Below are positions 1 through 64,000 of a DNA stretch of 64,000 nucleotides, piece by piece. Location: the NCBI GenBank assembly GCA_028823485.1, contig JAPKBG010000002.1, positions 1 through 64,000 on the forward strand. Reading direction: 5' to 3'. Position 1 is the stretch's first letter. Every line of letters starts with the position of its first letter. Under the pieces are notes generated by a model. The model was not told where the DNA came from, made no database searches, and saw only the letters and a list, made by a program, of their open reading frames with translations. The translations under genes and the position numbers were made by a program. Source of the DNA: Methylophilaceae bacterium. Lineage in GTDB: Bacteria; Pseudomonadota; Gammaproteobacteria; Burkholderiales; Methylophilaceae.

Positions 1-56
1 TTAAGTATTAAATCTTAAGTATTAAATCTTAAGTATTAAATCTTAAGTATTAAATT
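1..56. repeat. 14-bp tandem repeat, four copies
   Basis: Four head-to-tail copies of TTAAGTATTAAATC occupy 1-14, 15-28, 29-42 and 43-56. The last copy ends in T instead of C. The array touches the window edge, so it may extend leftwards. It ends 5 bp before a Shine-Dalgarno-like AGGAG (62-66) that belongs to the broken pilT start. Its function is unknown. It could be a slippage-prone promoter spacer or simply AT-rich filler. Confidence 0.9.
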
Positions 57-72
57 ATAACAGGAGTTGAAA

Positions 73-231
73 GCGGATATTTCAGATTTGTTGGCATTTT
101 CAGTCAAGAACGAAGCTTCGGATTTGCACTTGTCCGCAGTGCTGCCACCAATGATTCGTGTTCATGGCGATGTGCGTAAAATCAATTTGCCAATCATGGA
201 GCATCCGGTAAAAAATCACATATTAAATTGA
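73..231 (+). pseudogene. pilT: pilT 5' fragment (twitching-motility retraction ATPase remnant)
   Basis: The frame encodes ADISDLLAFSVKNEASDLHL, then SAVLPPMIRVHGDVRKINLP and about 12 more residues, ending at TGA 229-231. This matches the N-terminus of PilT, the hexameric ATPase that retracts type IV pili (family start MDI(S/T)-LLAF..ASDLHLSAGLPPMIR). Homology stops after the IMEH segment at about residue 43, and the whole ATPase domain is missing. AGGAG at 62-66 is correctly spaced from codon 73-75, but that codon is GCG where the family has ATG, so the start appears to be lost. In-frame TTG (67) lies directly against the AGGAG and is an unlikely start. In Pseudomonas pilT-pilU lies near pyrC'-pyrB, so this is plausibly the ancestral site. 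An intact pilT could still exist elsewhere. Confidence 0.85.
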
Positions 232-340
232 GATGAGCGGCAAAACCATTCTTAACAACGCACTATATCAGAGCCACACTATCACTGTTTTTTATGACGA
301 GTCAAGCCACGCTACTGTATTGTTGCGACAAGTTGACTGT
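232..340. other. Intergenic spacer, nothing recognised
   Basis: This lies between the pilT remnant stop and the pyrC' stop codon. I see no open frame with recognisable homology, no clear hairpin terminator and no promoter. It may hold further unrecognisable debris of pilT. Confidence 0.5.
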
Positions 341-1624
341 TTAATTCGACTTGCTTGGGTAAGTGAGTTGACCATTTAATAAGGTGTATATCACTTTTCC
401 AGTTACTTCCATATTTAAGAATGGTGTATTTTTACCTTCGCTCTTTAATGAATTTGGCGTCACTGTCCAAGCAGCTTCGGGATCAAAAATAGTGATATCT
501 GCATTTGCTCCCACGCTGAGATGGCCACTATTAATGCCCAGTATTTCTGCGGATTGGATCGTTATTTTAGCAACAGCATCACGCAAAGCCACTTTATTGT
601 TGTTTGACCATTTTAACGTTAGCGGCAACAAAAGTTCTAAACCAGTTGCACCTGCTTCAGCTTCTGCAAAAGGAAGTAGCTTGGCATCGTTATCCACTGG
701 TGCATGGTCAGAGCAGATGGCGTCGATTGTGCCATCTTTGACACCTAAGCATAATGCCTCTTTGTCACGTAGTGTTCTGAGTGGTGGCTTTAAATGGGCA
801 TTAGAATCAAAGTAACCAATATCATGTTCCGTTAGATGTAAGTGGTAAATGCTGACATCGGCAGTAATTGTAATGCCGCTTTTTTTCGCCTCTCTGATGA
901 GTTCGACACCTTCTGCGGTAGAGATGCGGCAGAAATGAATTTTGGTTTTGGTCTCTTGAGCGATTCGTAAAACAGTGCCTATTCTTAATGCCTCAGCAGC
1001 ACTTGGAATACCTTTAAGGCCTAGCCTGCTCGCTACCTCGCCATCATGCGCAACGCCGTCTCGCGCCAGAAAGGGCTCCTCCGGGTGAAAAAAGATGGTA
1101 TAGCCAAAAGTGGCCGCGTATTCAAATGCGCGCCATAAAACTTGCGTATCAATAATGGGGTGATTTGCTTGTGTGAATCCAGCGCAGCCGGCTTCGGTCA
1201 GTTCACACATTTCTGTCAGTGTTTTACCTTCCAGTTTTTGTGTGAGTGCGCCGAGCGGATAAATACGCGCTAAATTGTGTCGCCAGCCTCTAAGCTTGAG
1301 CATTTCAACTAAACCTGGTTCATCTAGTACTGGATCCGTATCAGGTGGGCAAGCTAGACTGGTTACGCCGCCAGCTGCTGCAGCGCTTAGTTCACTCTCT
1401 AAGGTGGCTTTGTATTCATTGCCAGGCTCGCGTAAACGAGCGCTTATATCAACAAAGCCGGGTGTGACGATTAAGCCGTTAGCGTCGATTGTTTCATTGG
1501 CCATGAAATTCTTTGGTGCTTCTCCGATGCTAGCAATCTGGCCTGCATCAATATAGAGGTCTTGTTTGGCATCAATGTTATTTTTAGGGTCGATGACATG
1601 CCCGTTTTTAATGCATATTTTCAT
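341..1624 (-). CDS. pyrC: Dihydroorotase-like protein PyrC', probably non-catalytic
   Basis: This 427-residue member of the class I dihydroorotase family (amidohydrolase fold) belongs to pyrimidine biosynthesis. Active enzymes carry DxHxHxR near residue 60. Here the segment reads [10 protein letters not shown], with Ser61 and Arg63 in place of the two zinc-binding histidines. A later ligand His is Arg233 (IHFCRIST) and another is Tyr260, while His180 and Asp306 remain. This pattern fits the inactive PyrC' (PyrX) of Pseudomonas, which is needed to assemble the aspartate carbamoyltransferase holoenzyme. The gene overlaps the pyrB stop by 4 bp (ATGA), so translation is probably coupled. A separate active dihydroorotase should be encoded elsewhere. 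The family is certain; loss of activity is inferred from the missing ligands. Confidence 0.9.
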
Positions 1625-2583
1625 GCTTCACCTCCTGCAAGCATAGACATGACTGCCATGCGAACTGCAATACCATAAGTCACTTGCGGCAAAATAACGG
1701 CCTGATCACTATCCGCAACGCGTGAGTCAATTTCGACACCTCTATTCATTGGGCCTGGATGCATCACAATCGCATCTGGTTTTGCTAAGGCTAGTTTTTC
1801 TGGCGTTAATCCATAGGTTTTGAAAAACTCCTGTGTACTTGGTAGCATAGCGCCGCTCATCCGCTCATTTTGTAAGCGTAACATCATCACAACATCGACA
1901 TCTTTCAAGCCTTCTTTCATGTCGTGGTACACGTGTACCCCTAACTTTTCAACTTCGTTTGGGAGTAGTGTTTTTGGTGCAATGACGCGTATTTCTGGCA
2001 CACCTAATGTGGTCAATGCATGTATTTCGCTACGTGCAACACGAGAGTGTAGAATATCGCCGACAAGTGCGACCCGTAAGTTGTGCATATCCGGCTTATA
2101 TTTTCGAATGGTAAACACATCGAGTAAACCTTGTGTTGGATGCGAGTGACGGCCATCGCCTGCATTAATTACGCTAATATTATCAGGCACATGCTTTGCA
2201 ATGAGATGGGCTGCACCACTTTGACTGTGCCGCACAACAAACATATCCGCTTGCATGGCAATCAGGTTGTTAACCGTATCGATAATCGCCTCACCTTTTG
2301 ATTGTGATGAGGTATTGACGTTGAGGTTAATCACATCGGCTGATAAGCGTTTGGCCGCAATTTCAAATGTCGTGCGTGTGCGTGTACTGTTTTCAAAAAA
2401 GATATTACAGACTGTTTTTCCATGTAGTAAGGGTACTTTTTTAACATCACGATCTGAGACGCTAACAAAAGATTCCGCCTTGTCAAGAATTTGTAATAAC
2501 ACCTTTTTTGGTAAGCCTTCTATGCTTAATAGGTGTTTGAGTTTTCCGTCGCTGGTGAGTTGCGGGTTATACATGGGCTGCAT
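1621..2583 (-). CDS. pyrB: Aspartate carbamoyltransferase catalytic subunit
   Basis: PyrB condenses carbamoyl phosphate with aspartate to carbamoyl-aspartate, the first committed step of cytosolic pyrimidine synthesis. The 320 residues show the carbamoyl-phosphate loop [13 protein letters not shown] (STRTR at 66-70), [16 protein letters not shown] in the middle and [11 protein letters not shown] near the C-terminus, so the catalytic residues look intact. The start could be Met1 or Met4. No pyrI regulatory chain or pyrR lies beside it. The 4-bp overlap with pyrC' fits the Pseudomonas-type PyrB/PyrC' complex. It is probably transcribed with ruvX and yqgE upstream, since the gap to ruvX is 46 bp. 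Confidence 0.97.
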
Positions 2584-2629
2584 CCTGATTGTTGTATAGC
2601 CTAAGGTCTGTATTGAGTCTTTGCATCGC

Positions 2630-3121
2630 TTATGTTTGTTGCACGCTGTCGAAGTAGGATTGTAATATGACTTGTGCTGCTACGGCATCAATTTTTTCTT
2701 TTTGTTCACGCCCTTTAATACCCGCTTCTGACAACTGCTGTGAAGCCTCGGCCGAGCTTAAGCGTTCATCGATCATCATGACAGGTAAATTGAAGCGACC
2801 TTCTAGTCGCTGTGCAAATTTTTTCGAGAGCTGTGTCAGCAGGTGCTCGCTGCCATCCATATAGGTTGGTAAACCGACAATCAATAAGCTTGGCTTCCAT
2901 TCTTTGATTAACTGTTCTATTGCATGAAAGCGGACTCCATTGACTTCTGCATCAATTGTCGTGTTTGCATGCGCAGTTTTTAATAGCGTCTCTCCTATAG
3001 CGACACCGATGCGCTTTTCACCAAAATCAAATCCCATCACTGTGCCACTAATGTCTGAATAACTGCGTTCCAGTATCGGCAGGTGACTTTGGCTTAACAC
3101 CTTAAGCATGCCCCGCAACAT
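2630..3121 (-). CDS. ruvX: Pre-16S rRNA nuclease / Holliday junction resolvase-like RuvX (YqgF)
   Basis: This YqgF-family RNase H-fold nuclease carries the hallmark [15 protein letters not shown] (first catalytic Asp) and the later DERLSSAEA motif. In E. coli the family matures the 5' end of 16S rRNA. The longest frame is 163 residues and overlaps the yqgE stop by 20 bp. An internal ATG at codon 5 gives an 8-bp overlap. About 28 residues precede the conserved core, which is longer than usual, so a later start is possible, but I see no convincing Shine-Dalgarno that decides it. The order yqgE-ruvX-pyrB is widespread in proteobacteria. Confidence 0.93.
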
Positions 3122-3677
3122 CTAATAGATTGCTTGAGTTGAGCCCCATCATGTCCATGCCAAGCTTGAATCGATTGTTGGCAGGGGTGTCAAAAATAAT
3201 TTTCTGTAACGCTTGTTGTTCTGTTGCTTCTAGGTTTAGCCATGCGTTTTGCCCCATTTCTTCCTCTAGTTGTCCTGCTGACCAGCCTGCATAGCCTAAT
3301 GCAATGATCATTTTTTTAGGTGCTTGATTATCGGCAGCAGCTTCTAAAATATCTTTAGAGGTTGTAAGCGCAATGTTGTCATTAATCTGAATGGTGGAAT
3401 TGTATTCTTGTTGCGGCATGTGTAATACAAAGCCGCGATCTGTTTGCATAGGACCGCCTTCATAGATCGCATCTTCTAACAAAGACGAGGGTGTTATTTT
3501 CAACTCGATTTGATTGAGTAAGTCTTCAACGTTGTATTTGGATGGTCTGTTAAGCACAATGCCCATGGCGCCGTCTTCGTTGTGAGTGCAGATAAACGAG
3601 ATTGTTTGAGAAAAACGTGGGTCAGTCATGCTAGGCATTGCAATGAGAAACTGACCTGTAAGATTTAAATTTTCCAA
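3102..3677 (-). CDS. yqgE: YqgE/AlgH family protein (DUF179)
   Basis: This is a 191-residue cytosolic protein of the UPF0301/AlgH family. It has the typical opening LTGQFLIAMPSMTDPRF, the central GAMGIVLNRPS and the GYAGWSAGQLEEE motif. The biochemical role is not settled, and AlgH was linked to alginate regulation in Pseudomonas. It is the first gene of the yqgE-ruvX-pyrB-pyrC' run, and its 3' end overlaps ruvX, which suggests translational coupling. Length and motifs are normal for the family. Confidence 0.95.
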   Translation of the reverse strand: MENLNLTGQFLIAMPSMTDPRFSQTISFICTHNEDGAMGIVLNRPSKYNVEDLLNQIELKITPSSLLEDAIYEGGPMQTDRGFVLHMPQQEYNSTIQINDNIALTTSKDILEAAADNQAPKKMIIALGYAGWSAGQLEEEMGQNAWLNLEATEQQALQKIIFDTPANNRFKLGMDMMGLNSSNLLDVAGHA

Positions 3678-3783
3678 TGTTTGTAGTTTACCACAATTTT
3701 AATAAAACATAATTCAATAAAATGGCCAATTAATCCAGCCCAATCATGATGTTAGCTAGCACTACCTAGCCAGAGCTGTCTAT

Positions 3784-4884
3784 TTAGACATCTTGTTCTA
3801 GATAGCCAGTGATTTCTAAACCAAAGCCATCCATGCTTGGCATTTTACGCGGTGCTGCCATCAGCTTCATTTTGCGCACACCCAAGTCCAATAAAATTTG
3901 TGAACCAATACCATATGTTCTTAACTCTTGGTTATAACGGACTGGCTCATCTGCGTGTTGGATGCGGTTAACTAAATCAGCATTCGATTCGGTTTGGTTG
4001 AGGAGTATCATCACGCCGCATTCTGCGTCGGCGATTGTTTGCATGGCGTTTAATGTATTCCAGCTATGGGTTTTGCTTGAGCTATCTATTAAATCGAAAA
4101 CAGATAAAGGTTCATGTACTCGTACCAAGGTTTCTTTGTCAGCACTTGGTTCACCCTTAATTAACACCAAGTGCGTTTCATTGGAAATCTTATCGTTATA
4201 GGCAATCAACTTCATTTCGCCATAAGCCGTATTGATTTGGCGTTCGACTGCACGCTCGATGAGTTTTTCATTTTCACTACGGTAGTGGATTAAATCCGCA
4301 ATCGTTCCAATTTTGATATCATGTTCAGCGGCAATGCCAACCAAATCTGGTAAGCGCGCCATTTCGCCATCATCTTTTAGAATTTCACAAATCACACTGG
4401 ATGGATCCATGCCTGCTAGTGCGGCTAAGTCTGACCCTGCTTCTGTGTGACCTGCGCGGACTAGTACGCCGCCATTCATGGCTTTGATTGGGAATACGTG
4501 ACCTGGACTAACGATGCTGTTGGTATTAGCGTCTTTCGCAACAGCTGCTTGAATTGTCTTTGCACGGTCGGCAGCAGAAATACCTGTTGTCACGCCACTA
4601 GCCGCTTCAATAGAAACGGTGAAGTTTGTACCATAGCGTGTACGATTGTTATTAGCCATTGGCGGTAAATTTAATTGCTCGCATCTTGTTTCATTTAGCG
4701 TTAGGCAAATTAAACCACGTCCATACTTAGCCATAAAATTGATGTTTTCAGCCGTTGCAAACTCTGCTGCAATCACAAAGTCACCTTCGTTTTCACGGTT
4801 TTCATCATCGACTAAAATCACCATTTTCCCATTTTTAATATCGGCAATGATGTCTGAAATAGGACTTATTTGTTTATGCGGCAT
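3784..4884 (-). CDS. ribB: 3,4-dihydroxy-2-butanone 4-phosphate synthase with degenerate GTP cyclohydrolase II-like domain (RibBX type)
   Basis: The N-terminal ~205 residues are a complete RibB domain. It has the acidic DDENRENEGDF loop at 26-36 and GHTEAGSDLAALAG around 145-158, and makes the four-carbon riboflavin precursor from ribulose 5-phosphate. The C-terminal ~160 residues align with GTP cyclohydrolase II only at the end (LRTYGIGSQILLDLGVRKMK). The zinc-binding cysteines and the GECLTGD..GSLRCDCG segment are absent, so RibA activity is not expected. This RibBX arrangement is known in several proteobacteria. The gene begins 3 bp after the ribE stop, so the two probably form an operon. 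A separate active RibA must lie elsewhere. Confidence 0.92.
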   Translation of the reverse strand: MPHKQISPISDIIADIKNGKMVILVDDENRENEGDFVIAAEFATAENINFMAKYGRGLICLTLNETRCEQLNLPPMANNNRTRYGTNFTVSIEAASGVTTGISAADRAKTIQAAVAKDANTNSIVSPGHVFPIKAMNGGVLVRAGHTEAGSDLAALAGMDPSSVICEILKDDGEMARLPDLVGIAAEHDIKIGTIADLIHYRSENEKLIERAVERQINTAYGEMKLIAYNDKISNETHLVLIKGEPSADKETLVRVHEPLSVFDLIDSSSKTHSWNTLNAMQTIADAECGVMILLNQTESNADLVNRIQHADEPVRYNQELRTYGIGSQILLDLGVRKMKLMAAPRKMPSMDGFGLEITGYLEQDV

Positions 4885-4887
4885 TCT

Positions 4888-5484
4888 TTAACTTTCAGTT
4901 TCCCACTGCTGCATTCTGTCTACGTAGCGGGCAATTTGATCGATTTCTAAATTCACTTGGCTACCGACCTGCAGTGTGCCCAGTATGGTTTTTTCTAGTG
5001 TGTGTGGAATAATATTGATGGTAAATACATCTTTTTCTATCGTATTGACGGTTAAGCTCACACCATTAACGCAAATCGAACCTTTGCGGGCAATGTATTT
5101 CGAGATGGCATGCGGTAATTGAATTGCGAGTAACCAGCAGTCATTAACTGGATCAAATTGAACCACCTGACCAACACCATCAACATGGCCACTGACTAAA
5201 TGACCACCTAAACGGTCATCAAGACGTAATGCTTTTTCTAGATTCACTTGGCCTTTTTGGTCTAAGCCTGTGGTGACATTTAACGTTTCTTTTGAGATAT
5301 CCGCTTTGAAATGTGTTTCGCTTAAGCTTGTGACCGTTAAGCACACACCATTAATGGCAATGCTGTCACCTATTTTCACATTGCTTAGGTCTAGTTGTTC
5401 AGCGTTAATATCGATTTTAATATCGCCTGACGATGTTTTTATGGGCGTTATTTCACCAACCGCTTGTATGATTCCAGTAAACAT
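4888..5484 (-). CDS. ribE: Riboflavin synthase alpha subunit
   Basis: Riboflavin synthase dismutates two 6,7-dimethyl-8-ribityllumazines to riboflavin. The 198 residues show the canonical start MFTGIIQAVGEI and two tandem lumazine-binding domains. Each repeat carries an INGVCLTV or VNGVSLTV motif (about residues 44-51 and 140-147), and LGGHLVSGHVDGVG sits between them. It leads a two-gene ribE-ribB unit with a 3-bp gap. The 99-bp region to the divergent lolC is too short for, and shows no sign of, an FMN riboswitch, so expression is probably from a plain promoter. Confidence 0.96.
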   Translation of the reverse strand: MFTGIIQAVGEITPIKTSSGDIKIDINAEQLDLSNVKIGDSIAINGVCLTVTSLSETHFKADISKETLNVTTGLDQKGQVNLEKALRLDDRLGGHLVSGHVDGVGQVVQFDPVNDCWLLAIQLPHAISKYIARKGSICVNGVSLTVNTIEKDVFTINIIPHTLEKTILGTLQVGSQVNLEIDQIARYVDRMQQWETES

Positions 5485-5543
5485 CCTGCCATTTTAACAG
5501 TTGTCCTTACTATTAGAACCGAAGCTGCATATTTTTTTTAAAA

Positions 5544-5562
5544 CGCTTGAAATCTTCAAGCG
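5544..5562. promoter_or_regulatory. Perfect 8-3-8 inverted repeat in the ribE/lolC divergent region
   Basis: CGCTTGAA-ATC-TTCAAGCG is a perfect 19-bp palindrome, 22 bp before the lolC start and 60 bp from the ribE start. It could be an operator shared by the two divergent units or a small hairpin in the lolC leader. It lacks a T-run on either strand, so a terminator is unlikely. The binding protein is unknown. Confidence 0.5.
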
Positions 5563-5583
5563 ATATGCTGTTAAGATTTCCAA

Positions 5584-6867
5584 ATGTCATTTTTCAGCCA
5601 AATACTTGCGAAAACAGGATTGCCATACGAGCTATTTGTTGGCTTGCGCTACACCCGTGCGAAACGTAAAAATCATTTTATTTCATTTATATCAATGACC
5701 AGTATGGTCGGGGTTGCGCTAGGTGTTGCTGCACTGATTATCGTACTCTCCGTGATGAACGGTTTTCAGGCGGAGCTACGTAGCCGTATTCTTGGCGTTG
5801 CTTCTCATATTGAAGTTACTGAAAACACGAATATGCTTAGCAATTGGGAGTCGCTTGCAGAGCAGGTTGATGCTCAGACTAATGTGAAAGCCAGTGCGCC
5901 TTATGTCATGGCGCAAGGGATGCTGAGCTATGGCCAGGCGGTGCAAGGTGCGTTGGTAAGAGGCGTGTTGCCTAATCAAGAGAATGCGGTGGCTGACTTA
6001 GGTAAAAACATGCGGGAAGGTCAGTTAAGTGACTTGGCTTCAGGTGAGTTTAACATCATCTTAGGGGCTGATTTAGCCTATTCTTTAGGAGTGAATCTCG
6101 GCGAAAAAGTCGTGTTGATGGCACCGCAAGGGCAATTTACCCCGACGGGTGTGATTCCGCGGATCAAACAGTTTAACGTGGTTGGTTTATTTCAAATTGG
6201 GATGTACGAATATGATGCCGGCTTGGCACTGATTCATATTGAAGATGCTGCCAAGCTTTACCGCATGGGAGACAAGGTTTCTGGTTTGCGTCTGAAGATT
6301 AACAATCTATTTGATGCGCAAGCAACGACCGCTGAGTTGAGTGAAAAATTGACGCCGTTGGGTGCCTATTACATTACCGATTGGACGCAACAACATGCTA
6401 ACTTCTTTAAAGCGATACAGTTAGAAAAGCGGGTGATGTTTATTATTCTGACGCTGATTGTCGCGGTTGCGGCATTTAATATTGTATCGACCTTGGTGAT
6501 GGCAGTGACCGATAAGCGCGCTGATATTGCGATTATGCGGACATTAGGCGCCAGCCCAAAAAGTATTATGCAAATCTTCATTATTCAAGGCGCGCTGATT
6601 GGCATTATTGGCACCTTTTTTGGCGCCGTTTTAGGCATTGTCATTGCATTGAATATTGATACCATCATCCCGTTTATTGAAAACCTATTTCATGTGCAGT
6701 TCTTATCGAAGGAGGTGTACTATATTAGCGAGTTGCCTTCAAAATTAGAATGGAATGATACGATTACGATTGTTGTGGTATCCATCGTCTTGAGTTTGGT
6801 AGCTACCCTATATCCAAGCTACAAAGCATCTAAAATCAACCCAGCGGAGGCTTTGCGTTATGAGTAG
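5584..6867 (+). CDS. lolC: Lipoprotein-releasing ABC transporter permease LolC/LolF
   Basis: This inner-membrane subunit extracts lipoproteins and hands them to LolA. The 427 residues contain an N-terminal membrane segment (around 35-60, VGVALGVAALIIVLSVMNGF), a large periplasmic domain and three C-terminal membrane segments. The loop PQGQFTPTGVIPR matches the LolC Hook that binds LolA. Only one permease gene accompanies lolD, so the exporter is probably the single-permease LolDF type rather than LolCDE. The next gene overlaps by 8 bp. The start is the first ATG, shortly upstream of the conserved YELFVGLRYTRAKR segment. Confidence 0.93.
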   Translation: MSFFSQILAKTGLPYELFVGLRYTRAKRKNHFISFISMTSMVGVALGVAALIIVLSVMNGFQAELRSRILGVASHIEVTENTNMLSNWESLAEQVDAQTNVKASAPYVMAQGMLSYGQAVQGALVRGVLPNQENAVADLGKNMREGQLSDLASGEFNIILGADLAYSLGVNLGEKVVLMAPQGQFTPTGVIPRIKQFNVVGLFQIGMYEYDAGLALIHIEDAAKLYRMGDKVSGLRLKINNLFDAQATTAELSEKLTPLGAYYITDWTQQHANFFKAIQLEKRVMFIILTLIVAVAAFNIVSTLVMAVTDKRADIAIMRTLGASPKSIMQIFIIQGALIGIIGTFFGAVLGIVIALNIDTIIPFIENLFHVQFLSKEVYYISELPSKLEWNDTITIVVVSIVLSLVATLYPSYKASKINPAEALRYE

Positions 6868-7534
6868 CATTATTCGCTGTGAAGGCTTAACAAAAACATA
6901 TACAGGCTTAGATGTTGCCGTGTTAAACGGCATTAATTTAAACATCAAAAAAAGTGAGCAGATTGCCATTGTCGGTGCTTCTGGTTCAGGTAAAAGCACC
7001 TTGCTGCATTTGCTGGGTGGTTTAGATACACCCAGTTCAGGTGAGGTTGAGTTGCTTGGTAATAACTTGAACCAATTGTCCGAGGCCAGAAAAGGTCAAA
7101 TTAGAAATGATTCTTTAGGATTTGTTTATCAATTCCATCATTTACTACCAGAATTCACTGCCATCGAGAATGTTGCGATGCCACTGCTAATTGGACGCAT
7201 GCCCCGTGAGCAAGCATTGTCAGCAGCTAAAGATATGTTAGATAAAGTGGGTATGACACACCGTGTAGAACATATGCCGAGTGAGCTTTCTGGTGGCGAA
7301 AGGCAGCGTGTTGCTTTGGCACGCGCTTTAGTCACTGAACCGGCTGCGATATTAGCCGATGAGCCGACTGGTAACTTAGATCGCGTAACGGCTAATCAAG
7401 TGTTTAATTTGTTAGTTGAAATTAATGCTGTATTGAAAACCAGTTTGGTGGTTGTGACGCATGATTTAACGTTAGCCGCTAAGATGCATAAACAGTTCAA
7501 ATTAGAAGATGGTAAGCTTGCAGCATTTTCTTAA
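6860..7534 (+). CDS. lolD: Lipoprotein-releasing ABC transporter ATP-binding protein LolD
   Basis: This is the cytosolic ATPase of the lipoprotein exporter. It is 224 residues, normal for the family. Walker A is GASGSGKST (39-47), the ABC signature is LSGGERQR, Walker B is AILADEPTGNLD, and a switch His follows in VVVTHD. It overlaps the permease stop by 8 bp (ATGAGTAG), so translation is likely coupled. The pair sits at the head of an envelope cluster that in Pseudomonas is lolCDE-comEC-exbBD-lpxK-kdsB. Confidence 0.97.
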   Translation: MSSIIRCEGLTKTYTGLDVAVLNGINLNIKKSEQIAIVGASGSGKSTLLHLLGGLDTPSSGEVELLGNNLNQLSEARKGQIRNDSLGFVYQFHHLLPEFTAIENVAMPLLIGRMPREQALSAAKDMLDKVGMTHRVEHMPSELSGGERQRVALARALVTEPAAILADEPTGNLDRVTANQVFNLLVEINAVLKTSLVVVTHDLTLAAKMHKQFKLEDGKLAAFS

Positions 7535-7562
7535 TAGACCGCTGATAGATGGACGTCACTGA

Positions 7563-7872
7563 ACGATTGTCGTAGGCTTTGTCTTGGGTGCTTGGTATTT
7601 GCAATTGCAAGCCACTTTACCATCAGCTTATTGATATTTCACTTACAAATTCTGGTCTAATTTTGAAGAAAGGTGCCAAATTGATAATTTTGATTAGGAG
7701 GGTACAGCTTTATTTAATTTAGTTGACATACAGAGTTCGCTTTTTAAAGTGCACCTACAGAAAAACAACCTCTGACATAGGGAATTATTTTATTTACACT
7801 GCGCAAAACCGAATCCAAATCAAAGCATGGCGTTCAGTTCATGCTAGGTATTCGCATGACAAAATTTTATGA
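7563..7872 (+). pseudogene. comEC: comEC/rec2 remnant: N- and C-terminal ends of a DNA-uptake channel
   Basis: The 420-bp gap between lolD and exbB holds two recognisable pieces. From 7563, 23 codons read TIVVGFVLGAWYLQLQATLP then SAY and a stop. This resembles the ComEC N-terminus, with ACG where a start ATG would be expected. From about 7783 to the stop at 7870-7872, the frame encodes NYFIYTAQNRIQIKAWRSVH then ARYSHDKIL, resembling the ComEC C-terminal AWR..(H/R)RYWHD. The frame is open back to 7723. ComEC is normally some 700-800 residues, so almost all of it, including the competence and MBL-fold domains, is gone. comEC occupies exactly this position between lolCDE and exbB in Pseudomonas. 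The rest of the gap shows nothing else. Identification is from short matches plus synteny. Confidence 0.6.
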
Positions 7873-7954
7873 AGTCTCACTTGCCGAAGTGTGCGCTTCT
7901 AAGCTAAAGTAGCGGTAGTTTTGTTTTATCTGATTTAATTAAGGAGTCTCCACT

Positions 7955-8557
7955 GTGTGGGAAATTATTGTAGCTGCAGGTTGGCCAATCTGGCCGTTGA
8001 TTTTTGCTTCAATTATTGCGTTAGCAATTATTGTTGAACGTACTTGGGTATTGCGTAGTGAAGTAATCGCACCGACTAACCTATTGCCAGAAGTGCACAA
8101 ATGGATGGGGCAAGGGGTTATCAATAAAGATAGTCTCGTTAAGCTTGAGGAGCACTCGCTACTTGGGAAAATATTTGCTAGTGCGTTAGCTAATGAAAAA
8201 AATTCTAGAGAAGTGATGAAAGAGTCTATTGAGGAAACAGGTCGTGCAGTGGCGCATCAGCTGGAGAAGTACCTTTCAACGCTTGGCACCATTGCAACAG
8301 TGGCACCCCTACTTGGCTTACTAGGGACAGTGATTGGTATGGTTGAACTATTTGGCGCTTTTACTAATTCAGGCCATGACGTTGCACAGTTTGCCCGTGG
8401 TATTTCTGTGGCACTTTATAATACGGCAGCGGGTATTGTTGTCGCTGTTCCTGCCATGATTGCTTATCGTTACTTCCGAACTAAAGTTGATACTTTATTG
8501 TTAGATATGGAGCAGCAAGCCATTAAATTAGTTGAAATTCTGCATGGTGAGCGTTAA
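7955..8557 (+). CDS. exbB: MotA/TolQ/ExbB family proton channel protein
   Basis: This 200-residue inner-membrane protein has one N-terminal helix (about 5-27) and two further helices around 110-135 and 150-175. It carries the family core LGTIATVAPLLGLLGTVIGM and GISVALYNTAAGIVVAVPA. With ExbD it forms a proton-driven motor that energises an envelope partner. The start is GTG at 7955, supported by AAGGAG at 7941-7946. It was probably displaced next to lolD by the loss of comEC. No tonB or tolA lies nearby. The position before msbA-lpxK is conserved in gamma- and betaproteobacteria, and its partner there is not established. Confidence 0.92.
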   Translation: MWEIIVAAGWPIWPLIFASIIALAIIVERTWVLRSEVIAPTNLLPEVHKWMGQGVINKDSLVKLEEHSLLGKIFASALANEKNSREVMKESIEETGRAVAHQLEKYLSTLGTIATVAPLLGLLGTVIGMVELFGAFTNSGHDVAQFARGISVALYNTAAGIVVAVPAMIAYRYFRTKVDTLLLDMEQQAIKLVEILHGER

Positions 8558-8587
8558 TCAACGCCTCAAGGTTAAAGGAACACTGAA

Positions 8588-9004
8588 ATGAATTTTCAAC
8601 GTGGAAAAAATAACGAAGACTTAGAAATTAACTTTATCCCTTTAATTGATGTGTTGTTAGTGATTATCATCTTTTTAATCGTTAATGCGACGTTCTCACA
8701 AACGAGTGAGTTGCAAATTAACTTGCCAACGGCTGAGGCCAATACAGCTGAAGATAAGCCCTTAATGATTACTGTCGATATTGATGCATCTGGGCGGTAT
8801 ATGGTCGATGCGAAGGCGGCTGGAGCTCGTGTGGAGGACATTGCTAGTGCGTTACAAGCTGCGGTAGGCAATGGTAAAGACCCAACAATCGTGATTAATG
8901 CTGATGCAAAATCAACACATCAATCAGTGGTCAATGTAATGGAAGCCGCGCGCGTTGCTAACTACACGCACATTACGTTTGCGACACAATCAGGCGCTAA
9001 GTAA
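8588..9004 (+). CDS. exbD: Biopolymer transport protein ExbD/TolR family
   Basis: This 138-residue protein has a cytosolic N-terminus, a single membrane helix at about 17-35 starting with INFIPLIDVLLVIIIFLIV, and a periplasmic domain. The helix carries the conserved proton-relay Asp of the family (PLIDVL). The gene lies 30 bp after exbB and in the same direction, so the two surely work as one motor complex. The C-terminal domain (ITVDIDASGRYMVDAK and following) is typical ExbD. Length is normal. Confidence 0.93.
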   Translation: MNFQRGKNNEDLEINFIPLIDVLLVIIIFLIVNATFSQTSELQINLPTAEANTAEDKPLMITVDIDASGRYMVDAKAAGARVEDIASALQAAVGNGKDPTIVINADAKSTHQSVVNVMEAARVANYTHITFATQSGAK

Positions 9005-9046
9005 TTAATTGACTTTATTCCTCCACTGGTTTCTACAGAATTAACC

Positions 9047-10804
9047 ATGTCGAAACATTCGCGTAAAAAATACGATATGCCACAAGTGATCAATGCTAAA
9101 GCATTGTTTTTAAGAATCTTCTCTTATGCTTGGCGATATAAATTTGTCTTTGCCATCACGATTGCAGCAACAGCTGTTTTATCGTTAAGTAATACCGCCT
9201 TTCTAGCAATGCTTAAAAAAGTGACGGATGAAGGTTTTATGCAACAACCTGCAGGGCAGGCCTTTGTGTTGCCATTAATGTTACTTTCTTTGATGTCCGT
9301 ACGTGGTTTGGCTGGCCTTGTTTCTATGTATAGCATGCGATGGATAGCAAGGCGTGTCGTTGAAGTGTTAAGAATACAGGCTTTTGGGCGGCTGATGCAT
9401 ATGCCTGTTAGCTACTTTGATACACAGTCAACAGGGGTCATGGTTTCTAAACTAACCTACGATGCAGAAAGGCTATCTAACGTTGCGACACGGACGGCAA
9501 TGAATGTGTTGAGAGATGTGTTAACCATGGTGGGTTTGGTTGCTTATATGCTTTATTTGGATTGGCGCTTGACCTTGATTTTTGCCATTGTTGCACCTTT
9601 AATGGTTTTGTATTTAAGAAAGACTACCCCCAAATTACGTGCTAATGCTAAAAAAGTACAGTTGGCAGTAGGGGAAATGACCAAAGTCTCAGAAGAGGCT
9701 ATTTCTGGACAACGTATCGTTAAGATTTTTGGTGCGCAAGATTATGAAGACCAGCGATTTGCAAAGGTTGTGATTGATAACCGTAAGTTAGAATTGCGTT
9801 CAGCACGGATTACAGGGCTGAATAGTTTTGTGATTGAAGTGTTAGCCGGACTAGCATTATCATTGGTGATTTATTATGCACTTGGCCGCTTCTCCGCGGG
9901 TGAGTTCACGGCATTTATGGGCGCTTTGTTGATGCTGATTTCACCCATTAAACATATCACTGCAGCGAATGAGGATTTCCAAATTGGACTGGCGGCTGCA
10001 CAAAGTGTGTTTGAAGTGATTGATGCGCCGATTGAAGTGGATGAAGGCAAAGGTCATCTAGAGAAAATAAAAGGTAGTATCGCTTTTGAACATGTAAGCT
10101 TGCGCTACGAGGGTGCTAAACGATTGGCGCTGGATGATTTGAATTTTACCGTTAACCCAGGAGAAAAGGTCGCTTTAGTTGGGCGCTCTGGTGGTGGTAA
10201 AACTTCTTTAGTCAATTTATTGCCACGGTTTTACGAGTTACAGCAGGGTTCGATACAGTTAGATGGTATGGATGTGCGCGAGCTATCATTAAAAGACTTG
10301 CGTGCGCAGTTCTCGTTGGTGAGCCAAGACATTATTTTATTTAATGATACGATATTTAATAACATCGCTTATGGTGTGCTCCGAGACACGAGTGAAGCTG
10401 AAGTAATTGCTGCAGCAAAAGCAGCCAATGCTTGGGAGTTTATCCAGCAACTGCCTAAAGGTTTGCAAAATGAAATTGGTGATAGGGGTGTTCGCCTTTC
10501 AGGTGGGCAGCGCCAACGCCTTGCTATTGCGCGCGCTATATTAAAAGATGCACCGATATTGTTACTTGATGAAGCAACATCAGCGCTGGATACTGAATCC
10601 GAACAGCATGTACAAGCCGCTTTAGATGTGTTGATGCAAAATCGCACAAGCTTGGTCATTGCGCACCGACTCAGTACCATTGAAAATGCCGATAGAATTT
10701 TAGTGATGGACAAAGGTAAAATCGTTGAATCTGGTTCACATAAAGAGTTGCTTAAATTGAAGGGTTACTATACTAAGCTCTATCAAAAAGAGTTTAGCGA
10801 GTAG
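9047..10804 (+). CDS. msbA: Lipid A export ATP-binding/permease MsbA
   Basis: This 585-residue half-transporter flips lipid A-core across the inner membrane. The N-terminal ~310 residues form the six-helix ABC exporter domain. The C-terminal ATPase carries Walker A GRSGGGKTS (about residue 380), signature LSGGQRQR and Walker B ILLLDEATSALD, followed by the H-loop IAHRLST. It lies 5 bp upstream of lpxK, whose product makes lipid A, which strongly favours MsbA over a generic multidrug exporter. Length and all motifs are intact. Confidence 0.95.
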   Translation: MSKHSRKKYDMPQVINAKALFLRIFSYAWRYKFVFAITIAATAVLSLSNTAFLAMLKKVTDEGFMQQPAGQAFVLPLMLLSLMSVRGLAGLVSMYSMRWIARRVVEVLRIQAFGRLMHMPVSYFDTQSTGVMVSKLTYDAERLSNVATRTAMNVLRDVLTMVGLVAYMLYLDWRLTLIFAIVAPLMVLYLRKTTPKLRANAKKVQLAVGEMTKVSEEAISGQRIVKIFGAQDYEDQRFAKVVIDNRKLELRSARITGLNSFVIEVLAGLALSLVIYYALGRFSAGEFTAFMGALLMLISPIKHITAANEDFQIGLAAAQSVFEVIDAPIEVDEGKGHLEKIKGSIAFEHVSLRYEGAKRLALDDLNFTVNPGEKVALVGRSGGGKTSLVNLLPRFYELQQGSIQLDGMDVRELSLKDLRAQFSLVSQDIILFNDTIFNNIAYGVLRDTSEAEVIAAAKAANAWEFIQQLPKGLQNEIGDRGVRLSGGQRQRLAIARAILKDAPILLLDEATSALDTESEQHVQAALDVLMQNRTSLVIAHRLSTIENADRILVMDKGKIVESGSHKELLKLKGYYTKLYQKEFSE

Positions 10805-10809
10805 GGTAT

Positions 10810-11790
10810 ATGGTCGGCAGAATACGACGTGCATGGAAAGACAAAAACGCTTTGTTTTACCTTGTACTCTTACCACTTTCTTGGATATTCACAGTAATAA
10901 CGGCTTTACGCCGACAAGCTTATAAAATCGGCGTATTATCATCATATGCACTCCCTGCACCAGTCATCGTCGTGGGTAATATTAATATGGGCGGTAGTGG
11001 TAAAACGCCCGTCGTATTATGGTTAGTTGAGCAACTAAAAAGTAATGGGTATACCCCTGGTGTTATTAGCCGTGGATATGGTGGTGCTAACAACATGCAG
11101 CCAGCCAGTGTGGACCAAGATAGCCTTGCATCACAGGTGGGAGATGAACCATTATTGATCGCACGGCGAACAGGTTGCCCTGTTTGGATTGGTAGGAAGC
11201 GTGTGGACGTGGGCAGAGCGTTACTCAAAGCGAATCCAACTTGTGATGTGATTGTCAGTGATGACGGGTTGCAACATTATTGGTTGAAACGTGATGTGGA
11301 AATTGCAGTGGTGGATTCAGAGAGTACTGGCGAACACTACTTATTGCCAGCAGGGCCACTGCGTGAGCCTCAAAGTCGTTTGCAGACTGTGGATTTCATT
11401 ATCTGCAATGGAGAAAAAACAGTCGCCCAAGCATTCAGTATGCAGCTATGCGGGCAAACGTTTTATAATTTAGTTAACCCTCAGCAAATAGTGGCAGTCG
11501 ATTACTTTTTCGATAAATCTGTTAAAGCATTGGCGGGGATTGGAAAGCCAGAACGCTTTTTTAATGGCTTGACCAACTTGGGCTTGGATTTTGATGGGGT
11601 GGCTTTTGACGACCATTATGCTTTTACCGCAAAAGAATTAGAGCATATTGCTTGTGATGCGTTAGTCATGACTGAAAAAGATGCCGTTAAATGCCAGATT
11701 TTTGCTCAGGAACACCATTGGGTGCTGCCTGTCGAAGCTAAAATAGAATCAGCTTTTTTGCCGCAATTGCTAGCAAAGTTAAAGAAGTGA
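10810..11790 (+). CDS. lpxK: Tetraacyldisaccharide 4'-kinase
   Basis: LpxK phosphorylates the 4'-position of the lipid A disaccharide precursor at the inner membrane. The 326 residues begin with a membrane-proximal helix (about 15-40), followed by the P-loop [12 protein letters not shown] (GGSGKT at 61-66). The conserved ISRGYGG and [16 protein letters not shown] segments follow. It starts 5 bp after msbA, so the two are co-transcribed, and the cluster continues to kdsB. The length is typical. Confidence 0.96.
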
Positions 11791-11812
11791 TAAAAGGATA
11801 GGAAAACATCAT

Positions 11813-11995
11813 ATGGATGCGAAATTACTAGCAATTTTAGTTTGCCCAGTAACAAAAGGGCCGCTGATTTACAAAAAAGAGCAAAATGAATTGATTTCAA
11901 GCTCAGCGCGGTTGGCTTACCCTGTGCGCGATGGTATCCCTGTCTTGCTAGAAGAAGAAGCTCGCAAACTAGACCCTGATGAAAAGGTTGAATAG
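11813..11995 (+). CDS. Trm112 family small protein (YcaR-like)
   Basis: This 60-residue protein of the Trm112/UPF0434 family has the typical start [18 protein letters not shown] and the conserved [16 protein letters not shown] near the C-terminus. One Cys is visible (LVCP). The second cysteine of a classical zinc knuckle is absent, as in many bacterial members. It sits between lpxK and kdsB, as in E. coli (ycaR) and Pseudomonas. The molecular role is not established. Its stop TAG shares one base with the GTG start of kdsB. Confidence 0.9.
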
Positions 11996-12738
11996 TGTCT
12001 TTTAAGGTTGTCATTCCTGCGCGATATGCGAGTTCACGTTTACCTGGAAAACCCTTGTTGGATATTGCAGGTAAACCAATGGTGATTAGAGTTTCAGAGC
12101 AAGCTCGAAAAAGTGGTGCAGAAGCCGTGGTCATTGCCACAGATTTTGACAAGATAGTACAAGTAGCGCAAGAGCATCATGTCGATGCTGTTATGACCCG
12201 TGTCGACCATCAGTCTGGCACCGATCGAATAGCTGAGGTTGCACAAAACCTAAATTGGGACAACAATGACATTGTCGTTAATGTACAAGGCGATGAGCCT
12301 CTCATTGACCCTGCATTGATTCAAGAGGTGGCGTTGACCTTGGCGCATAGTCGAGATGCTGTGATGGCAACCGCTTGCCATGCGATTCATGATGAAGCCT
12401 CAATGCTCAATCCTAATGTGGTTAAAGTGGTCGTGGATGCAGATGGCAATGCCATGTACTTCAGCCGCGCACCAATTCCATATCCGCGAGATGAAGCGCA
12501 TAAACAAAGCCTCAAAGCGCATCGACATATTGGGATTTATGCCTACCGAGTGGGCTTCTTAAAACAATATGCTGAATTGAGTGTTACGCAGCTAGAGCAA
12601 ATCGAAAGTTTGGAGCAGTTAAGGGTGTTGCACCATGGTTATAAAATTGCCATCACCGTTACTGACCATGCGCCAGCAACGGGTGTGGATACACAAGCCG
12701 ATTTAGATTATGTGCGTAGCGTATTTCAGGCTGGCTAG
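11995..12738 (+). CDS. kdsB: 3-deoxy-manno-octulosonate cytidylyltransferase
   Basis: KdsB activates Kdo as CMP-Kdo for attachment to lipid A. The 247-residue protein has the nucleotidyltransferase N-terminus VIPARYASSRLPGKPL, the VNVQGDEPLIDP motif and the YFSRAPIPYPRD region, all characteristic of KdsB. The start is GTG, overlapping the upstream stop in the string TAGTG, which implies translational coupling with the Trm112-like gene. It ends the plus-strand envelope cluster and is convergent with glnB, with only 7 bp between them and no visible terminator. Confidence 0.96.
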   Translation: MSFKVVIPARYASSRLPGKPLLDIAGKPMVIRVSEQARKSGAEAVVIATDFDKIVQVAQEHHVDAVMTRVDHQSGTDRIAEVAQNLNWDNNDIVVNVQGDEPLIDPALIQEVALTLAHSRDAVMATACHAIHDEASMLNPNVVKVVVDADGNAMYFSRAPIPYPRDEAHKQSLKAHRHIGIYAYRVGFLKQYAELSVTQLEQIESLEQLRVLHHGYKIAITVTDHAPATGVDTQADLDYVRSVFQAG

Positions 12739-12745
12739 CTAGTGT

Positions 12746-13084
<339 letters not shown>

Positions 13085-13118
13085 TTATTTCCCCTCAATA
13101 CTGTATTAAATTGTACTA

Positions 13119-14720
13119 CTAATTAAAGTTTAGTTTGCTAGTAATTGGATATCTTCTATCCTTACCAAACCCGCGTTGTGTAATTCTGACCCCGATAGGT
13201 GCTTGACGGCGTTTATATTCATTTCTATCAATTAATGTTGTGACACGTTTAACATCAGCCTCGCTATAACCAAGCTTGATAATGTTCGCAAGGCTTAAGT
13301 CATCTTCAACATAGGCTTGCATGATGGCATCCAGTATTTCGTAAGGTGGTAAGCTATCTTGATCTGTTTGCTCATCACGAAGCTCAGCGCTTGGTGGGCG
13401 TGTAATGATGCGCTCAGGAATTACTGGTAAGAGGCTGTTACGGTAGTTTGCCAATTTGTAAACTAATGTTTTAGGGATGTCCTTTAGCAATGAAAAGCCA
13501 CCAGCCATATCACCATATAGCGTGCTATAACCAACCGCTGTTTCTGATTTGTTGCCAGTAGTTACTACGATGCTCCCGAATTTGTTAGATAGAGCCATTA
13601 ATAGCATGCCGCGTATACGAGCTTGTAAGTTCTCTTCGGTTGTATCTTCTGCTTTGCCTTTGAATTCTTCTGACAGTGCTTCTTTGAACGTTTCGAATAA
13701 CGATTTAATTGGCAGTAAGCTGTAGTCTACATTAACCAACTTAGCCATTTCCACTGCATCATCAACACTCATGCTTGCCGTATATTGTGATGACATCATT
13801 AGTACTTTAATACGGTCTGCACCTAAGGCATCGACAGCAATGGCTAGGGTTAATGCAGAGTCGATACCACCGGAAAGGCCGAGCACAACACAAGGAAAAC
13901 CATTCTTATTGACGTAATCGGCTAAGCCGAGTTTAAGGGCATTGTAGACCATGGCCTCTACACTTAGGGCTGGAATGATTGGTGTTGCTACCGGTTGCTT
14001 ATTAATGACATCAACATAATCTAACGCCTCTACAAATGAGGGTAGCTGGTGCGTGACTGTGCCTTGTGAATCCAATACAAAAGACGCGCCATCAAACACG
14101 AGTTCATCCTGACCACCAACGAGATTGGCATAAATAAGCGGCAAGCCTGTTTCTTTTACGCGCTCGATTAATACTTCATATCGCATTTCTAACTTATCCA
14201 TATGGTATGGTGAGGCATTAAGTGATAGTAAGAACTCAGCCCCTGCCTCTTTTGCTTTTTGTGCTGGCGCTGGCTCCCAACCATCCGCACAAATCATCAC
14301 GCCATAACGTACGCCTTCTAACTCAAAGACGAATGGCTGGTCATCTGCTTCAAAATAGCGTTTCTCATCAAACACACTATAGTTAGGTAAGATTTGTTTA
14401 TGATAGGTTGCGGTGATTTTTCCATGCTGTATTAAGCTAGCAGCATTATATAGGTTGCCATTCTCATAATGAGGGTGGCCAATAAGCAAAGAGATATCAG
14501 TTACGGACGCTGCAATACGGTTGAGTATTTTTTGGTTGGCAATAATAAAGTCTTGCCGAAATAATAAGTCCTCTGGTAGGTAGCCACATAACCCTAATTC
14601 AGGTGTGATGACGAGGCTAGCGCCATTAGATTTGGCCTGTTTACTTAGGGATGTGATTTTATCGGCGTTACCTACCAGGTCTCCAACTGTCGCGTTGAAC
14701 TGAGCAATGGCAACTTTCAT
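13119..14720 (-). CDS. nadE: Glutamine-dependent NAD+ synthetase
   Basis: NadE makes NAD+ from deamido-NAD+ using ammonia released from glutamine. The 533 residues combine an N-terminal carbon-nitrogen hydrolase domain (about 1-250) with the C-terminal ATP-pyrophosphatase domain, whose PP-loop is LGLSGGIDSALT. The nitrilase triad is visible as the Glu in TPELGLCGY, a Lys in YHKQILPNY and the Cys in MICADGWE. The gene starts 3 bp after the ankyrin gene stop and is followed by glnB. The two-domain form is the usual one in beta- and gammaproteobacteria with glutamine-dependent NadE. Confidence 0.95.
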   Translation of the reverse strand: MKVAIAQFNATVGDLVGNADKITSLSKQAKSNGASLVITPELGLCGYLPEDLLFRQDFIIANQKILNRIAASVTDISLLIGHPHYENGNLYNAASLIQHGKITATYHKQILPNYSVFDEKRYFEADDQPFVFELEGVRYGVMICADGWEPAPAQKAKEAGAEFLLSLNASPYHMDKLEMRYEVLIERVKETGLPLIYANLVGGQDELVFDGASFVLDSQGTVTHQLPSFVEALDYVDVINKQPVATPIIPALSVEAMVYNALKLGLADYVNKNGFPCVVLGLSGGIDSALTLAIAVDALGADRIKVLMMSSQYTASMSVDDAVEMAKLVNVDYSLLPIKSLFETFKEALSEEFKGKAEDTTEENLQARIRGMLLMALSNKFGSIVVTTGNKSETAVGYSTLYGDMAGGFSLLKDIPKTLVYKLANYRNSLLPVIPERIITRPPSAELRDEQTDQDSLPPYEILDAIMQAYVEDDLSLANIIKLGYSEADVKRVTTLIDRNEYKRRQAPIGVRITQRGFGKDRRYPITSKLNFN

Positions 14721-14723
14721 TTG

Positions 14724-15668
14724 TTAATATTTACCGCCAGCATTTTTAATAAGGGCAACAATTTCAGGGTTGCCCTCTTTTAATGCATAGACATAAGGTG
14801 TTAGCCCATATTTGTTACGGGCTTTTAAATCAACTTGATGAGCAAGTAATAATTTAACCAGCTCCACAGAATCAGCACTGATTGCCAATAAAAGAATAGA
14901 GGTCTCTTGAGCGTCTTCATGATTTACATCAGCCCCATTTGCTACCAGTACTTTGGTAACTTCAAACTCGGGTTTTTGTACTGCCCAAGTAAGCGCAGTC
15001 CATACTGAATTGTCTTTCGCATCAACTTCCGCACCTTCATTAATCAGGTGTTGTACGATTGCAGCATTCCCTTCTTGTGCTGCGTAAATTAGCGCCGTTT
15101 TACCTAAAAGGTCTCTTAAACTGATATCTGCAGCATGCTCAAGTAATACAATCACTGTTGTTAAGTCCCCGCTTTTGGATGCGTACATTAATGCTGTTTT
15201 GCCACGCGCATTTCTTGCATTGCTATCAACACCTTTTTGGTTTAATAGTAGTTGAATGGATGTGCTATTGCCAGCATTGGCTGCCATGCGTAGGGCGTTC
15301 CATCCATTAGTATTCTCTATATTGGTGTCAGCACCATGCGCCAGGAGTATTTTGATGGTCTCGGTGTTATCTCGTTGTGCGCTAAACATCAGTGCAGTCC
15401 ATCCATCATTGTCTACTGCATTAATGTCTGCCCCATTATTAAGCAATAACTCAACCACTTTCGAATTATCTTTGCGTGCGGCATAGATCAGTGCCGTCAA
15501 GCCGTCTTTGTCTCGGGTGTTTGGGTTGGTGCCATTTTCCAACATGTCAGCTACTGTTTTAATTTCACCTTGAGCAACAGACGTTAATATAGTTGGAAGG
15601 CCTTCCGCCAAACTAATGTGGCTAAAAACGGATAAACATAATAAAAAGTAAAGTAAAGTTTTTTTCAA
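14724..15668 (-). CDS. Secreted ankyrin-repeat protein
   Basis: This 314-residue protein has a cleavable-looking signal peptide (MKKTLLYFLLCLSVFSHISL, then AEG). About eight ankyrin repeats follow, of the form GxTALIYAAxxG/DxxxxxxLLxxGADxN, filling the rest of the chain. It is predicted to be periplasmic and to act as a protein-binding scaffold, but the partner is unknown. It is wedged between sucD (3 bp) and nadE (3 bp), so it is very probably co-transcribed with TCA-cycle and NAD genes. No enzymatic domain is visible. Confidence 0.85.
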   Translation of the reverse strand: MKKTLLYFLLCLSVFSHISLAEGLPTILTSVAQGEIKTVADMLENGTNPNTRDKDGLTALIYAARKDNSKVVELLLNNGADINAVDNDGWTALMFSAQRDNTETIKILLAHGADTNIENTNGWNALRMAANAGNSTSIQLLLNQKGVDSNARNARGKTALMYASKSGDLTTVIVLLEHAADISLRDLLGKTALIYAAQEGNAAIVQHLINEGAEVDAKDNSVWTALTWAVQKPEFEVTKVLVANGADVNHEDAQETSILLLAISADSVELVKLLLAHQVDLKARNKYGLTPYVYALKEGNPEIVALIKNAGGKY

Positions 15669-15671
15669 TGG

Positions 15672-16553
15672 TTAACCTGCTTTAATCTCGATGGCTTTCA
15701 TAACGGCCTCTCCTAAACTTGCAGGAGAGTTGGCAACGACAGCACCAGCAGCCTCTAAGGCTTTAATTTTATCTTCCGCGCGACCTGAGCCACCAGAAAT
15801 AATCGCGCCAGCATGCCCCATTCGCTTACCTTTAGGTGCTGTTAGACCTGCAATATAAGCCGCGACAGGTTTAGTTACATGATTTTTAATATAATCTGCG
15901 GCAGCTTCTTCATCGCTACCACCAATTTCACCCACCATAATAATGGCTTTGGTCTCTGGGTCTGCCTCAAACAAAGCTAAGCACTCAATAAAGTTTAGGC
16001 CTTTCACTGGGTCGCCGCCAATACCAACACAGGTGGTCTGACCAAGGCCAAGTGCTGTCGTTTGTTGCACAGCTTCATAGGTTAGCGTGCCTGAGCGAGA
16101 TACTACGCCGACTTTGCCGCGTAAGTGAATGCTACCTGGCATAATACCAATTTTGCATTCATCGGGTGTGATAATACCTGGGCAGTTTGGCCCAATTAGC
16201 TTTGTACCATTGGCATCCAAAGCAGCCCGCACTTTAATCATGTCTAATACAGGAATGCCTTCAGTGATACATACTACCAGTTCTATGCCTGCATCGCTCG
16301 CTTCTAAAATTGAGTCTGCTGCAAATGGAGGTGGTACATAAATCACGCTGGCATTAGCTTTGGTTTCACGTACAGCTTCACGTACGGTATTAAAAACGGG
16401 TAAACCAAGGTACGTTTGTCCCCCTTTGCGTGGCGTGATACCGCCAACCATTTTAGTGCCGTAGGCGATGGCTTGCTCAGAGTGAAATGACCCTTGTTTA
16501 CCAGTAAATCCTTGACATAATACTCTGGTGTTTTTATTCACTAAAATGCTCAT
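15672..16553 (-). CDS. sucD: Succinyl-CoA ligase alpha subunit
   Basis: SucD binds CoA and carries the phospho-histidine that interconverts succinyl-CoA and succinate with nucleotide triphosphate formation. The 293 residues show the Rossmann start [20 protein letters not shown], the SRSGTLTYE motif and the active-site His in [10 protein letters not shown] near residue 245. It overlaps sucC by 4 bp. Malate-CoA ligase (MtkB) is homologous and is used by serine-cycle methylotrophs. No serine-cycle gene lies nearby, so SucD is preferred. Confidence 0.93.
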
Positions 16554-17710
16554 GCAACCGCCTTTACTGCTTGTTCTGCTGCATCAGTTAAATGTTCTGC
16601 CGATATAATATTGAGGCCACTTTCCCGCAGCATTTTCTTACCTAACTCTACGTTTGTTCCTTCTAAACGAACAATGACGGGAATGGCCATTTCAACCTCT
16701 TTTACCGCTGTAATAATTCCTGTTGCAATAATATCGCAACGCATAATGCCACCAAAAATATTCACTAAAATGGCCTGTACATTCTGATCAGCCAAGATGA
16801 TTTTAAAGGCTTTGGTCACGGTTTCAGCCGTTGCACCACCACCAACATCTAAAAAATTGGCAGGCATGCCGCCATGGTGTTTAATTAAATCCATGGTAGC
16901 CATTGCTAGGCCAGCACCATTAACCATGCAGCCAATATTGCCATTGAGTGCAATATAGTTGAGGCCTGAGTGATGCGCTTCCGCTTCTTTCGCATCGTCT
17001 TGTGACCAGTCACGAAGACCAGCTAATGCTTTTTGTCGGTAGAGCGCATTGTCATCTACCGTCATCTTGCAATCTAATGCCACTAGGCTGCCATCAGTGG
17101 TCACAATCAATGGGTTGATTTCCAATAACGCTAAATCATTTTCAATAAATAGTTTGTATAGCCCTTTGGCCAGCTTGGTGAATTCACCAATTTGGCCATC
17201 GGCCAAACCTAAAGCAAATGCAATGTTACGTGCTTGAAAGTCAACTAAGCCATTTAAAGGATCACAAACCTCTTGTAATATCTTTTCTGGTTGTGTGGAG
17301 GCAATTTCTTCAATATCCATACCGCCAGCAGATGAGGCGACCATCACAACGCGATCAAGCGCACGGTCGACTAACATCGATAGATATAACTCACGCTCAA
17401 TCGGTAATGTTTGCTCCACCAATACGCGATGCACGGGTTGTCCATCAGGTGCATTTTGGTAAGTGACTAACTGTTTCCCCAGTAGGGCACCCGCAGTAGC
17501 TTGTGCTTCTAATGCAGAGGTGACGAGTTTTACACCGCCTGCTTTGCCGCGACCACCCGCGTGGACTTGTGCTTTAACGACCCATTTGTCGCCGGCAATT
17601 TGTTTGGTAGCCGTTGCGGCTGCTTTTTCCGACTGTACTACTTCACCAACAGGCGTTGCAATGCCATAGCGTTGTAGTAATTGTTTAGATTGGTATTCGT
17701 GTAAGTTCAT
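16550..17710 (-). CDS. sucC: Succinyl-CoA ligase beta subunit
   Basis: This 386-residue ATP-grasp subunit begins [17 protein letters not shown] and carries the nucleotide-binding [16 protein letters not shown]. The C-terminal [13 protein letters not shown] and [14 protein letters not shown] motifs form the CoA-ligase domain. It leads the apparent five-gene unit sucC-sucD-ankyrin-nadE-glnB. The 143-bp region upstream should hold the promoter, but I cannot place it firmly. As for SucD, malate thiokinase MtkA is a homologous alternative. Confidence 0.94.
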
Positions 17711-17798
17711 TAATTCGGTAGGGTTGTCGATTATTTAGGCTAAATCCTATTTTCTCTCAAAAGTGCGCTTGAGGCTAGTAAAAAGGACTTAAAAACAG

Positions 17799-17830
17799 AA
17801 AAGCCACAGCGATTAAGCTATGGCTTTTTT
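17799..17830 (-). terminator. Intrinsic terminator of the upstream cytochrome gene
   Basis: AAAAGCCACAGC and GCTATGGCTTTT form a hairpin with one mismatch around a short loop. It lies 24 bp past the stop of the minus-strand cytochrome gene. On the minus strand it is followed by TTTTCTGTTTTT. A T-run on the plus strand would also let it act that way, but no plus-strand gene ends here. Confidence 0.7.
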
Positions 17831-17853
17831 ACTTAACGAATGATTTGGTTTGA

Positions 17854-18624
17854 CTATAAATCTTGTTCCCAAGCATTACCATAGACTTTTCCATTTTTAG
17901 ACAGAATAAACATTTGATAAATGCTCGTTACCCACATGAATGTAGAAGCTAAACTATAACCAATACCACCAATAATCGTCAAATAAGCAAAACTTGGATT
18001 TAGTTTTGTTAGCCACCATGACAGGATGTCTAAAATTAAGAATCCGAATGGGAAAGCAATGGCTATTACTTTTAGTTTTTTTGGTATGCCGACTGCAAAA
18101 CTAAAAATCAAGCTAATAAAGAAAAAGATAAAGCTAATCCCAAATAAGTGAATGTGAGAGATTCGCGTTAGACTTTGAAAGCTAGCCCCATCACTTGTAG
18201 CAGCTAACTTTTGAACTTCTTCGAAGTTCTTAAAGTTGGGGATGTTTGGAATATTGCTATGGCAGGCAACACAGTGCTTTTCAAACACTTTCTTAAAGTG
18301 AGCATCCCAATCTTTTTTAGGTGCGCCTTTTCGTACCCATTTAATAATATCTGCACGTACTGCGTCTGGTGCATTTGCTTTCATGGAGCCGTTAAGTTTA
18401 CTCTCTAAAGTGCTATGTGAGCGGTCACCGTAATAGCTATAAACAATATCATTTTTAGATAACCCTATTTCACCATCGGCCATGCCATGCGTCATCATGA
18501 TTTGTAAGCCGGCCATAAGTAAGCCAATGCCAACTACAAGCAAGTAACCTGTAAACAATGTTTTGACTGGCAATGGCATATTAGGAAGGTTCAGCCACGT
18601 CATATTAGAGGGAGTAAATTTCAT
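17854..18624 (-). CDS. Membrane protein with a single c-type heme site, function unknown
   Basis: This 256-residue protein has one N-terminal membrane helix (about 24-45). A periplasmic segment of about 100 residues follows, containing one CxxCH heme-attachment motif (Cys118, Cys121, His122 in EKHCVACHSN). Four or so C-terminal helices (about 150-250) complete it. A conserved-looking His pair sits at SHIHLFG at the start of the helical block. It resembles uncharacterised membrane cytochromes seen in betaproteobacteria, but I know no established function. It stands alone, with its own terminator downstream and a 144-bp gap to the divergent serB. Confidence 0.75.
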   Translation of the reverse strand: MKFTPSNMTWLNLPNMPLPVKTLFTGYLLVVGIGLLMAGLQIMMTHGMADGEIGLSKNDIVYSYYGDRSHSTLESKLNGSMKANAPDAVRADIIKWVRKGAPKKDWDAHFKKVFEKHCVACHSNIPNIPNFKNFEEVQKLAATSDGASFQSLTRISHIHLFGISFIFFFISLIFSFAVGIPKKLKVIAIAFPFGFLILDILSWWLTKLNPSFAYLTIIGGIGYSLASTFMWVTSIYQMFILSKNGKVYGNAWEQDL

Positions 18625-18741
18625 TTTTAATCTCGTTAAATATTAGTTGAAAATGATAGCACTCAAAGTATGGTTCAACCAAGTAAAGAAAAGACGAAAT
18701 GACTTTAATTCCTCCCATTACAGATTGTTGAGACTAACTGC

Positions 18742-18747
18742 TATAAT
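18742..18747 (+). promoter_or_regulatory. Candidate -10 box for serB
   Basis: TATAAT lies 30 bp before the preferred serB ATG. TTACAG at 18718-18723 is a weak -35 with an 18-bp spacer. The assignment rests on the perfect -10 match only. Confidence 0.4.
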
Positions 18748-18777
18748 ACGGCTTCAATCAAGTTAATAGTGAGTGCT

Positions 18778-19617
18778 ATGCGTTTAGTTGTTCAAGGCCG
18801 CGCCATTAGTGTTGCGCATCTTACTCATATTCATCGTTTAATCGGCGGTAATGCCCAGTTTATACAAATTGGTGAATATGCCTATTACCTACCTGTGCAT
18901 TCGTCAGATTTTGACGATGTTAGTCGCTTCTGTGCTGAGCAGAAAATAGACTGCGCTTTAGTGCCAGATAAACAGCGTTTAGCTAGCTTTGGCTTGTGTG
19001 TCATGGATATGGATTCGACGTTAATTTCGATTGAGTGCATTGATGAAATTGCTGACATGATGGGTATTAAGCCGAAAATTGCTGAGATTACTGAAGTAGC
19101 GATGCGCGGCGAATTAGATTTTTCTGAGAGCTTAAAACAACGCGTTTCATTACTTAAAGGGTTGGATGAGTCTGCACTGCAAAGGGTGATTGAAGAGCGT
19201 TTGACGCTTAACCCTGGTGTGCGTGAATGGATAGCCGCATGTAAAGAAAATAATATCAAAACCTTGGTGGTTTCAGGTGGCTTTACCTTCTTTGCCTATC
19301 ATGTAAAAGAAATGCTAGGGTTGGATTATGCCGTTTCTAATGTGCTCGAAATTGTTGATGGAAAACTCACTGGCATTGTTGTTGGCGATATCGTAGACGC
19401 ACAACGCAAAGCCGATGAATTAGTGAAAATACGAGATCAACTAGGTTTGCAAGTGACGCAAACCATTGCTATTGGAGATGGTGCGAATGATCTGAAAATG
19501 ATGGGTGTTGCCGAGATTGGTATTGCTTATCATGCGAAGCCAGTAGTGCAAGAGCAGGCCACGTACGCATTGAATCATGTTGGTTTAGATGGCGCCATTC
19601 ATCTGCTCACTGCGTAA
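18778..19617 (+). CDS. serB: Phosphoserine phosphatase
   Basis: SerB performs the last step of serine synthesis. The HAD-type motif I is MDMDSTLISIECIDEIAD (nucleophile Asp), motif II is VVSGGFTFF and motif III/IV is IGDGANDLKMM. An N-terminal ~75-residue regulatory-type segment precedes the catalytic domain, as in the long proteobacterial SerB. I chose the ATG at 18778 (MRLVVQGRAI, about 279 residues). An in-frame GTG three codons upstream at 18769 is an alternative. It converges with the DUF455 gene 1 bp beyond its stop. Confidence 0.94.
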   Translation: MRLVVQGRAISVAHLTHIHRLIGGNAQFIQIGEYAYYLPVHSSDFDDVSRFCAEQKIDCALVPDKQRLASFGLCVMDMDSTLISIECIDEIADMMGIKPKIAEITEVAMRGELDFSESLKQRVSLLKGLDESALQRVIEERLTLNPGVREWIAACKENNIKTLVVSGGFTFFAYHVKEMLGLDYAVSNVLEIVDGKLTGIVVGDIVDAQRKADELVKIRDQLGLQVTQTIAIGDGANDLKMMGVAEIGIAYHAKPVVQEQATYALNHVGLDGAIHLLTA

Positions 19618-19618
19618 C

Positions 19619-20446
19619 TTACAATAGGTTTAATTCCTCTTCACTAAACCCTGCCTGCCTACGTGCATCCATATTAAATGGCGGTCTTAATTTAGGTGCG
19701 TTGTATTGCTGGCATAGTGATTCAAATGTCGAAATTGGTTGAAGCTGACGTTGTTTACACAGCCAGTTATACCAAGTGTTGCCAACGGCAACATGACCAA
19801 TCTCATCACGCAAAATAATATCAATAATTTCAGCGGCAGCCATATCGCCAGCTTGCGCTAATTTATTACGTAGTGGCGGACTAGCATCCAAACCGCGTGC
19901 TTCCATCGTTCGCGGTACTAAAGCCATGCGGGCGAGCACGTCTTCTTGTGTGCGTTCGACCATTTCCCATAGTGAATTGTGACCTAAAAAACTGCCGTAT
20001 TCGTAGTCGAACGTTTTTAAGTGTGTGTTAACTAATGAGAAGTGATAAGCCTCTTCTGCGGCGACTTTCAGCCAATCAACATAATATTGCGTTGGCATAT
20101 CAGCAAACCGCCACACCGCATCCAAAGCTAAATTAATCGCGTTGAATTCAATATGCGCGAGCGCATGAATCAGCGCAGCACGGCCCTCCACCGTATTCAT
20201 GGTACGTTTTTTGACGGCCAGTGGTGATACCAATTCTGGCTTGCTCGGACGACCAGGTAGTTGTCGGCCAGCAACGGCTTCAGCGCCCATTTTTATTTGT
20301 GGATTCAGTGAAACTTGCTGTTCAGTATAGGCCTTTTGTAAGCCAATGACTCCCTCTACTTTACGTTGCGGGTCATCTGTGGTGAGCCAGTTCAATGCGC
20401 TTTGACGTAGTTCTACGCCATCTAATAAACAGGAGTTAGTGGTCAA
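19619..20446 (-). CDS. DUF455 ferritin-like domain protein
   Basis: This 275-residue cytosolic protein has carboxylate and His residues arranged as in diiron ferritin-like four-helix bundles: HIEFNAINLALDA around 126-138, EEAYHFSLVNTHL around 159-171 and RDEIGHVAVG around 230-240. The pattern matches PF04305 (DUF455), which includes putative diiron enzymes. The substrate is unknown. It overlaps nothing, ends 1 bp from serB and is followed upstream by a secreted unknown gene 16 bp away, possibly in one operon. Confidence 0.85.
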   Translation of the reverse strand: MTTNSCLLDGVELRQSALNWLTTDDPQRKVEGVIGLQKAYTEQQVSLNPQIKMGAEAVAGRQLPGRPSKPELVSPLAVKKRTMNTVEGRAALIHALAHIEFNAINLALDAVWRFADMPTQYYVDWLKVAAEEAYHFSLVNTHLKTFDYEYGSFLGHNSLWEMVERTQEDVLARMALVPRTMEARGLDASPPLRNKLAQAGDMAAAEIIDIILRDEIGHVAVGNTWYNWLCKQRQLQPISTFESLCQQYNAPKLRPPFNMDARRQAGFSEEELNLL

Positions 20447-20462
20447 AGTTTAATTAAGTCTA

Positions 20463-21065
20463 TTAATAATATAGCTTATCAAATGGTAGGTTATCTAACT
20501 GATTACATAGCGTACCTACTTTGATTGGTTTGTTTTGATTTAAAGTCGCTAAAAAGTCTTGGTCATTGGCTAGCTTACCGATGATTTTTTTGATTGCTTT
20601 AGAGTAAGCATTTTTTACGTGAAAATCTGGCGCAATACCCAGCGCGCCAATTTCTGATGCTTGTTTTTTAATCCGAGTAATCGGCGTTATATCGTTGGTG
20701 TAAGCGCGTGCAATATACTCTGCATGGAAAACATGCAATTGGGCGTTGTAAAAAATATGAGGTTCTAGTAACAACACAACATCAGCTTCACTGTCCGTCG
20801 CGCATTCATTAATGTTAGTAAAGCTGTTTTTTAATGAAGCCATGGCTGCTTGCTCTGCTAGTGGGCCTTGCATCTGCCATACATTTAAATAGGGGTGTAG
20901 AAAGCGCACAGGATGTAAGTAATGTGTCTTTGCAATATGGACTGCGATATTGCCTTGTAGCTTGGTCGATTCTCCTTGTAAGGGTTCTGTTTGTACTGAC
21001 TCAGCTTGTACAAGAGTAGTACAAGCAAATAATAGAACGAATAAGCTGATTATTTGATTTGACAT
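20463..21065 (-). CDS. Secreted protein of unknown function
   Basis: The 200 residues begin with a signal peptide (MSNQIISLFVLLFACTTLVQ, then AES). The mature part has two Cys (INECATD and GTLCNQL) that could form a disulfide. I recognise no family. The sequence alternates hydrophobic strands and has many His/Tyr residues near the start (HIAKTHYLHPVRFLHPY). It lies between the DUF455 gene and a secreted beta-propeller gene, with 16-17 bp gaps on each side, so it is probably co-transcribed with them. Confidence 0.7.
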   Translation of the reverse strand: MSNQIISLFVLLFACTTLVQAESVQTEPLQGESTKLQGNIAVHIAKTHYLHPVRFLHPYLNVWQMQGPLAEQAAMASLKNSFTNINECATDSEADVVLLLEPHIFYNAQLHVFHAEYIARAYTNDITPITRIKKQASEIGALGIAPDFHVKNAYSKAIKKIIGKLANDQDFLATLNQNKPIKVGTLCNQLDNLPFDKLYY

Positions 21066-21082
21066 AATGACTTTCTTAAAAA

Positions 21083-22279
21083 TTAATTGTTATTATAAAC
21101 AATACGAACAATATAGCCCGCTCTATCATCTGATACATAGAGTGCACCATCTGGCCCAACGGCGACATCGACAGGTCGCCCCCAAGCGTTGTTGTTTTTG
21201 AGCCAGCCCGTAGCGAAATCGGCTGCACGGGTTGGCTTTCCGTGTTTAAACTGAATGCGAACAAGTTTATAGCCGCTTAATTGTTCACGATTCCAAGATC
21301 CATGTAATGCAACAATCGCATCTGTTTTAAATTCCGTTGGGAACTGACTTTTAGCTAAAAAAGTCATGCCAATTGGTGTTGAGTGTGATGTGAGCGTAAT
21401 GGCTGGTCCTGTGGCTTCTTCACAAAATCCCTTAGCACCTAAAAAGTTAGGGTCTGCCATCATGCTGTGTGCGTTGTTTAGGTTTCCCCAGCAATGTGGC
21501 CAGCCATAATGCGCCCCAGGCATGATTTTATTAATATGCTCTGGGGGAAGGGTGTCATTAACAGGACCATTTTTACGGTCAGATCGCATATCAGCGCCAT
21601 TGTTAGTCGCAAACATTTCCTTTGTTGTCGGGTGCCAAGCAAAGCCTTGCGAGTTTCTTAAGCCTTTTGCCCAAATTGGTGGGAGGGATGTATGCCTGCC
21701 AACAACAGCTAAGGCTCCAGCAGGTTTTCCCTCTGCTGTATAACGCAAAATGGTCGCGCGAGCAGGATTACTTTCGTTGCAAACATTGCAGCTAGAGCCA
21801 ACATTGAGGTAAATATGGTTGTCTGGCCCGATTTTAATGGTTTTTAGGGTGTGACCACCAGTGGCTAGATTGCTGATGAATGGTTCTGGTGTAGACCAAG
21901 CATCATCTTTTTTGCTGAGTTTTACAACGCCATTTTGGTTGGCAACTAATAGTGTATTGCCTATAAATGCCAAACCATGTGGTGCATTCAAGTCTTCGGT
22001 GATTAAGGCTGGTGCCTCAGCGATGCCGTCATGGTTCTTATCTGACAGCATGATGACGCGATTGCTTTTTGCTGAAGTGACGAACAAATTCCCCTCTGGG
22101 TCAAAGGCCATCATGCGTGGCATGCTATCTAGTTTTGCATAGATATTAGCCTCAAAACCTGATGGTAAATTGAGGTTGAGTTTTGCTGGCGGCTCTGTTG
22201 CACAGACTAGAGGTGGCATGATGCCACACATTGCTAATGTGAAATAGCTTTTTAATTTGTATGTTAAGAGCTCAAGCAT
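21083..22279 (-). CDS. Secreted sorbosone/glucose dehydrogenase-like beta-propeller protein
   Basis: This 398-residue protein has an N-terminal signal sequence ending near VCATEPPAKL. A six-bladed NHL/PQQ-glucose-dehydrogenase-type propeller follows. Diagnostic segments are PRMMAFDPEGNLFVT, NAPHGLAFIGNTLLVAN, GGHTLKTIKIGPDNHIYLNV and the GWPHCWG and LHGSWNRE motifs. Members are called PQQ-dependent aldose or sorbosone dehydrogenases, but few have a proven substrate. A CNVC pair (GSSCNVCNES) is typical of the sorbosone-dehydrogenase branch. The start may be internal, at the Met near residue 17. Confidence 0.82.
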   Translation of the reverse strand: MLELLTYKLKSYFTLAMCGIMPPLVCATEPPAKLNLNLPSGFEANIYAKLDSMPRMMAFDPEGNLFVTSAKSNRVIMLSDKNHDGIAEAPALITEDLNAPHGLAFIGNTLLVANQNGVVKLSKKDDAWSTPEPFISNLATGGHTLKTIKIGPDNHIYLNVGSSCNVCNESNPARATILRYTAEGKPAGALAVVGRHTSLPPIWAKGLRNSQGFAWHPTTKEMFATNNGADMRSDRKNGPVNDTLPPEHINKIMPGAHYGWPHCWGNLNNAHSMMADPNFLGAKGFCEEATGPAITLTSHSTPIGMTFLAKSQFPTEFKTDAIVALHGSWNREQLSGYKLVRIQFKHGKPTRAADFATGWLKNNNAWGRPVDVAVGPDGALYVSDDRAGYIVRIVYNNN

Positions 22280-22317
22280 AGGATTATTTTACAGTGAGAA
22301 AGCTGCGCTCCTACTCA

Positions 22318-22680
22318 TTAGGTAAGTACATCGGACCAAATCTTGCTTTCCCAAGCATTTGCATATTTCCCCTCTTGCTCAGATGGGCTAGCCGAAACAC
22401 CACCACCTTGTTCAGAGAACATAATCTTTTTTCCTGCATTGTAACGGTAAGCATTGGCAACATGCATCGCACGTATGCCACCAACAAAACTGTAGCATTT
22501 GTTTGAAAATACTTGGGCTGGATCTGGTGAACGTCCGTGCATAAGTTCAACAATCGCGCTGGCACAGACACGTGCTTGTGAGGTTGCCATGTGTGCCGAG
22601 TAAGAGAGTGAAGCCGATAGTAAAGTCTTTGCTATGAAGCCAATACGTCTAATCAGTGCAAATAGTAATGTTGGGGCCAT
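22318..22680 (-). pseudogene. C-terminal fragment of flavocytochrome c sulfide dehydrogenase flavoprotein (FccB/SoxF-like)
   Basis: The 120-residue frame contains SAHMATSQARVCASAIVELM followed by NKCYSFV, then GGGVSASPSEQEGKYANAWE at the end. This matches the C-terminal FCSD flavin-binding domain, including the Cys of the N-(K/T)-CYS motif that forms the redox disulfide in sulfide dehydrogenases. Everything before it, about 300 residues with the FAD and NAD domains, is missing. The first ~30 residues (MAPTLLFALIRRIG and following) do not fit the family. No strong Shine-Dalgarno precedes the ATG. Most likely it is a decayed gene end, although a short expressed protein cannot be excluded. Confidence 0.55.
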
Positions 22681-22773
22681 GGCATTTTAATCCCACTTTA
22701 GATTGTTGCGATTAAAACACCATTGTAACCCTGTTTTTATGATTTGCATGTGTGACACAAGTCACAGTGCTGA

Positions 22774-23271
22774 TTAGCAGTATTCGCTTTTGCAGCCATC
22801 ATCTTTCACACCTAAACTCGTTAAGAATTCAATCATCTTTGTGTTGTTTTCATCACGGTAATACTGGATAAGTGAAAAGTTGTTTCGCAGTTTAACGTTC
22901 ACGTCAGTACCGGATTTTTCTAATAATTCCATCATTTTTGTATCGCCGCTCAATGCTGCTAAATGGAATGCAGTATGTTCCGCTGTTGGGTGCATATAAT
23001 CGATATCAGCACCTTTTGAAAGTAGGTATGTGACGATATCTAAGTGATGTCCGTTTGTTGCCATTTGTAATGGGCTCCAACCAAATATCTTTTTATTCAC
23101 AATAGTTGCATCAGCGTCGACATATTGTTTGACTGTTTCAATATGACCATCTGTTAGGCCATCGCGCCATACAGCTTCTTCATCATCTGTCATTGCCGCC
23201 ACGTTAAAAGATAGGCATAAAGTACATGTTAGTAAAGCTGTTTTAATCCATTGCATCGTGTGATTCTCCAA
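22774..23271 (-). CDS. Small secreted ankyrin-repeat protein
   Basis: This 165-residue protein has a signal peptide (hydrophobic WIKTALLTCTLCLSFNVAA) and about three ankyrin repeats. They read GWSPLQMATNGHHLDIVTYL, then KGADIDYMHPTAEHTAFHLA and KSGTDVNVKLRNNFSLI. It ends in a Cys-containing tail (DDGCKSEYC). It is predicted to be periplasmic and to bind proteins; the partner is unknown. It lies 53 bp downstream of purL in the same direction. It is the second secreted ankyrin protein in this window, but is not closely similar to the first. Confidence 0.82.
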   Translation of the reverse strand: MENHTMQWIKTALLTCTLCLSFNVAAMTDDEEAVWRDGLTDGHIETVKQYVDADATIVNKKIFGWSPLQMATNGHHLDIVTYLLSKGADIDYMHPTAEHTAFHLAALSGDTKMMELLEKSGTDVNVKLRNNFSLIQYYRDENNTKMIEFLTSLGVKDDGCKSEYC

Positions 23272-23324
23272 AATAAATCATTATTATCAAAAAACTATCT
23301 ATCGTGTTTTTTTGTTAGAAAACA

Positions 23325-26300
23325 CTATCCTACGAATCGCCTTGCATTACGAAACATCCGCATCCAAGGCCCATCTTCTTGCCAGTCATCAGGGTGCCAT
23401 GAATGCTGCACCGCTCTAAACACACGCTCCGGGTGAGGCATCATAATACTAAAACGCCCATCTGTGGTTGTAAATCCTGTTAAACCTTGTGGTGAACCAT
23501 TAGGGTTAAACGGATAAGCCTCTGTCAGCATTGACGTGTGGTCAATATATCTTACCGTGGCAAGATTTTTTGCTAACACATTACTGACACTGGTTTTGTC
23601 AGAAAATTCAGTATAACCTTCACCATGCGCCACAGCAATTGGCATTTTACTACCAGCCATGCCGCTAAAGAAGATGGATGGTGATTCTAAAATCTCCACC
23701 ATAGAGAAGCGTGCTTCGAACTGTTCAGACTTATTACGCACAAAATGTGGCCAATGATCAGCACCAGGAATGATGCTGTGTAAGTTGCTCATCATTTGGC
23801 AGCCGTTACACACACCTAGCGCAAAGGTGTCTTTGCGATCAAAGAAAGCACTAAACTCATCACGAGCCAGCGCATTGAATAAAATAGATTTTGCCCAGCC
23901 TTCACCAGCACCGAGTACGTCTCCGTATGAGAAGCCGCCGCAGGCCACAAGACCCGCAAACTCGGATAGCGATACTTTGCCGCTAATCACATCGCTCATG
24001 TGCACGTCTACACTGTTAAAGCCAGCACGATCAAAAGCCGCGGCCATTTCGGTTTGGCCGTTAACACCTTGCTCACGCAAGATTGCCATGTTCGGGCGTA
24101 CTCCTATATTGATATAAGGTGCGGCAACGTTATCATTGATATCGAACGACAATTCAGGGTTGATGCCAGCGTCCGCATCATTCAAGATGCGATTGTATTC
24201 TTCTAGCGCACAAACTGGGTTATCACGCAGTGTTTGCATGTGATAAGTGGTTTCTGACCACATGCGATGCAAGTTGATGCGACTATCCATAAAGGTAGCG
24301 CCGCCTTTTTTGATGCTGATTTCATTCGCAGTAGTGACTTGTGCGATAAGGTGCGCACAATCATTTACTGTGCTATTTAATTGCGCTAACACCGTATCCA
24401 CCTCTGCACGACGGACTTGTACGACAGCACCTAACTCTTCATTGAATAAGGCGCTAGCAAAGTCACCATTTAGCGCACTAATGTCTGCTTCTAGGCCACA
24501 ATGCCCTGCAAAAGCCATTTCAGTTAATATTGAGAATAAGCCGCCATCACTACGGTCATGGTAAGCCAACAATTTGCCATCACTGTTAAGCGCTTGAATC
24601 TGCTCAAAGAAGGCTTTTAATTGCGCTGGGTTATCCACATCAGGGGCTGTGTCGCCAATTTGACCATACACTTGCGCAAGCGCAGAACCACCCATGCGGT
24701 TTTTACCGTTGCCTAAGTCAATTAAAATTAGGCTAGATTCGCCTAAGTCTGTTCTCAACTGTGGCGTTAATGTTTTACGAGCATCTAGCGTATTGGCAAA
24801 TGCGGTCACGACTAATGAGATCGGTGAAGTCACCGCTTTCTTTTCGCCAGCATCTTCCCATATGGTTTTCATGCTCATAGAATCTTTACCAACCGGAATG
24901 CTGATGCCGAGGGCAGGACACAAGTCGATACCAACCGATTTCACCGTTTTGAATAACGCAGCATCCTCACCTTCGTGTCCAGCTGGTGCCATCCAGTTTG
25001 CAGATAGCTTTAAATTGCTAATTTCGCTAATCATGCTTGCCGCAATATTAGTAATCGATTCACCAATCGCCATACGGCCAGAAGCAGGCGCATCAATCAG
25101 TGCTAATGGTGCGCGTTCGCCAATGGCAAAAGCTTCACCTACATTAGTTTCAAATCCTGCACAAGTTACAGCGACGTCAGCTACTGGCACTTGCCAAGGG
25201 CCAACCATTTGATCGCGTGCGATTAAGCCCGTGACAGAGCGGTCACCAATGGTAATGAGGAATGTTTTGTCTGCTACGCCGGGTAAATGCAAGACACGGT
25301 TAGCGGCTTCTTTGATGTCGAGCTTGCTCGTATCAAATACCGTGAGTGGTTTGCTCACGCTTTTCACATCGCGTGTCATTTTAGGTGGTTTACCTAACAA
25401 CACACTCAAGTCCATGTCGACTGGTTTGTTATCGAAATGCGTATCTTCTACGGTTAAATGACGTTCTGCTGTTGCCAAGCCGACCACTGCAAAAGGGCAG
25501 CGCTCACGTTCGCAAAGTGATTTAAATAGCGGCAAATCTTTTTGTTCTACGGCTAATACATAACGTTCTTGTGCTTCGTTGCTCCATAATTCAAGCGGGC
25601 TCATGCCTGGCTCTTCATTAGTCACATCACGTAATTGAAAAATAGCGCCGACTTCAGCATCGTTAACCAGCTCTGGGAGGGCATTCGAAATACCACCAGC
25701 ACCAACATCATGAATACTGACAATAGGGTTGTCATAACCCATTTGCCAGCAGCGATCGATGACTTCTTGCACACGGCGTTGCAGTTCTGGATTGCCACGT
25801 TGCACAGAATCAAAGTCTAGATTTTCGGTGTTTGAACCAGTATCCATGCTTGATGCAGCACTACCGCCTAAGCCAATTAGCATGGCTGGGCCGCCAAGCT
25901 GAATCAATGCTGCACCCTCAGGAATTTTGTCTTTAAATGAGTGGTCATCTGCAATATTACCAACACCACCTGCAAGCATAATGGGTTTATGGTAACCACG
26001 GACTTCGGGGTTGCCTTTGCTATCTTTTACCGTTAATTCAAATGTGCGGAAGTAACCCGCAATGTTTGGGCGACCAAACTCATTGTTATAGGCGGCGCCA
26101 CCTAAGGGTGCTTCTAGCATGATCTGTAATGGATCAGCGATGCGGCTTGGTTTTCCATAAGGTGTTTCCCAAGGTTGTTTCAGATCCGGCAGGTTTAAAT
26201 TGGAAACTGAAAAGCCAGTTAAGCCTGCTTTAGGCTTAGAGCCAATACCTGTTGCACCTTCATCACGAATCTCACCACCAGCACCTGTGGCAGCACCTGC

Positions 26301-27236
26301 AAACGGTGAAATAGCCGTTGGGTGATTATGCGTTTCTACTTTCATCAAGTAGTTCATCTCATCTTCTACTGAGCCGTAAACATTGTCCACCGTCGGGTAG
26401 AAGCGTTTTGTTTTTTGTCCAGCGACAATCGAAGAGTTGTCCGAATAGGCCACAACAGTGTGACCTGGATTTAATTTATGCGTGTTACGAATCATGCCAA
26501 ACAGTGAGATTTCTTGCTGCACGCCATCAATCACCCAGTCAGCATTGAAAATCTTATGACGGCAATGTTCTGAATTCGCTTGTGCAAACATCATGAGTTC
26601 AACGTCGGTCGGGTTACGATCCATCTTGATATAGTTTTCAACTAAGTAATCGACTTCATCAGGTGACAGCGCCAAGCCCATACCATTGTTCGCTGCTTCA
26701 AGCGCTGCTTTACCGCCGTCTAAAATATCAATATTACTGAGCGGTTTTGGATCTGCGTGGTGATAGAGTTTTTCTGCATCTTGCAAATCATTGACGACTG
26801 TTTCTGTCATGCGATCTTGTATAGCAGCAGTAAAAGCAGCACGTTCTTGTTGGCTCAAAGCCTTACCATTGTTAGTCCTTACATAATAAGCAACGCCGCG
26901 TTCTAATCGTAGCAGGCTATCTAGACCACAATTATTGACAATGTCAGTCGCGCGAGAAGCCCACGGTGAAATCGTACCGATACGTGGAATCACTAAAAAA
27001 AGTTCGCCATCTGGTGACTCTGTTTCGCTACTTGGACCATAAGTCAGGATTTGCGTGAGCGTCTTTTGCTTGTTTGCATTGAGTGCTTCTTCGCTAAAGG
27101 AAAAGTGTATGTATTCCGCATAAACATGCTGGATGCTAGGCGCAGCTATTTTAAGCGTAGCATAGAGTTTATCTAAACGAAATTGAGAGAGGGCAGCGCT
27201 GCCGCGAAGGCTTAAAAAGTTTGCTTGATTTGACAT
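23325..27236 (-). CDS. purL: Phosphoribosylformylglycinamidine synthase (large, single-chain)
   Basis: This purine-pathway enzyme converts FGAR to FGAM with glutamine. At 1303 residues it is the long proteobacterial form. It carries an N-terminal PurS-like region, two AIRS-type ATP domains ([14 protein letters not shown] and the [19 protein letters not shown] loop), and a C-terminal class I glutaminase. The glutaminase nucleophile is in LGVCNGCQM, with the HPERVFR partner near the end. All motifs look intact. The gene stands alone, with 89 bp to feoB. Confidence 0.98.
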
Positions 27237-27325
27237 GGAGAACAGTGTTATTTTAATTAAAAATGCAAACCGCTATTTTATCAGAAAGCAGGCTTGATAT
27301 CAGGAACTCATGTTGATAAAAACCG

Positions 27326-29116
27326 CTAAAAGCCTAAAGCGCGCGCACCTTGGTAAAACACAAAGCTGATGAACCATGCTAGTGCCAGTGACCAAACGAT
27401 AGATAACCACATAAAGCCGCTGCTTTTAGATTCGCTTTTAAGCGTGGCAATAGTCGATAGGCACGGCGTGTAAATGAGGCTGAATAACATAAAGCTCATG
27501 CCTTGTACCCAATCTAAGTTGCCTGCCATTTGCGCCATTAAGGCATCGCCTTGCAAGCCGTAGATGACTGCAAGCGAACCGACAACGATTTCTTTTGCTA
27601 CGAAGCCAAAAATCAGTGCGATGGCCAGCTTAGTGTCGATACCAATGGGGTCTAACAATGGTGCGAAGAATGAACCAATCATACCAGCATAAGTACCTTC
27701 GCTGGCGACAGGTACGTTGTTTGGGAAATTGGTCAGCAACCAAACCATCACCACACCAAAGATAATGAATTTAGAGGCGCGCACTAAAAAGTGTTTCACT
27801 TCTTGCCAGCCACGTAGCCAGATTTGGCGAGCAGTTGGGAAGCGGTAAGGTGGTAATTCTAAAATAAATGGTTCGTTGTTTTCAAAACGACCTTTAAATA
27901 ATATGGCCGTTAAAAAGATGGTGAATAAGCTCATCATATAGAGCGAGAACATGACCAAAGCCGCTTGGCTAGGTTCAAAGAGCACGGCAATCATGAAGAT
28001 GAATATTTGTAAACGTGCAGAGCATAGTGAAAGCGGAATCGTCAACATGGTTAATAAGCGCATGCCTTTAGAGCGCATGACACGTGTACCCATTAGTGCA
28101 GGCACATTACAACCGAAGCCCATCAGCACCATGACAAAACCACGGCCATCTAAACCAAGCTTTGCCATAAAGGCATCCATTAAGAAGGCGGCACGGGATA
28201 GATAGCCGCTATCTTCGACCATGCTCATGACCAAGAAGAATAAAACGATAATCGGCACAAAGGCCGCCACCGTGCTGACACCGTTGTAAATGCCATCAAG
28301 AAGTAAGCCATTTAACCAAGCCGGGGCTGACGATAGTAAGGGCTCAAGGATATTCGTGCGGGTAATGTCAAATAACCATGCCATGGCATCTTGAAGCGGC
28401 GCACCGACGGTGAAGATAAATTGGAATAGTAAAAAGGTCGCCAAAATGAAAATTGGTAGCCCTAGCCATGGATGTAATAAAACCTTGTCGATATTGTCTG
28501 TGGTGTCATTGTTTAATGTGGTCGGTATTTGTACGGACTGCTCAACGATGGCCTGCATTTCGGCATCGATTTGATTGTCAGCCTCTAAGCGTTTTGCAAT
28601 ATCGGCAGCACTGACTTGTTCAGCCTGTTGGTCAATCACTTCTGCTGCTTTTTGGAGTAAAGTTGGGCACCCATCACCATATTTTGCGCTGAGTCGCAAT
28701 ACTGGCATGCTGATTTTGTTAGCCATTCTCTCAATGTCGAACGTGATGCCAGCGCGTTTTGCTTCATCTTGCATATTCAGCACGAGTACGGCAGGTAAAC
28801 CTAGGCTGCGAATTTGCAGGGCTAATGACAACTGGCGGTCAATTTGCGTTGAGTTAAGTACGATGAGCACTAAATCAACTTCGTTGTTGCTTAAAAAGTG
28901 GCGAACCACTTGTTCGTCATCTGAGAACCCATGTAAATCATATAAGCCTGGTAAATCAATCAGTTCAGCGATGTGACCGCCGACTAAGACTTTTGCGCTC
29001 ATTAAATCAACGGTAATGCCAGGCCAATTGCCGACTCGGGCAGATGCGCCTGATAAGCGGTTAAATAGGGTGGATTTGCCTGTATTCGGCATACCAAGTA
29101 AGGCAATTCTTTTCAT
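27326..29116 (-). CDS. feoB: Ferrous iron transport protein B
   Basis: FeoB imports Fe2+ across the inner membrane. The N-terminal G-protein domain shows G1 GMPNTGKST, G3 DLPGLY and G4 NMQD. It is followed by a linker and the membrane domain with Gate motifs, e.g. GFGCNVPALMGTRVM and SLCSARLQIFIF. At 596 residues it is shorter than E. coli FeoB (773) but within the family range; the C-terminal cytosolic extension is absent. feoA lies 50 bp upstream and a Fur-box-like palindrome precedes the pair, so iron repression is likely. Confidence 0.96.
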   Translation of the reverse strand: MKRIALLGMPNTGKSTLFNRLSGASARVGNWPGITVDLMSAKVLVGGHIAELIDLPGLYDLHGFSDDEQVVRHFLSNNEVDLVLIVLNSTQIDRQLSLALQIRSLGLPAVLVLNMQDEAKRAGITFDIERMANKISMPVLRLSAKYGDGCPTLLQKAAEVIDQQAEQVSAADIAKRLEADNQIDAEMQAIVEQSVQIPTTLNNDTTDNIDKVLLHPWLGLPIFILATFLLFQFIFTVGAPLQDAMAWLFDITRTNILEPLLSSAPAWLNGLLLDGIYNGVSTVAAFVPIIVLFFLVMSMVEDSGYLSRAAFLMDAFMAKLGLDGRGFVMVLMGFGCNVPALMGTRVMRSKGMRLLTMLTIPLSLCSARLQIFIFMIAVLFEPSQAALVMFSLYMMSLFTIFLTAILFKGRFENNEPFILELPPYRFPTARQIWLRGWQEVKHFLVRASKFIIFGVVMVWLLTNFPNNVPVASEGTYAGMIGSFFAPLLDPIGIDTKLAIALIFGFVAKEIVVGSLAVIYGLQGDALMAQMAGNLDWVQGMSFMLFSLIYTPCLSTIATLKSESKSSGFMWLSIVWSLALAWFISFVFYQGARALGF

Positions 29117-29166
29117 GGTGATTTAACTATTCAGCTGAATGCTTATGCTAACGGTGTGATGAGGCG

Positions 29167-29400
29167 CTAGTGTGAAATTTGAATGAGCTTGGCTTCAGAC
29201 TCACGCAGGATAATGTCAGTTGAACCGATTCTGACTTGTAGTGGGCCATTGAAGCTGGCTTTTCGCATGACTTTAATTTTTTTGCCGACACGAAAACCTA
29301 AGGCCATCAGACGCTGGTAGAGCGATTGCTCTGCTGTTGCAGTATTGATACCACTGATGGTAGCTAAGTCACCAGATTTTAAGTTGTATAGTAGGCTCAT
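29167..29400 (-). CDS. feoA: Ferrous iron transport protein A
   Basis: This 77-residue cytosolic SH3-like protein accompanies FeoB. The core reads LYQRLMALGFRVGKKIKVMR followed by PLQVRIGSTDIILRESEA, typical of FeoA. It is the first gene of feoAB. The start codon lies 19 bp from a 19-bp perfect palindrome that fits a Fur site. No feoC is present. Confidence 0.93.
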   Translation of the reverse strand: MSLLYNLKSGDLATISGINTATAEQSLYQRLMALGFRVGKKIKVMRKASFNGPLQVRIGSTDIILRESEAKLIQISH

Positions 29401-29419
29401 GTATGATTCTATTGATGCG

Positions 29420-29438
29420 AATAAGAATAGTTCTTATT
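29420..29438. promoter_or_regulatory. Fur-box-like palindrome upstream of feoAB
   Basis: AATAAGAA-TAG-TTCTTATT is a perfect 8-3-8 inverted repeat. Its size (19 bp), AT-richness and position directly before feoA match Fur operators. It differs in several bases from the E. coli consensus GATAATGATAATCATTATC. Assignment to Fur is by context. Confidence 0.7.
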
Positions 29439-29499
29439 ATTACATAGATGTTGAAATGATGTCTAGAAACATGTATGACCTATTTTAATGTGACGCCAA

Positions 29500-29531
29500 T
29501 TAAAAAGGCTTGCAATTGCAAGCCTTTTTAA
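29500..29531 (-). terminator. Perfect-stem intrinsic terminator after ppiC
   Basis: TTAAAAAGGCTTGCAA pairs exactly with TTGCAAGCCTTTTTAA (16-bp half-sites, no unpaired spacer). T-runs are present on both strands. It lies 15 bp beyond the ppiC stop and isolates the yciB-yciI-bolA-ppiC run from feoAB. Confidence 0.9.
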
Positions 29532-29546
29532 ACGATGGCAAGTAGT

Positions 29547-30344
29547 TTATTTGCCTGGTACTAGAATTTTCGCTTTTTCTTTTAAACCTAACATCAGTTT
29601 TTCAAGTTTACGTTGTTGTAGTGTGCGTTTTAAACCTTCTTTCGCTTTTTCATAAGGTGGCACCTTCGTTGCGCGACTATCCGTTAGTCTAATGATGTGC
29701 CAACCGAATTTTGTTTGTACTGGCGCATCTGCAGTAGCGCCTTTTTTAAGTGAGGAAACAGCATCGCTAAATGGTTTAACCATGCCAGCTAATGGGAACC
29801 AGCCTAAATCGCCACCTTTAACGCTTGAGCCAGGGTCCAATGACTTCTCTCTTGCAAGCTCTGCAAAATCATCACCTTTATTTAATTTAGCCAAAATATC
29901 TACTGCTTCTGCTTCTGCTTTAACAAGAATGTGCTGCGCTTTATACTCTTTATCTCCCATCTCTTTTTTGTATTGATCATATGCATTTTTTGTATCAGCA
30001 TCTGAAACAGGGTGTTTATCCATATGGTCCGCCAAAAATGCATTCACAACGAGTTTACGTTTTCCGATTTCTGCAGCAGTGGTAATGTCTGCTTTTTTAT
30101 CAAAGCCATTTTTTGATGCTTCTTGATACGCTAATTCAGAACCAATCAACTCGTTAAGGACTGCTTTTTCTAAATCAGCGCCTTTTTGCCCGCGTGCTTT
30201 GGCATCTTTTATGATGAAATTAACCCATGATTGCTTAATTGGTTTTCCGTTAACGGTTGCGGCGGCGTCTGCTGCCTGGGCTGCCGGTGTTAATGCAATG
30301 GCAGAAAGGGCTGCTATTGTGATTAATAATTGTTTCAATTTCAT
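29547..30344 (-). CDS. Secreted parvulin-type peptidyl-prolyl isomerase
   Basis: This 265-residue periplasmic chaperone/isomerase is of the PpiC/SurA type. A signal peptide (LLITIAALSAIALTPAAQAA) is followed by a SurA-like N-terminal helical region. The rotamase domain then reads KAQHILVKAEAEAVDILAKL, LAREKSLDPGSSVKGGDLGW and FGWHIIRLTD. It assists folding of exported proteins. It lies 35 bp after bolA and has its own strong terminator, so it is probably the last gene of the yciB operon. Confidence 0.93.
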   Translation of the reverse strand: MKLKQLLITIAALSAIALTPAAQAADAAATVNGKPIKQSWVNFIIKDAKARGQKGADLEKAVLNELIGSELAYQEASKNGFDKKADITTAAEIGKRKLVVNAFLADHMDKHPVSDADTKNAYDQYKKEMGDKEYKAQHILVKAEAEAVDILAKLNKGDDFAELAREKSLDPGSSVKGGDLGWFPLAGMVKPFSDAVSSLKKGATADAPVQTKFGWHIIRLTDSRATKVPPYEKAKEGLKRTLQQRKLEKLMLGLKEKAKILVPGK

Positions 30345-30379
30345 GAGCTTCCTTAAGTGTATATGAAGTATTGCTACTG

Positions 30380-30646
30380 TTAGTTGGGGTCAGTTGGTGA
30401 AATTGCAACAATGCTTATAGCATGAATTTGTTGCGGCATTAAGTCACCTAGTGCCTGATATATTAATCGATGCCGTATTATCTGCGATTTTTTCGAAAAA
30501 TGCGAGCTAGCTATTTTAAGATTGAAGTGGCCGCCACCGTTATTTCCTTTGTGCCCTGCGTGAGCAGCACTGTTATCTTCAATTTCTAGGCTGGTGGGGC
30601 TCAACACCGAGAGTCTTTCTCTAATCGTATCAATTAAATTCATCAT
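30380..30646 (-). CDS. bolA: BolA family protein
   Basis: This 88-residue BolA-like protein shows the family pattern LEIEDNSAAHAGH at the start, GGGHFNLKIAS in the middle and RHRLIYQALGDLM with IHAISI at the end. BolA proteins pair with monothiol glutaredoxins to handle Fe-S clusters, or act in stress morphology. It is shorter than E. coli BolA (105). It lies between yciI and ppiC, 15 bp from yciI. Confidence 0.9.
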   Translation of the reverse strand: MMNLIDTIRERLSVLSPTSLEIEDNSAAHAGHKGNNGGGHFNLKIASSHFSKKSQIIRHRLIYQALGDLMPQQIHAISIVAISPTDPN

Positions 30647-30661
30647 GCTTGGGCTCTGTAT

Positions 30662-30961
30662 TTAAGGTAGGGTTTTGCGAAAAGGTTTTACTATAACCTG
30701 ATTATAAACGCCAGCGTTGACATATGGGTCTGCATCAGACCATGCTTTCGCCTCATTTAAATTGTTGAATGCTGCAACAATCAAGCTGCCCGTAAAGCCT
30801 GCAGGGCCGGGGTCATTGCTATCAATCGCAGGGAATGGGCCTGCCAGCATTAACCTGCCAGCATCTTGTAATGCGGCAAGCCTAGCTAAGTGTTCTACTC
30901 GTGCTTGCATGCGTTTCTCAAGGCTGTTCGGCATATCTTCCGCCACAATGGTGTACCACAT
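30662..30961 (-). CDS. yciI: YciI family protein
   Basis: This 99-residue ferredoxin-fold protein of the YciI/muconolactone-isomerase-like family has [40 protein letters not shown] and [17 protein letters not shown]. The DPY-type motif is characteristic. The enzymatic role of YciI proteins is mostly undetermined. Only 2 bp separate it from yciB upstream, so translation is probably coupled. Confidence 0.92.
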
Positions 30962-30963
30962 GG

Positions 30964-31542
30964 TTATTCCTTCTTTTCTTTAGAGGGCTCTATATTTGAT
31001 GAGCCTGCTTCAGGCTGCTCTATTAAGTAGTCTTTTAGCATGAAGGTTTGCGCCATCATAAAAACAAACATCATCGAGGTTACGCCAAATAGCTTGAAGT
31101 TAACCCAGGCGTCTTCACTATAATTTTTAAATACATAGATGTTAAGAAAGCCAAGCGCGATTAAAAATATAACCCACGCGAGATTAAGTTTGCTCCAAAC
31201 GGCTGCTGGTGGATTCAACATTTTCCCCATCATTTGTTGAATTAAATTCTTCTTAAAAAAACCATTTGAAATAAATAGTGCGCCAGCAAGCAGCCAGTAC
31301 AGTACAGTTGGTTTCCACAAAATAAAGGTCTTATCATGGAGCAGTAAAGTGATGCCGCCCAATATTGAAATCACAAGGCCATTAATCATCAGCATTTTCT
31401 CTACTTTTCCATGACGTACTTTGCTGTATATAATCATGGCAATCGTTGCGCCAATGGCAGCAGCAGTCGCGATAAAAATGTCAGATAGCTTGAAAGTAAC
31501 AAAAAACAAGATAACTGGGAATAAATCAAAAAAAACTTTCAT
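30964..31542 (-). CDS. yciB: Inner-membrane septation protein A (YciB/IspZ)
   Basis: This 192-residue protein with about five membrane helices starts [20 protein letters not shown] and contains [18 protein letters not shown], with [19 protein letters not shown] near 125. YciB contributes to cell-envelope synthesis and division in enterics. A charged tail ([10 protein letters not shown]) closes it. It is the first gene of yciB-yciI-bolA-ppiC. Confidence 0.95.
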
Positions 31543-31725
31543 GCTTACTTTCTCTTTTTCTTTCTAGGTAACAACTTCATTATTAATTGTTTGTACCACA
31601 CAAGCAGTCGGTCGATTTTATCGTAGATTGTGCATTAAAGGTCAGTTCAGCGATGTTTCATCCAAGCAATCATCATATTTTGTTATAAAATAGACAATAT
31701 ACACTTTTGCTAAGCGTTTTTCTCT

Positions 31726-32577
31726 ATGCCTGCAACAATCGATTTACACTGCCATTCTACCATTTCTGATGGGATGTACTCACCAGAGGAGTTGGTTGCC
31801 TATGCGTACGAGCAAGGGCTGAAGGTGATGGCGCTGACGGACCATGACGATATGGGCGGTTTAGCACGGGCGCGTGTGGCCGCTGAGCAGCTAGGGATGC
31901 AGTTTATTAATGGCGTTGAAATTTCTGTGACTTGGAAGAATCGCACCTTACATATCGTTGGTTTAAAAGTGAATCCCGAATTTGCGCCACTCAAAGATAA
32001 GCTCGCCACCGTGCGACAAGGCCGTTTGGAACGCGCAGCAATTATTGCTAAAGGGCTAGAAGATGCGGGGATTAGTGGTTGTTTAGAAGGCGCGAAAGCG
32101 ATTGCTGGTGCAGGTATAGTGACGCGCAGTCACTTCGCTCGTTATTTGGTTGAAGCTGGGCATGTTAAAGATATTAAAACAGTATTTAAAAAGTATATGG
32201 TCAAAGGAAAGCCTGGCTTTGTTAACCATGTATGGATGCCTTTAGAAGAGGCGATTACCTTAATTAAAGATAGTGGCGGTACTGCTGTGATTGCACACCC
32301 AGGGCGGTATGACTTAGGCAGAACTAACTTACACTTACTTATGCATGAATTTAGAATGCTCGGTGGCGAAGCCATTGAAGTGGTGACTGGCAGTCATAAC
32401 CCGCCTCAATATCAACAGTTTGCAATGATCGCTCACCGATTTAGTTTAAAAGCCTCATTAGGGTCTGATTTTCATGGGCCAGGGATGTCTTTCATGCCAA
32501 TGGGGCGTATTCAAGATTTACCAACCAACTGCGTACCAGTATGGCAAGGCTGGGAAGAGGCAAAGGCGCTGAACTAA
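31726..32577 (+). CDS. rnm: PHP-domain phosphoesterase (RNase AM/YciV-like)
   Basis: This 283-residue protein of the polymerase-and-histidinol-phosphatase fold has its metal ligands intact: DLHCHSTISDG at the N-terminus, LTDHDDMGG, GVEISVTW, RSHFARYLV, VIAHPGRYDL and GSDFHGPG. The family includes E. coli RNase AM (YciV), a 5'-3' exonuclease that matures rRNA 5' ends and degrades short RNA and pAp. It is followed 15 bp later by a yciO-like gene, as in E. coli, which supports the rnm assignment. Confidence 0.88.
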   Translation: MPATIDLHCHSTISDGMYSPEELVAYAYEQGLKVMALTDHDDMGGLARARVAAEQLGMQFINGVEISVTWKNRTLHIVGLKVNPEFAPLKDKLATVRQGRLERAAIIAKGLEDAGISGCLEGAKAIAGAGIVTRSHFARYLVEAGHVKDIKTVFKKYMVKGKPGFVNHVWMPLEEAITLIKDSGGTAVIAHPGRYDLGRTNLHLLMHEFRMLGGEAIEVVTGSHNPPQYQQFAMIAHRFSLKASLGSDFHGPGMSFMPMGRIQDLPTNCVPVWQGWEEAKALN

Positions 32578-32592
32578 GCGCGAAACTGAATT

Positions 32593-33216
32593 ATGGCTCA
32601 GTATTTTGTAATCAATGCAGATAACCCACAAACAAGGTTAATTAAGCATACGGTTGAAATCTTACAAGCAGGTGGCGTGATTGCTTACCCGACCGACTCT
32701 AGCTATGCGCTAGGGTGTATGTTGGGGAATAGGGCGGCGCAAGATCGTATTCGCCAGATACGGCAAGTCAGTGATAAACAACTGTTTACTTTAATCTGCC
32801 GCAATCTTAGCGAGCTAGCCAATTATGCCAAAGTCGATAATACTCAGTTTCGCTTACTAAAAGCCAATACCCCTGGCGCTTACTCTTTTATATTTAATGC
32901 AACGCGAGAAGTACCACGTCGTTTGCAACACCCTAAACGCAGTGCCATTGGTATTCGCGTGCCTGACCACAATGTGGTGCAAGCTATATTAGGCGAGCTA
33001 GGTGAGCCGATGTTGAGTATGACCTTGCAAATTGCGGATGAAGAAGAGCCGATGAACTTGGCTTGGGATATCCGTGAGCGATTAGAGCATCAGTTGGATT
33101 TGGTGATAGACTCTGACCTTTCCCTTATTGGATTTACGACGGTGATTGATTTAACCGATAAAACGCCACAACTCATTAGAGAAGGCGTTGCCGATGCATC
33201 GCCATTTGGGTTGTAA
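32593..33216 (+). CDS. YciO/Sua5 family protein (threonylcarbamoyl-AMP synthase-like)
   Basis: This 207-residue single-domain YrdC-fold protein has GGVIAYPTDSSYALGC, a RIRQIRQVSDKQLFTLIC stretch and PGAYSFIFNATREVPRRLQH, followed by IGIRVPDH. It binds RNA or nucleotide. The TsaC branch makes threonylcarbamoyl-AMP for tRNA t6A, while the YciO branch is a paralogue of less clear role. The neighbourhood rnm-yciO favours YciO. It probably shares a transcript with the M50 protease gene 16 bp on. Confidence 0.88.
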   Translation: MAQYFVINADNPQTRLIKHTVEILQAGGVIAYPTDSSYALGCMLGNRAAQDRIRQIRQVSDKQLFTLICRNLSELANYAKVDNTQFRLLKANTPGAYSFIFNATREVPRRLQHPKRSAIGIRVPDHNVVQAILGELGEPMLSMTLQIADEEEPMNLAWDIRERLEHQLDLVIDSDLSLIGFTTVIDLTDKTPQLIREGVADASPFGL

Positions 33217-33232
33217 ACATAAAGAGTAAAAA

Positions 33233-33871
33233 ATGGAACTGACTTTAGTACAAAAAATTGCTGTATCGGCACTACCTATTATATTTGCCATTACCGTGCA
33301 TGAAGCCGCGCACGGTTATGCCGCGAAATACTTTGGTGATTTGACCGCAGAAAAAATGGGCCGCATTACGCTTAATCCGCTTAAGCATATTGATCCAGTT
33401 GGGACCATTTTACTGCCAGCTTTAACCTTAATGCTGGGCGGTATTTTATTCGGTTGGGCGAAGCCAGTTCCAGTTAATTTTGCTAATTTACGCAACCCTA
33501 AAAAAGACATGTTATGGGTGGCTGCTGCAGGGCCCGCTTCTAACTTCCTGATGGCGATTTGTTGGACGCTAGTGCTGAATTATGCAAGTAGAACTTCAGG
33601 CTCGGCAGGATTCTTTTTAATAGAGATGAGTAAGATTGGCATTATGATTAACTTGGTGCTCATGGTATTAAACTTATTGCCGCTGCCACCGCTGGATGGT
33701 GGACGTATTGCCGTTAGCTTATTGCCAATGCATTTAGCTACTAAGCTTTCTCAGGTAGAACGCTATGGTTTCGTGATTTTAATTGCCTTAATGTTTACAG
33801 GCATACTAGGTAAAATCATTTCACCTATCATTGGGTTCTTTGCACAATTGATTTTAAGCATCTTTGCTTAA
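33233..33871 (+). CDS. Site-2 protease family (M50) membrane metallopeptidase
   Basis: This 212-residue protein of four to five helices has the zinc motif HEAAHG near residue 23 and the third-ligand motif LPLPPLDGGRI near 145, both intact. It is a short member without a PDZ domain, unlike RseP. Its substrate is unknown. It is encoded between yciO and trpS, a conserved arrangement in many proteobacteria. The product cleaves within the membrane by family inference. Confidence 0.92.
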   Translation: MELTLVQKIAVSALPIIFAITVHEAAHGYAAKYFGDLTAEKMGRITLNPLKHIDPVGTILLPALTLMLGGILFGWAKPVPVNFANLRNPKKDMLWVAAAGPASNFLMAICWTLVLNYASRTSGSAGFFLIEMSKIGIMINLVLMVLNLLPLPPLDGGRIAVSLLPMHLATKLSQVERYGFVILIALMFTGILGKIISPIIGFFAQLILSIFA

Positions 33872-33928
33872 TCATTCTTTGTATAATAACGTTATATTTA
33901 TCAACGCACTTAAACACTAGGTTACTAC

Positions 33929-35131
33929 ATGGCGGTCGAACGCGTTTTATCGGGCATGCGCCCAACAGGCAATTTACATCTTGGACATTACAATGGCGTG
34001 CTGAAAAACTGGCTACGCCTGCAACACGAGCATGAATGCTTCTTCTTCGTTGCGGATTGGCATGCGTTAACCACGCATTATGACACGCCTGAAATTATCG
34101 AAGAAAGCGTGTGGGAAATGGTCATTGACTGGTTGGCTGCAGGTGTAGACCCATCTAGTGCCACCGTGTTTATTCAGTCAAAAGTACCTGAGCATGCAGA
34201 ACTGAATACTTTACTTTCGATGATTACACCGCTCAGTTGGTTAGAACGTGTGCCGACTTATAAAGACCAGCAGGAAAAACTATCTGGTAAAGATTTAGCC
34301 ACTTATGGTTTCTTAGGTTATCCATTACTACAAAGTGCTGACATCTTGATGTACAAAGCGACACAAGTGCCAGTCGGCGAAGATCAAATTCCACATATCG
34401 AATTGACACGAGAAATCGCACGTCGCTTTAACCACATTTACGGTAAAGAGGCTGGCTTTGAAGACAAAGCTAAAGAAGCGATTAAAAAGCTCGGCAAAAA
34501 GCGCGCTAAATTATATGAAGAAATGCGAAATTCCCACCAAGAAAGTGGTGATGATGAGGCGCTAGAGTCAGCGCGCGCCATGATAGAGGAGCAGCAGAAT
34601 CTCAGCATGGGCGACAAAGAACGTTTGCTCGGCTATCTTGAGGGCGGTGGTAAAATTATCTTGTTAGAACCTGAATATAAGTTAACACCCGCTTCTAAAA
34701 TGCCAGGCTTAGACGGGCAGAAGATGTCTAAGTCATATAACAACACGATTTCATTACGTGAATCACCAGATGACGTGACCAAAAAAATCAGAACCATGCC
34801 GACCGATCCAGCACGTGTACGTCGGACTGATCCGGGTGATCCAGTGAATTGCCCAGTATGGCAATTGCATGAGATTTACTCAGATGACAGCGTGCAAGAC
34901 TGGGTGCAAACTGGTTGTAAATCAGGTGGCATTGGTTGTATCGAATGTAAGCAGCCTGTGATTGATGGTGTATTGAAAGAGCTGAAGCCGATGCAAGAAC
35001 GCGCAGTACAATATACAGAAGACCCTTCATTGGTTAAAAATATCGTCGCTGAAGGTAATGAAAAAGCCCGCAAGGTAGCACGTGAGACCATGCGTGATGT
35101 GCGCGATGCAATGGGTTTGGGTTATAGTTAG
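33929..35131 (+). CDS. trpS: Tryptophanyl-tRNA synthetase
   Basis: This class I synthetase charges tRNA-Trp. It has the HIGH-like TGNLHLGHYNG and the KMSKS motif GQKMSKSYNN. At 400 residues it is longer than E. coli TrpS (334). The extra segment (around 180-240, rich in Lys/Glu, e.g. KKLGKKRAKLYEEM) sits before the KMSKS half and is normal in betaproteobacterial TrpS. The frame is intact. It is followed by scpA after 105 bp. Confidence 0.97.
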   Translation: MAVERVLSGMRPTGNLHLGHYNGVLKNWLRLQHEHECFFFVADWHALTTHYDTPEIIEESVWEMVIDWLAAGVDPSSATVFIQSKVPEHAELNTLLSMITPLSWLERVPTYKDQQEKLSGKDLATYGFLGYPLLQSADILMYKATQVPVGEDQIPHIELTREIARRFNHIYGKEAGFEDKAKEAIKKLGKKRAKLYEEMRNSHQESGDDEALESARAMIEEQQNLSMGDKERLLGYLEGGGKIILLEPEYKLTPASKMPGLDGQKMSKSYNNTISLRESPDDVTKKIRTMPTDPARVRRTDPGDPVNCPVWQLHEIYSDDSVQDWVQTGCKSGGIGCIECKQPVIDGVLKELKPMQERAVQYTEDPSLVKNIVAEGNEKARKVARETMRDVRDAMGLGYS

Positions 35132-35236
35132 TTAATTCATCCTGGATAGCTGTATTTAGCATATTTAGTGTTTTAACTTTGACTAAAGTGCTATATGATG
35201 TGGTTTATTGCAATGATGATTCTTTGAAGGATTCAT

Positions 35237-36019
35237 TTGTTAGTAACCACATCGGAGATTAAAATCAATGGCGAGCTGCTTACCGAGCTTCCGCTGGATT
35301 TATATATCCCGCCTGATGCCCTAGAGGTCTATTTGGAGTCTTTTGAAGGCCCTTTAGACTTATTGCTTTACCTTATCCGCAAGAACAATCTCGATATTTT
35401 AGACATACCCATGGCAAAGCTAACTGTGCAGTATATGGACTATGTTGACAAAATGAGAGCGATCAATCTAGAGCTGGCGGCAGATTATTTACTGATGTCT
35501 GCCATGTTGATTGAGATTAAGTCGCGCATGTTGCTACCGACGCCAGCGGAAGTTGAAGAGGAAGATGACCCACGTGCTGAATTGGTGAGACGCTTGATGG
35601 AGTATGAGGCGATTAAATTAGCCGCGCAGCGTCTAGATGAAATGCCTAAAGTAGGTGAGGGATTTCAAGTCGCGCATGCTTACTACCAACACATTGCCGA
35701 GATTAAACCGCCTGAGGTTGATGTGGATGCGCTGGTGGAAGCTTGGAAAAATGTGGTTAAACGCGCTAAATTAAATTCAAATCACCAACTTGGTCGTGCC
35801 GAACTTTCTGTACGCGAACACATGAGCTTGGTGTTACGCCGCTTACAAGCTGGTGGCATGTGTGAGTTTTCTGAATTGTTTGATTTCGAAACGGGCGGCT
35901 TGCCTAAGCTCGTCGTTAACTTTTTAGCCATTCTAGAACTAGCTAAAGAAGGCTTGATTAAAATCACCCAGCAAGCTGCATTTTCAACCATTTATTTGCA
36001 AGCGAGTAATGTCGAATGA
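35237..36019 (+). CDS. scpA: Segregation and condensation protein A
   Basis: ScpA is the kleisin that links SMC (or MksB-like) ATPases to ScpB for chromosome condensation. The 260 residues contain the N-terminal LESFEGPLDLLLYLIRKNNLD, the ADYLLMSAMLIEIKSRMLLP region and a C-terminal winged helix. The start is TTG at 35237, supported by AAGGA at 35227-35231 five bases upstream. It overlaps scpB by 4 bp (ATGA). Confidence 0.95.
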   Translation: MLVTTSEIKINGELLTELPLDLYIPPDALEVYLESFEGPLDLLLYLIRKNNLDILDIPMAKLTVQYMDYVDKMRAINLELAADYLLMSAMLIEIKSRMLLPTPAEVEEEDDPRAELVRRLMEYEAIKLAAQRLDEMPKVGEGFQVAHAYYQHIAEIKPPEVDVDALVEAWKNVVKRAKLNSNHQLGRAELSVREHMSLVLRRLQAGGMCEFSELFDFETGGLPKLVVNFLAILELAKEGLIKITQQAAFSTIYLQASNVE

Positions 36020-36567
36020 GAGGGCCTGAAAACGTGGCGGAAATGAAAGGCATCTTAGAGGCTGCTTTGCTCACAGCAAGCCAGCCATTAAGCTTGGATG
36101 ACATGCTTAAGCTGTTTGCTGGCCGCATGGAGCGGGCAACATTACGCATGTTGCTAGATGAACTCAAGCAAGACTGGGAAGATAGAACCTTAGATTTAAT
36201 CCAAGTGGCGACAGGTTATCGCTTTCAAGCTAAGCCTGAGCTGAGTGCCTTTATTGTACGCTTGAATCCAGAACGCCAGCCGCGATATTCACGCGCTGTG
36301 ATGGAAACGTTGGCGATTATTGCTTATCGTCAGCCTGTGACCCGTGGCGATATTGAACAGATTCGCGGCGTAGCAGTTAATCCAAATGTCATGCGTCAAT
36401 TGGTAGAACGTGATTGGGTGGATGTGGTTGGACAGCGAGAAGTGCCAGGTAGACCGTCCCTTTATGCTACGACGAAACATTTTTTAGATGACCTCAATTT
36501 ATGCTCACTCTCTGAGTTGCCGCCATTTGAAGATTTCTCTCAAAGTGAAGTTCCGCTCAGTAGTTAA
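36016..36567 (+). CDS. scpB: Segregation and condensation protein B
   Basis: This 183-residue ScpB forms a dimer of tandem winged helices that binds ScpA. Diagnostic segments are LEAALLTASQPLSLDDM, ETLAIIAYRQPVTRGDIEQI, RGVAVNPNVMRQLVERDWV and GRPSLYATT. Translation is coupled to scpA. It is short at the C-terminus compared with some ScpB, but both winged helices are complete. rluB follows after 101 bp. Confidence 0.95.
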   Translation: MRGPENVAEMKGILEAALLTASQPLSLDDMLKLFAGRMERATLRMLLDELKQDWEDRTLDLIQVATGYRFQAKPELSAFIVRLNPERQPRYSRAVMETLAIIAYRQPVTRGDIEQIRGVAVNPNVMRQLVERDWVDVVGQREVPGRPSLYATTKHFLDDLNLCSLSELPPFEDFSQSEVPLSS

Positions 36568-36668
36568 TTACTATGCTTAATTTTCTTTAGCCGCTAGGCT
36601 TAGAATCTTTAGTCGGAACAGACTTGTTGCTGTAAAATCACACACTTATCGATTAATAAGTATCTCCC

Positions 36669-37691
36669 ATGGCCAGACCGTTTAAAAAACCACAAGACAA
36701 ACCCGCACCACGTAGGCCAGCGCCTGTAGAGGGTGACACGCCAGAACCAACGCAACGTTTACATAAACTATTAGCGATGGCAGGCATGGGCTCGCGTCGT
36801 GATATGGAAACACTGATTGAAAGTGGTCGTGTATTGGTCAATGGTGAAGTAGCGCAATTAGGCGTTGGTGTCAGTAAATATGATGAAGTGCGCGTTGATA
36901 ATCGCGTCGTTCGACTCTCTTTCACACCAGAGCTACCGCAAGTCTTAATCTATCATAAGCCTGATGATGAAATCGTCAGTGCATCAGACCCGGAAGGCCG
37001 CGCCAGCGTGTTTGATAAACTGCCAAAAATCAAAGACGCTAAATGGATTGCCATTGGCCGTTTGGATATGAATACCTCCGGCTTATTAATCTTTACCACA
37101 TCAGGAGATCTAGCCAATCGCTTTATGCACCCACGCTATGAAGTGGAGCGTGAGTACGCAGTACGTGTTTTTGGTGAATTGACCGACGAGCAAATGGAAA
37201 TGCTTACGCAAGGCATTGAGCTAGAAGATGGCCCTGCCGCTTTTGATGTGATTACCGCACAAGGTGGTGAAGGATCCAACCACTGGTATCAAGTGATTCT
37301 ACGCGAAGGCCGTAACCGTGAAGTGCGTCGTTTATTCGAAGCCTTCCAAATGCCAGTCAGCCGCTTGATGCGCGTACGCTTTGGTCCAGTCACATTGCCA
37401 TCACGTGTGAAACGTGGGGGCATGTTGAAGCTAGAAGCTAAACAAGTGATTGGCCTAATGGAATGGGCGGGTTTAGAAGTGCCAAAAGCACCGCCAAGAC
37501 AGTTGAATCAACGCGAAAGAGATAAAGCGACCACTGTATTTACACCGAAAGTGCGTAAGCGCAGAGGCGGCGTATTGGAGCACCCACCGCAAGAAAGAAG
37601 TGCGGATGGCAAGCCTGTCGCTAAAAGAAAACCAAGCGCAACAATCTCACCGAAAAGAAAACCGCCTAAGAACAGACGTATTAGAAGTTAG
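36669..37691 (+). CDS. rluB: 23S rRNA pseudouridine(2605) synthase
   Basis: This RsuA-family enzyme isomerises a uridine in 23S rRNA. The 340 residues have a basic low-complexity N-tail (KKPQDKPAPRRP), an S4 RNA-binding domain (around 30-90) and the catalytic domain with GRLDMNTSGLLIFTTSGDLA, where the Asp of RLD is catalytic. A REGRNREVRRLFEA motif follows. The C-terminal ~65 residues are Lys/Arg/Pro-rich and disordered, as in RluB. The neighbourhood scpAB-rluB is conserved. It converges with prmB 2 bp away. Confidence 0.94.
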   Translation: MARPFKKPQDKPAPRRPAPVEGDTPEPTQRLHKLLAMAGMGSRRDMETLIESGRVLVNGEVAQLGVGVSKYDEVRVDNRVVRLSFTPELPQVLIYHKPDDEIVSASDPEGRASVFDKLPKIKDAKWIAIGRLDMNTSGLLIFTTSGDLANRFMHPRYEVEREYAVRVFGELTDEQMEMLTQGIELEDGPAAFDVITAQGGEGSNHWYQVILREGRNREVRRLFEAFQMPVSRLMRVRFGPVTLPSRVKRGGMLKLEAKQVIGLMEWAGLEVPKAPPRQLNQRERDKATTVFTPKVRKRRGGVLEHPPQERSADGKPVAKRKPSATISPKRKPPKNRRIRS

Positions 37692-37693
37692 GT

Positions 37694-38617
37694 TTAGCTG
37701 CTTGCTTCAGTAGCCAGTAGTTGTGCTTTGGTGAGTAAAAAAACAAACTGATCGCCAGCACTAGTATCTAACCAAACGAATGGTACTGCGGGATAAGCCT
37801 CCAGTAGCGCCTCCCTGTTATGCCCAATCTCGACTATCAACACACCTTCATCTGTTAGGTAATTAGCAGCTTCACGTAGGATAGTGTGCGTGTGGTCTAA
37901 ACCATCCGTGCCACTACCTAAAGCTAGTTGCGGTTCATTGCGGTATTCCGTTGGTAGTACCGCCATGCTAGGTGCGTCTACGTAAGGTGGGTTGCTAATC
38001 AATACATCGTAAGTTTTACCCGCTAATGCGGTAAACATATCCGATTGTATAGCGGTGACTTGTTCTTCTAGGCCATAGTTGGCGATATTGATATTGCTGA
38101 CGTCTATTGCATCGGGTGAGATGTCGATGACGTCGACGGTTGCATCTGGGAACGCATGCGCGAGTAAGATGCCTAAACAACCACTACCTGCGCAAAGGTC
38201 TGCTGCACTCTCCACCATTTCTGGAAATTCAATCCACGGGGTGAGGCTATCATCAAGTAATAACTCAGCGATAAAAGAACGCGGTACCAGTACGCGTTCA
38301 TCCACATAAAATTTAAAGTCGTGTAGCCATGCTTCTTTGACTAAGTAGGCGGTTGGTGTGTGGTTGGTGACACGTTGTTCGATTAAGTTGGCAAGGTGGT
38401 CACGTTCTGTTGATGTGATGTTGGCATCTAGAAAATTTTCTAGCGTATCCATTGGTAAGTGTAAACCACTCATGATAAGCCAGATGGCTTCGTCATAGCT
38501 ATTATCTGCACCGTGGCCGTAAAAGATATCGGATACTTCGAACTGGCTGACGGCATAGCGAATCCAGTCGCGTATGGTTGATAGCTCCATTGATAATGTG
38601 ATTGCCACCTTATGCAC
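37694..38617 (-). CDS. prmB: 50S ribosomal protein L3 N5-glutamine methyltransferase
   Basis: This HemK-type methyltransferase modifies a Gln of ribosomal protein L3. The 307 residues show SAM motif [16 protein letters not shown] and the catalytic NPPY in [12 protein letters not shown]. The [13 protein letters not shown] segment, in place of PRPDTE, marks PrmB rather than PrmC. The start at 38617 is GTG, preceded by AGGA and overlapping the dapE stop by 8 bp. An ATG nine codons later (38590) is an alternative. It is the last gene of the dapD-arsC-dapE-prmB run. Confidence 0.93.
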
Positions 38618-39770
38618 CGTTTCCTAGTAGGATTTCCATGGTTTTCTTATACGTTTCTTTTAGTGGTTCGATACAGTCTAGGCCGACGCATTCATTCAGC
38701 TTGTGAATCGTTTTGTTCAGTGGGCCAAATTCAACCACCTCTTTACTAATATCTGCAATAAAGCGCCCATCCGATGTGCCGCCTGTTGTCGACAACTCTG
38801 GCGTCACATTGTAGCTATGTTTAATCGCGGCGGTAATGGCGCTAGAGAGCGCGCCTCCAGGTGTGATATAGCTTTGGTTATGCTCCCATTTAATGTCGTA
38901 TTCTAATCCGTGGCTATCTAAGATCGCTAACACGCGTGACTTGAGGTTGGCTTCGGTACTGCCTTCGCCGTTATATTCAGGGCAATATCGGAAGTTAAAG
39001 ATAATCTCTAGTTCACCTGGCACGACATTGGTTGCACCTGTACCGCCATTGATATTGCTGATTTGCCAGCTGGTAGGTGGGAAGTAAGGGTTACCTTCAT
39101 CCCACACGGTCCCCACCATTTCTTTAATGGCAGGGGAGGCTAGGTGGATTGGGTTTTTAACTAAGTGCGGATAAGCAATATGACCTTGCACACCTTTGAC
39201 GGTTAAGTAACAGCTTAATGAGCCACGACGACCATTTTTAATCATATCGCCAACGACTTGGTTCGAGGTTGGTTCACCAACGACACAATAATCAATCAGC
39301 TCATTACGTGCTTTGAGTGTTTCAACGATTTTAACCGTGCCGTGCGTGGCAGCGGCTTCTTCATCGGCGGTAATTAGTAAGCCGATAGAACCGTTATGAT
39401 TTGGATTCTCAGCAACAAACTCTTCTATGCTAGTGATAAAAGCGGCCAGTGAAGTTTTCATATCCGATGCGCCACGGGCGTAAAGCATGCCGTCTTTAAT
39501 CGTCGGTTCAAATGGCGGCGTATGCCATTGGTCTAGTGGGCCTGTTGGTACGACATCGGTATGACCAGCAAATACAAGCAATGGGCCTTCTGTGCCACGA
39601 CGGGCAAAGAAATTATCGACATCGCCAAAGCGCATACGCTCGATTTTAAAACCAAGCGGCTCTAAGCGTGAAATCATTAGGTCTTGGCAGCCTTTATCTT
39701 CAGGAGTGACAGAATCTCTAGCCAATAGATCTAACGTTAACTCTAATGTTTTGTTTGACGTGATGCTCAT
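38610..39770 (-). CDS. dapE: Succinyl-diaminopimelate desuccinylase
   Basis: DapE hydrolyses N-succinyl-LL-DAP, feeding lysine and peptidoglycan synthesis. This 386-residue M20 metallopeptidase has its ligands in [22 protein letters not shown] and ITADEEAAA, with GGTSDGRFI near the C-terminus. It overlaps the ArsC-like gene by 4 bp and prmB by 8 bp, so the group is tightly coupled. dapD, which makes the succinyl intermediate, lies upstream in the same direction. Confidence 0.96.
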
Positions 39771-40132
39771 GCGAATAGCTCCTGATAAATCTCTTCTTTA
39801 AAGCCTAAGCTCATTACTTGACCATCTTTTTCTAAAATAGGGCGTTTAATCACGGAAGTTTTTTCCATCATCAATGCACAAGCACTGCTGTTATCAGTGA
39901 TGCTTTCTTTTACTTCATCTTCCAACTTGCGCCATGTCATGCCAGCACGGTTGACGAGTTTTTCCCAAGGTTGTTGGGTGAGCCAGTTGCTAATCGTTAC
40001 TTCATCAATGCCATCTTTTTTGAAGTTGTGAAAAGAGTGTTCGATGTTGTTTTCATCTAGCCAAACGCGGGCTTTTTTGACGGTGTTGCAATTAGGGATG
40101 CCGTAGAGTTTCATATGCTTTTTGTGGGCCAT
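39767..40132 (-). CDS. ArsC/Spx/YffB-family protein
   Basis: This 121-residue thioredoxin-fold protein has [20 protein letters not shown] at the N-terminus, with a single Cys in the usual redox position, and ending near [20 protein letters not shown]. The motif matches the YffB branch of the ArsC family rather than a true arsenate reductase. The function of YffB-type proteins is unproven, and a glutathione-related role has been suggested. It is encoded between dapD and dapE, overlapping dapE by 4 bp. This neighbourhood (yffB-dapE) also occurs in E. coli. Confidence 0.9.
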
Positions 40133-40363
40133 TAAGTAATTAATGCCATTTTAACAGCTAGCCATGGGATGTGTCGTTGTTACCTATTTTTTGGCTTTTT
40201 AATTTTTGGAATAGGCGGTTCGAAGTCAATCTGCAATTATTTGTATTGTAAAGCCATTTATTCCATAAATATTTAGTATTTAAGACTCAGAAATTGCTCG
40301 CCAGGTGATGGCTGAGCGGTATGAATGGGGGTCATGAATAGAGCGAACCATACGCATGTAAAC

Positions 40364-40386
40364 GGCAAGTGCAAGACGCACTTACC
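40364..40386 (-). terminator. Possible terminator hairpin after dapD
   Basis: GGCAAGTGC and GCACTTACC flank AAGAC, a 9-bp stem with one imperfect pair, 19 bp beyond the dapD stop. No long T-run follows on the minus strand (only GTTT), so termination is uncertain. The remaining 40133-40363 shows no gene or other signal. Confidence 0.4.
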
Positions 40387-40405
40387 ATTTAATGAAGATT
40401 GTAAA

Positions 40406-41245
40406 CTAAATGCCGCGCAATAGTTCGTTGATGCCGACTTTGCTTAGTGTTTTTGCGTCCACTTTCTTTACGATAACTGCACAGTAAAGACTGTAGCTAC
40501 CGTCTTTTGAAGGCAGGTTGCCAGAAACAACCACTGAGCCAGCTGGGATGCGGCCATAAGTGACTTCACCTGTTTCACGATCGTAAATCTTAGTTGATTG
40601 ACCAATGTAAACACCCATTGAAATCACGCTGTTATCTTCAACGACAACACCTTCAACGACTTCTGAACGCGCGCCGATAAAGCAGTTATCACCAATAATG
40701 GTTGGACCAGCTTGTAATGGCTCTAATACACCACCAATGCCAACGCCGCCAGACAAGTGAACATTTTTACCAATTTGTGCACATGAGCCAACGGTTGCCC
40801 ATGTATCAACCATCGTGCCTTCGCCTACATAGGCACCAATGTTTACGTATGAAGGCATTAATACTGCATTTTTACCGACAAATGAACCACGACGTGCAAT
40901 AGCGTTTGGTACTACACGGAAACCACCGTCTTTAAAATCTTGCTCAGTATAGTTAGCAAATTTTGTTGGCACTTTATCAAAGTACTTAGCAACGCCGTCA
41001 TCTAATAAGACATTGTCTTCTAAGCGGAAAGATAATAATACCGCCATTTTTAACCATTGATGTACTTCCCAGTTTTGTGTATCGCCGATGCGAGAAGCAA
41101 CGCGCAATGTGCCTGAGTCTAAATCGGCTAGTACGCTTTCAACAGTCGATTTAACTTCTGCTGTTGCATTGGCTGGGTTGATGTTAGCGCGATCTTCAAA
41201 AGCGGCTTCGATAATACTCTGACGTGGTTCCATAAGAATTTCCAA
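40406..41245 (-). CDS. dapD: Tetrahydrodipicolinate N-succinyltransferase
   Basis: DapD succinylates tetrahydrodipicolinate in the succinylase branch of lysine/DAP synthesis. The protein is 279 residues. The middle forms a left-handed beta helix of hexapeptide repeats (e.g. [20 protein letters not shown], then [20 protein letters not shown] and [20 protein letters not shown]). The N-terminal helical domain and the C-terminal VVSGNLPS segment are typical. It lies 273 bp upstream of the ArsC-like gene, so co-transcription with dapE is likely only if the intervening hairpin does not terminate. Confidence 0.96.
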
Positions 41246-41336
41246 ATAAATGAGGTGGTTTAAAAGATTATATAAATCTTAGTTGTAATAATAAAGGCGC
41301 TATTTTAACGCAAACCGCGCATCTGCCAAAAACATA

Positions 41337-41365
41337 AAAAACGCGCACACCCAATGTACGCGCTT
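41337..41365 (-). terminator. Intrinsic terminator after the M48 peptidase gene
   Basis: On the minus strand AAAGCGCGTACA pairs with TGTGCGCGTTTT through a 5-nt loop, with two G-T wobbles. The sequence continues into TTTTTTATGTTTTT. It lies 22 bp beyond the peptidase stop and before dapD. Confidence 0.75.
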
Positions 41366-41387
41366 TAGATGAACGTAACGTAGTTTG

Positions 41388-42203
41388 TTATTTACGTTTT
41401 GCTGCCAAGTATAAAGGGCGTACTTTTGGCGCTAGTGCTTTTAAATCTGTAATGCGGCTTTCACTGGCAGGGTGAGTGCTTAAAAATTCAGGTGGCGAGT
41501 TTTTGCTCTGCGCACCCATTTTTTGCCATAATGTGACAGCAGCATCAGGGTTGTAACCAGCACGGGCTGCCAGCTCGAGTCCAATACGGTCTGATTCACG
41601 CTCTTGTTCGCGACCGTTAGGTAGAAAAAAAAACGATTGGCTACCTAAACTAGCACCTTTCATGGCAATGCCAGCACCAGCACCGTTGCCAACAAAAGTT
41701 GCTAACGCTTGCAAACCCAATTGGTAAAAATAAGCTTGCGACATACGCTCACGACCATGCTCACGCAACGCATGGGCAATCTCATGACCAATCACCGCAG
41801 CAAGCTCGTCATCAGTTGCGTTGATTTTTTCAACCAAGCCAGAAAGTACCATGATTTTTCCACCAGGCATGCAGTAAGCATTCAGTTGATCATTTTTCTC
41901 TACATTGACTTCCCAAGCCCATTTTTTTGCATCAGGTCTAAAGACACCGACTTGCGCAATCAAACGTTGAGAAATCGTATTGACACGGTTATACATCGCT
42001 TTGTCTACATTCAGCGTTGATTTTTTCTTGGCTACAGATAGTGTTTCAGTGTAAGCCTGTGCAGACATTTGGTTGACTTGTGATGCTGGCATTACCAAGA
42101 ATTGTGAGCGTGTTACACCCGATGCACTACTGTTGGTTGTCGTTGCACAACCACCTAGCTGCAAGGCTACAGACGCAACTAAAACGGAAATAAACTTTTT
42201 CAT
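41388..42203 (-). CDS. M48-family metallopeptidase, lipoprotein
   Basis: This 271-residue protein has a lipoprotein signal (LQLGGCATT, lipidated Cys19) and the zinc motif GHEIAHALREHGRE (His140, His144). A downstream Glu ligand is probable in REQERESDRIG. It resembles YcaL/LoiP-type outer-membrane M48 proteases, with the usual THPASESRI motif near the C-terminus. The likely role is envelope protein quality control, by family inference. It is monocistronic, with a clear terminator. Confidence 0.92.
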   Translation of the reverse strand: MKKFISVLVASVALQLGGCATTTNSSASGVTRSQFLVMPASQVNQMSAQAYTETLSVAKKKSTLNVDKAMYNRVNTISQRLIAQVGVFRPDAKKWAWEVNVEKNDQLNAYCMPGGKIMVLSGLVEKINATDDELAAVIGHEIAHALREHGRERMSQAYFYQLGLQALATFVGNGAGAGIAMKGASLGSQSFFFLPNGREQERESDRIGLELAARAGYNPDAAVTLWQKMGAQSKNSPPEFLSTHPASESRITDLKALAPKVRPLYLAAKRK

Positions 42204-42328
42204 TGAAAGTCCTTAAATCTCAAATTTCAAAAATAACAAGCTATATTAACGGATGGCTTTAGTAATTGGTTGAACCATTTATTAAACTTTTACTTATGTG
42301 CAGTATTTCAAACCGCATGATTACTTGG

Positions 42329-43543
42329 TTAGTTTTTTGTGACGTTAGCTTCTACTTTTCCGTGATGGAGTTGAATGTTTAACGCTTGTCCGATATGTGT
42401 TTGCTGACTATGGGTTAATGGTTTGTTATCGACAGAGACAATTGCGTAGCCTCTAGATAGTACCGCTTCAGGACTAAGCTGCGCCACACTGCTCTTTAGT
42501 TGATTAAAATGCTGTTGATGTTTGTTGAGTACTTGCTTCGTTGCATAGTTGAGACGGCTTTGTAATTGCTTCACATTACCCATTTGATTTTTTAATTTTT
42601 GCGCAGGAGAGATAAGTCGTTGCGCTAAAAAGTCTAATCGTTGTGACTGCTGATTCAGGTTTAATACTATCTGACGGTTTAATTGTTGCGCAATGTTGCT
42701 CAATTTCTGTTTTAAGTGGCCCATATCTTGGCATGCTAATTCAGCAGCAGCGGTTGGGGTGGCTGCGCGACTATCTGCAACAAAATCACAAATCGTAAAA
42801 TCAGTTTCGTGGCCAACGCCACTAATAGTTGGAATGGTGCAGTTAGCAATCGCACGCGCAACAATCTCTTCATTAAACTGCCATAAGTCTTCTATGCTAC
42901 CGCCACCGCGACAGATAATTAGGGTATCGACCTCTTGCCGCGCATTGGCATTGTTAATGGTGCTAGCGATTGTGGCTGCGGCACTTTTGCCTTGTACAGG
43001 GGTTGGGTAGATGATGACTTTTATGTTTGGGTTACGACGGTTAAGCGTGGTGAGTACATCACGTAAAGCCGCTGCATCAGGCGAGGTTACAATGCCTATC
43101 GTTTTTGCATGCGCTGGAATGGCTTGTTTGCGTGCGGCCTCAAACAATCCTTCTTGCTGCAGCTGACGTTTTAATTGTTCAAACTTTTCAAATAGGTCGC
43201 CGAGCCCCGCTTGCCTGATTGATTCTACGGTGAGTTGAAAGTCACCACGGGCTTCATATAGTGTAACGGTTGCACGTGCTTCGATTTTATCGCCTTCACG
43301 TGGCGTAAAGTCGGTATAGCTATTACGGCCTTTAAACATCACGCATCGCACCTGTGCGCCAGCATCTTTCAGTGAAAAATACCAGTGCCCACTGGCGGCG
43401 CGAGTGAAGTTGGAAACTTCACCAGAAACCCAGTTTAATGGAAAGCTCGCCTGTAACACATCACGGGCTAAGCGATTTAATTCGCTAACTGAAAGAACTT
43501 TTTGCGGAATCTTTTGGAAGCTAAAGCTGTCATAATCTGCCAT
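42329..43543 (-). CDS. xseA: Exodeoxyribonuclease VII large subunit
   Basis: XseA, with XseB, degrades single-stranded DNA. The 404 residues show the N-terminal OB fold (LSVSELNRLARDVL, WVSGEVSNFTRAASGHWYF, RCVMFKGR). The catalytic core reads IGIVTSPDAAALRDVLTTLN, then IICRGGGSIEDLWQFNEE and SGVGHETDFTICDFVAD. A coiled-coil C-terminal region follows. xseB is not adjacent. It is slightly shorter than E. coli XseA (456), mostly in the coiled-coil part. Confidence 0.96.
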   Translation of the reverse strand: MADYDSFSFQKIPQKVLSVSELNRLARDVLQASFPLNWVSGEVSNFTRAASGHWYFSLKDAGAQVRCVMFKGRNSYTDFTPREGDKIEARATVTLYEARGDFQLTVESIRQAGLGDLFEKFEQLKRQLQQEGLFEAARKQAIPAHAKTIGIVTSPDAAALRDVLTTLNRRNPNIKVIIYPTPVQGKSAAATIASTINNANARQEVDTLIICRGGGSIEDLWQFNEEIVARAIANCTIPTISGVGHETDFTICDFVADSRAATPTAAAELACQDMGHLKQKLSNIAQQLNRQIVLNLNQQSQRLDFLAQRLISPAQKLKNQMGNVKQLQSRLNYATKQVLNKHQQHFNQLKSSVAQLSPEAVLSRGYAIVSVDNKPLTHSQQTHIGQALNIQLHHGKVEANVTKN

Positions 43544-43622
43544 AGTTCGTATTATCCATTACAATCTAGCAATCACGAAGTCTGTATGACCAAATTTAAG
43601 ATAATAAATATTAGGAATTTTT

Positions 43623-44132
43623 ATGTGTGAAAAACTGTGCGCTTTTTTAACCGGCAAGACAGGGTATTTACTAGGTTTTATTGGCTGCTTCCTGATTGTC
43701 GCTTTAGCGTTATTGATTCAGACCCAGTATGAGTTAAACCCGTGCCCACTCTGTATTTTTCAACGGATTATCTTCATGAGTTTGGGTGTTTTGTTTTTGA
43801 TTGCAGCCTTTATTCCACCAGCTAGCAGCATGAAAAAAGCATTCACAGGCTTACAAGTGTTAACGGCTTTAGGCGGCGTCGGTGTAGCCATTCGCCATTG
43901 GTATCTGCAAGCAAACAAAGAGAGCATGATTGCTGATTGCGGAGTTGGCTTTGATTATATGTTTGAGAATTTTCCGTTAGAAAAGGCACTTAAATTAGTC
44001 TTCAGAGGCACTGGGGATTGTGCATCTATTGATTGGACGTTCTTAGGGTTAACGCTGCCACAACTTGGGTTGATAAGCTTCGCTGCCTGTGCTGTGTATG
44101 CTATTTATTTATTGAAGCTAAACACTCAATAA
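43623..44132 (+). CDS. dsbB: Disulfide bond formation protein B
   Basis: DsbB re-oxidises DsbA and passes electrons to quinone. The 169-residue protein has four helices. The first periplasmic loop carries the CxxC pair (Cys41, Cys44 in NPCPLCIFQR) and the second loop carries Cys106 (IADCGVG) and Cys133 (GTGDCAS), so both redox pairs are present. It is a stand-alone gene. The second loop also contains a conserved-looking RHWYLQ segment. Confidence 0.94.
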   Translation: MCEKLCAFLTGKTGYLLGFIGCFLIVALALLIQTQYELNPCPLCIFQRIIFMSLGVLFLIAAFIPPASSMKKAFTGLQVLTALGGVGVAIRHWYLQANKESMIADCGVGFDYMFENFPLEKALKLVFRGTGDCASIDWTFLGLTLPQLGLISFAACAVYAIYLLKLNTQ

Positions 44133-44153
44133 CTATACGGTAACCAGTTCAGC

Positions 44154-44907
44154 CTACTTGGCTGTCAAGCGTGCAATTTCTTCTTGCGCTTGGACGAGTT
44201 GGTATTCCAACACTATCTCATTATAGAATGTGAAGTTATCCCACACGTTTGGCGGTAACTGAAAATGCATGAGTAGCTCTTTTTGCTCTTGCGCCACATA
44301 ATAGCGATTGACTGCGTCAAAGTATGCAAGTACATAGCCTTTGCTAAGATAAGTATGGCTTCCATTTCTGATGGTTGGGTCTGGGGCTACCTGGCCATAC
44401 GGCTTCAAGGACAACAACCCATGGTCGGTGTGCTTCCCAGTTTACCCTTTGTAGTATGTTGTAGTCCACGCCCTCGATATCAATACAAAGTAGGTGTCAG
44501 TCAGTCACATCAGGTTGCGCCTCGATGATGGTGTTAAGCGTAACCTGTTCAACCGTTTTAACGTGAGTCGGTTCATGGCCATTTTCCTTCCAATACGCTA
44601 CCGATGCCTTAGACTCTGTACTAATCTGCCTAGCGTTGAATACATGAAACTCTAAATCACCACTTTCGTTGCTGACGGCCTGGTCTAACAACACGTCTCC
44701 AGAGCGGGTTTTACGCCACATTTTGAGCAGCTCTTCTGATACATTTGGCTCAACTGCAATGCCAGTCCAGCCACTTGTATATAAACCATAAGTATTGCTA
44801 TCAGCAACGGGTAAACAAGCGCAAACATCAACATAAAAACCTTGCTCAATATCAGCAAACGCACGTTGAATGAGTACATCTTCAAAATTGCGAGTGTAAC
44901 AAATCAT
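44154..44907 (-). pseudogene. FkbM-family methyltransferase, broken by a nonsense codon and a frameshift
   Basis: The N-terminal 136 codons read MICYTRNFEDVLIQRAF and YVDVCACLPVADSNTYGLYT, matching the FkbM methyltransferase start (family Y-NFEDV, DVGA-HP--DS-T). An in-frame TGA at 44497-44499 interrupts it, yet homology continues in the same frame (LLCIDIEGVDYNILQRVNWE, RPWVVVLEAVWPGSP). Near 44345 the frame shifts (KPYLS then a stop) and homology resumes in another frame as LSKGYVLAYFDAVNRYYVA, to a stop at 44154. The SAM motif glycine is already replaced by Cys. It was once probably a glycan or lipid O-methyltransferase. The two lesions argue against a sequencing error alone. Confidence 0.8.
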
Positions 44908-45054
44908 GTTTGATCCTTAAATATGGTCTTTTTATAACCATCTCATGGTAGCAAGCGCTGTTTGAGGTTCGTTGCTTTAATCAAGCAGCCTTGAAGTGAT
45001 TTTATGTACTACTGTTACTCGGAATAGAAAAGTGAACGGCTTGCGTTTTAACGC

Positions 45055-45060
45055 TATAAT
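45055..45060 (+). promoter_or_regulatory. Candidate -10 box directly before cysM
   Basis: TATAAT ends 7 bp before the cysM ATG. A weak -35 (GTGAAC, 45032-45037) lies 17 bp upstream of it. If used, transcription would begin at or next to the ATG, giving a leaderless or nearly leaderless mRNA. No Shine-Dalgarno is seen before the ATG, which agrees. Confidence 0.4.
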
Positions 45061-45067
45061 TTAAACT

Positions 45068-45958
45068 ATGAATATAAAAACAATTAACGATTTTGTTGGT
45101 AATACGCCGCTCGTGGCTTTGCAACGGATGCAAGGTGAAACGAGCAATACCATTTTGTTGAAACTAGAAGGTAACAATCCTGCGGGTTCAGTTAAAGATA
45201 GGCCTGCGCATAGCATGATTACGCGTGCAGAAGCGCGTGGGGATATTCAGCCAGGCGATACGCTAATTGAAGCGACTAGTGGTAATACAGGTATTGCCCT
45301 AGCGATGGTGGCGGCGATGCGCGGCTATAAAATGATTTTAGTCATGCCGGAGAATCAAAGTATTGAACGTCGGCAAAGTATGGCCGCCTATGGTGCGGAG
45401 TTGGTGCTGACACCAACGGATGGTAGTATTGAGCTAGCGCGGGATGTTGCCATGAAGATGCAATCTGAAGGTGAAGGCATTGTATTAGATCAGTTTAGCA
45501 ATATGGATAATCCGCAAGCACATTATGAAGGCACTGGTCCAGAAATCTGGCGTGATACCGAAGGCAAGGTGACACACTTTGTTTCTAGTATGGGCACGAC
45601 GGGTACGATTATGGGCACGTCACGTTTTCTAAAAGAACAGAATGCCAACATTAAGATTATCGGGGTGCAGCCAGAAGTGGGCTCACAAATTCCAGGTATA
45701 CGTAAATGGACAGAAGCGTATTTGCCCTCTATTTATGATAAAGCGCGCGTCGACGATATTAGGCTAGTCAATCAAAAAAAAGCAGAAAACACCACACGTA
45801 AACTCGCAACACAAGAAGGTATCTTCGCTGGCATCTCTAGTGGCGGTGCGTTGTATACTGCATTGCAGCTATCTAAAACAGTCGAAAATGCTGTCATTGT
45901 TAGCATCGTCTGTGATCGTGGTGACCGTTACCTTTCCACAGGTGTGTTCCCAGCTTAG
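45068..45958 (+). CDS. cysM: Cysteine synthase B
   Basis: This PLP enzyme makes cysteine (or S-sulfocysteine from thiosulfate) from O-acetylserine. The 296 residues have the Schiff-base Lys43 in NPAGSVKDRPA, the phosphate-binding TSGNTGIAL and the GTTGTIMGTSR loop. Motif wording (GNNPAGSVKDRPA) fits CysM better than CysK. The start is an ATG with no evident ribosome-binding site. The ydbH-like gene follows after 19 bp. Confidence 0.94.
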   Translation: MNIKTINDFVGNTPLVALQRMQGETSNTILLKLEGNNPAGSVKDRPAHSMITRAEARGDIQPGDTLIEATSGNTGIALAMVAAMRGYKMILVMPENQSIERRQSMAAYGAELVLTPTDGSIELARDVAMKMQSEGEGIVLDQFSNMDNPQAHYEGTGPEIWRDTEGKVTHFVSSMGTTGTIMGTSRFLKEQNANIKIIGVQPEVGSQIPGIRKWTEAYLPSIYDKARVDDIRLVNQKKAENTTRKLATQEGIFAGISSGGALYTALQLSKTVENAVIVSIVCDRGDRYLSTGVFPA

Positions 45959-45977
45959 GCTTACCTTTAATATCATT

Positions 45978-47786
45978 ATGGTTGCTAGCAGCATAAAACA
46001 GTTCTTGTCGACGCTACTGTTAGCGACGCTCTTTTTCACTAGCCAAATGGCTTATGCTGTCTCTAGCATTCAAGTGAGTGTTGGTTCGATTGATTCGCCG
46101 TTAGGTCAGATAAAAGATGCGCAATTCCATGTTGATTTAAAAGGTAAAAAGCCAAAACTAAACCTAATCGCGGCAGTGAAGCCACAGTCTGAACCTGATT
46201 TTATTCCGTTTAAATTAGTTTGCGGTACGCTACTTAGTGGGCGAGCCGGTTACATTGATTGTTTAGATGGTCAGTTAACCTCATCTATTGTGAATGCCCC
46301 CTTTTCTGCTCATGTGACGCAGCAACCCACTCAACTTTCATTTGATATTTTATTCAATGGCATTAATTTCAGTGATGCAACAGGCTTGCATGCGGCTGAA
46401 GGTTTGGTTGGTGATTTGCAGTTTAACGCAAAGAAAAAGAACGCTGTTTGGCAATGGGATGGTCAGCTGAATTGGGATGAGGGTGAGGTGTTTTGGGAGC
46501 CGTTTTATTTTGGCGATGCAGGGAGTGCCTTTTCTGCAAAGGGCTATGCAAATACAAAATATATTGTTGTTGAAGATGCCAGATTGCTGGTAAAAGATGT
46601 CGGGGAAATGCATGCAATGGGCAAGATTGATGCTAAAACCAAACAGTTGTTTGATGTGAAAGTGAACGCACAGCAGGTTGATTTTGATGGTCTTTATACA
46701 TTGTTGTTGAAGCCAACGTTAGAAAGATCTACTTTTGGGAGTTTGGTTGTTTCTGGCAAGGCGAATTGGCAGTTTGCGATGAAAGATGCACAGCCTGCCA
46801 ATTTTCAATTAAAGCTGATGGATGCGAATATTGAAGACAAAAATGGTAAATTTGCATTTAATCACGTCAATGCCAATATTCCATGGGATTATGATATTCC
46901 ACAAAATATCAGCCTTGAGTATGAAAATGGTTATTTGCTCAACTTGCCCTTAGGTCAGACAAAATTGAAAGCGGAGCTTAACCGTTATGCATTAACAGCA
47001 CCAGAGTTGGTATTACCTTTGTTGGATGGCGCATTGTGTTTTAAGGATGTTTCAGCCGCATGGCTGGGTAAAAATTGGTTTTGGCATTTACGGATGGACT
47101 TAATTCCAATCGACCTTAATCAGTTTAGTACTGCACTGGGCTGGCCTGTAATGGAGGGGCAGATTTCTGGGCAAGTACCTTTGGTGACCTATGCGAGCAA
47201 ACAATTGAGTATGGATGGTGCGATGACGTTTAATGTATTCGATGGCACGGTCGGCATGAAGAACCTACGAATAGACGACCCATTAGGTGTTGTGACGCGC
47301 ATGTACGCGGATTTAACTGTGTGGAAATTAGACTTGGCTGAGTTAACACGTACGTATCGTTTTGGCGTGATTGAGGGTAAGTTGGACGGTGATGTAAAAG
47401 GCTTGGAGTTGGAAAACTGGAAAGCGGTTAAGTTTGATGCATCCTTACAAACGAGTGCGGATGATCAGCGAAAAAAAATATCGCAACGTGCCGTAGAGAA
47501 CATTGCTGCCTTAGGTGGCGAAGGCACGGCTGCTGCGTTGCAGCGTACATTTTTACGATTTTTCGATAATTTTAATTACGATAAGATTGGCATTAGTTGT
47601 AAGTTGCGACGTGATATGTGTGAAATGGGCGGTGTCGCGGCAACACCTGAGGGGTATATAATCGTTAAAGGTAGTGGTATTCCATCAGTGAATGTCAATG
47701 GTTATAACAAGCAAGTCAGTTTGACTGATTTGTTAAGCCGCATCAAACGAATTACAGACGGCAATTCAATAGTAATTGTAAAGTAG
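45978..47786 (+). CDS. ydbH: YdbH-like AsmA/TamB-type envelope lipid-transport protein
   Basis: This protein of about 602 residues has an N-terminal signal/anchor (FLSTLLLATLFFTSQMAYAV). A long beta-rich body follows, ending in the conserved GISCKLRRDMCEMGGV, then GYIIVKGSGIPSVNVNGYNK and the LLSRIKRI tail typical of the YdbH family. In E. coli YdbH, with the lipoprotein YnbE and helper YdbL, forms an intermembrane bridge that overlaps in function with TamB and YhdP in phospholipid transport. The same three genes occur here in order. It is shorter than E. coli YdbH (about 880). I chose ATG 45978, just after the cysM stop, because the signal peptide begins there. An open frame further upstream overlaps cysM and is not expected to be used. 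Confidence 0.85.
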   Translation: MVASSIKQFLSTLLLATLFFTSQMAYAVSSIQVSVGSIDSPLGQIKDAQFHVDLKGKKPKLNLIAAVKPQSEPDFIPFKLVCGTLLSGRAGYIDCLDGQLTSSIVNAPFSAHVTQQPTQLSFDILFNGINFSDATGLHAAEGLVGDLQFNAKKKNAVWQWDGQLNWDEGEVFWEPFYFGDAGSAFSAKGYANTKYIVVEDARLLVKDVGEMHAMGKIDAKTKQLFDVKVNAQQVDFDGLYTLLLKPTLERSTFGSLVVSGKANWQFAMKDAQPANFQLKLMDANIEDKNGKFAFNHVNANIPWDYDIPQNISLEYENGYLLNLPLGQTKLKAELNRYALTAPELVLPLLDGALCFKDVSAAWLGKNWFWHLRMDLIPIDLNQFSTALGWPVMEGQISGQVPLVTYASKQLSMDGAMTFNVFDGTVGMKNLRIDDPLGVVTRMYADLTVWKLDLAELTRTYRFGVIEGKLDGDVKGLELENWKAVKFDASLQTSADDQRKKISQRAVENIAALGGEGTAAALQRTFLRFFDNFNYDKIGISCKLRRDMCEMGGVAATPEGYIIVKGSGIPSVNVNGYNKQVSLTDLLSRIKRITDGNSIVIVK

Positions 47787-47803
47787 TTTTATAAAGGTAA
47801 AAG

Positions 47804-47989
47804 ATGACAAGCAAGATAGCAGTAGTAGCGCTTTTTGGATTGTTGACAGCATGTGTCACGATTAATATTTATTTCCCCGCCGCTGCAGCCCAAGAGGCGG
47901 CTGATCAAATCATTGATGATGTGTGGCAAATAGATGATGAAGCGAAGAAGGCTACAACACCTGATGCTGAAGCGACAGCAACCAAATAA
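47804..47989 (+). CDS. ynbE: YnbE-like outer-membrane lipoprotein
   Basis: This 61-residue lipoprotein has a short signal ending in the lipobox LLTAC, followed by VTINIYFPAAAAQEAADQII, the YnbE signature. A tail rich in Ala/Thr/Glu follows. In E. coli YnbE multimers cap YdbH at the outer membrane. It is encoded 17 bp after ydbH and 12 bp before ydbL, which supports the identification. Confidence 0.88.
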   Translation: MTSKIAVVALFGLLTACVTINIYFPAAAAQEAADQIIDDVWQIDDEAKKATTPDAEATATK

Positions 47990-48001
47990 AAGGAATTAAT
48001 A

Positions 48002-48430
48002 ATGATACAACTTGGTATGAAACAATTCATAAGTTATTTCTTAGGGTTGATGTTTTTAACAATGAGCGTAGTGCATGCGGCACCAAACCTAGAAGTCAAC
48101 ACACCAGCGATTAATGCATTAAAAAACAGTATGCAAGCACGGCATACTGCATTGGCCTCGCACTATGAAAGCGGCGCAATCGGCTTAACTGCCAATGGTT
48201 TGATTGCTGTGCGCGATGCTAAAGCATTACCATTAAAAGATAGGCGAGGGATTAATGCGCTGGTTGCTTCCGAAAATTCGGACCGCAGTAGGCTCTACAA
48301 AGAAGTTGCAGTCGCCAACAGTCACCCAGAATGGGAGGCTAGCATTCAAGATGCTTTTGCTGGGCGCTGGATTGATAAAGCACAAGGTGGTTGGTATTAT
48401 CAAAGTGCAGGAGCTTGGCAGAAAAAGTAG
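48002..48430 (+). CDS. ydbL: YdbL-like periplasmic protein (DUF1318)
   Basis: This 142-residue secreted protein has a signal peptide (ISYFLGLMFLTMSVVHA). The mature DUF1318 core reads NALKNSMQARHTALASHYES then GAIGLTANGLIAVRDAKALP, and ends EWEASIQDAFAGRWIDKAQG. YdbL is thought to act as a chaperone for the YdbH-YnbE bridge. ATG 48002 is supported by an AAGGA about 10 bp upstream; the in-frame ATG at 48017 is also possible. It is the last gene of cysM-ydbH-ynbE-ydbL. Confidence 0.9.
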   Translation: MIQLGMKQFISYFLGLMFLTMSVVHAAPNLEVNTPAINALKNSMQARHTALASHYESGAIGLTANGLIAVRDAKALPLKDRRGINALVASENSDRSRLYKEVAVANSHPEWEASIQDAFAGRWIDKAQGGWYYQSAGAWQKK

Positions 48431-48489
48431 CCCCGCAGACGGCTATCTGGCTTAATAGTGTTAATTAACTGGCAAACCCTCTTTTGTTT

Positions 48490-48550
48490 CTAGCTTGGCC
48501 TAAGCTAATATTTAGCTAGTCTTTACTTAAGCTAGTTTAACTTGAACTAG
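48490..48550. repeat. Cluster of AAGCTA/TAGCTT and CTAG motifs
   Basis: Within about 60 bp the motifs TAGCTT-GGCC-TAAGCTA (an inverted pair at 48491-48506), AGCTAG (48514-48519), AAGCTAG (48529-48535) and AACTAG (48545-48550) recur with varied spacing, just upstream of an unknown gene. It could be an operator array or a decayed repeat. No known motif was recognised. Confidence 0.45.
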
Positions 48551-48570
48551 GGTCTAGTGAAGGGGTTTTT

Positions 48571-49038
48571 ATGACGCAGAATATTGTTAATTTACCTAAG
48601 CATGGCAAAGCCATTACCCTTGATGATCAGGGCGTTTATTTCACATTGAATCAGAGTACAGGTTCTGTCCATAGTATTATTCAGCTCGTTTACGATGATG
48701 AGTGGCATTTGTTTCAGTTACAAAAAACAGAGAACGCGGATGAGGCTGGTTGGGTGATGATGACTGAAGAAATCGACGGTGCTTTAGTGAGCATGCCGAC
48801 GGCAGAGCTAAGACGGAATTTTACTAAACCAGAATATGAAGAACCACGAGGTGCATGGCAGGTGATTCGGAATACGAAATTTGGATTTGGTAAATTTACA
48901 CCAGCTGACTCTGAAGCGCTTGTATGTCATGCCATCATGATGTTTTCTGGTGATGAAATGCACAACCCTACGCGGCTATATAAAGCCGATGAAGAAAGCT
49001 TAGATGTGCTGAGCAAACGATCAGTGAGGAAGCGCTAG
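48571..49038 (+). CDS. Conserved-looking protein of unknown function
   Basis: This 155-residue soluble protein lacks a signal peptide. It is acidic in the middle, with a basic tail (KRSVRKR). Segments such as NLPKHGKAITLDDQGVYFTL, DDEWHLFQLQKTENADEAGW and PRGAWQVIRNTKFGFGKF are well formed, but I recognise no family. The start has a good ribosome-binding site (GAAGGGG) shortly upstream. It is probably monocistronic. The clustered AAGCTA motifs just upstream may be its regulatory region. Confidence 0.75.
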   Translation: MTQNIVNLPKHGKAITLDDQGVYFTLNQSTGSVHSIIQLVYDDEWHLFQLQKTENADEAGWVMMTEEIDGALVSMPTAELRRNFTKPEYEEPRGAWQVIRNTKFGFGKFTPADSEALVCHAIMMFSGDEMHNPTRLYKADEESLDVLSKRSVRKR

Positions 49039-49155
49039 TGTAACTATAGTAGGTGTTAGCTTGCGATGAACTCATCATTATCTGCGCAAACTGCGTTTGT
49101 TTGACTGATTTATTTGATTAGTTTTGTTTTAAGTTTTTATTGTATCCTTATGGGT

Positions 49156-49929
49156 ATGACACCTACATTAGTTTTTGATATTGAAACCATCCCAGATGCA
49201 CAAGGTATTCGTGCCTTGTTGGATGTCCCAACTGACACATCAGATGAAGATGTGGTTAACATCGCACTGCATCAACGGAGGCAAAAAAGTGGCAACGATT
49301 TTTTGCCGTTATATCAGCATCGTATCTGCGCTATTTCCTGTGCGCTGCGTTACGGCGATCACTTTAGTATTTGGACGCTAGGCGAGGAAGGTTCCAGCGA
49401 AGCAGAAATAATCCAGCGCTTTTACGATGGCATCGAAAAATACACTCCGCAAATTATCTCTTGGAATGGCAGTGGTTTTGATTTGCCTGTTTTACATTAT
49501 CGTGGCTTAGTGCATGGCGTGAATGCAAGCCGTTATTGGGATTTAGGCGAAGACGATAAAGAGTTTAAATGGAATAACTATATTAGCCGTTATCACATGC
49601 GCCATTTGGACTTAATGGAAGTGATGGCGATGTATAACGGACGTGCTAATGCGCCTTTGGATGACTTGGCTAAACTATGTGGTTTCCCTGGCAAGCTGGG
49701 TATGGACGGCAGTAAAGTATGGGATGCTTATAAGAATGGAAAGTTATCTGAAATTCGTGACTATTGCGAAACGGATGTTGCCAATACACATTTGGTTTAC
49801 CTTCGCTTTCAATTGATGCGTGGCCAATTCACACAAACGGCTTATGAGCGAGAAATTGCTCTGGTGCGAGAAACGTTAACAGCTTATGAAGGTGAGCATT
49901 GGGATGTGTTTTTAGCGGCTTGGGCTTAG
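49156..49929 (+). CDS. PolB-type 3'-5' exonuclease
   Basis: This protein of about 257 residues belongs to the DnaQ-like (DEDD) superfamily, in the branch annotated as a predicted 3'-5' exonuclease related to family B polymerase proofreading domains. ExoI is TPTLVFDIETIPDAQG (Asp/Glu), ExoII is ISWNGSGFDLPVLHYRGL, and ExoIII contains YCETDVANTHLVYLRFQLM. All acidic residues appear present. I selected ATG 49156 because family members begin MTP.LVFDIETIPD. ATG 49150 and an upstream TTG are alternatives. The cellular role is not established. Confidence 0.88.
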   Translation: MTPTLVFDIETIPDAQGIRALLDVPTDTSDEDVVNIALHQRRQKSGNDFLPLYQHRICAISCALRYGDHFSIWTLGEEGSSEAEIIQRFYDGIEKYTPQIISWNGSGFDLPVLHYRGLVHGVNASRYWDLGEDDKEFKWNNYISRYHMRHLDLMEVMAMYNGRANAPLDDLAKLCGFPGKLGMDGSKVWDAYKNGKLSEIRDYCETDVANTHLVYLRFQLMRGQFTQTAYEREIALVRETLTAYEGEHWDVFLAAWA

Positions 49930-50017
49930 CTTGTTACAAAAGCCTGTTAGAAAAAGACATGAGTCATGCTGGCTAATCATTTAAAATAGCGCTTTATTCA
50001 GTTTTGAAGGTTTATAC

Positions 50018-51415
50018 GTGGCACTTCGTCGAAATAGAAGTCAATCCGAGCGGGTTCCCGCTGAAATCTCAGCCCCAGTGATTATTGAGTCATTAGACCA
50101 AGAGGGGCGAGGCGTGACACATGTTGATGGTAAAACCATCTTTGTTGACGGCGCATTGCCGAAAGAAAAAGTCACTTATCAAATCACGCGCAGTAAGGCT
50201 GATTATGCTTTTGCCAATATTGTCGAGGTGATTGAGCCATCTGATTTACGTGTCACGCCACAATGTAAGCACTTTGGTTATTGCGGCGGTTGTAAGTTGC
50301 AGCACTTGGACCCTACTGCTCAAATCGAAGCTAAGCAACATTCTTTAGACGGCGATATTAAGCACATCGGTAAAGCAGTACCAGAAAAAATGTTGCCGCC
50401 ACTCATGGGCCCTACTTGGGGCTACCGTCATAAAGCCAGACTCAGCGTTAAATACGTGATTAAAAAAGAACGCGTGCTGGTTGGCTTTAATGAAAAAGGC
50501 ACACGCTATGTGGCAGACATGGATAGTTGTGAAGTATTGACGCTTGAAGTGTCTGCATTGATTGTTCCATTGCAGGAAATGATTGCACAGTTGAGTATTC
50601 GAGACAAAATTCCACAATTGGAATTAGCAGTGGGTGAACCAAGTGCAGAGCCAAATGTGGATGCAGCGCATAATGGTAAAAACATTGTGCTCATCTTCCG
50701 TATCATGGAAGCTTTAACTGAGACAGATGAAGTGATGTTAGAAGCCTTTGCAGATCAACATCATGTGAATATTTGGACACAGACCAAAGGGCCAGATACC
50801 GTTAAGCCATTCTACCCATTGAATGCGCCATCACTACAATATTCATTGGATGAGTTTGAGCTGAAGTACCCATTCAAGCCTAATGAATTTACGCAAGTAA
50901 ACCCTGAGATTAACCAAATGATGGTCAGCCGTGCAATGGAGTTGTTAGCGCCGAAAACTGGCGAACGCATTGCTGACTTCTTCTGTGGTATTGGTAACTT
51001 CACACTGCCTATCGCTCGTAGTGGCGCCCAAGTGTTTGGTTATGAAGGCTTAGATAATTTAGTGGCACGCGCTATAGAAAGCGCAGCTTTGAATGGCTTG
51101 GAAGCTAACACGACATATGATGTGTCTGATTTATTTCAAATGACACCAGAGTCACTCACTGGCTTAGGTCGCTTTGATAAGTGGTTAATTGACCCGCCAC
51201 GCGACGGCGCATTTGATTTAGTTAAAGCCATTGATGAGCGCAATGCGCCCGGCAGTATTGTGTACGTATCTTGTAATCCAGCAACGCTAGCGCGCGATAT
51301 TGATGTGCTGGTGAATCAGAAGGGTTACAAGCTCAGTGCTGTTGGTGTGATTAATATGTTCCCACATACCGCACATGTGGAATCTATCGCGTTGTTTACA
51401 AAAGACGCAGATTAA
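50018..51415 (+). CDS. rlmD: 23S rRNA (uracil-1939-C5)-methyltransferase
   Basis: RlmD methylates U1939 of 23S rRNA. The 465-residue protein has an N-terminal TRAM domain (about 15-75) and a 4Fe-4S site with cysteines in [17 protein letters not shown] plus a later CEV. The SAM domain contains [20 protein letters not shown], the catalytic region is [11 protein letters not shown], and [13 protein letters not shown] follows. The start is GTG (GTGGCACTTCG). It converges with doxX 12 bp away. Confidence 0.95.
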
Positions 51416-51427
51416 AAACTGACGGTC

Positions 51428-51817
51428 TTAAAATAAGGTCTTTTTTTGAATCTTTTTATCAATACTATAAGCGGTTGAACCACTAACTGCGAGTAACAAT
51501 AAACCGCCTGCCATTGCGATGTCTTTCATAAAAAGTATTATCTGCATTTTATCGCCAAAGTTGCTATGAAAAAGCATAGCTGCTGCGATGGAAAATAAAG
51601 CCAGCGCAATGGCTGCCAATGGCGTTTTGTATCCAACCGCTATAGCAATGCCGCCAAGTATCTCTAATAGGATGGTTGGCCAAAGTAGCATGCTAGAGAC
51701 GCCCATGGCTTGCATATAACCAACAGTGCCTGCAGGGTCCATTATTTTCCCCATGCCAGCAAGGATGAAAATAAGTGCCAGCATTACGCGGCCTAACAGT
51801 TGAATCATTCCGACCAT
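51428..51817 (-). CDS. DoxX family membrane protein
   Basis: This 129-residue protein has four helices, beginning IQLLGRVMLALIFILAGMGK, with GTVGYMQAMGV and the LLEILGGIAIAVGYKTPLAA motif of DoxX. The family includes thiosulfate:quinone oxidoreductase subunits and many members of unknown function. Here it stands alone, with 167 bp upstream to the divergent peptide-binding gene. Nothing links it to sulfur metabolism except the sulfide-dehydrogenase fragment far upstream, which is weak. Confidence 0.88.
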   Translation of the reverse strand: MVGMIQLLGRVMLALIFILAGMGKIMDPAGTVGYMQAMGVSSMLLWPTILLEILGGIAIAVGYKTPLAAIALALFSIAAAMLFHSNFGDKMQIILFMKDIAMAGGLLLLAVSGSTAYSIDKKIQKKTLF

Positions 51818-51984
51818 ACTCTTCTCCTGTTCATTCTTTAATTAATAATAGCCACCATAATACGCAGTTTACATAGGATTGCAATTTATGCATGGCTTTC
51901 CATGTAAAGGGTATACATAAAAATAGCCTCTTGACTTGAATGAATTGTCATCGTTAGCGAGCATAATCAAGTAAACTTATTGCT

Positions 51985-53442
51985 GTGACTAGAAACCTGT
52001 TTATCTTATTATGCAGCGCGATGCTGTTGGCAGCATGTGGGCAAGAGAAGCAAACGAATGAAATTCGATTTGCGATTACGCAAGCTCCTCTAAATTTAGA
52101 TCCACGTTACGCGACAGATGCCGCTTCTGAACGTGTGAATCGATTAATTTATCAACGATTAGTCGAGTTTGATACAACATCAAAGCCAACGCCGAGTCTA
52201 GCGACTTGGCGAAAAATAAGTCCTATACAGTATCGCTTTACGTTAAATAATGATATTGCGTTATTTCATCACGGCAAGCCGTTAACCTCGGAAGATGTCA
52301 AAGCGACTTATGAAAGTCTATTGGCGTTAAAAGATTCGCCGCATGCGGCTGAATTTCGCAATATTAACGATATTAATATCGTTAATCAGCAGACTTTGGA
52401 TTTTAAGCTAACAATCGCCGATACACACTTTCCTGAGAAGTTAATCATTGGTGTTTTGCCTAAAGACTTAATTGAGCAACAACATGATTTTACACACAAG
52501 CCAGTTGGGAATGGCTTGTTTGAGTTTGTCTTTTGGGAAAGAGAGCTGACGTTAAAGCGCCTGAGCGATGGGCAGGTGCTGATGTTGGCCGAAGTAAAAG
52601 ACCCAACCGTTAGAGTATTGAAGTTGATGCGGGGTGAAACTGATTTATTGCAAGGTGATTTGCCACCAGAACTTGTCAAATACTTACAAAAGCAACCTGA
52701 CTTGCAAGTGAAAACGACGCAAGGCACTAACTTTTCCTATTTGGGCTTGAATATGCAAGACCTGATTTTGAAACAGCTTAACGTCAGACAGGCGCTCGCC
52801 CATGCCATTGATAGAAAAGCGATTGTTAATCAAGTAATGGTGCGTGATACGCGATTGGCAGCAGTTATTTTGCCGCCAGAACATTATGCAGGTAATGCCG
52901 AACTTAAGCATATTGAATACAATCCTGTGTTATCCAAGCAATTGTTGCAATCAGCTGGTATTGAGCTGCCGTTGAAGTTGATTTATAAAACCAGTACTGA
53001 TGCCCAGCGAGTGCGTTTGGCGACGATATTACAAGCGCAGATGGCACAAGCAGGTATTGCGCTGGAAATTCGTAGTTTAGACTGGGGTACGTTCTTTGCT
53101 GAAGTGAAACAAGGCAACTTTCAGTTATACGGCTTAACATGGGTTGGGATAGAAACACCTGAAATTTATAGCAAAGTATTTGGCTCCCAGTTTATGCCGC
53201 CAAATGGTTTTAATCGTGGGCGATATATTGATGCTGAGTTAGATGCATTATTACTCAAAGAAGACTGGCCTGCCGTGACAGCGCGCATTCATCAGCAGTT
53301 GCCGTATATTCCATTATGGTATGAAGGGCAGGTTGCCGTCATGCAAAAGAACATTACAGACTATGCGCCACAATCTGACGGCAACTGGGATGATTTAGCA
53401 ACTATTAAAAGGTCGGCTACAATACGCCATGATGCACATTAA
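51985..53442 (+). CDS. ABC peptide-transporter substrate-binding lipoprotein (SBP family 5)
   Basis: This 485-residue lipoprotein has a signal with lipobox LLAACG (Cys18). A bacterial extracellular solute-binding family 5 domain follows: QAPLNLDPRYATDAASERVN at the N-terminal lobe and RQALAHAIDRKAIVNQV in the hinge region. It resembles DppA/OppA/MppA. The start is GTG 51985. It overlaps the transpeptidase gene by 14 bp, and the two permease genes follow in the same operon. The overlap with a murein-linked enzyme suggests, but does not prove, that the ligand is a cell-wall peptide. Confidence 0.92.
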   Translation: MTRNLFILLCSAMLLAACGQEKQTNEIRFAITQAPLNLDPRYATDAASERVNRLIYQRLVEFDTTSKPTPSLATWRKISPIQYRFTLNNDIALFHHGKPLTSEDVKATYESLLALKDSPHAAEFRNINDINIVNQQTLDFKLTIADTHFPEKLIIGVLPKDLIEQQHDFTHKPVGNGLFEFVFWERELTLKRLSDGQVLMLAEVKDPTVRVLKLMRGETDLLQGDLPPELVKYLQKQPDLQVKTTQGTNFSYLGLNMQDLILKQLNVRQALAHAIDRKAIVNQVMVRDTRLAAVILPPEHYAGNAELKHIEYNPVLSKQLLQSAGIELPLKLIYKTSTDAQRVRLATILQAQMAQAGIALEIRSLDWGTFFAEVKQGNFQLYGLTWVGIETPEIYSKVFGSQFMPPNGFNRGRYIDAELDALLLKEDWPAVTARIHQQLPYIPLWYEGQVAVMQKNITDYAPQSDGNWDDLATIKRSATIRHDAH

Positions 53443-53914
53443 TATTTCAATCAAAGATCAAACGCTTACTTTACTGAGTCCTGATGGCAAGCAACTGGCA
53501 CAATTTCCAGTTTCAACTGCCGTTAACGGTGTTGGTTGCGAAAAAGACAGCGGGTGTACGCCGTTAGGTCAACACGTGATTCGTGCCAAAATTGGTGAGG
53601 GCGCACCAGTGGACACGGTATTTATCGCCCGTCGGCAGACAGGTGAAATTTGTACACCAGCGCTCATGGAGGAGTACCCTAATCGTGATTGGATACTCAC
53701 TCGTATTTTATGGCTTTCAGGGCAAGAAGTTGGCTTTAATCGTTTAGGTAATGTCGATACCATGCAGCGTTATATTTATATCCATGGCACGCCAGATAAC
53801 GTCGATATTAACGTCATCGGTTCACATGGTTGCGTACGTATGCATAATGGTGACCTGATTATTTTATTTGACCTGGTGTCAGTTGGTACTGCCGTTCAAA
53901 TCAATGATAATTAG
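53429..53914 (+). CDS. L,D-transpeptidase (YkuD) domain protein without a signal peptide
   Basis: This 161-residue YkuD catalytic domain has the catalytic IHGTPDN (His119) and IGSHGCVRMHNGDL (Cys135, Arg137). Such enzymes cross-link or trim peptidoglycan peptides, or attach proteins to it. The N-terminus (MMHINISIKDQTLTLLSPDG) lacks a signal or membrane segment, which is unusual because the substrate is periplasmic. A cytosolic role on recycled murein peptides is one possibility. It overlaps the SBP gene by 14 bp and precedes dppB by 8 bp, so it belongs to the transporter operon. Confidence 0.9.
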   Translation: MMHINISIKDQTLTLLSPDGKQLAQFPVSTAVNGVGCEKDSGCTPLGQHVIRAKIGEGAPVDTVFIARRQTGEICTPALMEEYPNRDWILTRILWLSGQEVGFNRLGNVDTMQRYIYIHGTPDNVDINVIGSHGCVRMHNGDLIILFDLVSVGTAVQINDN

Positions 53915-53922
53915 CATGAACC

Positions 53923-54837
53923 ATGATTAGTCGGTTGTTCCAGTTTTTCACCGTTATCTTCGGTGTATTAGTACTCACCTTTTTATTGATTCATTTAGTG
54001 CCAGGCGACCCTGTTGAAGTGATGCTAGGTGAGTCAGCTAGTATGGCAGATCGCGAAGCCTTACGCGAACAGTTAGGCTTAAACCAACCGTTATTAACGC
54101 AGTTTGGTGGTTATTTAAATAAGCTTGCGCATGGTGACTTAGGCCGCTCAATTCACACCAAAACACCCATTATTGAATTATTCAAAACGCGTTATCCAGC
54201 CAGTGTTCAATTGGCTTTTCTATCCATGCTTATCGGCTTGCTGATTGGCGTCCCTTTAGGTATTTATGCTGCTCTGAAAGCAGGCCGCTGGCAAGATATC
54301 ATAGTCACCGTTGTTAGTGTCCGTTTATCAGCTATGCCAGCATTTTGGCTTGGACCAATGCTCATGTTGGTCTTTGCCGTATGGTTAGGCTGGCTCCCTG
54401 TGAGCGGCATGAGTGAGCCAGCGGCGATTATCCTACCGGCACTAACACTAGGCTTCGGTCTCAGCGCGATTCTTACCAGAATGACGCGTACCAGCTTGTT
54501 AGAAGTCTTGAATGAAGACTTTATTCGCACCGCTCGTGCGAAAGGCTTGAGTGAGCGTGACGTGATTATCCGCCATGCCTTACGTGCTGCTTTGTTACCG
54601 ATTGTCACTATCGTTGGTTTGCAAATGGGTAGCTTGCTAGCAGGCACGGTCATTACCGAAACCATCTTTAGTTGGGATGGCATTGGCCGCTTGCTCGTCG
54701 AAAGTATCGAGAAACGCGACTACCCTGTGACCCAAGCTTGTGTGCTCGCCGTTGCACTCAGTTATGTTGTGATTAACTTTATTACGGATATGGTGTATCG
54801 CCTCGTTGATCCAAGAATGCGAAGTGGGAATAGTTAG
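53923..54837 (+). CDS. dppB: Peptide ABC transporter permease (DppB/OppB type)
   Basis: This 304-residue inner-membrane permease has about six helices. The N-terminal segment LFQFFTVIFGVLVLTFLLIH is followed by LVPGDPVEVMLGESAS, a DppB hallmark. The EAA-loop ATPase contact is RTARAKGLSERDVIIRHALR. It starts 8 bp after the L,D-transpeptidase gene and is followed 1 bp later by dppC. No dppD or dppF ATPase gene lies in this window. Confidence 0.92.
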   Translation: MISRLFQFFTVIFGVLVLTFLLIHLVPGDPVEVMLGESASMADREALREQLGLNQPLLTQFGGYLNKLAHGDLGRSIHTKTPIIELFKTRYPASVQLAFLSMLIGLLIGVPLGIYAALKAGRWQDIIVTVVSVRLSAMPAFWLGPMLMLVFAVWLGWLPVSGMSEPAAIILPALTLGFGLSAILTRMTRTSLLEVLNEDFIRTARAKGLSERDVIIRHALRAALLPIVTIVGLQMGSLLAGTVITETIFSWDGIGRLLVESIEKRDYPVTQACVLAVALSYVVINFITDMVYRLVDPRMRSGNS

Positions 54838-54838
54838 T

Positions 54839-55639
54839 ATGAAAACAATCTCACTGATTATTATTGGATTTTGGATTGTCGCTGTTTTGCTAGGACGTGT
54901 CTTAGGTTTGTACGGTAACGAAGTTGATTTAAACAGCGTATTGGCTAACCCAAGTATCACCCACTGGTTTGGCGCTGATGACTTAGGCCGCGATATTTTG
55001 GCGCGTATCTTACGTGGTGTGGAGGTGTCATTTATTGTAGCAGTCGTCGTTACGGCTGTCACTATGCTAGTTGGTGTCACTGTCGGTTTATTAGCAGGCT
55101 TTTACGGTGGCAAACTGGATAAAATTCTCATGCAAATCACCGATATCTTTTTAGCTTTCCCTGGTATCTTACTTGCTATTGCCTTTGCCGCCGTATTAGG
55201 CCCCGGCATAATTAACCTCATGTTTGCGCTTTGTTTAACTGGTTGGGTGGGTTATGCACGGTTGACGCGGGGACAAACCTTAAGCTTACGCAATCGCCAA
55301 CATGTTCTGGCATCAGAATCGCTAGGCGCAACACCGTTGCGCATGATGTGGCGGCATATCTTGCCGTTATTGCTTTCAGTCTTAATTGTCGAAGCGACTT
55401 ATAGCTTGGCGAGTATTATGATTGCCGAAGCCAGCCTGTCATTTTTAGGGCTGGGCATTCAGGCGCCAAATGCCTCGTGGGGCGGGATGCTACGGGATGC
55501 GGTGCGTTATATGTTGGTTGCACCGCATTATGTGTTGCTGGTTGGGGCGAGTTTGATGAGTCTAATACTCGCAATAAACCTAGGAGGGGACTACCTCCGT
55601 GATAAACTAGACATTGCTTCATACATAAACGAAAAATAA
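54839..55639 (+). CDS. dppC: Peptide ABC transporter permease (DppC/OppC type)
   Basis: This 266-residue permease is the partner of DppB. It has the conserved WFGADDLGRDILARILRG at about 40-57 and a C-terminal EAA loop, SLGATPLRMMWRHILP. SFLGLGIQAPNASWGGML follows. ATG 54839 is one base after the dppB stop, so translation is surely coupled. A longer open frame starting at 54806 would overlap dppB and is not preferred. The missing ATPase must be supplied from elsewhere in the genome. Confidence 0.92.
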   Translation: MKTISLIIIGFWIVAVLLGRVLGLYGNEVDLNSVLANPSITHWFGADDLGRDILARILRGVEVSFIVAVVVTAVTMLVGVTVGLLAGFYGGKLDKILMQITDIFLAFPGILLAIAFAAVLGPGIINLMFALCLTGWVGYARLTRGQTLSLRNRQHVLASESLGATPLRMMWRHILPLLLSVLIVEATYSLASIMIAEASLSFLGLGIQAPNASWGGMLRDAVRYMLVAPHYVLLVGASLMSLILAINLGGDYLRDKLDIASYINEK

Positions 55640-55763
55640 CGTTGTTGTTCCGACTTACCGTACTAAAGTAATGTCTGCGTCGAAACGCCTAGTTATTTCC
55701 TATTGATGAATAAAACCGCACACTAAACATTTCAATTTTATATATTTCAGTACAGGACTTCCT

Positions 55764-56939
55764 TTGACACAACCTATCATCACTTGGCAAGAAGACAAGA
55801 AAACCCAAGAAGCGATTTGGCAATCTGCTGCCGATAATCGACCACCTAAAAAAATCCAAGTGATTGCCGATACGCTTAAGGCCGATGCGGCTTATAAGTT
55901 GGTCTGCGAAGGGACCGCTTTATTGTGGCGTGGCGACTTTCAAAATGCGAAGCATATGGCACAAGCTATTTCACGCCGCATTGATAACCGCTACTTAAAA
56001 CCAAAAGCACGACACAAACGCAATAAAGAGCAAAAAACAGGTGCGCCAATTAGTTCAAAAGACCAGTTCCATCTGTATCGCAAAAGCCAAATTGAACGCG
56101 CGCGCACCTTGGGTATGTTGTTGGTTGAATTAACAGGCGATTATCAATTACCATATAACCGCGCCCCTGATATTACCGCCGCCTGCGAACATGCTTACGG
56201 CAAAAGCGAAAATAATGGCACACGCTTAGTGTCACTACGCGAGGTTCTCGGTTTAATCGGTGCTTATGAGTGGCATAAAAAAGGGGTAGAGATTCCACAA
56301 CTAGGTGCGAGCATTACCCCAAGCTACGGTGTGTATTCACCTGTGCGTGGTGAGTATCTAGAGCTAATCAATACTGCACCTATCGAGAATGTCGATGTAG
56401 CATTTGATATTGGTACAGGCACTGGCGTCATCGCGGCCATTTTAGCCAAACGTGGTGTAAAAAAAATCATTGCCACTGAGCTGGCCTCACGTGCACTTGT
56501 TTGCGCCAAACATAATATTCAAAAACTAGGCTATACCGAACAAGTCAAAATTGTTGGTGCAGACTTATTCCCACCAACCGATGCAGGTCTAGCTGATTTA
56601 ATCGTCTGCAACCCACCTTGGTTACCAGCTAAAGCCAATAGTGCGATTGAGCAAGCGGTATACGATCCAGATAGCCAAATGCTCAAAGGCTTCTTAGCTG
56701 GCGTGAAAAGCTATCTAGCTGTTAACGGTGAAGCTTGGTTAATTCTTTCAGATTTTGCAGAACATCTTGAGTTGCGTAGTGCAGAAGAATTGCAGCAATG
56801 GATAACGGAAGCAGGCTTAAGTGTTGTTGAAAAGTTGGATATTGAACCTAAACACGGTAAAGCCAGCGATACGTCTGATCCGTTACATAAAGCGCGTTCT
56901 AAAGAGGTGACTTCGCTTTATCGTTTAACGGTGGTTTAG
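55764..56939 (+). CDS. Class I SAM-dependent methyltransferase
   Basis: The protein is 391 residues, with an N-terminal ~200-residue region of unknown fold (KPKARHKRNKEQ is strongly basic). A Rossmann methyltransferase domain then has motif I VAFDIGTGTGVIAAILAKRG and catalytic NPPW in LIVCNPPWLP. NPPW/Y points to modification of N atoms, as in HemK-like, RlmF-like or adenine-N6 enzymes. The basic part suggests RNA or ribosome binding. The start is TTG 55764 with AGGA 6 bp upstream. The substrate is not known. Confidence 0.85.
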   Translation: MTQPIITWQEDKKTQEAIWQSAADNRPPKKIQVIADTLKADAAYKLVCEGTALLWRGDFQNAKHMAQAISRRIDNRYLKPKARHKRNKEQKTGAPISSKDQFHLYRKSQIERARTLGMLLVELTGDYQLPYNRAPDITAACEHAYGKSENNGTRLVSLREVLGLIGAYEWHKKGVEIPQLGASITPSYGVYSPVRGEYLELINTAPIENVDVAFDIGTGTGVIAAILAKRGVKKIIATELASRALVCAKHNIQKLGYTEQVKIVGADLFPPTDAGLADLIVCNPPWLPAKANSAIEQAVYDPDSQMLKGFLAGVKSYLAVNGEAWLILSDFAEHLELRSAEELQQWITEAGLSVVEKLDIEPKHGKASDTSDPLHKARSKEVTSLYRLTVV

Positions 56940-56987
56940 CTTTGTGACGGCAAGTCAAACTCAAAAGGTAGTCACACAGATAAAAAA

Positions 56988-57361
56988 ATGTGGCGTGGTA
57001 AGGACAAAGAGGAGTTTGAGGCATCTTTTGTTAAAGGGTGCGAGTTGTATCAAAAGCTATTAATGATATAAAGATTGATGATTTTGCAAAAAAAATTATA
57101 ACGTTTAGAGATAAATATTCTGCACATTTAGAAATGACTCCATTAGGTGAGGAGCCTGCCCCATTTCTTATAAGTGAGCTTAATATTACTTACAATGATA
57201 TCTTTGAATTTTTAGATAAGTATAAAGAGTCTGTTTTTGAATTGGCTCGGATTCTAACTGGTAATGTCCATGATGTAGATGGGTTTAGCTTAATACATAA
57301 AGATAGCGGTGAAGATATGTGGTGTATTCTTTCTGGGGTTGAAGGGAGGGAGTTTGAATAG
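56988..57361 (+). pseudogene. Probable frameshifted HEPN/AbiU2-like remnant
   Basis: The first 27 codons (MWRGKDKEEFEASFVKGCEL and following) end at a stop just after 57060. A second, shifted frame runs to 57361, starting as INDIKIDDFAKKIITFRDKY and continuing SAHLEM. Removing one frame break would join ELYQKL to INDIKID. RDKYSAH fits the R(x4-6)H motif of HEPN toxins and AbiU2-like proteins. The alternative GTG at 57038 gives a 107-residue short protein. Base composition is AT-rich and unlike the neighbours, consistent with an acquired and decayed gene. Identification is tentative. Confidence 0.4.
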
Positions 57362-57453
57362 GGTTCTTCTAGTCGCACTTCACTTGCTTTAATCTATGGA
57401 AATCACCCCATCGAACCTGTGCTACACTAAAAATTCTGACGAAAGGAGACAAT

Positions 57454-57876
57454 ATGGAAAGATATCGTATGAAAACAGACGCTTTTACTAGTGGGTTATT
57501 GATGTGGGTTGAGAGGTTGGGACTTTTATTAGTCACTGGTGCGACTTTCGTCTCACTGTCACATGAATTAATGCGTATTTGGGCAACGGGTACCGTCGGC
57601 TTAGGTGACTTGCTACAACTGTTTTTATACCTAGAAGTCTTCTCCATGATTAACAGTTATTTCGGTTCAGGTAAGATTCCAATGCGTTACCCGATTTATA
57701 TTGCGATGGTGGCGCTAGCGCGGTATTTGTTGCTGGATTTAAAGGAGCTGACTGATCAGCATATGCTTTCAATCGCATTCTCTATTCTGATTCTGGCTTT
57801 AGCCGTACTCGTTATGCGTTTTGGCCACACTAAGTTCCCTTATGGGGATGTGCCATACGGTGATAAGCACGAATAA
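57454..57876 (+). CDS. psiE: PsiE family membrane protein
   Basis: This 140-residue protein has four hydrophobic helices. The segments LLQLFLYLEVFSMINSYFGS and PMRYPIYIAMVALARYLLLD match the phosphate-starvation-inducible PsiE family. Its exact function is unknown. The start has an excellent ribosome-binding site (GAAAGGAGACAAT-ATG). No Pho box was recognised upstream, so phosphate control is not shown here. Confidence 0.85.
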   Translation: MERYRMKTDAFTSGLLMWVERLGLLLVTGATFVSLSHELMRIWATGTVGLGDLLQLFLYLEVFSMINSYFGSGKIPMRYPIYIAMVALARYLLLDLKELTDQHMLSIAFSILILALAVLVMRFGHTKFPYGDVPYGDKHE

Positions 57877-57930
57877 GTAACCGCTCAATCATCGTATTTA
57901 GTTTCATTTTATTAAAACCGTCAGGCAATA

Positions 57931-57955
57931 TCAGGTGCATGTTCTATGCACCTGA
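57931..57955. repeat. Perfect 10-bp hairpin between psiE and nagZ
   Basis: TCAGGTGCAT and ATGCACCTGA enclose GTTCT in the 147-bp gap between the psiE stop and the nagZ start. The stem is perfect, but no T-run follows on either strand. It may be a weak terminator for psiE or an operator/leader hairpin for nagZ. Confidence 0.7.
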
Positions 57956-58023
57956 TTAATCTGCTTAGTGTTAGCAGAATCAGTTAAAATCCAAATCTAA
58001 TGCTCACAATCAGGAGTTACAGT

Positions 58024-59061
58024 ATGTCTTTAGGACCTGTCATGTTGGATGTGGTTGGCACAACGCTAACTGCCGATGACATTCGCCGTTTACAACACCC
58101 ATCAGTGGGTGGCGTTATTTTATTTGCACGTAATTTTGAGAGTTGCGAACAGTTGAAAACGCTCACCACGAGCATTCACAAAGTGCGACAACCACCATTG
58201 TTAATTGCTGTTGATCACGAAGGTGGTCGCGTACAACGGTTTAGAGGCGGCTTTACCAAGATTCCGCCAATGCGTGAGTTCGGTAAGGTTTGGGATAACG
58301 ATCGTAAAAAAGCTAAAGAACTGGCGGCTGAGGCAGGTTTTGTATTGGCCGCTGAGTTACGCGCGCATGGCGTTGATTTTAGTTTTACGCCTATCTTAGA
58401 TATGGATTATGGTGATAGTTTGGTGATTGGCGATCGTGCTTTTCACCTAGACCCACGTGCGATTAATGAGTTGGCTTTTAACCTCATGCAAGGTTTAAAA
58501 AAAGGCGGCATGGCAGCGGTGGGTAAGCATTTTCCTGGACATGGTTTTGTGACAGCGGATTCACATGTCAGCATTCCAGTGGATGAGCGTGAGTTTGATC
58601 AAATTGCACAAAATGATATGCAACCATTCAGGCAAATGATTGATGAGGGTATTCCTGCGATTATGCCTGCGCATGTGATTTATCCTAAAGTCGATGACAA
58701 GCCTGCTGGCTTTTCACCCAAGTGGTTACAAAAAGTCTTACGCGAGCGTTTGGGCTTTAACGGCGTGATTTTTAGCGATGACTTGAGCATGGAAGGCGCG
58801 ACGGTTGGCGGCGATGTGACGACGCGTAGCTTGGCTGCATTGAATGCGGGTTGCGATATGATTTTGTTATGCAATCAACCTGAAATGGCGGATGAACTTT
58901 TAGAAAATTTAGAGTGGAAAATGTCTGCGCAAAGCATTGCTAGATTAGCGCGGATGCATGGACATCAGCCGCATGATGATGTTGCACAGCCTGCTTTTAA
59001 GGATGTTGCGAAACGTGTGGCGATGGTTGGCCAGCCAGTAGAGGGCGACTTGTTCGCTTAA
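58024..59061 (+). CDS. nagZ: Beta-N-acetylhexosaminidase (cytosolic muropeptide recycling)
   Basis: This 345-residue GH3 enzyme removes GlcNAc from 1,6-anhydro-muropeptides. Hallmarks are KHFPGHG with the catalytic His/Asp loop (GHGFVTADSHV), the nucleophile Asp in FSDDLSMEGA, and LIAVDHEGGRVQRF. ATG 58024 follows AGGAG at 58012-58016; an in-frame ATG at 58000 precedes that site and is unlikely. It has no signal peptide, as expected. It fits the murein theme of the transporter operon about 2.4 kb upstream, although it is not in that operon. Confidence 0.95.
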   Translation: MSLGPVMLDVVGTTLTADDIRRLQHPSVGGVILFARNFESCEQLKTLTTSIHKVRQPPLLIAVDHEGGRVQRFRGGFTKIPPMREFGKVWDNDRKKAKELAAEAGFVLAAELRAHGVDFSFTPILDMDYGDSLVIGDRAFHLDPRAINELAFNLMQGLKKGGMAAVGKHFPGHGFVTADSHVSIPVDEREFDQIAQNDMQPFRQMIDEGIPAIMPAHVIYPKVDDKPAGFSPKWLQKVLRERLGFNGVIFSDDLSMEGATVGGDVTTRSLAALNAGCDMILLCNQPEMADELLENLEWKMSAQSIARLARMHGHQPHDDVAQPAFKDVAKRVAMVGQPVEGDLFA

Positions 59062-59177
59062 TGTCTCTGTACTTAAGCGTGTTTAATGAAAAATTCACAA
59101 TTTGTTACTTGAAACTTTTAGCGATTGCCGCTATCTTAGTAATTAATACTTCTCAGTAATTTTAAAGGATTTTTGCA

Positions 59178-59870
59178 ATGGCAGATAATATTGAAGTTCT
59201 AGGTCGCGAGGCCAGTGTCGCTTCACCAACGAATAAAGTGCTGCGTAATACTTACGCATTGCTTGGTATGACCATGATTCCAACCGTGCTTGGCGCGATG
59301 CTTGGGATTAGTATTAATTTTTCATTCTTATTTGCAGCGAGCCCTATTGTTGCTTTTATCGGCATCATGGCGGTTGTTTTCGGTATGAGCTGGTTGGTGG
59401 CTAAAAATGCGAACAATGCAGCAGGTATTTGGTTGCTGTTTGGCTTCACATTTATCATGGGTATGTTGTTAGGCCCAATTTTACAAGTTGCTCTAGGCTT
59501 AAGTAATGGCGCACAACTCATTGGCTTAGCCGCTGGTGGTACAGCCGCCTCTTTCTTAACGTTGTCAGCTGTTGCAAGCAACTCGAAGCGTGACTTTAGT
59601 TTCTTAGGCAAGTTTATTACGATTGGTTTTGTGTTGATTGTGTTAGCGATTCTTGCTAACTTCTTCTTCCAAATTCCAGCATTGTCACTGACCATTTCAG
59701 CAGGCGTTGTTTTATTAATGTCAGCTTACATTTTGTATGAAATCAATCAAATCGTACGTGGTGGCCAAACGAATTATGTGATGGCAACATTAAGCATCTA
59801 TATTAGCTTGCATAATATGTTCAGCCATTTATTGCATTTGTTAATGGCATTAATGGGTGGGAATGATTAG
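59178..59870 (+). CDS. Bax inhibitor-1 / YccA family membrane protein
   Basis: This 230-residue protein has seven helices of the BI-1 type (TMBIM). It contains RNTYALLGMTMIPTVLGAML at the start, IWLLFGFTFIMGMLLGPILQ in the middle, and ends in the YEINQIVRGG and IYISLHNMFSHLLHLLMA segment. E. coli YccA modulates FtsH. Other members form Ca2+-leak channels. Here the role is by family only. It is single-gene, with a shared terminator after it. Confidence 0.9.
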   Translation: MADNIEVLGREASVASPTNKVLRNTYALLGMTMIPTVLGAMLGISINFSFLFAASPIVAFIGIMAVVFGMSWLVAKNANNAAGIWLLFGFTFIMGMLLGPILQVALGLSNGAQLIGLAAGGTAASFLTLSAVASNSKRDFSFLGKFITIGFVLIVLAILANFFFQIPALSLTISAGVVLLMSAYILYEINQIVRGGQTNYVMATLSIYISLHNMFSHLLHLLMALMGGND

Positions 59871-59890
59871 TTCTTTCTAATTATTCTTCA

Positions 59891-59925
59891 CAATAAAAAA
59901 CCCGATCTGGCGGGTTTTTTATTGT
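59891..59925. terminator. Bidirectional intrinsic terminator between yccA-like and tadA
   Basis: ACAATAAAAAACCCG and CGGGTTTTTTATTGT form a near-perfect 15-bp stem around a short loop, with A- and T-runs on both sides. It serves the two convergent genes. Confidence 0.9.
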
Positions 59926-59938
59926 CTATGAGTTTTGT

Positions 59939-61334
<1,396 letters not shown>

Positions 61335-61471
61335 GTTTTTAATACTTAAATTTAATTAAAAGATACATTGCTCAAAATAACTGAATGAGTTTAGCAAAAT
61401 TATCCGCTATCCATTCACTTTTATTAAGCATAATATAATCAAATTTATTAAACTATATTGAAAGGTTTCAC

Positions 61472-62188
61472 ATGATTAATTTTAGAAAATCAGAAGAGCG
61501 TGGTCATGTAGACCATAGATGGCTCAATGCGCGCCATTCTTTTTCGTTTGCTGAATATCATGATCCAGCTCATATGCAGTACTCCGTTTTGCGGGTCATT
61601 AACGAAGATGTGATTGCGGCTGGTCGTGGTTTTAGCGAACATTCACATCGTAATATGGAGATTGTGACCTATATTTTATCTGGCGCATTACGTCATCAAG
61701 ATAGTATGGGTAATGGTTCCGTGATTGGCGTGGGTGATGTGCGGCGCATGACTGCTGGCACTGGTGTGCGGCATAGTGAGTTTAATGCCTCTAGCGAATC
61801 GCCTGTGCATTTATTGCAAATTTGGATCATGCCAGCAGAAAGTAATTTAACGCCTAGCTATGAAGAAAAACATTTTTCTGTAGAACAAAAAACCAATCAA
61901 TGGTGTCGAATTGTGGCACCCAATGAACAGCAAGGCGCTATTAAAATTCATCAAGATGTGACGATTGATGCGGCTCATTTAGCGGCGGGAAAGGGTTTGG
62001 TTATTGTGCTCAAGGAAAATAGGTGTGCTTATTTGCAAGTAGCAAAAGGTGAGGTTTTGTTTGATGGAAAAGCACTGTCAGCCGGTGATGCTGCCATGGT
62101 CGATGCTGGGTATCATCAACTTACTGCGCAACAAGCAGCCGAGTTAATTCTTTTTGATTTGCCTGTAGTGGAGACGGGCAATCAGTAA
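61472..62188 (+). CDS. Pirin family protein
   Basis: This 238-residue bicupin of the pirin family opens with DHRWLNARHSFSFAEYHDPA and the metal-binding FSEHSHRNMEIVTYILSGAL. The second cupin (about 150-230) is degenerate. The closest E. coli relative is YhaK. Pirins can act as quercetinases or redox sensors, and the activity here is not known. It is the first gene of the divergent pirin-yceI-OYE set under the LysR gene. Confidence 0.93.
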   Translation: MINFRKSEERGHVDHRWLNARHSFSFAEYHDPAHMQYSVLRVINEDVIAAGRGFSEHSHRNMEIVTYILSGALRHQDSMGNGSVIGVGDVRRMTAGTGVRHSEFNASSESPVHLLQIWIMPAESNLTPSYEEKHFSVEQKTNQWCRIVAPNEQQGAIKIHQDVTIDAAHLAAGKGLVIVLKENRCAYLQVAKGEVLFDGKALSAGDAAMVDAGYHQLTAQQAAELILFDLPVVETGNQ

Positions 62189-62217
62189 TGTTTGTCATGT
62201 AAATTAAAGGAGTAAAA

Positions 62218-62793
62218 ATGAAAAAGTTATTTTTAGCGTTGGGCTTAGTGGCCTTTACAAGCTTGGCTTCGGCTGAGGTGGAGCAATACACTATTGATAG
62301 TAAGCATAGTTTTGCAAATTTCAGTGTCCGCCATGTGGTGGCTAAAACATCGGGTAGTTTTAGTGATGTGACTGGCATGATTAAAATCGATCATGATAAT
62401 CTAGCCAATTCCAGTGTACATGCCACCATAAAAGTAGCGAGTGTGAATACAAACTTGGCTAAACGAGATGAGCATATACAAAAACCTGAATATTTGGATG
62501 CGCTGAACTTTGGTGAAATCACCTTTGTGAGTAAAAAAATTGTAGCGAAGTCAGCGACACAAGGCTTGATGACAGGTGACTTTACAATGCATGGTGTGAC
62601 AAAAACAATCATCATCCCTTTTGAAATCTTAGGTTTTGGTGCTGACCCATGGGGAGGGAAACGTTCTGGTTTTGAAGCAGCGACAGTGATTAAAGCGTCT
62701 GATTATGGGTTTGCTTGGATGAAAAAAGCCAATGCGCCAGTTGGGGATGATATTGAGGTTACCTTATTAATTGAAGGCATTAAAGCGAAATAA
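62218..62793 (+). CDS. YceI family periplasmic protein
   Basis: This 191-residue secreted lipocalin-like protein has a signal peptide (LFLALGLVAFTSLASAEV). The YceI core reads YTIDSKHSFANFSVRHVVAK and continues with KRDEHIQKPEYLDALNFGEI and FTMHGVTKTIIIPFE. The family binds polyisoprenoid or quinone-like molecules. It lies 29 bp after pirin and 16 bp before the old-yellow-enzyme gene, so it is probably in the same transcript. Confidence 0.93.
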   Translation: MKKLFLALGLVAFTSLASAEVEQYTIDSKHSFANFSVRHVVAKTSGSFSDVTGMIKIDHDNLANSSVHATIKVASVNTNLAKRDEHIQKPEYLDALNFGEITFVSKKIVAKSATQGLMTGDFTMHGVTKTIIIPFEILGFGADPWGGKRSGFEAATVIKASDYGFAWMKKANAPVGDDIEVTLLIEGIKAK

Positions 62794-62809
62794 CATAAAG
62801 GGGTTGGCA

Positions 62810-63877
62810 ATGGATTTATTTTCAGCAGGAAAGCTCGGCAGTATTGCACTAACTAATAGAGTGGTGATGGCGCCATTGACACGTAATCGCGCAGGTGAGG
62901 CCGGCATACCACAAGACATGAATGCCACTTATTATGCACAACGGGCAAGTGCAGGTTTGATTGTGACGGAGGCGACACCAATTTCAGCAATGGCGCACGG
63001 TTATCCTGCACTGCCTGGCATTTATACCGATGCGCAAATCGCTGGCTGGAAAAAAGTGACTGATGCCGTGCATGCTAAAGGAGGCAAGGTCGTGATTCAA
63101 TTATGGCATGTTGGCCGTATTTCACATCCTAGTTTATTGCCTGATAGTACTTTGCCTGTTGCCCCATCTTCGATTAAACCTGCCGGACAAGCTTTTACCT
63201 ATGAAGGCTTGCAAGATTATGTAGAGCCACGTGCCTTGGGTGCTGATGAGCTACCTGTAATTGTGCAAGATTACGTGCATGCTGCGAAGTCTGCTATCGC
63301 AGCTGGTTTTGATGGTGTGGAAATTCATGCTGCGAATGGTTATCTACTTGATCAGTTTTTACGTAATGGTAGTAATCAACGAGCCGATGCTTATGGTGGT
63401 AGCTTCGAGAATCGTGCGCGCTTATTAATGGAAGTGACGCAGGCAGTGGTTGATACCATTGGCTTAAATCGGACGGGTGTTCGTCTATCGCCTGTTAATC
63501 CATTTAATGATATGAATGACAGCGACCCACAAGCTCTGTTTAATTATGTCGCGACTGAGTTGAATCAATTTGATTTGGCTTATTTGCATGTGGTTGAAGG
63601 CGGCATACACGGCCGTGGTGAAGCTGGTCCGTTTGATTTTAATACCTTTAGGAAGTTATTTAAGGGTGCTTATATGGCTAATTTGTCTTATGATAAAGCC
63701 CGTGGCAATGCTGCCATTGCATGCGGACATGCGGATTTTGTCGCCTATGGCGTCCCCTTTATTGCCAACCCAGATTTGGTAGCACGTTTTAAAGCAGATG
63801 CGCCGCTGAATGAAGCTGATAGCAATACGTTTTATGGCGGTAGTGAACAAGGCTATACGGACTATCCATTTTTATAA
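62810..63877 (+). CDS. nemA: Old yellow enzyme-type NADH:flavin oxidoreductase / N-ethylmaleimide reductase
   Basis: This 355-residue FMN TIM barrel reduces activated alkenes, nitrate esters and quinone-like compounds. Hallmarks are NRVVMAPLTRNRAG at the N-terminus, VIQLWHVGRISHPSLLP and FDGVEIHAANGYLLDQFLRN with the substrate His/Asn. GSFENRARLLMEV and FVAYGVPFIANPDL follow. I selected ATG 62810; an in-frame extension upstream overlaps yceI and lacks reason. It is close to NemA, but the exact substrate is not known. Confidence 0.9.
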   Translation: MDLFSAGKLGSIALTNRVVMAPLTRNRAGEAGIPQDMNATYYAQRASAGLIVTEATPISAMAHGYPALPGIYTDAQIAGWKKVTDAVHAKGGKVVIQLWHVGRISHPSLLPDSTLPVAPSSIKPAGQAFTYEGLQDYVEPRALGADELPVIVQDYVHAAKSAIAAGFDGVEIHAANGYLLDQFLRNGSNQRADAYGGSFENRARLLMEVTQAVVDTIGLNRTGVRLSPVNPFNDMNDSDPQALFNYVATELNQFDLAYLHVVEGGIHGRGEAGPFDFNTFRKLFKGAYMANLSYDKARGNAAIACGHADFVAYGVPFIANPDLVARFKADAPLNEADSNTFYGGSEQGYTDYPFL

Positions 63878-63918
63878 AATTATATTATTTGCAACATAGA
63901 TTACATTGGAATAAACAC

Positions 63919-64000
63919 ATGAAAAAACCAGCAACAACACAAGCACCTGTTCACGACATCATTGCTAACCGTTGGAGCCCTAGAGCTTATGATGCGAGTA
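63919..64000 (+). CDS. Nitroreductase-family protein, 5' end only
   Basis: The last 82 bases encode MKKPATTQAPVHDIIANRWS then PRAYDAS and run off the window. RWSPRAYD is the family start (FMN-binding Arg/Ser) of nitroreductase-type enzymes. The gap to the old-yellow-enzyme gene is 41 bp, so it is probably in the same operon. The rest of the gene is not visible. Confidence 0.75.
   Translation, partial: MKKPATTQAPVHDIIANRWSPRAYDAS

Follow-up and report, generated by a model that had tools for sequence, protein, structure and literature searches.

A decayed comEC reduced to its two ends between lolD and exbB in a Methylophilaceae genome, with further stages of erosion at the equivalent locus in the family

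The window analysed here is a stretch of 64,000 nucleotides corresponding to G000:C27:1-64000, where G000 is the genome to which it belongs (a 1.64 Mb assembly of 30 contigs, 86% complete), C-numbers denote contigs of G000, G001-G005 are genomes of the same genus, and L-numbers are fetched loci. On the forward strand, an intact gene for a LolC/E-type permease (5584-6867; TIGR02212, 530 bits), whose protein is 84-87% identical in G002-G004, is followed by an intact lolD (6860-7534; TIGR02211, 322 bits, above the cut-off). After a gap of 420 bases (7535-7954), reaching from the lolD stop to a GTG start, an intact exbB/tolQ-type gene follows (7955-8557, forward strand), whose protein is 87.5-93.5% identical in G001-G004 and for which the TolQ and ExbB models match best, yet below their cut-offs. 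The next intact gene on the same strand (8588-9004) we take, independently of family searches, to be of the exbD type. As the neighbouring genes are open and ORFs make up 91.9% of the window, the assembly is not frame-broken in general. Other ORF-free gaps of at least 220 bases in the window are just 29117-29546 and 40133-40405, and searches for tRNAs and Rfam families gave no matches in the 64 kb. Among the best 80 of 253 relatives, the closest to the window in the tree were L029, L030 and L031 (LolC/E-type protein 85-87% identical), which are copies of G001, G004 and G002, respectively.

The lolD-exbB gap contains no ORF reaching 80 codons, and all forward frames of 7535-7954 contain stops. 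Six-frame translation of the gap revealed an N-terminal ComEC peptide, FVLGAWYLQLQATLPS, at 7578-7625 and a C-terminal ComEC peptide, IQIKAWRSVHARYSHD, at 7813-7860. Profiles of both ends were made from 57 ComEC frames of at least 730 residues, all from the equivalent locus in the family, and were scanned along the window in six frames (127,906 positions). The N-terminal profile ranked 7578-7625 first with 37.0 bits (runner-up 8.8) and the C-terminal profile ranked 7813-7860 first with 28.4 bits (runner-up 12.0), and in a frameshift-tolerant alignment the score of either end was equalled by none of 80 dinucleotide shuffles. The 5' remnant (7563-7634, forward strand) comprises approximately the first 25-27 codons of comEC and has no start codon: its frame carries TGA at 7560-7562 and at 7632-7634, and no in-frame ATG, GTG or TTG is present between the first of these and the N-terminal motif. 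The 3' remnant (7813-7872, forward strand) comprises the last 19 codons and the closing TGA at 7870-7872, in a frame that differs from that of the 5' remnant; together with the bases up to 7877 it is 68-83% identical to G001-G004. An earlier note on this DNA had claimed that comEC is collapsed here to its two ends, with the N- and C-terminal signatures kept and 7872 as the last position, and these results bear the claim out, including the end coordinate, which agrees with the closing TGA.

Between the two ends lies an unrecognised stretch of 178 bases (7635-7812, no strand assigned) with 32.8% G+C. In the frameshift-tolerant alignment no ComEC signal was detected in 7636-7812, where the score of 11.7 was equalled or exceeded by 80 of 80 shuffles, in line with the earlier statement that the channel and MBL-fold domains are gone. 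At the sensitivity used, an interpretation of 7636-7812 as decayed comEC is thus unsupported, its part 7700-7812 likewise being equalled or beaten by 76 of 80 shuffles, and a blastn comparison of 7635-7812 with 56 comEC regions gave, on both strands, a best E of 0.81. Several other origins of the middle were considered and rejected: a copy taken from another place in the genus (just the self-match was obtained in 6 genus genomes), an RNA (no Rfam match) and a new promoter region (promoter-like matches in the gap are at chance level, 2 versus 2.0 expected). Repeats or a mobile element were likewise sought at the breakpoint, and the search yielded just a direct pair of 11 bases, an imperfect inverted pair of 16 bases and a palindrome within exbB. 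Against the fetched loci, the best non-self match of the middle was 18 bases long (E 0.6).

Elsewhere in its own genome, PF03772 (Competence domain) gave no match in the 86% complete assembly. The sole match to ComEC_Rec2 (TIGR00361) is located at C9:87739-87957, in the metallo-beta-lactamase part, and on contig C27, which carries the window, this model gave no match. The match on C9 was rejected as a second ComEC because it is confined to profile positions 481-553; short matches resembling it are also present in G001, G002 and G004, which have comEC besides. In the family, PF03772 is present in 111 of 187 genomes and in 86 of the 119 good ones. The gene order, for which the earlier note had cited Pseudomonas, was examined here in Methylophilaceae, to which the window belongs, and comEC sits at the equivalent place between lolD and exbB in G001-G004: it is whole in G003, shows a frame change near residue 655 in G004 and one in-frame TAG in G002 (both draft sequence), and is spread over two contigs, one of them ending inside the gene, in G001. 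No comEC match was obtained in G005, which is 48% complete. In G002 (L012, ~5690-6290), about 500 extra bases lie between lolD and comEC. The comparison with the comEC of relatives and the search for another copy, both named as checks in the earlier note, thus agree with its reading of a comEC reduced to its ends, as both ends match ComEC profiles, relatives keep the gene at this place and PF03772 is missing from the 86% complete assembly.

The locus resembles ComEC/Rec2 (TIGR00361; PF03772 with PF13567 and PF00753) in its position and in its N- and C-terminal end sequences, but the remnant in the window differs from this family in that it lacks the channel and nuclease domains, an open frame and a start codon, and it is not a working member: at the locus there is no PF03772 domain, no metallo-beta-lactamase part C-terminal to the channel and no open frame of several hundred codons. 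The ComEC pieces are found in gene order and on the correct strand, as in a comEC pseudogene, and the different frames of the ends, the stops and the missing start codon identify the locus as such. We have hardly any doubt that 7563-7872 is a dead comEC, descended from a full-length gene on which selection lapsed and which was destroyed by internal deletion(s) and point changes. The ancestor would have possessed, between lolD and exbB, a full comEC of about 800 codons, like most fetched relatives, and selection on it would have lapsed once DNA uptake by natural transformation no longer paid in the lineage. Internal deletion(s) would then have removed nearly everything from about codon 26 up to roughly the final 20 codons, point changes would have destroyed start and frame, and the ends would persist as deletions into lolD, or into the exbB promoter at 7881-7910, would be purged; relaxed selection is presumably the cause of the decay, and such purging presumably the reason why the ends were kept. 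With regard to the earlier proposal of a single large deletion plus point decay, the loss of start and frame stands, but a single deletion is not shown, since the ~180 bases between the ends match no ComEC and call in addition for filler, a further event or more rapid decay. Compared with G004, the 5' remnant is 64% identical (74 bases) and the 3' remnant 72% (65 bases), with 56% at exbB third positions; as the remnants are slightly above the third positions and the gene of G004 is nearly whole, the loss of comEC, on these small numbers, probably took place after the lineage had separated from G004. By itself the locus is an ordinary pseudogene, confirmed as such, and it is more telling within the family-wide series described below.

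Beginning 8 bases past the comEC stop, a promoter-like element, on which the earlier note is silent, is present on the forward strand (7881-7910), consisting of TTGCCG (7881-7886), an 18-base spacer and TAAAGT (7905-7910). The region 7878-7954 is 84-90% identical to G001-G004, versus 51-61% at exbB third positions, and the aligned upstream regions have a common core of TTGC(C/T) and TAAAGT, 17-18 bases apart. This pattern, which was written after viewing the alignments so that its count is descriptive, occurs in 72 of 74 loci, including 14 of 14 eroded ones when the window is counted, as compared with 24 of 14,800 shuffled upstream regions in which base composition only was preserved; L029-L031 were omitted from this count as copies of G001, G004 and G002. 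It is missing in L087 and L093 and recurs at two other places of the window (8460 and 23193). By its form the element would be a promoter of the sigma-70 type, and it is probably the promoter of exbB. A promoter consensus scan of the gap did not include 7881-7910 among its matches. In L085, where the gap is reduced to 113 bases, the element lies 102 bases before exbB, and in the most eroded loci lolD and exbB are separated by little beyond the element and the exbB leader. As the element is present in 14 of 14 eroded loci, the erosion of comEC seems to halt at the probable promoter of exbB.

A history in two steps, in which the interior of comEC was deleted and ~180 bases of unrelated DNA came in, would refine the explanation of the locus as a dead comEC and can be held only tentatively. 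The ComEC signal vanishes at both inner edges, and the middle has a lower G+C (32.8%) than the 5' remnant (42.5%) and the comEC of G004 (43.4%), as such an arrival might leave; however, no donor was found among 6 genus genomes or the fetched loci, and AT-biased unconstrained drift of a leftover could give the same appearance.

The remnant might also be the product of assembly or binning, the interior of comEC having been lost through metagenome misassembly in a draft of 30 contigs and 86% completeness, in which two further broken loci (window 1-219 and C13:1-423) lie at contig ends. This is very improbable: a simple collapse would not yield ends that are point-decayed and out of frame with non-ComEC sequence between them, pilQ (C3) and dprA (C1) are broken far from contig ends, and comparable stages are found at the equivalent locus in other genomes. 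Even less credit can be given to a retention of the remnant for a new use, be it a small protein, an RNA or an exbB leader derived from the comEC ends. Such a use could be read from the conservation of the 77 bases before exbB, which exceeds that of exbB third positions as given above, and from the 68-83% identity of the 3' remnant to relatives, but conservation is strongest after the comEC stop and is present also where comEC is whole, and therefore belongs to exbB. In addition, no Rfam match was obtained, promoter-like matches inside the gap are at chance (2 versus 2.0 expected) and no ORF of at least 80 codons covers the ends. A dead comEC thus remains the preferred reading of 7563-7872.

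Among the best 80 of 253 relatives, the lolD-exbB gap was measurable in 71 loci and could not be measured in nine (L029, L037, L040, L043, L047, L062, L075, L076 and L107). With a gap of less than 2 kb, comEC is eroded in 13 of the 71. Analysed with the end profiles, three of these 13 (L069, L074 and L091) retain both end motifs, two the N-terminal motif alone (L045 and, weakly, L084), two the C-terminal motif alone (L033 and L092), and six neither motif (L063, L067, L068, L080, L085 and L088), their gaps being 113-173 bases. L091 displays a clean join, in which ComEC residues 9-126 are directly followed by residues 703-791. In a parsimony analysis of intact comEC versus the rest, 7 changes were needed, at least 5 of which are demanded by well-supported branches, on a tree of LolC/E plus LolD with 81 rows, 7 of them without a state, that was obtained by a quick search without bootstrap. 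The frame-broken L030, L031 and L082 were scored as non-intact, and 7 changes were also needed without them; L040 and L047 were set as intact by hand because of a nearly full ComEC match after lolD, and the remaining seven of the nine unmeasured loci are the rows without a state. The count is blind to direction, gain or loss, and it is the comEC remnants at the spot that indicate loss in those loci having them. In Methylotenera mobilis 13 (L062, 7943-13090), comEC is interrupted by ~2.7 kb after residue 270, and residues 262-270 are matched on both sides of the interruption, as an insertion element might leave. In L078, L083, L087 and L104, ComEC is matched over nearly its full length within a gap of 3.8-3.9 kb, which holds ~1.3-1.5 kb of DNA besides.

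Other genes for transformation and pili, whose state the earlier note does not mention, were compared in the same genome, pilQ, pilT, dprA and comEA being identified by family searches and the others (e.g. pilMNOP, pilB, pilC, ponA, aroK and icd) carrying names that we presume from sequence and gene order. On C1, dprA is broken by a TAA in frame and by a shift of the frame. The interval between ponA and aroK harbours pilMNOPQ in G003, and at that place in the own genome pilMNOP are missing and the 3' part of pilQ alone remains, out of frame (L110 4679-5566, on C3). A pilT remnant of 42 codons is located in the window at 79-204 on the forward strand (tblastn with PilT of G003: 81%, E 3e-17, across 42 residues), and it has no adjacent pilU. 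Next to this remnant, TRF detected a perfect 14-base tandem repeat of 3.9 copies (window 1-55) that runs into the contig end. A pilT/pilU-like gene on C5 is split over three frames, with stops. G003 carries pilB and pilC after icd. At that place the own genome retains a piece that matches PilC residues 193-320 (86%, E 4e-68) and is interrupted by two stops; ahead of it, in its frame, 14 residues resemble the PilB start, a weak match (E 6.6) that rests on its position. The contig then ends, and the piece corresponds to L124 1-423 (C13). The pair pilB-pilC is probably another one cut by internal deletion. Pointing the other way, the comEA gene is open through its helix-hairpin-helix part, its frame showing no ATG downstream of the preceding stop though perhaps a different start codon, and a second pilus-type cluster on C22 looks open.

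As comEC and dprA are dead and pilus genes are cut down, natural transformation has, as far as can be judged from sequence, very probably been lost in this genome, and it appears to be decaying as a whole, with pilQ, pilT and dprA, and probably pilBC, broken or cut down. In G003 (2.0 Mb, single contig) comEC is whole, yet pilT and pilB contain one in-frame stop each (L113 3436-4458 and L116 1802-3523), and pili may, judging from G003, be failing before comEC in the genus.

ComEC is the DNA import channel of natural transformation, and its role and that of DprA are described in the available text of PMC11472951. According to the available text of Pimentel and Zhang (2018, PMC6299819), whole ComEC was lost with genome reduction in endosymbionts and in most of some intracellular pathogens; the losses described here differ from these in that they concern Methylophilaceae and in that their stages are visible at a single locus. 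For pelagic Methylophilaceae, genome streamlining with gene loss and small genomes is described in the available text of Salcher et al. (2019, PMC6794327), where planktonic strains are said to have lost motility and flagella and type IV pili to be present in nearly all sediment strains; the 1.3 Mb given there for the most reduced forms compares with 1.6-2.0 Mb in G002-G004. The words "comEC" and "competence" are absent from its main text. In literature on Methylophilaceae dealing with comEC or with competence and type IV pili, as far as full text was accessible (mostly non-subscription sources), no description of such an erosion was found.

In the Methylophilaceae, a family of methanol users, one locus with fixed neighbours thus presents comEC in stages that run from whole through frame-broken, two ends and a single end to gone. 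With these stages visible at one locus, it becomes possible to order and count losses of transformation in bacteria other than endosymbionts, and to test in the family for a link among the loss of pili, the loss of comEC and genome size. We consider it rather probable that transformation has been dismantled repeatedly in free-living Methylophilaceae by a repeatable erosion, in which comEC and dprA decay after the uptake pili go and comEC shrinks down to the exbB promoter. If this is true, the family would record, as a natural time series, how bacterial sex is lost, and the window would be a middle stage of it.

A raw tally over 187 family genomes gave 107 with comEC and dprA, 4 with comEC only, 24 with dprA only and 52 with neither, and serves as a lead and not as a test, as kinship is ignored, the drafts vary in completeness and the matches include broken genes; accordingly, the own genome, in which dprA is broken, counts among the 24 dprA-only genomes. 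In G046, a genome of 2.6 Mb and 90% completeness from a different genus of the family, both comEC and dprA were matched only in pieces, with stops, possibly a parallel case of joint decay.
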